28,786 bases of DNA from a virus, in the IMG/VR virus record IMGVR_UViG_3300020578_000332, positions 1 to 28,786 of that record. One strand, given 5' to 3'. Position numbers and translations under genes: made by a program. The notes below the pieces were generated by a model. That model saw only the letters and a program-made list of their open reading frames with translations. It was not told where the DNA came from and did no database searches. Below are positions 1 to 28,786 of the stretch, in pieces (position 1 is the first letter of the stretch; every line of letters begins with the position of its first letter).

Positions 1-318
1 TGAATCCTCTTCTCGATCTTCTTTTATCTCTTCTCTCTCGACTAAAAACGTGTAACAAGAAATACCGTCCACAATTTTCGATATAACAATTCCTTTATCA
101 ACTAATTTCTTGATTGCACTTTGTACAGTACTTAAAGCAAGTCCTGTTTCTTTTTTAAGTTGCGAAAAAGAAATTCTATCTTCTGCTTTGTGCCAACCAT
201 ATGTTTTTCTAATAATCGCACACAAAACATGAACCTCTGTTGATGACAACTCTTTCAAAAGAACATCATAAAAATAATTCGGCGTCTGAGTAAAATTTGG
301 CTTGAAATGATTTTCCAT
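1..318 (-). CDS. Phage replication protein O-like, N-terminal part (partial)
   Basis: This reading frame starts at an ATG at 318 and stays open to the left edge, so only the first 106 residues are present. They match the pattern of the phage replication protein O N-terminal domain: FTQTPNYFYDVLL, then AIIRKTYGWHKAEDRIS, then a helix-turn-helix stretch around TGLALSTVQSAIKKL (residues 58-72) and a wing-like end at KGIVISK. Proteins of this family bind origin repeats and recruit the helicase or helicase loader. AGAGGA lies 4-5 bases before the start and abuts a 20-bp palindrome, which suggests regulation at initiation. It is transcribed away from the early plus-strand genes. The helicase or loader would be expected to the left, outside the window. 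The family call is from motif recognition and is fairly secure. Confidence 0.85.
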   Translation of the reverse strand, partial: MENHFKPNFTQTPNYFYDVLLKELSSTEVHVLCAIIRKTYGWHKAEDRISFSQLKKETGLALSTVQSAIKKLVDKGIVISKIVDGISCYTFLVEREEIKEDREEDS

Positions 319-325
319 AGATCCT

Positions 326-345
326 CTAATTAAAATTTTAATTAG
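326..345. promoter_or_regulatory. 20-bp perfect palindrome at the initiator ribosome site
   Basis: CTAATTAAAATTTTAATTAG is a perfect inverted repeat without spacer. Its left end overlaps the AGAGGA ribosome site of the leftward initiator gene by two bases. A dimeric repressor site, or an mRNA hairpin masking initiation, would both fit. The low complexity of the AT core is a caution. Confidence 0.5.
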
Positions 346-469
346 GTTCTATTAAAAGAATTTATCGTATTTGATAAAAAACGAATGTATGTTAAATTTA
401 ATGCACTTTTACAGAAAAAAAGGCTTCATTATAAATCTAACTTGAGTAAAATTCTTTTAACAAAACCCC

Positions 470-517
470 ACAGTTTAGCGACTGTTCTAAGCCCAAGCCT
501 CAAACTTGGGTTTTTTT
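470..517 (+). terminator. Hairpin plus rho-independent terminator
   Basis: ACAGT/ACTGT (470-474 with 481-485) forms a small hairpin, followed by CCCAAG/CTTGGG (492-497 with 505-510, loop CCTCAAA) and seven T residues (511-517). The second stem can extend by pairing upstream AAG with the T tract. It reads on the plus strand, yet no plus-strand gene lies upstream, so it ends either an untranslated RNA or transcription coming from elsewhere. Confidence 0.75.
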
Positions 518-560
518 ATTTCTATCATCTTCTCCACGACTTTTAAAATCAATCATTTTC

Positions 561-589
561 TTGTCATACAAATTTCTAGAAAATTAAAT
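561..589 (+). promoter_or_regulatory. Promoter-like pair with internal palindrome
   Basis: TTGTCA (561-566, one mismatch to TTGACA) and TTAAAT (584-589, four of six) are 17 bases apart. The spacer contains the 10-bp palindrome TTTCTAGAAA (573-582), where an operator would sit. It could drive the early genes starting at 702. Based on consensus only. Confidence 0.35.
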
Positions 590-655
590 TTCTTAGTCTT
601 CACAAGAAAAAAAAATAAATGTGTTGCACAAAATGTAAGCGTTGTGTCATACTGA

Positions 656-664
656 TGTTATAAA
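656..664 (+). promoter_or_regulatory. Extended -10 promoter candidate for early genes
   Basis: TGTTATAAA is an extended -10 (TG, one base, TATAAA) followed by GATTA, placed 38 bases before the ATG at 702. The -35 position is poor, which extended -10 promoters tolerate. Nearly the same string occurs before the plus-strand gene at 24253 and, on the minus strand, before 16390. Confidence 0.4.
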
Positions 665-701
665 GATTACAAACAACTTAAAGACAAAAAGGAAGCACAA
701 C

Positions 702-1118
702 ATGAACGAAACTTGGACAGATGAAGAGAAATGGATAGCTTCACTCATTAAACAAATAAAAGGCGATTTTACCCACTTTCTTGAGTTTTATTTAGAAGAG
801 TATGAGGAACAAGTAAACGGTCAATTCGACGTTTTCCAGCTTGCGAAAGAAGTTTTCGAAATTGAATCAATATCCGACGACTATGGTTACGAAAATCTAG
901 AAGGTTTTTACCAAAGGCTTTCTAAGTTTATAGGTCGTAATATAAATTCGAACTGTTATAAAATATTTGAGAATAGACAAGGAACAAAAATTCTCCAGTG
1001 CAAAATTTCAAATGACTATTCCATTCTTATAAATTTTTACCTTGTTGAAAAAAATTACAAGACCGTTGAAATACTTGTACACTCAAGCGCGAAAGAATTT
1101 TATAAATCAGTTCTATAG
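702..1118 (+). CDS. Hypothetical early protein
   Basis: The product is 138 residues, acidic in the N-terminal half (WTDEEKWIASLIKQIKGDF; FYLEEYEEQ), with no membrane segment or signal peptide. I do not recognise the family. The ATG at 702 is chosen because AAAAGGAAG precedes it, the same leader as the following genes; an in-frame TTG at 642 would add 20 residues but lacks a ribosome site and overlaps the extended -10. It is the first gene of the early plus-strand run and is followed by the first copy of the hairpin leader cassette. Its place at the head of an early operon suggests a host-takeover or accessory role, which is inference only. Confidence 0.75.
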   Translation: MNETWTDEEKWIASLIKQIKGDFTHFLEFYLEEYEEQVNGQFDVFQLAKEVFEIESISDDYGYENLEGFYQRLSKFIGRNINSNCYKIFENRQGTKILQCKISNDYSILINFYLVEKNYKTVEILVHSSAKEFYKSVL

Positions 1119-1120
1119 AT

Positions 1121-1161
1121 AACTAAGCCCCCCTCTTGGGGGGTACAATTACAATAAAGGA
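1121..1161 (+). repeat. Early leader cassette, copy 1
   Basis: AACTAAG, then six C (1128-1133), loop TCTT, six G (1138-1143), then TACAATTACAAT and AAAGGAAG. The 6-bp pure G/C stem stands out in this AT-rich DNA. There is no T tract, so it is not a standard terminator. It ends in the ribosome site of the gene at 1168. Confidence 0.8.
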
Positions 1162-1167
1162 AGCATC

Positions 1168-1599
1168 ATGACAAAGTTCATAGACACTGAAGCAGGGCGA
1201 CAACTTCTAAAAGATTATTTTTTTCATCCCGAATCTGGATATGATCTAATTGACCCTAATCTTTTAGAATATGCACTTGAGTGGGCGAATTTTCCAATTC
1301 TAAAAGACATTCAACAAATTTACGAACATTTCAAAAGTAGAGAGTATCCTAACGAAAGTTACACTATCGTTACTTTTTCCGAAGCTGTAGATAATTATTT
1401 ATACAAAAATTATTCCAAAGGGTGCCCATCGTATCACATCAATTTTGTAGAGCATTTTCAACACTATTACGGTGCCGGACCGACCGACGACGACTATTAT
1501 GATGAACCTGAAATTTTTCGTAACACTGTAGAATATTCAGACGGACTTTGGAAACATAAAAAAGAATATCTCGATTCACTCAAAAGCTTAGTATCTTAA
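1168..1599 (+). CDS. Hypothetical acidic early protein
   Basis: The product is 143 residues, acidic, and rich in Tyr and Phe, with an Asp/Tyr cluster around GPTDDDYYDEPE (residues 104-115). No membrane segment is visible and I do not recognise a family. AAAGGAAG sits six bases before the ATG, supplied by leader cassette copy 1. The acidity and early position are reminiscent of DNA-mimic or anti-defence proteins, but nothing more specific supports that reading. The following gene carries the same leader cassette, so the two are probably expressed together. Confidence 0.75.
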   Translation: MTKFIDTEAGRQLLKDYFFHPESGYDLIDPNLLEYALEWANFPILKDIQQIYEHFKSREYPNESYTIVTFSEAVDNYLYKNYSKGCPSYHINFVEHFQHYYGAGPTDDDYYDEPEIFRNTVEYSDGLWKHKKEYLDSLKSLVS

Positions 1600-1606
1600 A
1601 GCCAAT

Positions 1607-1650
1607 AACCAAGCCCCCCTCTTGGGGGCGTACAATTAGAATAAAGGAAA
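1607..1650 (+). repeat. Early leader cassette, copy 2
   Basis: AACCAAG, six C (1614-1619), loop TCTT, five G (1624-1628), then CGTACAATTAGAATAAAGGAAA. The stem is one pair shorter than in copy 1, but the flanks and the TACAATTA-AATAAAGGAA tail are conserved. A second AAAAGGAAAC just before 1667 gives the actual ribosome site. Confidence 0.8.
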
Positions 1651-1666
1651 TACAAAAGGAAACAAT

Positions 1667-1951
1667 ATGACTAATAATAAAAATACTGATCGCGAAACAC
1701 AAATAATGGCATTTTTCTTAACTACAGTGAATTCAGGTTTATCGCGTTTTATTAAAAAAGGAAAAGAAAAATTCAAGATAACCCCTGCTGAGTTTTTTGG
1801 TTGTTTTTTGGCTCTTTTAAGTGCTAACCAAAAATATTATACAGTAAAACAAGAAGATACGCTGAAAGATTTATTTGACGTTCCAGAAAGAGAAAAATTA
1901 GTTGATTTTTTTTATGATGCATTTCAAGAAGCACCAATCACCAGACTATAA
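1667..1951 (+). CDS. Hypothetical early protein
   Basis: The product is 94 residues with a hydrophobic helix-like stretch (PAEFFGCFLALLSANQKYY, residues 40-58) that is not long or clean enough for a confident membrane call. The N-terminal half is basic (RFIKKGKEKFK). I do not recognise a family. AAAAGGAAAC precedes the ATG by five bases. It lies between leader cassette copies 2 and 3, so it belongs to the same early expression group as its neighbours. Confidence 0.7.
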   Translation: MTNNKNTDRETQIMAFFLTTVNSGLSRFIKKGKEKFKITPAEFFGCFLALLSANQKYYTVKQEDTLKDLFDVPEREKLVDFFYDAFQEAPITRL

Positions 1952-1973
1952 AAATTAAGAAAACCAACGAAGA

Positions 1974-2016
1974 ATAACTAAGCCCCCCTCTTTGGGGGGT
2001 ACAACACAAAAGGAAA
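1974..2016 (+). repeat. Early leader cassette, copy 3
   Basis: ATAACTAAG, six C (1983-1988), loop TCTTT, six G (1994-1999), TACAACAC, then AAAAGGAAAG. The loop has one extra T compared with copies 1 and 2. It provides the ribosome site for the small regulator gene at 2023. Confidence 0.8.
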
Positions 2017-2022
2017 GAACAA

Positions 2023-2187
2023 ATGACAGAACAAAAGAAATCCCGTCGAGACGATCCGAGAATGTTAGTTTACGTGCGACCAGATCTATATAAAAAATTT
2101 CGGATCCATTGTATAAAAAACGATATCAAAGTACAAAGTCTTTTCGATCAATTCTTTGAACAATATTGCGAACAGATTGAGGAATAA
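2023..2187 (+). CDS. Small ribbon-helix-helix-like protein
   Basis: This short gene encodes 54 residues. After a basic start (EQKKSRRDDPR) comes MLVYVRPDLYKKFRIHC, resembling the DNA-contacting strand and first helix of ribbon-helix-helix (CopG/Arc-like) proteins, then VQSLFDQFFEQYCEQ as the second helix. Such proteins act as dimeric repressors. AAAAGGAAAG lies seven bases before the ATG. The TAA overlaps the ATG of the next gene (TAATG at 2185-2189), indicating translational coupling. It is a candidate regulator of the early region, for instance at the palindromes in 319-701. The fold call rests on pattern only. Confidence 0.65.
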   Translation: MTEQKKSRRDDPRMLVYVRPDLYKKFRIHCIKNDIKVQSLFDQFFEQYCEQIEE

Positions 2188-2375
2188 TGTTTTACTTAGA
2201 TAACGAAGCGGAAAAAGCTATCATCATTAAAGAGACAAGAAATTCATTGTCTCGAATCGTTCAGGGTCTTATGTTTGTTTATCAATTTACAGACTCACAA
2301 GCAATTACTTTAATACAAGATTTAGTTTCGGAGATGGAACAAGACTTGAAGAAAAAAGAGGTAAAAAATGTTTGA
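2187..2375 (+). CDS. Hypothetical helical early protein
   Basis: The product is 62 residues, predicted mostly helical and rich in Glu and Lys, ending in EMEQDLKKKEVKNV. No family is recognised. It starts within the stop codon of the ribbon-helix-helix-like gene (TAATG) and its last codons overlap the start of the membrane protein at 2368, so the three are a tightly coupled set. That coupling suggests a shared function, perhaps regulatory, but the sequence shows nothing direct. Confidence 0.65.
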   Translation: MFYLDNEAEKAIIIKETRNSLSRIVQGLMFVYQFTDSQAITLIQDLVSEMEQDLKKKEVKNV

Positions 2376-2610
2376 TTTTAATTTTGTAACTGTTACTTAC
2401 ATAGTATCAATTATCCTACCCTTAATTTATTTTTTCTTCTTTCTCGCTACGCGTTTTAAAATGACAGACATTGAAAGTGATACTAAATACTTACTTGAAA
2501 TGTATGCAAAAACTGATTTTAAAGTTAGAGAAATGATCGAATCTTTAAATATGCGTGTAACTTCTTTAGAAGACTCGATTCAAAAATTAAAACAAAAAAC
2601 CAAGAAGTAA
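2368..2610 (+). CDS. Small membrane protein with coiled-coil tail
   Basis: The product is 80 residues: one strong N-terminal transmembrane segment (residues 6-29, VTYIVSIILPLIYFFFFLAT), then a helical tail with heptad-like spacing (MIESLNMRVTSLEDSIQKL). The plan resembles i-spanins or anchored regulators. Early position and the lack of lysis neighbours argue against spanin, though a small lipoprotein exists at 3915. GAAAAAAGAGGT precedes the start. The stop codon abuts the stop of the convergent minus-strand gene with no terminator between. Confidence 0.65.
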   Translation: MFDFNFVTVTYIVSIILPLIYFFFFLATRFKMTDIESDTKYLLEMYAKTDFKVREMIESLNMRVTSLEDSIQKLKQKTKK

Positions 2611-2949
2611 TTAAATTTTCTGTTCTAAGTCCTTGGGTTCGGCTGAGGGCTTAGGCTGAGGCTGTGGCTGAATTGCTGGTTTTTCTTCGGGGAAAACATA
2701 GTTATAAACTTGATAACTTTCAATCAAACTATCTAACAACACTCTTGAATTTTTTAACTTAGTTCTAGCTGTAAGTATTGACCCCCTCAACTCATCAACA
2801 TCAGCCTTTAACACCCTTTCAGGCCATTTCTCACAATTCACCTTTCTTAAAGCATCACAGCAACTTTTAGCTTCCGAAAGATACAATTGATAAGTACCGA
2901 ACATTTTCTCAATCATCTCTCTTTTTTTTTCTGCTTCTTCTTCAATCAT
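2611..2949 (-). CDS. Hypothetical helical protein with Pro/Gln-rich tail
   Basis: The product is 112 residues and mostly helical (starting MIEEEAEKKREMIEKMF), with a Pro/Gln tail (IQPQPQPKPSAEP) encoded by a GGCTG-type repeat. No family is recognised. I place the start at 2949 because that ATG overlaps the stop of the upstream gene (ATGA), whereas an in-frame ATG at 3021 lies far inside the upstream gene without a ribosome site. The tail would be tolerant of repeat expansion. Its stop codon touches the stop of the plus-strand gene ending at 2610. Confidence 0.6.
   Translation of the reverse strand: MIEEEAEKKREMIEKMFGTYQLYLSEAKSCCDALRKVNCEKWPERVLKADVDELRGSILTARTKLKNSRVLLDSLIESYQVYNYVFPEEKPAIQPQPQPKPSAEPKDLEQKI
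2641..2678 (+). repeat. GGCTG repeat, site 1
   Basis: Six to seven degenerate GGCTGNN units with mixed 6/7-base period. It lies inside the minus-strand gene 2611-2949, where it encodes the Gln/Pro tail. It ends in GCTGG followed by T residues. Confidence 0.7.
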
Positions 2950-3236
2950 ACGATAAATTCTCTTCTTGCTAGCTGATATTCTCGAATCAATTTTTGTAAA
3001 ACAAACGTCTGTTTCTGACATCGTATAATTATTTTTCGCATCTCTTCCAATTTTTTAGACTTGCCGAACTTTTCTAATCTTAAAATCTCTTCTAAATCGT
3101 GTCGTTCTCTACGTATCTTCAAACACAATCTATCGATTTCTCTTTTTCTTAACTGAACTTTTTTGTTTAAAGCTTTTTTTTCGATTTCTTGATAATAATC
3201 ATAATCGAATTCTTTTTGTTGCATAATATTATTCAT
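2946..3236 (-). CDS. Hypothetical basic coiled-coil protein
   Basis: The product is up to 96 residues, very rich in Arg, Lys and Glu, and helical throughout (KKVQLRKREIDRLCLKIRRE), consistent with a coiled coil. No family is recognised. The start is uncertain: ATG at 3236 has only a weak AAAAG before it, and an in-frame ATG at 3224 is an alternative. The stop overlaps the start of the next minus-strand gene (ATGA). The pair sits opposite the plus-strand recombination operon and shares its short upstream region with it. Confidence 0.6.
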   Translation of the reverse strand: MNNIMQQKEFDYDYYQEIEKKALNKKVQLRKREIDRLCLKIRRERHDLEEILRLEKFGKSKKLEEMRKIIIRCQKQTFVLQKLIREYQLARREFIV

Positions 3237-3248
3237 CTTTTGTATACT
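3219..3248 (+). promoter_or_regulatory. Promoter candidate for the recombination operon
   Basis: TTGCAT (3219-3224) and TATACT (3243-3248, one mismatch to TATAAT) are 18 bases apart, giving a start about 20 bases before the ATG at 3275. The -10 lies in the palindrome GTATAC, which also offers TATACA to the opposite strand. Consensus match only. Confidence 0.4.
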
Positions 3249-3274
3249 AAGTTTACCGTAAAATGAGGTAAAAC

Positions 3275-3931
3275 ATGATTAAATCAGAATCAATCGTAAA
3301 TCTACTTCCTGCAATTATTTCAGCAAAACAAAAATTCGGCACGATCAATAAAAACAAGTCTGGATACGGCTATACCTACGCTACAATCGACGAGATTTTA
3401 GACAAGATAGAGAAGCCCCTTCTAGAAGCAGGTCTGTTTATTGTACACGATCGAAACATCGAAACGATGGAGTTAACTAGCTATGTGTATCACACAAGCG
3501 GAGAATACATTAGCACTAAGATTAAACTAGACGTAGAGCTAAGTAATAAATTGAACTACATGCAAAACTTGGGTTCAGCTTCTACATATGCTATTCGATA
3601 CAACTTGATCGCTTTGTTTAATTTATGTGCAGAGGAAGACGACGACGGCGCTGCATCTAATAAGCCAAAAATTGAAGCTAAGAAACCTAAGTCTCCACAA
3701 ATTAAAATTAGCGAAGAAGAAAAGCCACAACAACAAATTGAAATTAGCGAAGAAGATAAGCAATTAAAAGATCTGAAACAAAAACTTATACCTTACATTG
3801 TTAAATATAGTCTCAAAGACGAAGTAAATAAACTTTGTGGTCTAAATGTAGAAAACTGGACAGTTGAAAACGTTGAAGCGATTAAAACAATAATTAAACA
3901 AAAGAAGGAAGCAAATGAAACTAATAATTAG
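3275..3931 (+). CDS. erf: ERF-family single-strand annealing protein
   Basis: The product is 218 residues. Residues 1-125 carry the ERF superfamily pattern: SIVNLLPAIISAKQKFG, GYGYTYATIDEILDKI (about 30-45), HTSGEYISTKIKLD (about 73-86) and GSASTYAIRYNLIALF followed by the acidic EEDDDG (about 119-124). ERF proteins form rings that anneal complementary single strands in phage recombination. A charged linker with repeated KISEEE/EISEED follows, then a helical C-terminal domain (DLKQKLIPYIVKY) that could bind SSB or DNA. AAAATGAGGT precedes the start. The next two genes overlap or follow closely, forming an operon with an exonuclease and SSB. Confidence 0.9.
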   Translation: MIKSESIVNLLPAIISAKQKFGTINKNKSGYGYTYATIDEILDKIEKPLLEAGLFIVHDRNIETMELTSYVYHTSGEYISTKIKLDVELSNKLNYMQNLGSASTYAIRYNLIALFNLCAEEDDDGAASNKPKIEAKKPKSPQIKISEEEKPQQQIEISEEDKQLKDLKQKLIPYIVKYSLKDEVNKLCGLNVENWTVENVEAIKTIIKQKKEANETNN

Positions 3932-4064
3932 CACAATAGCACTCCTATTGCTAACAAGTTGTACTACAGCTTGTAAGATAAGTTTAGCGGACTATTGTTT
4001 TACGATAGGAGCAAGTATTGAGATAACACAAGAAGAGGTTTCAAATGAGAGTACTACAGCTTGA
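3915..4064 (+). CDS. Small putative lipoprotein
   Basis: This 49-residue frame begins MKLIISTIALLLLTSC: a positive start, a hydrophobic core and a lipobox (LTSC, Cys16), so the mature peptide would be about 34 residues with a lipid on Cys16. Two more Cys (20, 28) follow. AAGGAAG lies four bases before the ATG. It overlaps the end of the ERF gene by 17 bases and the start of the exonuclease gene by 20. Early phage lipoproteins such as T5 Llp block receptors against superinfection; o-spanins are also small lipoproteins. Which of these applies, if either, cannot be told from sequence. Confidence 0.7.
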   Translation: MKLIISTIALLLLTSCTTACKISLADYCFTIGASIEITQEEVSNESTTA

Positions 4065-4896
4065 ACAAAATAGTTCTGATTGGCTTCAGTTTCGAAGATA
4101 TAAGATTGGGGCGAGTGATGCCCCAATCATCATGGGAGTATCTCCTTATAAATCACCTAAACAACTTCTAAATGAAAAACGAACGGGTGTTTCTTCTACT
4201 GTTATGCATGCAGGAATCCAAGCAGGTAAAGATTTAGAACCTTATGCACTTTCTTTATTGAATGCAGAGAAAGGTTTGAAAATGGAGCCTCTTGTTTGTC
4301 AATCTGATGAATATGAGTACATGATTGCAAGCTATGATGGTTACGACCTGGAGGCAAATGTTGCATGCGAAATCAAAGTTCCAAACTTAGCGGATCATCA
4401 ATTAGCTCTGAGTGGTAAAGTTCCCGAAAAGTATTATGCCCAACTTCAACATCAAATGCTTGTTTCTAATCTTAAAAGCATTATCTATTGCTCTTATCGT
4501 GATCTTGATATTGCAATAGTTATTGTAGAACGTGATGAAAGCTATCTTAAATCGCTCATAGCAAGCGAAAAAGAGTTCTATGAGTGTATGCAAGATGAAG
4601 AAAGTTACGCTCTTGGATACGAAGAAAACACTCTTCTTGACGAACTCTTTGAAAAGCTGCAAACATTCAGAGCAGAGAAAAAAGAGCTTGTTAAAGTTTT
4701 AGAGGACAAAGAAGAGAAGTTAAAAGCTGCAATTCTTGCTTTGGTCGGGGATAAAGAAACTAAGACATATAAAACAACGATCAAAAAAATCTATCGAACA
4801 ACTTACGATTATAAGAAAATGGTCGAAGATTATAAATGCAACATTGAACCCTATAAAAAAGAATCCTTTTTTTGGGATTTTAAAGAAACAAAGTGA
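4045..4896 (+). CDS. YqaJ / lambda-exonuclease-like recombination nuclease
   Basis: The product is 283 residues. The YqaJ domain is clear: DWLQFRRYKIGASDAPIIMG (12-31), the helix GKDLEP (Glu65), SYDGY (Asp98), CEIK (Glu109, Lys111) and YYAQLQHQM (130-138). Asp98, Glu109 and Lys111 fit the PD-(D/E)xK metal-dependent catalytic set. Such 5'-3' exonucleases resect duplex ends so the partner annealing protein can load. A charged coiled-coil region follows residue 205. GAGG precedes the ATG by six bases. With ERF upstream and SSB downstream this forms a two-component recombinase operon. Confidence 0.9.
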   Translation: MRVLQLEQNSSDWLQFRRYKIGASDAPIIMGVSPYKSPKQLLNEKRTGVSSTVMHAGIQAGKDLEPYALSLLNAEKGLKMEPLVCQSDEYEYMIASYDGYDLEANVACEIKVPNLADHQLALSGKVPEKYYAQLQHQMLVSNLKSIIYCSYRDLDIAIVIVERDESYLKSLIASEKEFYECMQDEESYALGYEENTLLDELFEKLQTFRAEKKELVKVLEDKEEKLKAAILALVGDKETKTYKTTIKKIYRTTYDYKKMVEDYKCNIEPYKKESFFWDFKETK

Positions 4897-4904
4897 GATA
4901 AAAA

Positions 4905-5237
4905 ATGTTATCCGTAACTTTAGTCGGCTATGTGTTTCAAGCCGTAGAAACAAGAACACACAATGAAAAAACCTTTCACTCTTTAAAAGTTAAAGTAAGT
5001 CAAAGCAAAAATTCTTATATTTACGTTGATTGTTTTGTAAATGAAGGGATTTTGAAATACGCATCTCTTATAGAAAAAGACTCAACAGTTTTAATATTTG
5101 GAGATCTTTCAATCTCTGCATACACTACTAAACAAGGTGAACCAGCTCCTAAAATTCATTGTCAAGTTAAGAGCATCAAATTGATCTCTAAGCCACAAGT
5201 GAAACAAAAAGAGTTAGATCAAGAGATACCTTGGTAA
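4905..5237 (+). CDS. ssb: Single-stranded DNA-binding protein
   Basis: The product is 110 residues with an OB-fold-like pattern: MLSVTLVGYVFQAVETRT at the start, YIYVDCFVNEG in the middle and SISAYTTKQGEPAPKI, typical of the SSB strand region. It ends DQEIPW, which resembles the acidic tip with a final aromatic residue that recruits partners in bacterial SSBs. It is shorter than cellular SSB (about 170 residues) because the flexible linker is brief. GTGAGATAAAA precedes the ATG, eight bases after the exonuclease stop codon. It would coat single strands produced by the exonuclease. Confidence 0.8.
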   Translation: MLSVTLVGYVFQAVETRTHNEKTFHSLKVKVSQSKNSYIYVDCFVNEGILKYASLIEKDSTVLIFGDLSISAYTTKQGEPAPKIHCQVKSIKLISKPQVKQKELDQEIPW

Positions 5238-5266
5238 AAAATATGGGTAGGTTTATAGCCTACCCA
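5236..5266 (-). terminator. Rho-independent terminator (minus strand)
   Basis: TGGGTAGG/CCTACCCA (5244-5251 with 5259-5266) is an 8-bp stem with a 7-base loop. On the minus strand it is followed by TATTTTTT, so it ends the small minus-strand genes at 5281-5659. On the plus strand no T tract follows. Confidence 0.75.
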
Positions 5267-5280
5267 ACACCAAAAGTAAT

Positions 5281-5379
5281 CTAATAAATGTAATTCCTTA
5301 AGATACTTTCTTTCAATAATTTATATTCAATCTCGATAAGTTTAATTTCGTTTTCTAAGTCAAAATTAGGATAAATCAT
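5281..5379 (-). CDS. Very small hypothetical protein
   Basis: The product is 32 residues, starting MIYPNFDLENEIKLIEIEYK and helical and charged throughout. The ATG at 5379 is preceded by AAAAAAGGT at a good distance. A longer frame would begin at a TTG at 5496 inside the upstream gene with no ribosome site, so I prefer the short form. It ends just before the minus-strand terminator at 5236-5266. No function can be assigned. Confidence 0.4.
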   Translation of the reverse strand: MIYPNFDLENEIKLIEIEYKLLKESILRNYIY

Positions 5380-5449
5380 ATTGCTACCTTTTTTAACTAA
5401 ATACTTTATTAATATTCGGTTTAAAAAAGAAACAAATTTTATTTCTAAT

Positions 5450-5659
5450 CTATTTTTCTTCTTGTGAATCGGGTGATAAATCGATATCAACACCAATTTT
5501 TTTTTCTATTATTTTCTCAACAAACTCCTCAATTGGGTTGTCATGTGGGTATTTAGAAGAAGTCATACTTAAGTAAAAAATTCCCACTGCTATTATTGCT
5601 AAAAGCACTAAACCCATTTTTAAAACAAAACTATCTTCTCTATCAAATAAGTTTTTCAT
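5450..5659 (-). CDS. Small single-pass membrane protein
   Basis: The product is 69 residues: a charged start (MKNLFDRED), one transmembrane segment (about residues 12-31, KMGLVLLAIIAVGIFYLSM) and an acidic tail containing DNPIEEFVEKIIEKKIGVDI followed by DLSPDS. That tail recalls small membrane proteins found in other phages, which I cannot name. AAAGGGGAT lies close before the ATG, a strong ribosome site. A TTGTTG / TCTAAT pair lies upstream and the terminator at 5236-5266 downstream, so this looks like a complete small unit inserted against the plus-strand genes. Confidence 0.7.
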   Translation of the reverse strand: MKNLFDREDSFVLKMGLVLLAIIAVGIFYLSMTSSKYPHDNPIEEFVEKIIEKKIGVDIDLSPDSQEEK

Positions 5660-5689
5660 AGAATCCCCTTTAAAATACTAACTTAAAAA

Positions 5690-5718
5690 ATTAGACTTTT
5701 TTTGAATACTTACAACAA
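5690..5718 (-). promoter_or_regulatory. Promoter candidate for the small minus-strand unit
   Basis: On the minus strand TTGTTG (5718-5713) and TCTAAT (5695-5690, one mismatch to TATAAT) are 17 bases apart. The predicted start is about 20-25 bases before the gene beginning at 5659. The -35 is weak. Confidence 0.35.
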
Positions 5719-5730
5719 TTATAGGACTTT

Positions 5731-6294
5731 ATGAAAATGGTTTTATTGCTTTTTTTGCATTCATGTACGCTACATATGATTGATCCTCACTTCAATTTTA
5801 ACAAACTCCCCGAAAAAATCCCTTTTGAATCACCCGAAAAAACAGATCCTAAAAAAAATGGGAGCAAATGCCCTTTATTTGATTCAGGATTGACTAAATC
5901 ATTTAAGCTAGGTCATCTATCTACTTCATTCCTATTAAACAATCCTAAGCCAAATAAAATGGGTGAGTTTCCGTGCTATATAGATAAAATCGAAGAAATT
6001 GTAAAATTAGACAAATTTAAACCTTTAGATAAGGTTGAATCTGCTGAGGCTTGGCTGAGGGCTGAATTGGCTGTCTTTTTTGCTGATAATATTATCGACT
6101 ACATTCACAATTTAGAGTTGCGTTTATCTGAACAAGATAGACTGATATACAATCGAGATTTTTCAAATGTAAAATGTGCCTCTGAATCAATTAAATTATT
6201 GATGGGTTCGAAGATTGATGAACTTAGCAATGTTGATAAAGAACTTGCACAATTTTTCATTTATGAAGTAGAGTCGGAAACAAAATCAAATTGA
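5731..6294 (+). CDS. Hypothetical protein with short signal-like start
   Basis: The product is 187 residues. It begins MKMVLLLFLHSC, a very short hydrophobic leader ending in Cys12; the His before Ser-Cys departs from the lipobox rule, so lipoprotein processing is doubtful. The rest is soluble-looking, with a helical region (ELRLSEQDRLIYNRDF) and a few Cys. No family is recognised. AGGA lies five bases before the ATG. A GGCTG repeat at 6041-6074 encodes AEAWLRAELAVFF within it, the only such site in a plus-strand gene. The gene ends at a clear terminator and is the last before the strand switch. Confidence 0.7.
   Translation: MKMVLLLFLHSCTLHMIDPHFNFNKLPEKIPFESPEKTDPKKNGSKCPLFDSGLTKSFKLGHLSTSFLLNNPKPNKMGEFPCYIDKIEEIVKLDKFKPLDKVESAEAWLRAELAVFFADNIIDYIHNLELRLSEQDRLIYNRDFSNVKCASESIKLLMGSKIDELSNVDKELAQFFIYEVESETKSN
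6041..6074 (+). repeat. GGCTG repeat, site 2
   Basis: GCTGAGGCTTGGCTGAGG followed by GCTGAATTGGCTGTC: four to five degenerate units inside the plus-strand gene 5731-6294. It ends in CTGTCTTTTTT, the same ending as site 5. Confidence 0.65.
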
Positions 6295-6298
6295 AGCC

Positions 6299-6349
6299 TG
6301 ATGCGTTCTCCATCATGATTTTACCCCCCTATTACCTTGGGGGTTTTTT
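6299..6349 (+). terminator. Rho-independent terminator of the early region
   Basis: A small hairpin TGATG/CATCA (6299-6303 with 6311-6315) precedes ACCCCC/GGGGGT (6323-6328 with 6339-6344, 10-base loop) and a run of six T. It ends plus-strand transcription of the gene finishing at 6294. Confidence 0.85.
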
Positions 6350-6363
6350 ATTTTAAGAAAAGC

Positions 6364-6425
6364 CCCTTTTAGCTAGCTATCACATGAGAGCCGTCTTACG
6401 TAGGTATAAAGACAAACTAAAAGGG
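6364..6425 (-). terminator. Nested inverted repeat, probable end of the tail unit
   Basis: CCCTTTTAG (6364-6372) pairs with CTAAAAGGG (6417-6425) across 44 bases that hold a second stem, GTCTT/AAGAC (6393-6397 with 6409-6413). On the minus strand the outer stem is followed by GCTTTTCTT, compatible with termination after the fibre genes. The long loop is atypical, so another RNA role is possible. Confidence 0.45.
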
Positions 6426-6443
6426 ATCAAGCAACATTACCTA

Positions 6444-7331
6444 CTAGATTACAAATTCAGTGATAACAACAACCCCTGCTGCACCTGCACCGCCGTTTGC
6501 TGGAGCTGAAGTAGTACCAGAAGCCCCACCCCCTCCGCCACCGCCAAAATCTGATCCTGCATACCCATTTATAACATTGGTTACAGGGGGAAAAGGAGAA
6601 CCGTTAGCAACAACGCCTGCTGCTCCTCCTCCAAAGTAGGAAGAACCACCAGCCCCTCCTTGTCCGTTATCAAAAACACTACCAGTGTAAGTTGTTCCCC
6701 CTGAACCCCCTCCTTGTCCATTTATATTTACGTCTCCCGTAGAACCAACTCCCCCAGGTCCACCAAGTCCGACACGAGCATTTGCAGCTGCACCGCCTCC
6801 AGTTCCTCCGCTAGCAGAAAGTATGGAGCCGACTGATGATGCATTACCGTTAACTCCAGCCGAAGGAAGAGTAATACTATTACCGATACCGCCAGCTCCA
6901 CCAGTTCCAATCGTTACTGCTTGAGAAACTCCAATTGTAGCAGCCGTGACGGTTTTGCGAGCATAACCCCCACCACCGCCTCCTCCAGCTCCTGCAATAT
7001 CTCCAGTTCCACCCCCACCGCCTCCTCCGCCTACAACCTCAATGATTGCGTATGAAAGTCCAGCTGTTGGGGTATATGTACCCGACGAGGTGAAAACTTG
7101 AGTAACTACAGAGCTAAATCCACCACCAGCCGCCTGAAAGCTTGGTAAAACGCCTGCTCCGTTACTTACCAAGACTTGGCCACTACTGCCTGTTCCAATG
7201 TTTTGAAACGCCCCTGTAGCCGTCGTCCCTGCTGCTAGAACACCGTAAGCGGTCGTCGCTGTACTTAACCCCGTCCCACCGCTAGAAACGTCGATGGGCT
7301 TGGGTGTGTTGATCGAATTGTTTGTTGGCAT
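6444..7331 (-). CDS. Short tail fibre, glycine-rich tip (fibre H)
   Basis: The product is 295 residues. Residues 1-72 are the shared fibre head module (SGGTGLSTATTAYGVLAAGT, GQVLVSNGAGVLPSFQA). Residues 78-295 form a glycine-rich domain: strand SYAIIEVVG, Gly runs, GGYARKTVTAATIG, further Gly-rich loops and a final VVITEFVI. Such domains occur in phage adhesins; in S16 gp38 glycine-rich segments form polyglycine-II helices that bind the receptor. It is closely related to the next gene upstream (7340-8203). It is the last gene of the tail unit. A TAAGGTAGGT sequence precedes the ATG. Confidence 0.75.
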   Translation of the reverse strand: MPTNNSINTPKPIDVSSGGTGLSTATTAYGVLAAGTTATGAFQNIGTGSSGQVLVSNGAGVLPSFQAAGGGFSSVVTQVFTSSGTYTPTAGLSYAIIEVVGGGGGGGGTGDIAGAGGGGGGGYARKTVTAATIGVSQAVTIGTGGAGGIGNSITLPSAGVNGNASSVGSILSASGGTGGGAAANARVGLGGPGGVGSTGDVNINGQGGGSGGTTYTGSVFDNGQGGAGGSSYFGGGAAGVVANGSPFPPVTNVINGYAGSDFGGGGGGGASGTTSAPANGGAGAAGVVVITEFVI

Positions 7332-7339
7332 AACCTACC

Positions 7340-8203
7340 TTAAATTACATATTCAGTGATAACAACGATTCCAGCAGATCCGTCTCCGCCCGAGTCTGTA
7401 CCGATACCGCCATGAGCTGCACCGCCTCCGCCTCCGCCGTAGTTACCTGCAAAGCCTTTACCCCCTGCACCATTCAGACCTTGAACGCCAACGGCACCAC
7501 CTCCAAAATAAGAGGAACCACCAGCCCCACCTGCTGCGCAAACATGGGTGTTTTGGTTTACGGCAGAACTTCCAGCCATTCCACCACCGCCCGATAAGTT
7601 GAAATCTCCCCCCGATCCTACACCCCCAGCACCACCTGAAAAAGATCCAGAAACAGGAGTCGATCCACCTGATCCTCCAGCCCCACCAGTAGCAGAAACT
7701 ATAGTTCCAACGGATGTTGTCCCACCTGTACTTCCTGGATTGTTTCCTGAGGAACCACCAGCACCTAAGGCACCAATCGTTACCGTTTGAGAAGCTCCGA
7801 TAGTCGCTGCTGTAACAGTTTTACGAGCATAACCACCGCCTCCGCCTCCTCCAGCTCCTGAATAAGAAGTACAACCCCCACCACCGCCTCCGCCTCCTAC
7901 GACTTCGATTGTGCAGTAAGAGAGGCCTGTTGTTGGGGTATATGTACCCGAAGCGGTAAAAACTTGGGTAACTATCGATGCGAAACCACCACCGCCACCA
8001 GATGCTTGAAAGCTTGGTAAAACTCCTGCTCCGTTACTGGTCAATACTTGGCCTGCCGCCCCAGTACCTATATTTTGAAATGCAGAGGTGCTACTTGTCC
8101 CAGCTGCTAGAACACCGTAAGCGGTACCTGCATTATTAAGGCCTGTGCCCCCTTTTGCAACTTCGGCGGGGTCTTGGCTAGCCCAAGAATTAATAGTTGG
8201 CAT
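7340..8203 (-). CDS. Short tail fibre, glycine-rich tip (fibre G)
   Basis: The product is 287 residues. The head module (KGGTGLNNAGTAYGVLAAGT, GQVLTSNGAGVLPSFQA) joins a glycine-rich domain with SYCTIEVVG, GGYARKTVTAATIG and a final VVITEYVI. Compared with its downstream paralogue the strands are conserved and the Gly-rich loops differ in length and content, as expected where loops face a variable receptor. The N-terminal tip (MPTINSWASQDPAEVA) differs from MPTNNSINTPKPIDVS in two siblings and is closer to the MPTINS start at 9511. ATAAGGATA precedes the ATG. Confidence 0.75.
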   Translation of the reverse strand: MPTINSWASQDPAEVAKGGTGLNNAGTAYGVLAAGTSSTSAFQNIGTGAAGQVLTSNGAGVLPSFQASGGGGGFASIVTQVFTASGTYTPTTGLSYCTIEVVGGGGGGGGCTSYSGAGGGGGGGYARKTVTAATIGASQTVTIGALGAGGSSGNNPGSTGGTTSVGTIVSATGGAGGSGGSTPVSGSFSGGAGGVGSGGDFNLSGGGGMAGSSAVNQNTHVCAAGGAGGSSYFGGGAVGVQGLNGAGGKGFAGNYGGGGGGAAHGGIGTDSGGDGSAGIVVITEYVI

Positions 8204-8212
8204 AGATTATCC

Positions 8213-8914
8213 TTATTTTTTATACCCGTAAACTGAGGCTCTTCCTGTCGTTATGGTTCCTGGAACACTTAGTTTAAAAGCGTTTGCAAGACCTGTTGCG
8301 TGTTGAAAACCTGCGTAAACTTGAGCAGCGCTTCCTGATGCTGCTGATCTAACTGCGGTATATGTATTTTCTCCAAAAGGCAACAATTCTATATCAAAAT
8401 TTGACATATAATTAGTAAAAAAAAACCCTAGAGTTGCTTCCGTTGCAGTTGTACTGCTGATCCAGTTGAAAGGAGTACTAGAAGCACCATAACTAAACTG
8501 AAAAGAATTTGTGTCATATCCAGACGATAGAAACGTTGCTCCGTTATCGGTTGATATTTGCATAGTCAAAAATTGGCCGCCGCCTGTCGGGCCTGTACCG
8601 TATAATTTACAGGTATAACCCATATAAACGGTATTATCTACAAAGTTATTGAATGTTACAGTGTTTAACCCTGCAAGATCTTGAGAGCTTAACAGAACTA
8701 ATGCACCGCTTGAAGCTGCTTGAAAGCTTGGTAAACTGGTTCCGTTTGAGGTCAAAACTTGGCCTACCGACCCAGTACCAATATTTTGAATAGCCCCTGT
8801 AGCGGTCGTCCCTGCTGCAAGGATACCGTTAGCCGTTGTCAACGTTGATTGACCCGTCCCACCGCTAGAAACGTCAATGGGTTTGGGGGTGTTTATCGAA
8901 TTGTTTGTTGGCAT
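8213..8914 (-). CDS. Short tail fibre with beta-rich tip (fibre F)
   Basis: The product is 233 residues. Residues 1-70 are the head module, nearly identical to that of the gene at 7331 (same first 16 residues), but the rest is an unrelated beta-rich domain (MQISTDNGATFLSSGYDTN, ending TGRASVYGYKK) of a type common at fibre ends, with the final strand turning into YGxKK. This is direct evidence of tip swapping behind a conserved head. AAGGGTAAATT lies before the next gene and ATTTATGCC-type starts recur along the array. Confidence 0.7.
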   Translation of the reverse strand: MPTNNSINTPKPIDVSSGGTGQSTLTTANGILAAGTTATGAIQNIGTGSVGQVLTSNGTSLPSFQAASSGALVLLSSQDLAGLNTVTFNNFVDNTVYMGYTCKLYGTGPTGGGQFLTMQISTDNGATFLSSGYDTNSFQFSYGASSTPFNWISSTTATEATLGFFFTNYMSNFDIELLPFGENTYTAVRSAASGSAAQVYAGFQHATGLANAFKLSVPGTITTGRASVYGYKK

Positions 8915-8923
8915 AATTTACCC

Positions 8924-9511
8924 TTAAACTACGGTTATGTTCCCTTGCGAGCTAAATACCTCAAAAAGTGTATCCGCTGTGATACATTTAAATTTTATGC
9001 AATCACCAGCCGCTGAGGAAGCTAGAGATCCCCCTGTTCCTGCGGTCGTTGTGGATGTACCAAAACGAATTGTCTGACCTGCATTTTGTGCGACTAGCCA
9101 ACCGCCTGCTCCCTTGTATAGCACGCTCATTTCTGTACCAAGGGCTGCTGTAGCTGGTAAAGTCAAGGTCACTAGAGCTGCGTTATTTGCGATATAATCG
9201 GTATTTACAGCCATCGCTTGGGTAGTGCCCGTAACTTCTACTGTTGAAACTCCTCCAGTAGCTGCGATTGTGATCGAGTTGGCTGCGTTCGTTACGCTGA
9301 TCCCTGATCCTGCTGTAATCGTTGCTGCAAGTGGTGCGCCTGCCGTATTTCCAACAACAATTTGACCGTCTGTAAGCGTCAATGCTGTTAAAGCTGAAGT
9401 ACCCGTAGCCCCTGAAATCACCGCTCCATTGATGTTAAAAGAGGAGCTTGCGGAACCGCCTTTTGCAATTTCAATCGGGATATTACTTCCGATACTGTTG
9501 ATTGTAGGCAT
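8924..9511 (-). CDS. Short tail fibre with GNITVV tip (fibre E)
   Basis: The product is 195 residues. It starts MPTINSIGSNIPIEIAKGGS, a variant head, then GQIVVGNTAGAPLAATITAG and SITIAATGG as a beta-repeat stalk. The last 80 residues (AGQTIRFGTSTTTAGTGGSL, ending SSQGNITVV) match the tip of the next gene upstream (9522-10061). So this gene combines the head start of one set with the tip of another. TAGGAGATAATTT precedes the ATG. Confidence 0.7.
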   Translation of the reverse strand: MPTINSIGSNIPIEIAKGGSASSSFNINGAVISGATGTSALTALTLTDGQIVVGNTAGAPLAATITAGSGISVTNAANSITIAATGGVSTVEVTGTTQAMAVNTDYIANNAALVTLTLPATAALGTEMSVLYKGAGGWLVAQNAGQTIRFGTSTTTAGTGGSLASSAAGDCIKFKCITADTLFEVFSSQGNITVV

Positions 9512-9521
9512 AAATTATCTC

Positions 9522-10061
9522 CTAAACGACGGTGATGTTTCCGATAACAGAAACCACGTTAAAACTATTGTTTGCTACTGAGCAGACGATCTCCAATGAG
9601 TCCCCCGCTGCGGTTGTTGCTAAAGATCCCCCAGCCCCTGCGGTCGTTGCAGCGCTAGAAATTCTAATTTGTTGCCCTGCCCCTTGGGTGATAGTCACTT
9701 GGTTTGCAGCACTCAGATTATAGATTTTAAAATGATCCCCTAAAGCTGCCGTTGCTGGAAGTGATAGAGAAATAGCTCCGCCTGAGGTATCAACAAAATA
9801 GCCCTCTCCGTTTACTAGTGCTTGGTTTGCATTAATCACTTTCCAGGTGGAACCACCACCAACAGATGAAATCGTGATCGAGTTCTGTCCATTTGTGATG
9901 CTGACCCCTGCCCCTGCGGTCAAAGTACCTACAGCCATGTTTGGAGCAGCTACACCGCCGATAATAATTTGGCCGTTTGCGTTAAAATCACCCGTACTAG
10001 ACAAAGCACCACTTAATTTCATGTTTGCGCAATTTAAAACTGCATTTACAAAACCAGCCAT
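9522..10061 (-). CDS. Short tail fibre with GNITVV tip (fibre D)
   Basis: The product is 179 residues. The start (MAGFVNAVLNCANMKLSGAL) is unique in the array, the middle (GVSITNGQNSITISSVGGG) resembles the stalk of the gene at 8924-9511, and the tip (GAGQQIRISSAATTAGAGG, ending IGNITVV) is the same module. GGAAGGTAAC precedes the ATG by six bases and the gene starts within a base of the upstream stop codon. Confidence 0.7.
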   Translation of the reverse strand: MAGFVNAVLNCANMKLSGALSSTGDFNANGQIIIGGVAAPNMAVGTLTAGAGVSITNGQNSITISSVGGGSTWKVINANQALVNGEGYFVDTSGGAISLSLPATAALGDHFKIYNLSAANQVTITQGAGQQIRISSAATTAGAGGSLATTAAGDSLEIVCSVANNSFNVVSVIGNITVV

Positions 10062-10062
10062 A

Positions 10063-10755
10063 TTAAGTTACCTTCCTGCTAAATCCGTTTGTTTTCCAGT
10101 TTATAGTAGTACCCGCTAAGCCAGTCACTTGTACTAAGGCATTATTACCAGAGGCTATAATTGTTGCAGAAATTGCAAAAGCTCCGTCAATGACGCTAAG
10201 AGAGGTATTAACACCTATAAGAGTTCCAGCAGCTCCAGTAGTCCTTACAGCACCAAAAAGGTTCAAGGAAGCCCCTTTTGGGCCTGAGGCATTGAAACAG
10301 AATACGTCTACGTCAATTGCTACAGTTCCAGCCACTGCACCTAAGGGAATTGTTGCAATAGTTGTAGGAGTAGCATCTGTTGTGGTTACGGTAGCATCAA
10401 ATTGCTGAGGGTTTGAAATTGTAAGTGTATTTCCTGCGCCTGCGACCGTTAAGTCTCCAGAACCTAGAATATTAATATTTCCAGCTACAGGATTGATAAC
10501 TCCGCCAGTGTTACCCGTCAAAGTGTTTAGATCGGATGCAGAGCCTCCCAAAAGTACCCAAACACCTAAATTGTTAACGATACCACCGCTTGCATAAAGT
10601 GCTGGTGTTGCTGGGGGGTTCTGTAAAACAAAAAACGTTCCTACTGGTCTTTTTAATGCCCCTGTTGGTGCTGTTGTACCAGTAATGATGTTAAAATTGT
10701 TTTCTAAAAAACCACCTTGTTTTGAGACAACCATAGGTTGGTTATAAACTGTCAT
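10063..10755 (-). CDS. Tail fibre-type protein (fibre C)
   Basis: The product is 230 residues. The first 75 (GGFLENNFNIITGTTAPTGA, then YASGGIVNNLGVWVLLGG) match the first 75 of the protein at 11233-11937. The middle has the widespread fibre repeat LTGNTGGVINPVAGNINILG, and the C-terminus (TTDATPTTIATIPLG, FNASGPKGASLNLFGAVRTT) is a beta domain I know from many fibre proteins, ending WKTNGFSRKVT. AGAGGATAAA precedes the ATG. Confidence 0.7.
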   Translation of the reverse strand: MTVYNQPMVVSKQGGFLENNFNIITGTTAPTGALKRPVGTFFVLQNPPATPALYASGGIVNNLGVWVLLGGSASDLNTLTGNTGGVINPVAGNINILGSGDLTVAGAGNTLTISNPQQFDATVTTTDATPTTIATIPLGAVAGTVAIDVDVFCFNASGPKGASLNLFGAVRTTGAAGTLIGVNTSLSVIDGAFAISATIIASGNNALVQVTGLAGTTINWKTNGFSRKVT

Positions 10756-10805
10756 TTTATCCTCTTTTTAGAACCAATCTAAATAATAAAGATTTTACTA
10801 GCTAC

Positions 10806-11093
10806 TTAACTGAACGTATATGTTCCTCTATCCGTCCAACTAAATTTATATGCTGAAGAAGCTGAACCATTTAATTGTGGCCATTTAGCTTCTGTTCTAT
10901 TGGTACCTGAATAAGTGTACTCTACAATTTGCCATTTGGGTTCACTTTCTTCTGTACCAGGTTTAGCAAACCCTGCATAAATCAAATTGTTACTTCCATC
11001 ATATTCGCCACGGAATGCTTGGTTACCAAATGAATTTGGGTCCCAACGATAGTTAGCGTCTAACTGTCCGAGTGGTCTATTATTGTCTGACAT
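10806..11093 (-). CDS. Small conserved-type virion-associated protein
   Basis: The product is 95 residues: ANYRWDPNSFGNQAFRGEYD, then NNLIYAGFAKPGTEESEPKW, then a Tyr/Trp-rich end SWTDRGTYTFS. Small proteins with this AYRWDP / NLIYAGFA pattern occur among fibre genes of many phages, in my recollection; their role is not known to me. AAAGGTGAAAA precedes the ATG, which lies inside the end of the preceding small gene (11060-11233). Confidence 0.65.
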   Translation of the reverse strand: MSDNNRPLGQLDANYRWDPNSFGNQAFRGEYDGSNNLIYAGFAKPGTEESEPKWQIVEYTYSGTNRTEAKWPQLNGSASSAYKFSWTDRGTYTFS

Positions 11094-11233
11094 TTTTCAC
11101 CTTTAAACTTTAAAAGGATTAATTTTTGGATTAAGGCGAATGCGTCAAAGGCATCTACTAAAGAGACACCTTCAGGAATTTCAATACAGTATTCACCCGA
11201 GTAGTGTTCACAATTCAGTTTGATTTTATCCAT
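11060..11233 (-). CDS. Small overlapped protein in the fibre cluster
   Basis: This 57-residue frame starts at an ATG (11233) that shares a base with the TGA of the upstream fibre gene (TGATG) and ends 34 bases inside the next gene. The sequence starts MDKIKLNCEHYSGEYCIEIP and continues with a helix (DAFDAFALIQKLILL) and a basic end. It fills what would otherwise be a 139-base gap in a tightly packed operon. No family is recognised. Confidence 0.6.
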   Translation of the reverse strand: MDKIKLNCEHYSGEYCIEIPEGVSLVDAFDAFALIQKLILLKFKGEKCQTIIDHSDS

Positions 11234-11937
11234 CAAATTGATCTCACGATAAAATAATCAACTCTAGAAACATCATTTGTTTCCGTCGTTGCATCTGCTG
11301 GTTTTCTTGATGTAATAACAAAGTTTGTGTTTGGTGTAATTACAAAAGTCAATAAACCCAAAGCTGTCGATGCGTTAATATTTGAGACAGAAAGTAAAAT
11401 TCTATCATCAGCAGTTATGTTTGTATTTGCAACAGTAACGGTTCCAGCAACTAATGTCGCTTGCCCAATAAAATCCGTTGCAGCACCACCTTTCACCCTT
11501 AAACATTTCCCTGTACCAGAGACAGATATATTACCATTCGTTGCGCTAAAGTCTGTTCCAGAGGTTAAAGTTGTTGTGGTTGCCAGAGAGCCTGGAGCTG
11601 TGATTGCAGCTGGTAGAGATAGAGTTACGGTAGAACCTGCATTTGCTACAGCGACTTGGCTACCTGTTCCTGAAATAGTAATGTTGCCCGATGAAGGAGT
11701 TAAGGAATTAATTGTAAGTACATCTCCACCACTTGCTCCCAAAACAATCCATACTGCTAAGTTATTTACAACTCCGCCTGAGGAATACATGGTTTGTGAT
11801 ACTTCATCTAAATAAAATGCACCTGGTGCCCTTTTTAACGATGTTGACGGCGCACCATTACCGACTATGATTGAGAAAGAATTTTCTGAAAATCCGCCTA
11901 ATTTTGTTACATAGGGGATATTGACGTTTACTGCCAT
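11233..11937 (-). CDS. Tail fibre-type protein (fibre A)
   Basis: The product is 234 residues. The N-terminus (GGFSENSFSIIVGNGAPSTS, YSSGGVVNNLAVWIVLGASG) is the same head module as at 10063-10755, followed by the beta stalk SGNITISGTGSQVAVANAGS. The C-terminal domain (GTDFSATNGNISVSGTGKCL, VITPNTNFVITSRKPADATT) resembles fibre tips built of short beta repeats. I use the ATG at 11937 because AAAAAGGTTTCTT precedes it; a longer frame to 11967 would run through a hairpin. Confidence 0.7.
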   Translation of the reverse strand: MAVNVNIPYVTKLGGFSENSFSIIVGNGAPSTSLKRAPGAFYLDEVSQTMYSSGGVVNNLAVWIVLGASGGDVLTINSLTPSSGNITISGTGSQVAVANAGSTVTLSLPAAITAPGSLATTTTLTSGTDFSATNGNISVSGTGKCLRVKGGAATDFIGQATLVAGTVTVANTNITADDRILLSVSNINASTALGLLTFVITPNTNFVITSRKPADATTETNDVSRVDYFIVRSI

Positions 11938-11952
11938 AAGAAACCTTTTTTT

Positions 11953-11969
11953 GTTTGAATCTATCAAAC
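11953..11969. repeat. Intergenic hairpin before a fibre gene
   Basis: GTTTGA/TCAAAC (11953-11958 with 11964-11969, loop ATCTA) lies between the KTSC-domain gene and the fibre gene starting at 11937. On the minus strand it is followed by AAAAAAAGG, the ribosome site, rather than T residues, so it is not a terminator. Confidence 0.5.
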
Positions 11970-11994
11970 CTAGGTGCTTTTGGCTAGTGGTTGA

Positions 11995-12606
11995 TTAACT
12001 TATTTTTTGATAAGGAAAACCTAAGTTTTTGATGTGTTGGTTCAATGCTGCTCCTAGACTTGGTTTTTTACCCTGCCACCATGAACCATATCGATTAGAT
12101 CCCGTAGTTTTTGCCCTAGATGCCCCATCCATAAATAACCTAGCGATGTTGCTAGGTACGTTGTCATATTTATACACTCCATCGCCTTGAAACTTAACAA
12201 ACAATCTTTTGTTTCTTGGGCTGTATTTGAAACCGTACACAGTTGAGCTTTGGAGCCTTGATTGTGGTATACCTGACTCTTCACCCTTTGAGATCTGGAT
12301 ACTGCCTTGTAGCTTATTTAAAGTATTGTCCAGGGTTGTTTTGTTAGCAGCTATGCGATTGATGTTTGCATCGGGTACTTGTTTTGCATATTTTGCAAAA
12401 GCCTTGGGGTCTCCTCCTGCTAATAAATAGAGAAATTCAGCACCTTTAGGGATTTGATCTTCTTCCGAAACCATTTCTTCTGAAAACTTTTGACGTGCAA
12501 GGTTTATAACTTGTTGTACTACTTTCAAATCATCTTCAGATAAATCTTCGATGTTATTTTGTAGTTGATTTACAAATTCAGAAAATAATGTTTTGAATTC
12601 TTCCAT
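11995..12606 (-). CDS. KTSC-domain virion-associated protein
   Basis: The product is 203 residues. The N-terminal half is helical and acidic (DLSEDDLKVVQQVINLARQK). The C-terminal part carries a KTSC-type domain: SSTVYGFKYSPRNKRLFVKF, then GVYKYDNVPSNIARLFMDGA, then SRAKTTGSNRYGSWWQ. KTSC domains are named from a lysyl-tRNA synthetase C-terminus and are frequent in phage proteins, with no established role here. The ATG overlaps the TAA of the upstream gene (TAATG). Confidence 0.7.
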   Translation of the reverse strand: MEEFKTLFSEFVNQLQNNIEDLSEDDLKVVQQVINLARQKFSEEMVSEEDQIPKGAEFLYLLAGGDPKAFAKYAKQVPDANINRIAANKTTLDNTLNKLQGSIQISKGEESGIPQSRLQSSTVYGFKYSPRNKRLFVKFQGDGVYKYDNVPSNIARLFMDGASRAKTTGSNRYGSWWQGKKPSLGAALNQHIKNLGFPYQKIS

Positions 12607-14165
12607 TATGTCTCACCGAAACGATTTAAAAGGCTAAATGCTGAATCCATTAGTGTTTTTCTATCAATTGGAGCGGTAAGGCTTTCGGTTGGTCTTGCTG
12701 ACTCTCTAACCTGTTTCATAAAGTCGCCCATCTCTTGTTTTCTTCTTATAGGCTTTAACTTGGGTTTTAATCCAGCGTCTTGAATTTCTTTATCTTGTTT
12801 ACTGGTATATAGCTGTTTTGGTTTAGGTGTTTCTAAATCTGGCCGATTTGGTATTTCACCACCAGCTTCAAAATATTCTCTTAAGTCTTCAATTTCATCT
12901 GTAAATTTTTTACCTGTTTCCTTTTCAAATTGATTAATGTAATCTGCTTGTTTAGGAAATCCTGGTCTAGTTTCAGATCCAGCTATTTGTTTAGCTAATT
13001 TTATAATTTGTTTATTATTAAAACCTTGTTTTATGATTTGCAAAATTGAATTACTATTTCCCCCTCTTGATTTATAAATATTAGTATCAAATAAAATAGG
13101 TCTATTTTTTGTTACAATAGGTAATGTTTTTTGACCAGGTCTAAATTGTACACTTGTATCCTTCAATGGTATTTGGGCTGTCGGCTGTTGGCTAACGGCT
13201 GTAGGCTGGCTTTCAAGGCTGTTAGGGTTTATTAAAAACGGTGTTTCAGGTGAAAATCTTGGTTGTAAACCTAATCTAGTTTGCGGTTGCAATTTTCTTG
13301 CTTCTGCTAATTCTTCTTCATCACCACTAAGCGCAGCTCTTTGTTTTTGTAAGGCTATATCTCTTCGTGATCGTGGAGTTGTAATCACCTCTCCTTTAGC
13401 AACTCCTCTTTGTTCTTGTGGAGCTGGTAAACCTAATGGTTCTTCTTTTAATAAATCTAATGGTGTTTTTTTTCTAAATGTAGAAGGGTCCATAGGATTA
13501 ACAACATCAATATCATCTGGTCCTTTAGCTTGCGCAGTACCTTGGCTTTGAAACTGTTGTTTTCTTGAAGAACGTAAATTTTGTTTTTTTCCTCTTCTTA
13601 TTTCATTTAATGTTTCTATATCACCCTCTGCTGCTGCTCTTTGCATAGCTTGGGCGCGTTGATAAGGGGTCGTTGGTGGAATTATTGTTTCACCCTCACC
13701 TGCTGTTCTTGGTTCTTCAGGAGCTGGTAATCCTTTAGGTTTTTCCTGACCAATTCTTCTAGGGGCGTAATAGGTGTAAGGTATTGGCTCTTCGTATTCT
13801 TCAATTTCAATATCAGGAACTGGGTACTTTCTACCTAATTTTGAAATACCATATGCAGCTAAACCAAGCCCAGCTATGGTTTTCACAGCTTTTTTATAGT
13901 CTTTCTTGTTTTTTGCTTCGATGCTATTAAGGTAATCACCAAATTTTGTATTGAAAAGTTCTTGAGGATATTTTTCTTTATCTTTTTCTGTATTTGTAAA
14001 TAGCTGTTGAAGAGTTTCAGACGCACTAGCTCCAGTCAAACTTAAAGAGGCAAGGTCTTTTAATTTAGTACTTGATTTCCCAAGATTAGTAAGAATGTCT
14101 TTTGCTTCATTGCCCTTTTTTAGTAGGTCAAAAATTATTGGTAGATACCTTATGAGCTGCATCAT
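12606..14165 (-). CDS. Putative internal virion protein with internal duplication
   Basis: The product is 519 residues with no recognised domain. There is a weak hydrophobic helix (IAGLGLAAYGISKL, about 97-110), and a degenerate duplication: GLPAPEEPRTAGEGETIIPP (from 145) and GLPAPQEQRGVAKGEVITTP (from 245), each followed by an Ala/Arg helix (QRAAAEGD / QRAALSGD). A long Pro/Gln/Arg-rich disordered centre includes a GGCTG repeat (encoding SQPTAVSQQPTAQIP). Position between tail-completion proteins and fibres, size and disorder suggest a protein carried in the virion and possibly ejected; this is inference. The start overlaps the upstream stop (ATGA). Confidence 0.6.
   Translation of the reverse strand: MMQLIRYLPIIFDLLKKGNEAKDILTNLGKSSTKLKDLASLSLTGASASETLQQLFTNTEKDKEKYPQELFNTKFGDYLNSIEAKNKKDYKKAVKTIAGLGLAAYGISKLGRKYPVPDIEIEEYEEPIPYTYYAPRRIGQEKPKGLPAPEEPRTAGEGETIIPPTTPYQRAQAMQRAAAEGDIETLNEIRRGKKQNLRSSRKQQFQSQGTAQAKGPDDIDVVNPMDPSTFRKKTPLDLLKEEPLGLPAPQEQRGVAKGEVITTPRSRRDIALQKQRAALSGDEEELAEARKLQPQTRLGLQPRFSPETPFLINPNSLESQPTAVSQQPTAQIPLKDTSVQFRPGQKTLPIVTKNRPILFDTNIYKSRGGNSNSILQIIKQGFNNKQIIKLAKQIAGSETRPGFPKQADYINQFEKETGKKFTDEIEDLREYFEAGGEIPNRPDLETPKPKQLYTSKQDKEIQDAGLKPKLKPIRRKQEMGDFMKQVRESARPTESLTAPIDRKTLMDSAFSLLNRFGET
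13175..13222 (+). repeat. GGCTG repeat, site 3
   Basis: The clearest heptamer array: GGCTGTC GGCTGTT, then GGCTAAC GGCTGTA GGCTGGC, in exact 7-base register, inside the minus-strand gene 12606-14165. A further GGCTG follows at 13218. Confidence 0.75.
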
Positions 14166-15220
14166 TTTTTAACTCCAAACAGATTTCCAGGACCTGGTAG
14201 ACCAGCACCTTTTAATAACATTTTTGGTGATTTTACTAAGTATTCTTTAGCTTTCCTTAATATGTCTTTTTCTGGGTTTTGTGCAATTCTTAGTTGGTTT
14301 CTTTGATCTGGTCCTAATTTGATTCTTTGTTCATTTTCCAATTTACTTACTTTGTCAAAAAAATCGACAAAACCTACTTTTCCAGTATCAACTAATTTAT
14401 TTCTAAGAAGTAAAACATTAGTATTTGGATCTATTTTAAAAACTTCTTCAATTTGATTTTCTAAATTTTCAGGTCGCAAATTTTTTAAATTTTTACTTAG
14501 ATAACTTGTGACTTGTGGACTAATTTTATAACCTAGTATATCTTCAACATCGTTAGCTACATACCCCTTCTCACTAGCTAAACGTCTTAATTCATCGTAT
14601 GCACCTAACTCAATAAAAGGTTTAGCAAAAACTGCTAAGTTTTCTTTAAGTTTTTCAGGTGGTACAAAAGTGCCTTTTACAGTTTCATAAAACCTTTTAA
14701 CAGGATTAAAGGAAATTTCAGGAGTCTTTGCAATTGACGCTAAACTATCACCCAGTTTTTTAGCTTTTTGAGTTAAATTGGTACTTGCTTGAGCTGTATT
14801 TACACCTTTTCTATATAGTTGTATGGCATAATCTCCAAATAGTTGTTGGGTTTGAGGATCTGCTGTGGGATAAACTTGTGTAAGGATTTCTGAAGCTAAA
14901 TTCTTATAAATGTTTGCGTTATCAATTTCTTGACCAGCGATTTGATTTCGTTGATCCATAATAGCTTTTACTTTAGAACGTAAATACCACGGTGTTTCCC
15001 TTAATACTGTTTCTTGTTGATTTTGGTTGTAGAATTGTGGCATTTGTACGTTGGTATCTTCCATAGTTTCCGTTTTAGGGTACTTTTGATCTAACAACTC
15101 CATTGCTTTATTTGTTGTGTAGACGTCTAAACCTTGGCTTCCAGCTTGTCCTAAAATATTTCCTAACGCTTGTCCGAACTCTGCTCCAGCTGTTGGAGCT
15201 GGTAGATTTAATATGTTCAT
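14162..15220 (-). CDS. Putative internal virion protein
   Basis: The product is 352 residues, mainly helical. It starts with a Gly/Ala segment (NLPAPTAGAEFGQALGNILG, then QAGSQG), continues through charged helices (RETPWYLRSKVKAIMDQRNQ) and ends in a basic, Gly/Pro tail (SPKMLLKGAGLPGPGNLFGV). No family is recognised. It sits between the paired Gly-rich proteins and the 519-residue protein, with start and stop overlaps on both sides (ATGA type), so the four are made together. By position they are candidates for ejected internal proteins of a short-tailed phage. Confidence 0.6.
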   Translation of the reverse strand: MNILNLPAPTAGAEFGQALGNILGQAGSQGLDVYTTNKAMELLDQKYPKTETMEDTNVQMPQFYNQNQQETVLRETPWYLRSKVKAIMDQRNQIAGQEIDNANIYKNLASEILTQVYPTADPQTQQLFGDYAIQLYRKGVNTAQASTNLTQKAKKLGDSLASIAKTPEISFNPVKRFYETVKGTFVPPEKLKENLAVFAKPFIELGAYDELRRLASEKGYVANDVEDILGYKISPQVTSYLSKNLKNLRPENLENQIEEVFKIDPNTNVLLLRNKLVDTGKVGFVDFFDKVSKLENEQRIKLGPDQRNQLRIAQNPEKDILRKAKEYLVKSPKMLLKGAGLPGPGNLFGVKK

Positions 15221-15828
15221 TGATTAGCTCCTATTCCATAACCTGCACCAAAACCACTCAATCCGCCAGCAACTGCCCCCACTGGGCCACCTACTAAAAA
15301 GCCAGCTCCAGCACCACCTAAACCGCCAGCAGTTCCATATAGAAGCTTTTCAAGAAATCCTGGTGTTCGGGGAGATACATCATATGGTCTTTGTTCAAAT
15401 GCTGGTTGCGTTTGTCCTAAGAGGTATTGCAGTCCTGTTTGTTTAAGTCCTGCTCTTTGTTGAGCTATTTGTTCCGCTAATCCAGTACCAGCTTGAGCTA
15501 GTTGTTGTTGATACGCACTTGAACTTTGCGCCCCTTCACCCATATTTGTATAATATTCGGCTAATCCTGGAATTGTTGATTCTGAAAACTGTCTTCTTAG
15601 AGGTGCTTCTAGTTCCTGTAAAAGTTCAGGATCGCCAGAAAGTAATCTTCTAATGAAATCAAAACCTCCAGGCAACGCACCAAGACTACCTTGTCCCATT
15701 TGCCCAAACAACATTTGACGACCAGGTATATTACCGTACATTTCAGGTGTTCCACCAAAGAATCCTTCCCGACCTGTTGGTGTAAACTGTGGTTGACCTA
15801 ATGGCCCTCCTAATACGCTAGGTGTCAT
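15217..15828 (-). CDS. Gly-rich virion protein, paralogue 2
   Basis: The product is 203 residues and is a tandem paralogue of the protein at 15830-16390: FTPTGREGFFGGTPEMYGNI, PGRQMLFGQM, GAQSSSAYQQQLAQAGTGLA and the basic-aromatic end of the common part (RPYDVSPRTPGFLEKLL) align throughout. It has an added C-terminus of Gly/Ala/Val with GxxxG spacing (GGPVGAVAGGLSGFGAGYGI), which looks able to insert in a membrane. I use the ATG at 15828, preceded by GGTGGGG; the frame extends upstream to 15843. Membrane insertion during DNA ejection is my inference. Confidence 0.65.
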   Translation of the reverse strand: MTPSVLGGPLGQPQFTPTGREGFFGGTPEMYGNIPGRQMLFGQMGQGSLGALPGGFDFIRRLLSGDPELLQELEAPLRRQFSESTIPGLAEYYTNMGEGAQSSSAYQQQLAQAGTGLAEQIAQQRAGLKQTGLQYLLGQTQPAFEQRPYDVSPRTPGFLEKLLYGTAGGLGGAGAGFLVGGPVGAVAGGLSGFGAGYGIGANQ

Positions 15829-15829
15829 A

Positions 15830-16390
15830 TTATGCCCCACCAAATCTTGAAATGCCTTTACCTACACCTTGCAACAATCCTAAAGCTCCACTTTCTAAAG
15901 CTCCAGGACTACGAGGAATTAAATCAAACGGTCTGTTTGCTAATGCTTGGTTTGCTTGTGCAAACAATTTATCCAACGCAGACATTCTCATACCTGATCT
16001 TTGAGCGGCTAAATCCTGTGCTAAACGGCCTGCTGCTGCGTTCATTTGTTGTTGGTAAGCACTTGACCCTTGTCCACCTTCTCCACGGGCTGTAAAGCGT
16101 CCTGCTAGCTCTGGGACTAGTTGCTCTTGAAACATGCGGATTGCTGGATCTTCAAACTCCCTATACAGGCCAGCTGATGGACCTAGTAGTGTTCCTAATA
16201 AATCATAGCCACGAGGTAAGTTTTCGGTTAAACCTTTAATCATCTGCTCATAAAGCATCTCACGGCCAGGTATGCGAACAAATTGTTCAGGTGTTCCTAG
16301 TAGAAAATCCCTTAAACCTCCCCGACCTGAAGGGGTGAATGTGGGGCTAGTTAAACCGCCAGGCATGAACCCTGATGGAGTAAAAGACAT
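15830..16390 (-). CDS. Virion protein, paralogue 1
   Basis: The product is 186 residues. It shares with its downstream neighbour FTPSGRGGLRDFLLGTPEQF, PGREMLYEQM, GGQGSSAYQQQMNAAAGRLA and RPFDLIPRSPGALE, but stops after a short Gly tail. The QGSSAYQQ.../LAAQRSGM pattern recalls small helical proteins near the tail genes of many uncultured phages; the role is unknown. GAGGTCTT precedes the ATG. TAA and the downstream ATG at 15828 are separated by one base, so the two paralogues are probably made in a fixed ratio. Confidence 0.65.
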   Translation of the reverse strand: MSFTPSGFMPGGLTSPTFTPSGRGGLRDFLLGTPEQFVRIPGREMLYEQMIKGLTENLPRGYDLLGTLLGPSAGLYREFEDPAIRMFQEQLVPELAGRFTARGEGGQGSSAYQQQMNAAAGRLAQDLAAQRSGMRMSALDKLFAQANQALANRPFDLIPRSPGALESGALGLLQGVGKGISRFGGA

Positions 16391-16406
16391 AAGACCTCAA
16401 CTTTTA

Positions 16407-16415
16407 TTTATAACA
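16407..16415 (-). promoter_or_regulatory. Extended -10 candidate inside the tail unit
   Basis: On the minus strand TGTTATAAA lies 16 bases upstream of the ATG at 16390, in the only sizeable gap of this part of the unit (16391-16443). No good -35 is present. It matches the extended -10 seen at 656 and resembles that at 24222. Confidence 0.35.
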
Positions 16416-16443
16416 ATGTCAGTTTTATTTTTTTTAGACTAGT

Positions 16444-16932
16444 TTACGCATTCTTGACGTATTCGATTGTTACAAGAGTCTTTGTGTATGCTGTGTAATT
16501 GCCAAAAGTAGTTATGACAATGTTCGTAGCTGTGAGGTCTAATTGCACTTGAGGTGTAGCTTGTACGTAGGGTAAAGGTATGGCACCAACTGTAGGTTGT
16601 GTAGATGCTCCGTAGATGTTTAAAAATTCAAGATCGGTATTTGTAAAATCAATACCATGAGCGATATTAATTGATGCTGTATTTGGTAGAGTTCCGCATT
16701 CAAAGGTTTTTCTAAACGCAAAACGATTTCTTTGGGGGTCTCCTGGAATAAAAACTTGTTGCCCTGTGATTTGTTCTTCTGAGAGATAAAATCCAATCTG
16801 ACGCAAATTAACAGCGGTTGCAATCAAACTATAAACAAAAGTCAATTGATCGGGGAGAAACTTAGGATCATCTGTAAAATCCACAGAGTTTGGTAAGAAT
16901 GCTTGGATGTAATTACTTGAGTTAATCGTCAT
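16444..16932 (-). CDS. Hypothetical virion structural protein
   Basis: The product is 162 residues with a beta-rich pattern: TFVYSLIATAVNLRQIGFYL, GQQVFIPGDPQRNRFAFRKT, then ALVTIEYVKNA-like final strands (TKTLVTIEYVKNA). It starts inside the stop of the 861-residue propeller protein (ATGA), so it is translated with it and probably assembles near it, at the tail or head-tail junction. I do not recognise the family. Confidence 0.65.
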   Translation of the reverse strand: MTINSSNYIQAFLPNSVDFTDDPKFLPDQLTFVYSLIATAVNLRQIGFYLSEEQITGQQVFIPGDPQRNRFAFRKTFECGTLPNTASINIAHGIDFTNTDLEFLNIYGASTQPTVGAIPLPYVQATPQVQLDLTATNIVITTFGNYTAYTKTLVTIEYVKNA

Positions 16933-19514
16933 TGAATCAACCTACCACTGGAAGTAAATTGTATCACGATAGCCTGTATAATCATCTGCGTATAGCTTTC
17001 GGTAGCGTAGTTTGCAATCTGTCTTGTGTCTAAGGTTAATTGCATTCTCAAGGATTGTCCTTGTACGCTATTTTGCAGTATTGTCCATACGTATTCTTGA
17101 GACTGATTTCCAATTAGAAGTTGCGATTGGGATGTTGATACAAGGTTGCTATCCGAATAATCGATATTGTTGATAGTAGTGACACTGCCTAGGTTAGTGA
17201 GGGTATCTGTGTTTATCGGATTACCTAATGTGGTGTTGTCGTAGATATTACAAACAAAAGATCCTCCGTTAGATTGTGCTACATAGAAATCAATCTCATT
17301 TATTCGAATGGATATTGGGGATTGTAGGAAGTAGTTAAAATCTTTTGTGACTACGTTTGGTACAATAATTTTTTCAATCTGTCCAAGACCTAAATAAGTT
17401 CCTGACAAATTTAAAGGCGATCCATCTGCACGAGTGATTGCTACCGTGTCGTTGGTGAGGACGGATACGAAGTAATTAAAATCGTTGATACCTGCTGTGC
17501 CGATACATTCCGTAATTCTAATTGCATCCCCATCATCAAATCCATGATCCGTGACTGTTAGAACCCCTGTAGCGTTGTTTATGGCTTGTATGTTTAGTTG
17601 TGGATCATTTGCATTTAATCCAAGAAGAAACGCAAATACGTAGCCTTTTTGGTTTCCTGCCACAGAGCTTCGATAGCCTGTTATCTGTTCAGGATTACCC
17701 CACTCAAAATCTGCTACTCCCCATAGTATTTCCGTATTCCATGTTTCTGATAAATCAAGCGATAGGTAAGAATAACCAAACGCTGTAATTGTATCTCTAT
17801 ACTTTGCAAACGATTTGTTAATATAGTTGTAGATAAGAATTCTATTAGGGTAAACGTAATTTACATTATTAACTGATATGATTGAATCATCTGGATAGGC
17901 GAAGTAAACAATCTCCTCATAGTAGTTGATATTACCCGAAACTCTTTGTGGCCCGTTGTCGTTATTTCTTATCTTAAAGATTTCTGATGGGATTCTTTCA
18001 TCTATTCTTTCTATATCTGTAGTTGTAGATTTATGAACTCCTGTTTGACCAAAACCCATAGCGTTTTTATCAAACTGTACTGTGGAGAAGGTAGATTCTA
18101 CACCTAACTGGTCATTGATCTTTTGAAATACAAACGGTAGGACTTCATTTCCTGTATATACAAGACGGAATGTAGATCTTTCACAATATACAAGTACAAC
18201 ATCTTTGTTTTGCGCTATGCTGGTAATGAACTCATTGGTAGGGACTTCAATATAACCTCCCCGACCTGGTTTTGTTTCATCCCATGAGTAGGGATCTACG
18301 ACTTGGCCTATAGGGTTTTGTCCCCAAAAAGGTGTTCCATTCTGTGACCATCTAACACGTTGCGGATATCTACGGGCGTTTGCATTTGACACGCCTTGTT
18401 TATCTTCAACAGTGTTAAAGAAAATTGTTCGGTCTTTGAATACACATCCAACTAAAGCACCCCTGAGATACCTTATATCTGCAAGTGCTGGGTTTGCGTT
18501 AAGATTAAGAGGTGGTTGAAAATTTGCAAAACCTGTTCCATCATACCATCGAATACCGTCCCCTGAAGTTAATGTAGAACCACCAACAACCATTATACCA
18601 TTTCCAATGGCTGGGCCTGGGGCTGTGGCTGGGCTGATATCAAATGTGGTTGCAGTTACATTGCTGATTTCAAATGGAAAAGCAATAATTCCAGCAACTA
18701 TTGTTGAGGAAACAAACGATACCACCATTCCGTTAGATAATCCGTGAGCTGCTGAGGTAGTTACTGTGTTTGTACCAGCAACATAATTAGTAACCGTTAC
18801 AGATAAAACATGATTCCCAGGAACGTTATTCGTCGTCCAAAGAACATTACGATAGTTAAACGTGTCAAACTGTTGGTAATTTGCACCTGACCAAGTTACT
18901 GCTGGCCTTGGAGTGCTTGAGCTTTTGTAAAAGCTTGCGTCCTCAAATTGCGTATTTAAAAATAAATAGGCGTACTTAGTGTCAAATGCGAGGTTCTCTT
19001 CAATGTTAAGTTGAGTGGTATCGAAGTTTGGTAACCCCATGACAGGTAAGCCAGGATAATAGGCGAATGTAGCCACAATAGACGTTGCTGCTGGAGCTGA
19101 AGCGATTGTTATAGCACCTGTGGCGTAATTGATTGTGCCTGTTGCTAATGGGGGTGGTGGCGGAGGTGGAGGGATAATTTGAGTTAAAACACCTTGACCA
19201 TCGTCGGTAAGAGTTACAGCACCTATGACTATGCTAAAAGATAGAGCCTCAAAACTAGATGTTATTAATTCAAGTGAGGCAATCGTTTTAATGTCTCCAC
19301 TAAACGCACCTGCTCCATCTGTCGAACCCAACGTAAATTCAATTTCACGTCTTAACCTACCAACGAATTTAACACCGTCTTTCTGTTTCAAACGATTACG
19401 CCATATAAGAGCGTCTTCAAGTGTAGGGAATGCATCGTTAGACAACTTCGCTGGTGCGATGTTTGTTTGGTATCCTGTTGCGAAATCTGAGATAACGAGA
19501 TTATTTACACTCAT
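16929..19514 (-). CDS. Large tail / head-closure propeller protein
   Basis: The product is 861 residues. The start (SDFATGYQTNIAPAKLSNDA, then FPTLEDALIWRNRLKQK) has the layout of podovirus tail-hub or DNA-stabilisation proteins (P22 gp10-like), and the middle (DVVLVYCERSTFRLVYTG, QLGVESTFSTVQFDKNAMGF) looks like propeller blades. Inserted modules include a strand domain at about 95-155 with eight consecutive Pro (115-122) and GTINYATGAITI, and two HGL/HGF modules (about 236-310, 640-710) resembling the E1-FCCH type. A GGCTG repeat lies at 18608-18638. Overlaps with both neighbours are ATGA. Assignment to the gp10-like group is moderate. Confidence 0.7.
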   Translation of the reverse strand: MSVNNLVISDFATGYQTNIAPAKLSNDAFPTLEDALIWRNRLKQKDGVKFVGRLRREIEFTLGSTDGAGAFSGDIKTIASLELITSSFEALSFSIVIGAVTLTDDGQGVLTQIIPPPPPPPPLATGTINYATGAITIASAPAATSIVATFAYYPGLPVMGLPNFDTTQLNIEENLAFDTKYAYLFLNTQFEDASFYKSSSTPRPAVTWSGANYQQFDTFNYRNVLWTTNNVPGNHVLSVTVTNYVAGTNTVTTSAAHGLSNGMVVSFVSSTIVAGIIAFPFEISNVTATTFDISPATAPGPAIGNGIMVVGGSTLTSGDGIRWYDGTGFANFQPPLNLNANPALADIRYLRGALVGCVFKDRTIFFNTVEDKQGVSNANARRYPQRVRWSQNGTPFWGQNPIGQVVDPYSWDETKPGRGGYIEVPTNEFITSIAQNKDVVLVYCERSTFRLVYTGNEVLPFVFQKINDQLGVESTFSTVQFDKNAMGFGQTGVHKSTTTDIERIDERIPSEIFKIRNNDNGPQRVSGNINYYEEIVYFAYPDDSIISVNNVNYVYPNRILIYNYINKSFAKYRDTITAFGYSYLSLDLSETWNTEILWGVADFEWGNPEQITGYRSSVAGNQKGYVFAFLLGLNANDPQLNIQAINNATGVLTVTDHGFDDGDAIRITECIGTAGINDFNYFVSVLTNDTVAITRADGSPLNLSGTYLGLGQIEKIIVPNVVTKDFNYFLQSPISIRINEIDFYVAQSNGGSFVCNIYDNTTLGNPINTDTLTNLGSVTTINNIDYSDSNLVSTSQSQLLIGNQSQEYVWTILQNSVQGQSLRMQLTLDTRQIANYATESYTQMIIQAIVIQFTSSGRLIQ
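18608..18638 (+). repeat. GGCTG repeat, site 4
   Basis: GGCTGGGCCTGGGGCTGTGG followed by CTGGGCTGATA: four GGCTG-type units of 6-8 base spacing inside the minus-strand gene 16929-19514, encoding SPATAPGPAIG. Confidence 0.55.
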
Positions 19515-20164
19515 GAAGGTAACTCAACAATAGCTTGGTAAAATACTGGAACCGCAAACGCATCATCACCGTTTTCTTTTAAATATCTTGGTTTAAATGT
19601 TGCTGGATTTACGCCATTGTTTATGTTTTGTATCAACACTACAAACGCTTTTAAGGCTGTGGGAATATATGGGGGTGTTGCAACTACTTGACATTGTATT
19701 GAATAAATTTTTTTAGCATTTATACCATTTACTTCTATATTGTTATCCGCATCGTTAGTAAATGGTTTGTTTCCCCAAACAAAAACCAAACCACCTGGTA
19801 AAAATGTATAGCCTTGAGTGTTTAAAGCGTCTCCTGAAAGTGCAGGTGTAAGCCCTCCAGCGCTTAATTGTATTTCCGTACCGTTACTTTCTCTCCTTAA
19901 GAAAAGTTCTGGGTAATTTACAGCACTTGTAAGAACGTTTTTTGAATAAAGTGCAATCTGAGTAGTTGTTGTAGTTGGTGCAGCCCCTTGTACATTCAAC
20001 CTAACTTTGTCGTGTGTGAGTCTTTTTCCTGAAGTAGGATCATTGAGATCGGCATGATCGTTTGATAATCCAGCAGCTAAGTTGTCAAAGTTCGCTCGAA
20101 TCAAAGAGGTTGTGTTTTTAATTTTCTGGGCTGCTTGAGGGATATTTGTTGTATATGTTGACAT
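19511..20164 (-). CDS. Virion structural protein, tail-associated
   Basis: The product is 217 residues. It begins with helices (NIPQAAQKIKNTTSLIRANF), then DHADLNDPTSGKRLTHDKVR, a pattern seen in phage fibre-attachment proteins, and a beta-rich remainder (GYTFLPGGLVFVWGNKPFTN). Its place between the adaptor-like gene and the propeller protein suggests a tail needle or fibre-base role, but I cannot name the family. AGGATAAAAGT precedes the ATG; the stop overlaps the next start (ATGA). Confidence 0.65.
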   Translation of the reverse strand: MSTYTTNIPQAAQKIKNTTSLIRANFDNLAAGLSNDHADLNDPTSGKRLTHDKVRLNVQGAAPTTTTTQIALYSKNVLTSAVNYPELFLRRESNGTEIQLSAGGLTPALSGDALNTQGYTFLPGGLVFVWGNKPFTNDADNNIEVNGINAKKIYSIQCQVVATPPYIPTALKAFVVLIQNINNGVNPATFKPRYLKENGDDAFAVPVFYQAIVELPS

Positions 20165-20173
20165 ACTTTTATC

Positions 20174-21145
20174 CTAAAAGAAAAAGTTGTTGTTACTAAA
20201 TTGACCTGTCATTTGAGCAGAGTATAACGTTGCCACTCTCTGCACATCTTGTTGGTTTAATGTTCTTCTTCTAACAAGATCCATTTGCTCCTCAAGGTAG
20301 GGTTGATAGGCTTGGGCTTGGTCAATTTTACCCGTATCAATAAAGATCTTTTGAGCGGCACCAAATGCTAGTAGTTGCCACATCGCCTCAAACACTGGTT
20401 CTGATGCTGGACTAGATAAAGCTGTTGGTTTCTTGTATACGTTCATATTTACGATATAAGCACGATCTGGAATAGGTCTAAACGTAAATGTATCTTCGAA
20501 GAATAAAACAGATGTTGGGCGAGTTGCGCTATAGCTGTAGTAGGTGCAATTAACATCCGCTGCACTTTGAATCGCAATAGGGAAAACTATACTAATTACA
20601 CCAGTTAGATAGTTAATCGTACACGAGCCTGCAATTGCTCCATTAGAGTCTAAAAATGAACCCTGACCATTGTCTCTTAAAACGATCGAGTCTCCGTTGA
20701 TATCAATAGAGGCAACTATCACGTTTGAAATAATTGTGCCTACACCATTTGTATAACCTGCTAATACTGGACTTGTCGTTAGTGTTGCATTAAATGGCCC
20801 TGTAGTTCCGCTACCTGTTCCGATACGTTGAGTTACATCAAGTGTTGGAAAAGTACGATTAAATATGAGAGGATCTTGGAACCATTGAGTTTCATAGCCA
20901 TTAACCTGAATCAATGGTTCAACAAGAGTATAATCATTCTTCGGGAAAGAGTAGCTAGCAACAAAAGGCTCGGTATAAAACTGGTACGTTTCTTTGAGAT
21001 TTAACAGTTTCATTTGTTCGGGGAGGTCATAGAGATAAAACGTATTTACGTAAAAATCTATATTCGCATCACTCAGTTTAGCTGGAGTGTCTAAAGCTGT
21101 AATCCTACGAACTTTCGTCCTTATGTCTTGTAGCGTTGCACTCAT
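20174..21145 (-). CDS. Head-tail adaptor-like protein
   Basis: The product is 323 residues. The N-terminal helices (LQDIRTKVRRITALDTPAKL, SDANIDFYVNTFYLYDLPEQ) and the aromatic stretch ETYQFYTEPFVASYSF resemble adaptor or tail-tube A proteins that join the portal to the tail in short-tailed phages. A beta module at about 140-206 (GSCTINYLTGVISIVF) is the same type as one in the 861-residue protein. The C-terminal helices (EPVFEAMWQLLAFGAAQKIF) are typical of an adaptor. The ATG overlaps the upstream TGA (ATGA). Confidence 0.65.
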   Translation of the reverse strand: MSATLQDIRTKVRRITALDTPAKLSDANIDFYVNTFYLYDLPEQMKLLNLKETYQFYTEPFVASYSFPKNDYTLVEPLIQVNGYETQWFQDPLIFNRTFPTLDVTQRIGTGSGTTGPFNATLTTSPVLAGYTNGVGTIISNVIVASIDINGDSIVLRDNGQGSFLDSNGAIAGSCTINYLTGVISIVFPIAIQSAADVNCTYYSYSATRPTSVLFFEDTFTFRPIPDRAYIVNMNVYKKPTALSSPASEPVFEAMWQLLAFGAAQKIFIDTGKIDQAQAYQPYLEEQMDLVRRRTLNQQDVQRVATLYSAQMTGQFSNNNFFF

Positions 21146-21537
21146 AGCCCCTCAGTAAGTATTTCCACAGAAAATCTTTTTTCATATCCTACCTGTTTAT
21201 GTACTTGTAATCCACTAACAGGGTCTGATACATAATCATATTTTGGAATTTTACTATCCATCAAATGTTTGATTTCCATTTTTGTTAGTTCGTAAGTTCT
21301 CCCCGATAAAAGCTTTTGTCTAATTTCAGGTTGGTTTGGATATAGTTTTAACGTGTATTGGATTGATCCTGTCATAGGTGCTTGAAGATCAATAAAACGG
21401 CAACGGAATTTTTTCATATCCTCTTGCATACGCTTATTTAGCTCTTCTTTTCTTTTCTTAACGTCATCAGGAAGAGGGTTAGCGTTTGATTTAACGATGA
21501 TTTCGGGTTCTTTGTGTACGATTGCCGAAACTGTCAT
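21142..21537 (-). CDS. Hypothetical head-region protein
   Basis: The product is 131 residues: an N-terminal charged helix (PDDVKKRKEELNKRMQEDMK) followed by FRCRFIDLQAPMTGSIQYTL and YELTKMEIKHLMDSKIPKYD. No family is recognised. I choose the ATG at 21537, which has a perfect AAAGGAG eight bases upstream, rather than an in-frame GTG at 21576 that lies in a G/C hairpin. It sits between the decoration-like protein and the adaptor, so it is probably a head-completion component. Confidence 0.65.
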   Translation of the reverse strand: MTVSAIVHKEPEIIVKSNANPLPDDVKKRKEELNKRMQEDMKKFRCRFIDLQAPMTGSIQYTLKLYPNQPEIRQKLLSGRTYELTKMEIKHLMDSKIPKYDYVSDPVSGLQVHKQVGYEKRFSVEILTEGL

Positions 21538-21560
21538 ATTGTCTCCTTTATAAGTTGAAA

Positions 21561-21580
21561 GGGGGTAGTTTCCCACCCCC
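21561..21580 (-). repeat. Intergenic G/C hairpin in the head genes
   Basis: GGGGGT/ACCCCC (21561-21566 with 21575-21580, 8-base loop) lies in the 50-base gap after the gene ending at 21588. On the minus strand only TTTC follows, so it may attenuate or protect the capsid message rather than end it. It recalls the G/C stems of the early leader cassette. Confidence 0.6.
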
Positions 21581-21587
21581 TAGTTTG

Positions 21588-22460
21588 TTAATATGTTGCA
21601 TAGTAATAAATTACGTTGCCTGCTGCACCAATCACAGCTGAACCCAAGAGTAAACCTCTAACGCCATCATTAACTGATGCGCCAGGTGTTACGTTTCCTT
21701 GTGCTAGTGTTGTTCGTGATCCTGCTGGCTCTACCATAGCAAAACTAAACGGTACAGACCCAGAAGTTGGGAATGCAAACGCTGTCGCTGCGGATGAGTT
21801 AATATCAACCACAAATTGGTCAACTGCTGGCACGGATGATATTCTACCGCTCAAACCATTCAATTGAACAGTTCCAAAGGCTGCTGGTACTTGAAGTGAT
21901 ACTTCTTGCCCAACTGAATATCCGTGATCAACTGATGTTGTAATCGTTGTAGATGCACCAAGTCCAATCGCTTTAATAAACTTTTGTCTAGGTTCGAACA
22001 ATTGCGGTACTTGCAATTTTCTTGCTTTTACTGCTGTTGCTGGTGCTGCAAAAGACCCTGCACTCAAGCCAATTTCAAAAGTATTAGCTGCAGCAGCAGA
22101 GACTTTAAAAAACATTCCTGCAATTTGTCTCATATCAGTTGTGCCATAGATTTTCACTATATCACCATTTTGAAAACCGTGACCAACTATAGATACAACT
22201 GCTGGGTTCGCATTTGTGATTGCAGTTCCTGTTTTTTCAGGCCCTAAAACATTTTCAGCAGACGTAAATGCTGTTACACCATTAGATGCAACTGCTGCTC
22301 CATTACTAATATTTGTAGCGGTTCCAGCTGCATAGCCTTCGTACCATTCAAATTGTCCTGCTGCACTTGAATTTGTTAGTTTTAAATACTTAGCTCCCGA
22401 AACAATATCCAAAAGTTTGGATACTCCATTAGAGGTAAAGCTGCCATATACTTCCGACAT
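21588..22460 (-). CDS. Capsid-associated protein with two FCCH-like modules
   Basis: The product is 290 residues. After an N-terminal strand region (GAKYLKLTNSSAAGQFEWYE) there are two modules, about 80-148 (PAVVSIVGHGFQNGDIVKIY, NTFEIGL) and 165-238 (TTITTSVDHGYSVGQEVSLQ, DQFVVDIN). Both have the HGF/HGY-x-x-GD/GQ pattern seen in phage proteins hit by the E1-FCCH family. The C-terminus is hydrophobic (GLLLGSAVIGAAGNVIYYY). Lying directly behind the capsid gene, it is a candidate decoration or head-vertex protein. AAGGAGAT precedes the ATG. Confidence 0.6.
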   Translation of the reverse strand: MSEVYGSFTSNGVSKLLDIVSGAKYLKLTNSSAAGQFEWYEGYAAGTATNISNGAAVASNGVTAFTSAENVLGPEKTGTAITNANPAVVSIVGHGFQNGDIVKIYGTTDMRQIAGMFFKVSAAAANTFEIGLSAGSFAAPATAVKARKLQVPQLFEPRQKFIKAIGLGASTTITTSVDHGYSVGQEVSLQVPAAFGTVQLNGLSGRISSVPAVDQFVVDINSSAATAFAFPTSGSVPFSFAMVEPAGSRTTLAQGNVTPGASVNDGVRGLLLGSAVIGAAGNVIYYYATY

Positions 22461-22471
22461 ATTTTATCTCC

Positions 22472-23419
22472 TTATGAAAGCGTTGAGTTAAGTAGGAATA
22501 CCCAAGCATCGTTGGTGATAACACCAGCATAGGCCATCTTGTATCCAACAGTTGCATTGAGTGCAAGTGGTGAAGAGAAGATTGGTGGTCTATAGATGAA
22601 CGAAGAGCTATAACGATCTTGTTCAACGATACAGTAGGACTCTCTACCGATTACGATTAATGGATACACATCCGCACCGTTTGCAGAGGCGTTTGGCAAC
22701 TTGGCTCCAATTGAGGAGAGCAAGAAGCGAACATTTGCAACTGCGCCATACTCAGATGGCATTGTGGATTGCATGGATGGGTAGCTAAATTTGTAGGTAA
22801 ACTGGGGAATGTTTTCGAATTGACCTTGCAATTGAGTCGAACCCATAGCTAGGTACGCATCTCTTGTTGGACTTGTTCCAAAACGATTTTCACCAATGAT
22901 ACCATCCATAAACTCATACGCATTGTTTGAACGAAGACCTTTAATGACTTCGATTATATCTGAGTATGTGAGTTCAGTTGGGTTATCACCGTTTGTACCA
23001 CCAGTACAGTTTACCTGTGACATGGTAGATAGAAGACGATCTCTTGTAAGTTCATCCTCTGTTTGTCTCAATGACACTCCAAGCCTTTCCGCAGCTGCGT
23101 TAAGGACAGGATCTTGTCTTTGTAGTGTTACCTGCTCATTTAATTCTACGTAAGTACCATAGAATCCAACAACCGCATCAATGTTAATAGCGGTTAATTG
23201 TTGAGCTGGGGGAGTTTGTCCCGAATTACCGATTGGCACAAGTGCTGCTGCCAATGGATTATACCTGGTCATCCTCAGAGTTGTTCCACCATTTGCCGGC
23301 ATGGTTCTATAATCCGCGCCGATTGTATGGATGAAATAAGGCACAGGAGTACTGAGCAATTTCATCGAAAATGATAGAAGAACCTGTGGAGGCAAAGTAG
23401 ATGTTGTTGTAATAGACAT
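22472..23419 (-). CDS. Major capsid protein, N4-gp56 family
   Basis: The product is 315 residues. The region 74-135 has the hallmark of the N4-gp56-type capsid proteins: INIDAVVGFYGTYVELNEQV, then RQDPVLNAAAERLGVSL, then EDELTRDRLLSTMSQVN. These proteins have the HK97 fold and build the head shell. Earlier residues include PYFIHTIGADYRTMPANGGT. The C-terminal part (YPLIVIGRESYCIVEQD) ends with hydrophobic strands. AAAGGTTAGAT precedes the ATG, and the scaffold-like gene lies 16 bases upstream, the usual order. Confidence 0.85.
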   Translation of the reverse strand: MSITTTSTLPPQVLLSFSMKLLSTPVPYFIHTIGADYRTMPANGGTTLRMTRYNPLAAALVPIGNSGQTPPAQQLTAINIDAVVGFYGTYVELNEQVTLQRQDPVLNAAAERLGVSLRQTEDELTRDRLLSTMSQVNCTGGTNGDNPTELTYSDIIEVIKGLRSNNAYEFMDGIIGENRFGTSPTRDAYLAMGSTQLQGQFENIPQFTYKFSYPSMQSTMPSEYGAVANVRFLLSSIGAKLPNASANGADVYPLIVIGRESYCIVEQDRYSSSFIYRPPIFSSPLALNATVGYKMAYAGVITNDAWVFLLNSTLS

Positions 23420-23435
23420 ATCTAACCTTTATTGG

Positions 23436-24119
23436 TTAGCGACGTCCTTGAGATGCTCGCATTTCCTCATACAATTTCTGACGCATTTCTGCCGTCATTC
23501 TTCCCGAGGCAAACTCTTCTGCGTGGTCAAGTCCACTTTCTTTTAAAGAGGAGGTTGTTCTCGGTTTCTGTAGGTTTTGCCGTATGGTTTGTTTATCCAC
23601 TTGTTCAGGATGTGCCCTATCCATCATGCGGATATACCTATACGCTGCAACTCCTTTCGCATAAGGATCGCTAGTAGCTCTTAAGACTTTCGCTAGTTCT
23701 GGTTCATCTTTTATGAGTTTTCTAACGTTATCCTCGCTTACCACGTCGTCAAAATCAGTAAACTTTGATCTAAGCCTTTCCTCTGCTGTCTCTGCTTCAA
23801 ACTTCACCCTCTCTTGTTGGTAGAGTTCTTTAGCCATTTTTTTTGCGAGAAACTTTACGTCTTTCGCTGTGACGATATCATCGTCTGCTAAAGCAACATC
23901 CTCTTCTTCTGGCTGAGGCTGACGGCTGACGGCTGGGGGCTGTCTTTTTTCGAAATCTTCTAATCTCTGCTCGTAGTATTCGAGTTTTTTACGCATTTCT
24001 CTCCAGTTCCGATCCTGTTTAGATTCTTGAACTTGAGCCTCTTGCGTAGGCTCTTGAACTTCTTGAGGCTGATGTGATACCTCTTGCTCTAACACATCAA
24101 TTGGTTGTTCGTCATTCAT
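23436..24119 (-). CDS. Scaffolding-like protein
   Basis: The product is 227 residues and very charged. The N-terminus is acidic and Gln-rich (HQPQEVQEPTQEAQVQESKQ), followed by a helix (REMRKKLEYYEQRLEDFEKR), a Pro/Gln segment encoded by a GGCTG repeat, an acidic stretch (EEEDVALADDD) and long helices, ending basic (EEMRASQGRR). Scaffolds typically have this helical, charged make-up and lie just before the major capsid gene, as here. It is the first gene behind a TTGACA-type promoter. AAGGAAAG precedes the ATG. Confidence 0.75.
   Translation of the reverse strand: MNDEQPIDVLEQEVSHQPQEVQEPTQEAQVQESKQDRNWREMRKKLEYYEQRLEDFEKRQPPAVSRQPQPEEEDVALADDDIVTAKDVKFLAKKMAKELYQQERVKFEAETAEERLRSKFTDFDDVVSEDNVRKLIKDEPELAKVLRATSDPYAKGVAAYRYIRMMDRAHPEQVDKQTIRQNLQKPRTTSSLKESGLDHAEEFASGRMTAEMRQKLYEEMRASQGRR
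23911..23950 (+). repeat. GGCTG repeat, site 5
   Basis: GGCTGAG GCTGAC GGCTGAC, then GGCTGGG GGCTGTC, then TTTTTT: near-perfect heptamers inside the minus-strand scaffold-like gene, encoding RQPPAVSRQPQPEE. The last unit and T run equal those of site 2. Confidence 0.75.
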
Positions 24120-24157
24120 GAGCTTTCCTTGGCGAATGGATTTTACTGCCTATAAGT

Positions 24158-24216
24158 CTAGGATGCGCCTAGCCGATAGTACTCTCAAGATAGTTTTTCA
24201 ATTCTGTTTATGTCAA
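24158..24216 (-). promoter_or_regulatory. Promoter of the capsid/tail unit with leader hairpin
   Basis: On the minus strand a perfect TTGACA (24216-24211) is followed after 18 bases by TATCTT (24192-24187, four of six). Transcription would start near 24180, and the leader contains CTAGG/CCTAG (24158-24162 with 24168-24172). This is the best promoter match in the window and lies directly before the scaffold-like gene. Confidence 0.6.
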
Positions 24217-24221
24217 TTTTT

Positions 24222-24232
24222 TGTTATATAAA
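24222..24232 (+). promoter_or_regulatory. Extended -10 candidate for the reversed gene
   Basis: TGTTATATAAA followed by GATTTA lies 20 bases before the ATG at 24253. It resembles the extended -10 at 656 (TGTTATAAAGATTA) and is back to back with the capsid promoter on the other strand. Confidence 0.4.
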
Positions 24233-24252
24233 GATTTAGTTTAAAGGAAATC

Positions 24253-24792
24253 ATGAAAGAAATAGATCTTGTAAAAGGTAGAAAAAACACGAAAGAAATC
24301 AATATCTCTGAACTATCAGCAAATGCTTATTCGACTCAAGAACGGTTGCAAGTACAAGAAATAGTAGATGAGAAAAAAAAGAATCATCAAAAGATGATGG
24401 ATAAGATTATTGCTGAACATCGAAACTATGACCCCCAAGGTTATTACATCGTGGTGATAAGCAAAAACGACTACACCAATACTAACGTTATCAAAACTCG
24501 GTATTTTGTGAGGTCAACAAAGCCTGAGCCAGATTGGAGCCAAGATCTTTACTACTATGATAACCAAAAAGAATGTTTGTATTTTATCTATAGCTTACCA
24601 AAACAAGAGGATACGGTTTATTTCAAAAAGAACTGGGATCTTTTTAAGCCCGATTGGATACAGCCCATGATGGATATGATAGATGCAATGTTTAACGGTA
24701 CTTTGATTAATTGGGATGCTCCAGGAAAAAAAACAGAAAACTTGACGCAACCAAAAAGAGATGCTACATCTAAGGTAAAATTAATTGTTTAA
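24253..24792 (+). CDS. Reversed head-cluster protein of unknown function
   Basis: The product is 179 residues. After a helical start (EKKKNHQKMMDKIIAEH) comes PQGYYIVVISKNDYTNTNVI, then TRYFVRSTKPEPDWSQDLYY, YFIYSLPKQEDTVYFKKN and a C-terminal part MIDAMFNGTLINW. I recall proteins with the same YxVxxxKK / RxxxPxP / FxxGxL plan among portal-scaffold genes of other phages, but cannot name a function. Here it points against all its neighbours, has AAAGGAAAT before the ATG, its own extended -10 and a strong terminator. The alternative is a moron-type insertion. Confidence 0.7.
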   Translation: MKEIDLVKGRKNTKEINISELSANAYSTQERLQVQEIVDEKKKNHQKMMDKIIAEHRNYDPQGYYIVVISKNDYTNTNVIKTRYFVRSTKPEPDWSQDLYYYDNQKECLYFIYSLPKQEDTVYFKKNWDLFKPDWIQPMMDMIDAMFNGTLINWDAPGKKTENLTQPKRDATSKVKLIV

Positions 24793-24917
24793 AAATGTTC
24801 AGTTTAGGAGTTTACCTAAAGCATAAACAGCAAATAGGCCCAAGCAGTACATTTCTTTTTTTTCTTCTAATAAATTACATTATATTTTATCTTCAATTTA
24901 TCATTCGGAAAAATGGT

Positions 24918-24938
24918 AAAAAATCTAAGTTCTAGATT
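24918..24938 (-). terminator. Terminator of the portal unit (minus strand)
   Basis: On the minus strand AATCTA/TAGATT (24938-24933 with 24927-24922, loop GAACT) is followed directly by T residues (24921-24918). The stem is AT-rich and so modest. It would stop leftward transcripts from the portal unit before the reversed gene. Confidence 0.5.
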
Positions 24939-24940
24939 GA

Positions 24941-24970
24941 GGAAGGTGTAAAATACCTTCCTTTTTTTTT
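24941..24970 (+). terminator. Strong terminator of the reversed gene
   Basis: GGAAGGT/ACCTTCC (24941-24947 with 24955-24961, loop of 7) is followed by nine T. It ends the plus-strand gene at 24792. A further hairpin, TTTAGG/CCTAAA (24803-24808 with 24815-24820), lies in the same 3' region. Confidence 0.85.
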
Positions 24971-24983
24971 ATTTAAATCCTAT

Positions 24984-25018
24984 ATTCATATTACCCGTAT
25001 TGTGGGTATTGAATGAAT
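24984..25018. repeat. Interrupted inverted repeat between two terminators
   Basis: ATTCAT (24984-24989) pairs with ATGAAT (25013-25018) and TACCC (24992-24996) with GGGTA (25004-25008). The element fills the space between two plus-strand terminators and belongs to no gene. Confidence 0.45.
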
Positions 25019-25020
25019 GT

Positions 25021-25047
25021 GAGGGAGGTTACGTGGCCTCCCTTTTT
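25021..25047 (+). terminator. Second plus-strand terminator
   Basis: GGGAGG/CCTCCC (25023-25028 with 25037-25042, 8-base loop) is followed by five T. It lies directly before the convergent gene ending at 25050 and would catch read-through from the reversed gene. Confidence 0.75.
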
Positions 25048-25049
25048 AT

Positions 25050-25313
25050 TTAACAACGCCACTTCTTACGAGCTAGCCTTAGACGTGATTTTGGGTTTGC
25101 TGCTGCTTCTGGAAACATCTTCATTTGTCCTGCTGATCTTGCGCAATACGACTTCCTACGAGCCGATCTTTTTGGTCCTGGGTCTTTTTCCGTTACAGCC
25201 ATACTAAGCTTAGAGCCTGGATTTTCTCGACGGTAGGAAGCAATTCCTTTGGGATTGAGACCCCCTGATTTAGATTTTCCCTCTTTACGTTGCCAAGCTG
25301 GTGTCTTTGCCAT
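25050..25313 (-). CDS. Small basic conserved-type phage protein (DUF6321-like)
   Basis: The product is 87 residues, strongly basic: PAWQRKEGKSKSGGLNPKGI, ASYRRENPGSKL, then RRKSYCARSAGQMK and a final RLARKKWRC. This WxRKEGKxxxGGLNxKG...FCAR...WxC pattern is widespread in phages; I recall the label DUF6321 but cannot check it. Three Cys and many Lys/Arg suggest nucleic-acid contact or zinc, which is inference. It is the last gene of the portal unit; the terminators at 24918-25047 follow. Confidence 0.7.
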   Translation of the reverse strand: MAKTPAWQRKEGKSKSGGLNPKGIASYRRENPGSKLSMAVTEKDPGPKRSARRKSYCARSAGQMKMFPEAAANPKSRLRLARKKWRC

Positions 25314-25331
25314 GGTGTTTCTCCAAAAGGT

Positions 25332-25598
25332 TTAGCGTGATGGTTTAGTGCGAGAAGATGCATACGTTTTCACATTTGTAGGCTTACCACGTACACCTTG
25401 TTTAACCGCTCTTTTGCGTTGAACTGCTGATTTAATTTCTGAAGGGGTCATTTGCTGAGCCTTAGATTGAGGAACGCACTTGGGATAACCCTTAGACTCA
25501 AGTTTTGCTTTTGAACGACCACAAGGCTCGTAAGACCCATCCTTGCGCTTTGCACCAATATTGACCCATTTTTCAGAAAACCATTTTTTAAGACTCAT
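25332..25598 (-). CDS. Small basic conserved-type phage protein (DUF5872-like)
   Basis: The product is 88 residues: MSLKKWFSEKWVNIGAKRKD, YEPCGRSKAKLESKGYPKCV, then a basic end (RGKPTNVKTYASS). The SLKKWFxEKWVDIGA...PCGR...YPKCVP pattern is typical of a small phage family I recall as DUF5872. The start at 25598 fits the family; GTG codons just upstream would add three residues. It overlaps the preceding gene by 11 bases. Function unknown; it is one of five small basic proteins in a row. Confidence 0.7.
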   Translation of the reverse strand: MSLKKWFSEKWVNIGAKRKDGSYEPCGRSKAKLESKGYPKCVPQSKAQQMTPSEIKSAVQRKRAVKQGVRGKPTNVKTYASSRTKPSR

Positions 25599-25737
25599 AA
25601 CCACCACCCCTAGCTTTATATGTTTTTACAAGCCAAGCGTTAGCGTAAGCCGACGGATATACCTTAAATTTCTTTTTAGCTTCACTTTTAACTTTTGCAT
25701 ACAAAGAGGGGTTTGTTGGTTTTGGACTATTTGCCAC
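25588..25737 (-). CDS. Very small basic phage protein, GTG start
   Basis: This 49-residue frame begins at GTG 25737 with AGGAG eight bases upstream, inside the end of the preceding gene, and overlaps the next gene by 11 bases. It reads MANSPKPTNPSLYAKVKSEA and then KKKFKVYPSAYANAWLVKTY, KARGGGYES. The LYxxVKxEAKxKFxVYPSAYANAWxVxxYKxRGG pattern is common to small phage proteins in my recollection, function unknown. Length and overlaps make it easy to overlook. Confidence 0.7.
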   Translation of the reverse strand: MANSPKPTNPSLYAKVKSEAKKKFKVYPSAYANAWLVKTYKARGGGYES

Positions 25738-25912
25738 GTTGGAAGCTCCTGAGGGTTAGAGCTAGGTTTGCTCTTTTACCAATCTTACCGCCTTTAGTTG
25801 CGGCTGATTTAAGTTTAGCAACAGGTATTTTTTTCTCCATTGGTACTTTTAAGGCTTTATGGAGTTTACCTTTTGACTTAGGATTAAGTGCTTTTTGAAT
25901 AAATTTTTCCAT
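25727..25912 (-). CDS. Small basic phage protein
   Basis: The product is 61 residues: MEKFIQKALNPKSKGKLHKA, then LKVPMEKKIPVAKLKSAATK and KRANLALTLRSF. A set of small phage proteins shares the KGxLHxxLGVPxxKKIPxxKL plan. I use the ATG at 25912; the frame extends to 25948 but an AAGAAAAAAT sequence precedes only the inner ATG. It overlaps the next gene by 11 bases. Confidence 0.65.
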   Translation of the reverse strand: MEKFIQKALNPKSKGKLHKALKVPMEKKIPVAKLKSAATKGGKIGKRANLALTLRSFQRGK

Positions 25913-25913
25913 A

Positions 25914-26207
25914 TTATTTTTTCTTCTTTGCCATGATTTTGATACCAAGAAGCATTTTTTCGCCTTTCATATGTTTTTTCAATTTGTCTGGAGAATATTT
26001 TGCGTATTCTTTGGCGTGTTCTTTACTCACTCCAGGAAGTTTTTTATTGCTCTTATCCATCGTCGATACACTAGAGAAAGCTTTTTTAGAAGACTTTTTT
26101 TCCATTCCTTCAGACTCATGCGCTCTCGCTTTTAATGATTGTTTCTTTTTGCCTTTGTGACGCATACCCAAAGACTCTTTGAGACGGTCCATAAACCCTT
26201 CTTTCAT
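25914..26207 (-). CDS. Small basic phage protein
   Basis: The product is 97 residues and very Lys-rich: MKEGFMDRLKESLGMRHKGK, KKQSLKARAHESEGMEKKSS, ending in five basic residues (MAKKKK). Phage proteins with the plan FMxRLxESLGxR...SLxxRxxESxGMEK occur next to head genes. AGGAT precedes the ATG. Function unknown; DNA binding is plausible from charge alone. Confidence 0.65.
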   Translation of the reverse strand: MKEGFMDRLKESLGMRHKGKKKQSLKARAHESEGMEKKSSKKAFSSVSTMDKSNKKLPGVSKEHAKEYAKYSPDKLKKHMKGEKMLLGIKIMAKKKK

Positions 26208-26208
26208 A

Positions 26209-26463
26209 CTAACGATCCTGTATTCTTCGCCATTTAACTACTGGAGGCTGGGTTTTAATTCTGTACCCTTCCCAAATCTTACCGTTAAACCAAGCTTTAA
26301 ATTTTAATTTATCGGTTGTAGATATTTCTACCAGATCAAAAAGTATCGGACAATACATGGAAAAAGAAATCCATCCTTCACCATCTTTTTCTACCTTGCC
26401 ATAGAGAACCTTTATATTATCTACAACAAGTATAGGTTTATTTTTTTGGGGAAAAACAATCAT
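26209..26463 (-). CDS. Hypothetical beta-rich protein
   Basis: The product is 84 residues and beta-rich (KPILVVDNIKVLYGKVEKDG, GWISFSMYCPILFDLVEIS, FKAWFNGKIWEGYRI). No family is recognised. GAGGGT lies close before the ATG, partly within a hairpin (26469-26484), so initiation may depend on RNA folding. Only one base separates its stop codon from the next gene. Confidence 0.6.
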   Translation of the reverse strand: MIVFPQKNKPILVVDNIKVLYGKVEKDGEGWISFSMYCPILFDLVEISTTDKLKFKAWFNGKIWEGYRIKTQPPVVKWRRIQDR

Positions 26464-26468
26464 AAACC

Positions 26469-26484
26469 CTCAAGCTTGCTTAAG
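26469..26484 (-). repeat. Hairpin overlapping a ribosome site
   Basis: On the minus strand CTTAAG/CTTGAG (one G-T pair, loop CAAG) ends inside the GAGGGT ribosome site of the gene starting at 26463. It could mask initiation; the stem is short. Confidence 0.4.
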
Positions 26485-26512
26485 ACAAAATATTAAATTA
26501 TTTAGTTTATAT

Positions 26513-26671
26513 CTACTTACGACCTAAAGTAATATTTTTTGATAATCGAACTTCGGAATTTTTAAATACCCAAATTTCTGAATTATCTAAAAAGACGACC
26601 CAATAAAGATCCCCTTCTTCTCCTGAGTCTATGAGAAAGTTTGCGTAACCGTGACCCTTAGGAGTCACCAT
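26513..26671 (-). CDS. Small conserved-type phage protein
   Basis: The product is 52 residues: MVTPKGHGYANFLIDSGEEG, then DLYWVVFLDNSEIWVFKNSE and NITLGRK. A GxGY...DYGxExxxxWVxxLDxxEIWxxxNxxVRxxxNxTLGR plan is common in small phage proteins near portal genes, in my recollection. The ATG at 26671 fits; it overlaps the end of the preceding gene by 14 bases and has no clear ribosome site, so coupling is likely. The frame extends further upstream to 26716. Confidence 0.6.
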   Translation of the reverse strand: MVTPKGHGYANFLIDSGEEGDLYWVVFLDNSEIWVFKNSEVRLSKNITLGRK

Positions 26672-27053
26672 CGATATGATTGGGTTGAGTTGTAATATAA
26701 TCTTGTGCCTTTGCAAAGATAGCGTCTATTTTTGATAGACCATCATTTACTGTCAGCGTCCCTTTTTTCTTTTCCATTTCCCATTCTTTTAAATCATCAT
26801 CGTAAAGGGGTGCTGTTTCTTTATAAACCGATGTGTTGATTTCACTATCTAGAGCTTTCTTTTCACGACGTATACCAATTTGTAATCGTGCGTAATTGTA
26901 AGCCTCTAGTAGTTCAGGATTTTTGCTGAGAAGCTGCGTAAATTTGTTTTGAGATAGTTTATTGAGAGCTATGAATTCACGAATAATTAACATCGAAGGA
27001 TTTTCTGCAAAAAGGTATAGATCCTCTGTAAGTTGTTTAATATCAATGTTCAT
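26658..27053 (-). CDS. Possible small terminase-like protein
   Basis: The product is 131 residues, helical. SMLIIREFIALNKLSQNKFT, then QLLSKNPELLEAYNYARLQI and GIRREKKALDSE follow the plan of DNA-packaging or small-terminase-type proteins with an N-terminal helix-turn-helix and a later charged helix (DDDLKEWEMEKKKG). The packaging unit around it (portal, RusA) supports that, but the match is from memory and weak. The start lies inside the end of the RusA gene and lacks a clear ribosome site. Confidence 0.45.
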   Translation of the reverse strand: MNIDIKQLTEDLYLFAENPSMLIIREFIALNKLSQNKFTQLLSKNPELLEAYNYARLQIGIRREKKALDSEINTSVYKETAPLYDDDLKEWEMEKKKGTLTVNDGLSKIDAIFAKAQDYITTQPNHIDGDS

Positions 27054-27441
27054 AAACTATTATTTTCGTACCTACTTCAATACCGTATCTTTTTTTTCCA
27101 GTTATTTCAATAACTTGTTTGTCATCAAGATATATGATACCGCTTAATATGTCTTCCATCTGTTTGTTAAGATTGGTTGTATCAGGTCTTTTAGTATGAT
27201 AAGGAATAGGTACAGGCTTATTTTTTAATACCTTTTTCAATATGGTGACTGGATAAGGTAAAATATGTTCGAACTCGATGCTTATTGGACTTTTGACAGG
27301 CGGAAACGGAAATCTATCAATTATAAGGCTCTTCACGTGATCGATGTATGGTTGATTAACGTTATAGAAAATGAAACGAGATCTTTGGACTTTCCAAGCT
27401 TTTGGTAATTCTTCAACAAATGTTTCGAATAGAAGTTTCAA
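27043..27441 (-). CDS. rusA: RusA-family Holliday junction resolvase
   Basis: The product is 132 residues. The hallmark is residues 84-110: KRPDTTNLNKQMEDILSGII followed by YLDDKQV, then KKRYG. RusA dimers cut four-way junctions; in E. coli RusA three Asp (70, 72, 91) are essential. Asp87 and Asp107 align with the first and third, but the second position is Thr89, so activity or metal binding may differ. The start is TTG 27441 with GAGGA five bases upstream. Next to the portal, it may clear branched DNA before packaging, as proposed for other phage resolvases. Confidence 0.8.
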   Translation of the reverse strand: MKLLFETFVEELPKAWKVQRSRFIFYNVNQPYIDHVKSLIIDRFPFPPVKSPISIEFEHILPYPVTILKKVLKNKPVPIPYHTKRPDTTNLNKQMEDILSGIIYLDDKQVIEITGKKRYGIEVGTKIIVYEH

Positions 27442-27453
27442 GGATTCCTCAAA

Positions 27454-27496
27454 GCTTCGCCTAGTTCATAAAGGAAGCAAACAAACTAGGCTAAGC
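27454..27496. repeat. Inverted repeat before the resolvase gene
   Basis: GCTTCGCCTAGTT (27454-27466) pairs with AACTAGGCTAAGC (27484-27496) with a single mismatch, loop of 17. It fills the only gap between the portal-side gene and RusA and ends four bases before the GAGGA ribosome site of rusA. No T tract follows on either strand. Confidence 0.6.
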
Positions 27497-27502
27497 AAAT
27501 GG

Positions 27503-27694
27503 TTACTTCTGAGAAGTACCGTATTTTCTAATTTGATTTGATGAGTAAGCGACAATTTTATCAGCTTCTTCAAAAGTATCATCAGGGATAGCGTAAGCTG
27601 AATCCCCACCTCTACTTCCAGCACGACCTACCTTCATACGCTTTACGTCTTGAGGCATGTTGGCGTATTCATCATGATCTGCGAACATTTTCAT
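27503..27694 (-). CDS. Small hypothetical protein next to portal
   Basis: The product is 63 residues: a short acidic start (MKMFADHDEYANMPQDVKRM), KVGRAGSRGGDSAY, and an acidic helix (DDTFEEADKIVAYSSNQIRK). No family is recognised. It begins inside the stop of the portal gene (ATGA) and is followed by the long inverted repeat. Translational coupling to portal suggests a packaging role. Confidence 0.6.
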   Translation of the reverse strand: MKMFADHDEYANMPQDVKRMKVGRAGSRGGDSAYAIPDDTFEEADKIVAYSSNQIRKYGTSQK

Positions 27695-28786
27695 AATGTA
27701 CCTATTTGTTGTTGGCCTTGGGCGAGGCCAGGGACTTGACTAACTACATTTGACAATTGTTCGTTTATTTTTTCAACCCCTAGATCTTGTTCTGGTTCAA
27801 TTTTTGTTTTAATTGTCTCTAAAACCGAAAGCAGCTCTTTTAGATTTGATAGGTCTAAGCTTTGAAGACGAAGAGCAGTTTCGACAAGGTCAAGGTTAGC
27901 TTTGGTTTTATTTGCTTGGGCTTGTGTGATACGTTCTGCTGATAGTGCAGTATCAAGGCTAACTTTGTTTAATCTTTCCGCTGCTAATGATTGTTTTGAC
28001 TTAGCTTCCGCTAACAAGTTCTCGTTTTCAATCATCTGTCTTTGTGTTTGTAGCTGTTGCTGAACTTGTGTTTCTCTTTGTGCCATCATCTCTTGTTCTG
28101 CTACGGCGTCGGTAAGTTGTTTTTTGTCGATGAGTGGGGAGTTTTCGATAAAGAGCTTTGAAGGTACAGGAACGCCCAATTGACCAAGTTGTACAAGTTG
28201 CTGGAACTGTAGACGCTTTTGGCTGTCTGTGTAGGCAACTTCATCAACAACAATGTTAAACTTAGTAAATGTTTTGTTCTGAATCATCGGGTCAATTTCT
28301 TCACCAATCACATCTTCATATTTACCAAGTTTCCAGTTGTTTTGTAAGCAAGTAAGCATTTTCTCCCCGACTAGTTTTTGCGTTGAGTCAAGTTGGTCAA
28401 AAAGACGTTGAAGCATTGTAAGACCAGCACCTTGACGCACCATAGCAAGGATTCCTGGGACGTCATCTTTAGCCATTCCCATGAGTTCTTGATTTACTAG
28501 ACCAGTTTGATAGACGAGGTTTTTAAGTTCGTTTTGTAAGCCTGCAAGACCAGGGTTCGGGGAGGTGGGTTGGATCTTCTCGATGTCAGACATGTTTGCG
28601 TTTTTAGCAACTTTGACATTGATACCGTTACCGCCTTTCTTAAGATCTTCAGGATTAACGACGGCGTTTTCTTTATACTTCCATCCAGAATTTACTTGAG
28701 ACTCGATTTGATCCGCTGTATTGATAAGAACACGGTTATAGAGGAATTGCGAATCACGCATACCCCTGACTAGGCCTTGATGACGT
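27691..28786 (-). CDS. P22-like portal protein, C-terminal part (partial)
   Basis: The frame is open to the right edge, so about 364 C-terminal residues are present; the codons before the first in-window ATG read RHQGLVRG. GLVRGMRDSQFLYNRVLINT is the typical P22-type portal core, followed by the sequences GLVNQELMGMAKDDVPGILA and FDQLDSTQKLVGEKMLTCLQ. From about residue 240 on there is a long Gln/Ala/Leu coiled coil (QQQLQTQRQMIENENLLAEA and on), consistent with the helical barrel of P22 portal. Portals form the dodecameric DNA gate. It heads the packaging unit; large terminase should lie beyond the right edge. Confidence 0.8.
   Translation of the reverse strand, partial: RHQGLVRGMRDSQFLYNRVLINTADQIESQVNSGWKYKENAVVNPEDLKKGGNGINVKVAKNANMSDIEKIQPTSPNPGLAGLQNELKNLVYQTGLVNQELMGMAKDDVPGILAMVRQGAGLTMLQRLFDQLDSTQKLVGEKMLTCLQNNWKLGKYEDVIGEEIDPMIQNKTFTKFNIVVDEVAYTDSQKRLQFQQLVQLGQLGVPVPSKLFIENSPLIDKKQLTDAVAEQEMMAQRETQVQQQLQTQRQMIENENLLAEAKSKQSLAAERLNKVSLDTALSAERITQAQANKTKANLDLVETALRLQSLDLSNLKELLSVLETIKTKIEPEQDLGVEKINEQLSNVVSQVPGLAQGQQQIGTL

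What the first reader, a model, noticed from the sequence alone, without database searches (positions are those of the whole stretch)
6444..11937. Eight-gene modular fibre array with exchanged heads, stalks and tips
Seven fibre-like proteins in a row combine a few modules: head I (SGGTGL/KGGTGL...YGVLAAGT...PSFQA) in three, head II (GGFxENxFxII...GVVNNLxVW) in two, tip GNITVV in two, glycine-rich tip VVITExVI in two, others unique. DNA identity is high at module edges, for example GCTTGAAAGCTTGGTAAA near 7137, 8010 and 8718, consistent with recent duplication and recombination. Two small proteins are embedded. Such a set of short fibres rather than one long one could give a virion several receptor specificities at once.
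Basis: partly seen in the sequence, partly recalled or inferred. Interest (0 to 1): 0.65.

Follow-up and report, generated by a model that had tools for sequence, protein, structure and literature searches.

The report
Swappable set of short phage fibres
An uncultivated tailed phage carries seven short fibre-like genes in one 5.5-kb stretch, built from a few exchangeable parts that it shares with otherwise distant phages, so it can probably change what its particles stick to piece by piece; at least two of the seven end in a part known from phage tail connectors rather than in an obvious receptor-binding tip.

Summary
Window 6444-11937 (minus strand) encodes seven fibre-like proteins of 179-295 aa and two small ORFs (57 and 95 aa): nine genes, not eight. 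The shared modules are real (BLASTP E 1e-17 to 1e-49), and a fourth protein (F4) starts with the first ~19 residues of head I. In related phages the same heads carry other tips and the same tips other heads, with identity collapsing at the head/tip junction. A relative whose structural genes are only 31-41% identical has F4 and F5 at 90% and 86%, while relatives with a much closer backbone (mostly 65-97%) have different arrays: modules move between lineages. Recent copying applies only to head I; the GNITVV and head-II pairs are saturated at synonymous sites. Receptor diversity is only partly supported: the GNITVV "tip" is confidently predicted to be the XD1 domain of T4 gp9/gp10 and CBA120 TSP4, a spacer there but glycan-binding in CpaA and StcE. 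Most likely this is a tail adhesin apparatus of short, probably trimeric, separately encoded subunits reshuffled by recombination, with connector-like members (F6, F5, F4) and variable tips (F1-F3, F8). Assembly, virion presence, host and receptors are untested.

The parts
11233..11937 (-). F8, 234 aa: head II + stalk + K1-lyase_C C-terminal domain
   Evidence: BLASTP to F6; Pfam PF24146 43.8 bits, cut-off 27; ortholog 83% in L030; the same tip domain occurs without head II, in a 124-aa protein, in L063
11060..11233 (-). small ORF, 57 aa, start overlaps the F8 stop (TGATG)
   Evidence: translation; 57-aa ortholog in L030 at the same place, 78% identical
10806..11093 (-). F7, 95 aa small protein, no known family
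   Evidence: 56-57% identical orthologs in L029, L030, L049; no PDB or PHROG match
10063..10755 (-). F6, 230 aa: head II + stalk + jelly-roll-like C-terminal domain
   Evidence: residues 75-230 are 90% identical in L035 and L039 with a different N-terminus; low-confidence model resembles T4 gp9 C-terminal domain and TNF/C1q-like domains
9522..10061 (-). F5, 179 aa: short N-terminus + stalk + XD1-like (GNITVV) domain
   Evidence: 44% to F4; 86% to a protein in a phage with a 31-41% identical backbone
8924..9511 (-). F4, 195 aa: first ~19 aa of head I + stalk + XD1-like (GNITVV) domain
   Evidence: AlphaFold2 residues 88-195 pLDDT about 90 or more; VIA-align Z 12.2 to CBA120 TSP4 XD1, 10.1 to T4 gp9
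8213..8914 (-). F3, 233 aa: head I + beta-rich tip of unknown family
   Evidence: head 83% to F1; same head with a C1q-like tip in L043, L049, L035
7340..8203 (-). F2, 287 aa: head I + Gly_rich_2 tip
   Evidence: Pfam PF21722 E 4e-11; head 92% identical in L043 followed by an unrelated tip
6444..7331 (-). F1, 295 aa: mosaic head I (F3-like start, F2-like end) + Gly_rich_2 tip
   Evidence: Pfam PF21722 E 3e-13; maximum chi-square permutation p = 0.0013
7132..7149 (-). module-edge sequence (LPSFQA) in F1, one mismatch to the 18-mer
   Evidence: read directly
8004..8021 (-). module-edge 18-mer in F2
   Evidence: exact match
8718..8735 (-). module-edge 18-mer in F3
   Evidence: exact match
11995..12606 (-). 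KTSC-domain protein just upstream; conserved left border of the array
   Evidence: Pfam PF13619; 71-80% identical in relatives
3275..3931 (+). Erf (Rad52-like) recombinase, proposed agent of module exchange
   Evidence: Pfam ERF E 2.5e-17
4045..4896 (+). YqaJ-type exonuclease, likely partner of Erf
   Evidence: Pfam YqaJ E 4e-18
4905..5237 (+). probable single-strand DNA-binding protein
   Evidence: sequence resemblance by eye only; not tested against a family

Best explanation
The array encodes the adhesin apparatus of a short-tailed phage, made of several short, probably trimeric, separately encoded subunits instead of one long fibre. Each protein is an N-terminal docking module (head I, head II or a short N-terminus), a repeat-like stalk and one C-terminal domain. 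F6, F5 and F4 end in domains resembling parts of tail connectors (F4/F5 the XD1 domain of T4 gp9/gp10 and CBA120 TSP4; F6 possibly the gp9 C-terminal or TNF-like jelly roll) and probably form a conserved connecting part. F1, F2, F3 and F8 carry the variable, probably receptor-binding, tips. F1-F3 share head I, so they probably compete for the same socket, which would make virions carry mixtures of tips. Arrays change by recombination at the conserved heads between co-infecting phages, plausibly helped by the phage's Erf/YqaJ recombination pair. Shown: the modules, the breakpoints, transfer between distant backbones, the XD1 fold prediction. Inferred: trimer formation, virion assembly, shared socket, receptor binding, and the recombinase as the agent.
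For: Modules and homology within the window. Junction breakpoints: F2 vs L043 is 90-95% aa over residues 1-60, then 35% or less; F6 vs L035 is 22-40% over residues 1-71, then 75-100%. Opposed backbone/fibre contrast: L043 backbone 31-41% but F5 86%, F4 90%, heads 92%; G008/G002 backbone mostly 65-97% but arrays mostly 29-83% with genes gained or lost. Mosaic head of F1 (p 0.0013). XD1 fold. F6-F5 adjacency in every record where F6 was found: window, L043, L035, L039, L045. Erf and YqaJ; an Erf/Exo pair recombines 78% identical DNA about as well as lambda Red (PMC3945230).
Against: No proteomics, no host, no trimer model. XD1 is also a C-terminal domain of a Pa223 capsid spike and of a tailspike and glycan-binding in CpaA and StcE (PMC8825819), so F4/F5 could bind receptors after all. 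The F6 model has mean pLDDT 58. A role in the tail rests mainly on gene order and on PHROG tail-fibre matches to the Gly-rich domain and the stalk. Longest exact stretches shared inside the array are 23 bp.
Confidence: 0.55

Rival explanations
1. Every one of the seven is an independent receptor-binding fibre with its own tip, giving the virion several specificities at once.
For: Distinct C-terminal domains including Gly_rich_2 and K1-lyase_C, C1q in relatives; XD1 is glycan-binding in CpaA and StcE (PMC8825819); phages with several tailspikes exist.
Against: F4 and F5 share a domain typical of connectors; F1 and F2 share one tip type, so at most five kinds of tip; three proteins share one head.
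Confidence: 0.25
2. The proteins are consecutive segments of one composite fibre, stacked end to end, as T4 gp34-37 or gp37 with a Gly-rich adhesin cap.
For: Small co-directional genes in a conserved order across phages; Gly-rich adhesin caps are known in T-even phages (own knowledge); connector-type domains.
Against: Three proteins with the same head I and two with the same Gly-rich tip would occupy the same position; heads and tips exchange freely.
Confidence: 0.15
3. The array encodes head (capsid) fibres or decoration proteins rather than tail adhesins.
For: The Pa223 capsid spike carries the same XD1-type C-terminal domain; C1q-like and Gly-rich domains are not specific to tails.
Against: The array follows the tail and internal-virion gene block and is far from the capsid genes; PHROG matches are to tail fibre families.
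Confidence: 0.05

Closest known systems
Ackermannviridae branched tailspike complex (CBA120 TSP1-4) and the gp66/gp63.1 complex of podovirus G7C
   Same: Several receptor-binding proteins in one gene cluster, exchangeable receptor modules, and an XD1-type domain in the connector protein TSP4.
   Different: Those are large tailspikes (TSP4 over 1,000 aa) with XD2/XD3 docking jelly rolls; here the proteins are 179-295 aa, no enzyme domain was found, and XD1 is the last domain.
Phage T4 gp9 (long tail fibre connector)
   Same: F4/F5 tip matches the gp9 middle domain (Z 10.1) and the F6 tip, at low confidence, its C-terminal domain (Z 9.1).
   Different: In gp9 both domains are in one 288-aa chain; here they are in separate genes with phage-fibre heads.
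Bdellovibrio mosaic adhesive trimer (MAT) proteins (PMC10769870)
   Same: A repertoire of fibres with a constant N-terminus and swapped tips, including TNF-like tips.
   Different: Cellular proteins of about 1,000 aa with signal peptides and another N-terminal domain; no homology tested here.
Domain mosaicism of phage receptor-binding proteins (Smug et al. 2023, PMC10684548)
   Same: Ongoing shuffling of domains between phages, pronounced in receptor-binding proteins.
   Different: A general survey; this is one compact multi-gene array in which both heads and tips are seen to move.
Pfam PF21722 Gly_rich_2 and PF24146 K1-lyase_C
   Same: F1/F2 tips and the F8 tip score above the curated cut-offs.
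   Different: Known domains attached here to heads not found in cultured phage records.

Membership tests
Gly_rich_2 (PF21722) tips | score above the Pfam gathering cut-off | tested here: met
   F1 51 bits and F2 43.7 bits, cut-off 24.3
K1-lyase_C (PF24146) tip | score above the Pfam gathering cut-off | tested here: met
   F8 43.8 bits, cut-off 27
XD1 / T4 gp9 middle-domain fold | beta sandwich superposing on gp9 66-167 and TSP4 XD1 | tested here: met
   predicted model, Z 12.2 (TSP4, 100 residues, rmsd 2.4) and 10.1 (gp9, 91 residues, rmsd 2.6); sequence profile alone only E 0.13 to TSP4
XD1 / T4 gp9 middle-domain fold | spacer or connector role in a tail complex | not testable with these tools
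   needs a structure of the virion or binding assays
Branched multi-tailspike complex (TSP4/gp66 type) | XD2/XD3 jelly-roll docking domains | tested here: inconclusive
   none recognised in the families searched; only two of the seven proteins were modelled
Branched multi-tailspike complex (TSP4/gp66 type) | several separate fibre or spike proteins encoded together | tested here: met
   seven fibre-like ORFs in 5.5 kb; receptor binding itself not tested
Phage fibre genes with domain mosaicism | same head with unrelated tips and same tip with unrelated heads across phages | tested here: met
   F2/L043, F3/L043, F6/L035, F1/L049
Trimeric phage fibres | homotrimer | not testable with these tools
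   only monomer prediction available

The most novel reading that the evidence does not exclude
The array is a construction kit for a heterogeneous tail: interchangeable short fibres (head I) compete for one socket on a connector made of separately encoded gp9-like domains, so each virion carries a random mixture of tips. Modules of this kind were also the source of the chlamydial plasmid protein Pgp3, whose N-terminal domain resembles the stalk of these fibres and whose C-terminal domain resembles their jelly-roll tips.
Probability: 0.15. Interest if true: 0.7.

Novelty: new variant of a known kind. Interest (0 to 1): 0.42.

Why it matters
Well-studied multi-receptor phages carry a few very large tailspikes. 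Here the same evolutionary logic appears with many short, single-tip proteins whose heads and tips are exchanged at a fixed junction between phages with distant backbones. If confirmed on virions it gives a compact natural system for studying how phages change attachment specificity one small module at a time, and how connector domains and receptor tips are told apart.

Tried and rejected
Structure of F6: mean pLDDT 58, so its gp9/TNF-like match is only a lead. PDB sequence searches with head I, head II, F7 and the F3 tip gave nothing significant; the F8 and F1 hits were chance. INPHARED tblastn with F1, F6, F8 and the head of F3: no match; F4 found only a Microcoleus phage at 46% over 32%. 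BLAST's low-complexity filter may hide glycine-rich matches. A diversity-generating retroelement was considered only from the gene list: no reverse transcriptase was noticed among the ORFs, and the variation is whole-domain replacement. Profile matches of A4 to hepatitis C NS3 are noise of the same strength as the Pgp3 match in that search. No tRNA or Rfam family in the window. Host search by capsid protein gave only MAG contigs of mixed taxa; the one read further showed phage-type genes but no clear host gene: host not assigned.

Full report
WHAT THE WINDOW IS. The window is a whole IMG/VR virus record of 28,786 bases, probably a fragment. The minus strand carries portal (28785-27691), scaffold-like, major capsid (23419-22472), tail and internal virion genes (PHROG matches), then a KTSC-domain protein (12606-11995), then the array in question (11937-6444). 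The plus strand carries Erf recombinase, YqaJ exonuclease and a probable SSB. Its capsid protein has only distant relatives (25% identity or less) among 50,697 phage records.

THE OBSERVATION. All listed modules were found. Naming the genes F8 to F1 in the order of transcription: F8 and F6 share head II (43% over 113 aa, E 1e-22); F5 and F4 share the stalk and the GNITVV domain (44% over 151 aa, E 5e-32); F3, F2 and F1 share head I (59-83% over 71 aa); F2 and F1 also share the Gly-rich tip (59% over the full length, E 6e-49). Corrections: there are nine ORFs, since 57-aa and 95-aa ORFs lie between F8 and F6; and F4 starts with the first ~19 residues of head I, so four proteins share that start.

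AGE OF THE COPIES. Among codons that encode the same residue, the number of identical codons was compared with the number expected from the phage's codon usage. Head I shows excess identity (F1-F3 residues 1-20: 16 vs 8.1; F2-F3 residues 46-68: 15 vs 6.3). F4-F5 (25 vs 24.1) and the F6-F8 heads (13 vs 13.0) show none. So only head I (and to a lesser degree the Gly-rich tip shared by F1 and F2) has been copied or exchanged recently inside this genome. Head I of F1 is itself a mosaic: at sites where F2 and F3 differ, 23 of the first 24 follow F3 and the last seven follow F2 (maximum chi-square, permutation p = 0.0013).

EXCHANGE BETWEEN PHAGES. Relatives were found by capsid, F5, F6, KTSC and head I searches of viral contigs. 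Window-by-window comparison shows sharp junctions: F2 against L043 is 90-95% identical over residues 1-60, then unrelated; F3 against L043 is 90-100% over 1-60, then a C1q-like tip (Pfam C1q above cut-off); F6 against L035 is 22-40% over 1-71 and 75-100% after it, ending in a 52-bp exact match; F1 against L049 lacks most of head I but keeps the Gly-rich tip. In L049 a head-II protein continues into the F4 stalk and an XD1 tip. The F8 tip occurs in L063 in a 124-aa protein without head II.

BACKBONE AGAINST ARRAY. One search gives the contrast. The record holding L043 has structural genes 31-41% identical to the window but F5 86%, F4 90% and heads of F2 and F3 92%. Conversely, G008, G002 and G001 have most structural genes at 65-97%, but where their arrays are held (G008, G002) array proteins are mostly 29-83% identical, and F8 is present in G008 and G010 but missing from G002, G004, G007 and L049. 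Descent with the backbone cannot give both patterns; transfer of array pieces between lineages does.

CONSERVED AND VARIABLE MEMBERS. F6 is followed directly by F5 in every record where F6 was found (window, L043, L035, L039, L045), whatever the head of F6 and the backbone. XD1-type proteins come before the head I genes in these arrays. Head I genes occur in tandem with different tips in the window, L043, L049, L035 and L061.

FOLD OF THE GNITVV DOMAIN. AlphaFold2 on 16 aligned relatives gave pLDDT of about 90 or more for F4 residues 88-195. VIA-align against PDB chains found by Foldseek: Klebsiella phage KP1 baseplate chain Z 12.5, CBA120 TSP4 XD1 Z 12.2, Pa223 capsid spike C-terminus 11.1, Solidus gp83 C-terminus 10.7, T4 gp9 residues 66-167 10.1, T4 baseplate (5iv5) 9.9, CpaA 9.0, StcE 6.5. 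These include all four relatives reported for XD1 itself (PMC8825819), where XD1 is described as an apparent spacer in gp9, gp10 and TSP4 and as the fold of glycan-binding domains in CpaA and StcE. So the domain cannot simply be called a receptor tip. The F6 C-terminal domain, in a low-confidence model, is closest to the gp9 C-terminal domain (Z 9.1) and to TNF/C1q-like domains (Z 5-6). The best predicted structures related to F4 in BFVD are unnamed proteins of uncultured phages.

MECHANISM. The best reading is a tail adhesin apparatus of short subunits, with a conserved connector-like part (F6, F5, F4) and variable tips (F1-F3, F8). Because F1-F3 share one head they probably dock on the same partner, which would give mixed tips on one virion; this is inference. 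The Erf/YqaJ pair offers a plausible agent for exchange: an Erf/Exo pair from phage D3 recombined 78% identical DNA about as well as lambda Red (PMC3945230). Exact stretches shared inside the array are 23 bp at most, so exchange would have to tolerate mismatches. Whether Erf acts here is untested.

NOVELTY. Multi-receptor phages with exchangeable receptor modules are known (Ackermannviridae TSP1-4, G7C; PMC8825819), domain mosaicism in receptor-binding proteins is a known general pattern (PMC10684548), and Bdellovibrio uses a comparable repertoire of chimeric fibres (PMC10769870). What differs is the format: seven very short, single-tip proteins, heads not found in cultured phage records, and a connector-type fold used as a terminal module. 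I rate it a new variant of a known kind.

Noticed in passing
window 9263-9379 (-), and the records of L043, L045, L062, L063: The fibre stalk before the XD1 domain resembles the N-terminal domain of chlamydial plasmid protein Pgp3 (Pfam PF20858): 12 sub-cut-off matches in 5 of 12 phage records, best per-genome E 2e-6, none in 14 control genomes. The F6 tip model also resembles the Pgp3 C-terminal domain (Z 6.1, low-confidence model).
   Followed up: partly
L064, L070: Capsid relatives (64% and 44%) lie in contigs binned as Simkaniaceae and Chlamydiia. The Simkaniaceae contig looks like a phage genome, so this may be a host hint or mis-binning; other hits were binned as Lokiarchaeota, Nitrospiraceae and others.
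   Followed up: partly
L043 8739-8945, L035 3038-3244, L039 6236-6442: A 68-aa gene encodes a head-II-like module alone, as a separate protein, just before the array.
   Followed up: no
L063 5795-6346: The F7-like small protein contains an inserted repeat module similar by eye to one in other structural proteins of these phages.
   Followed up: no
L045 9575-15160: A distant relative has several XD1-type proteins in one array, some with long or duplicated stalks.
   Followed up: no
L064, L075, L076 (Simkaniaceae-binned contig): Structural genes at the start of the contig and capsid genes at its end suggest a circularly permuted phage genome.
   Followed up: no
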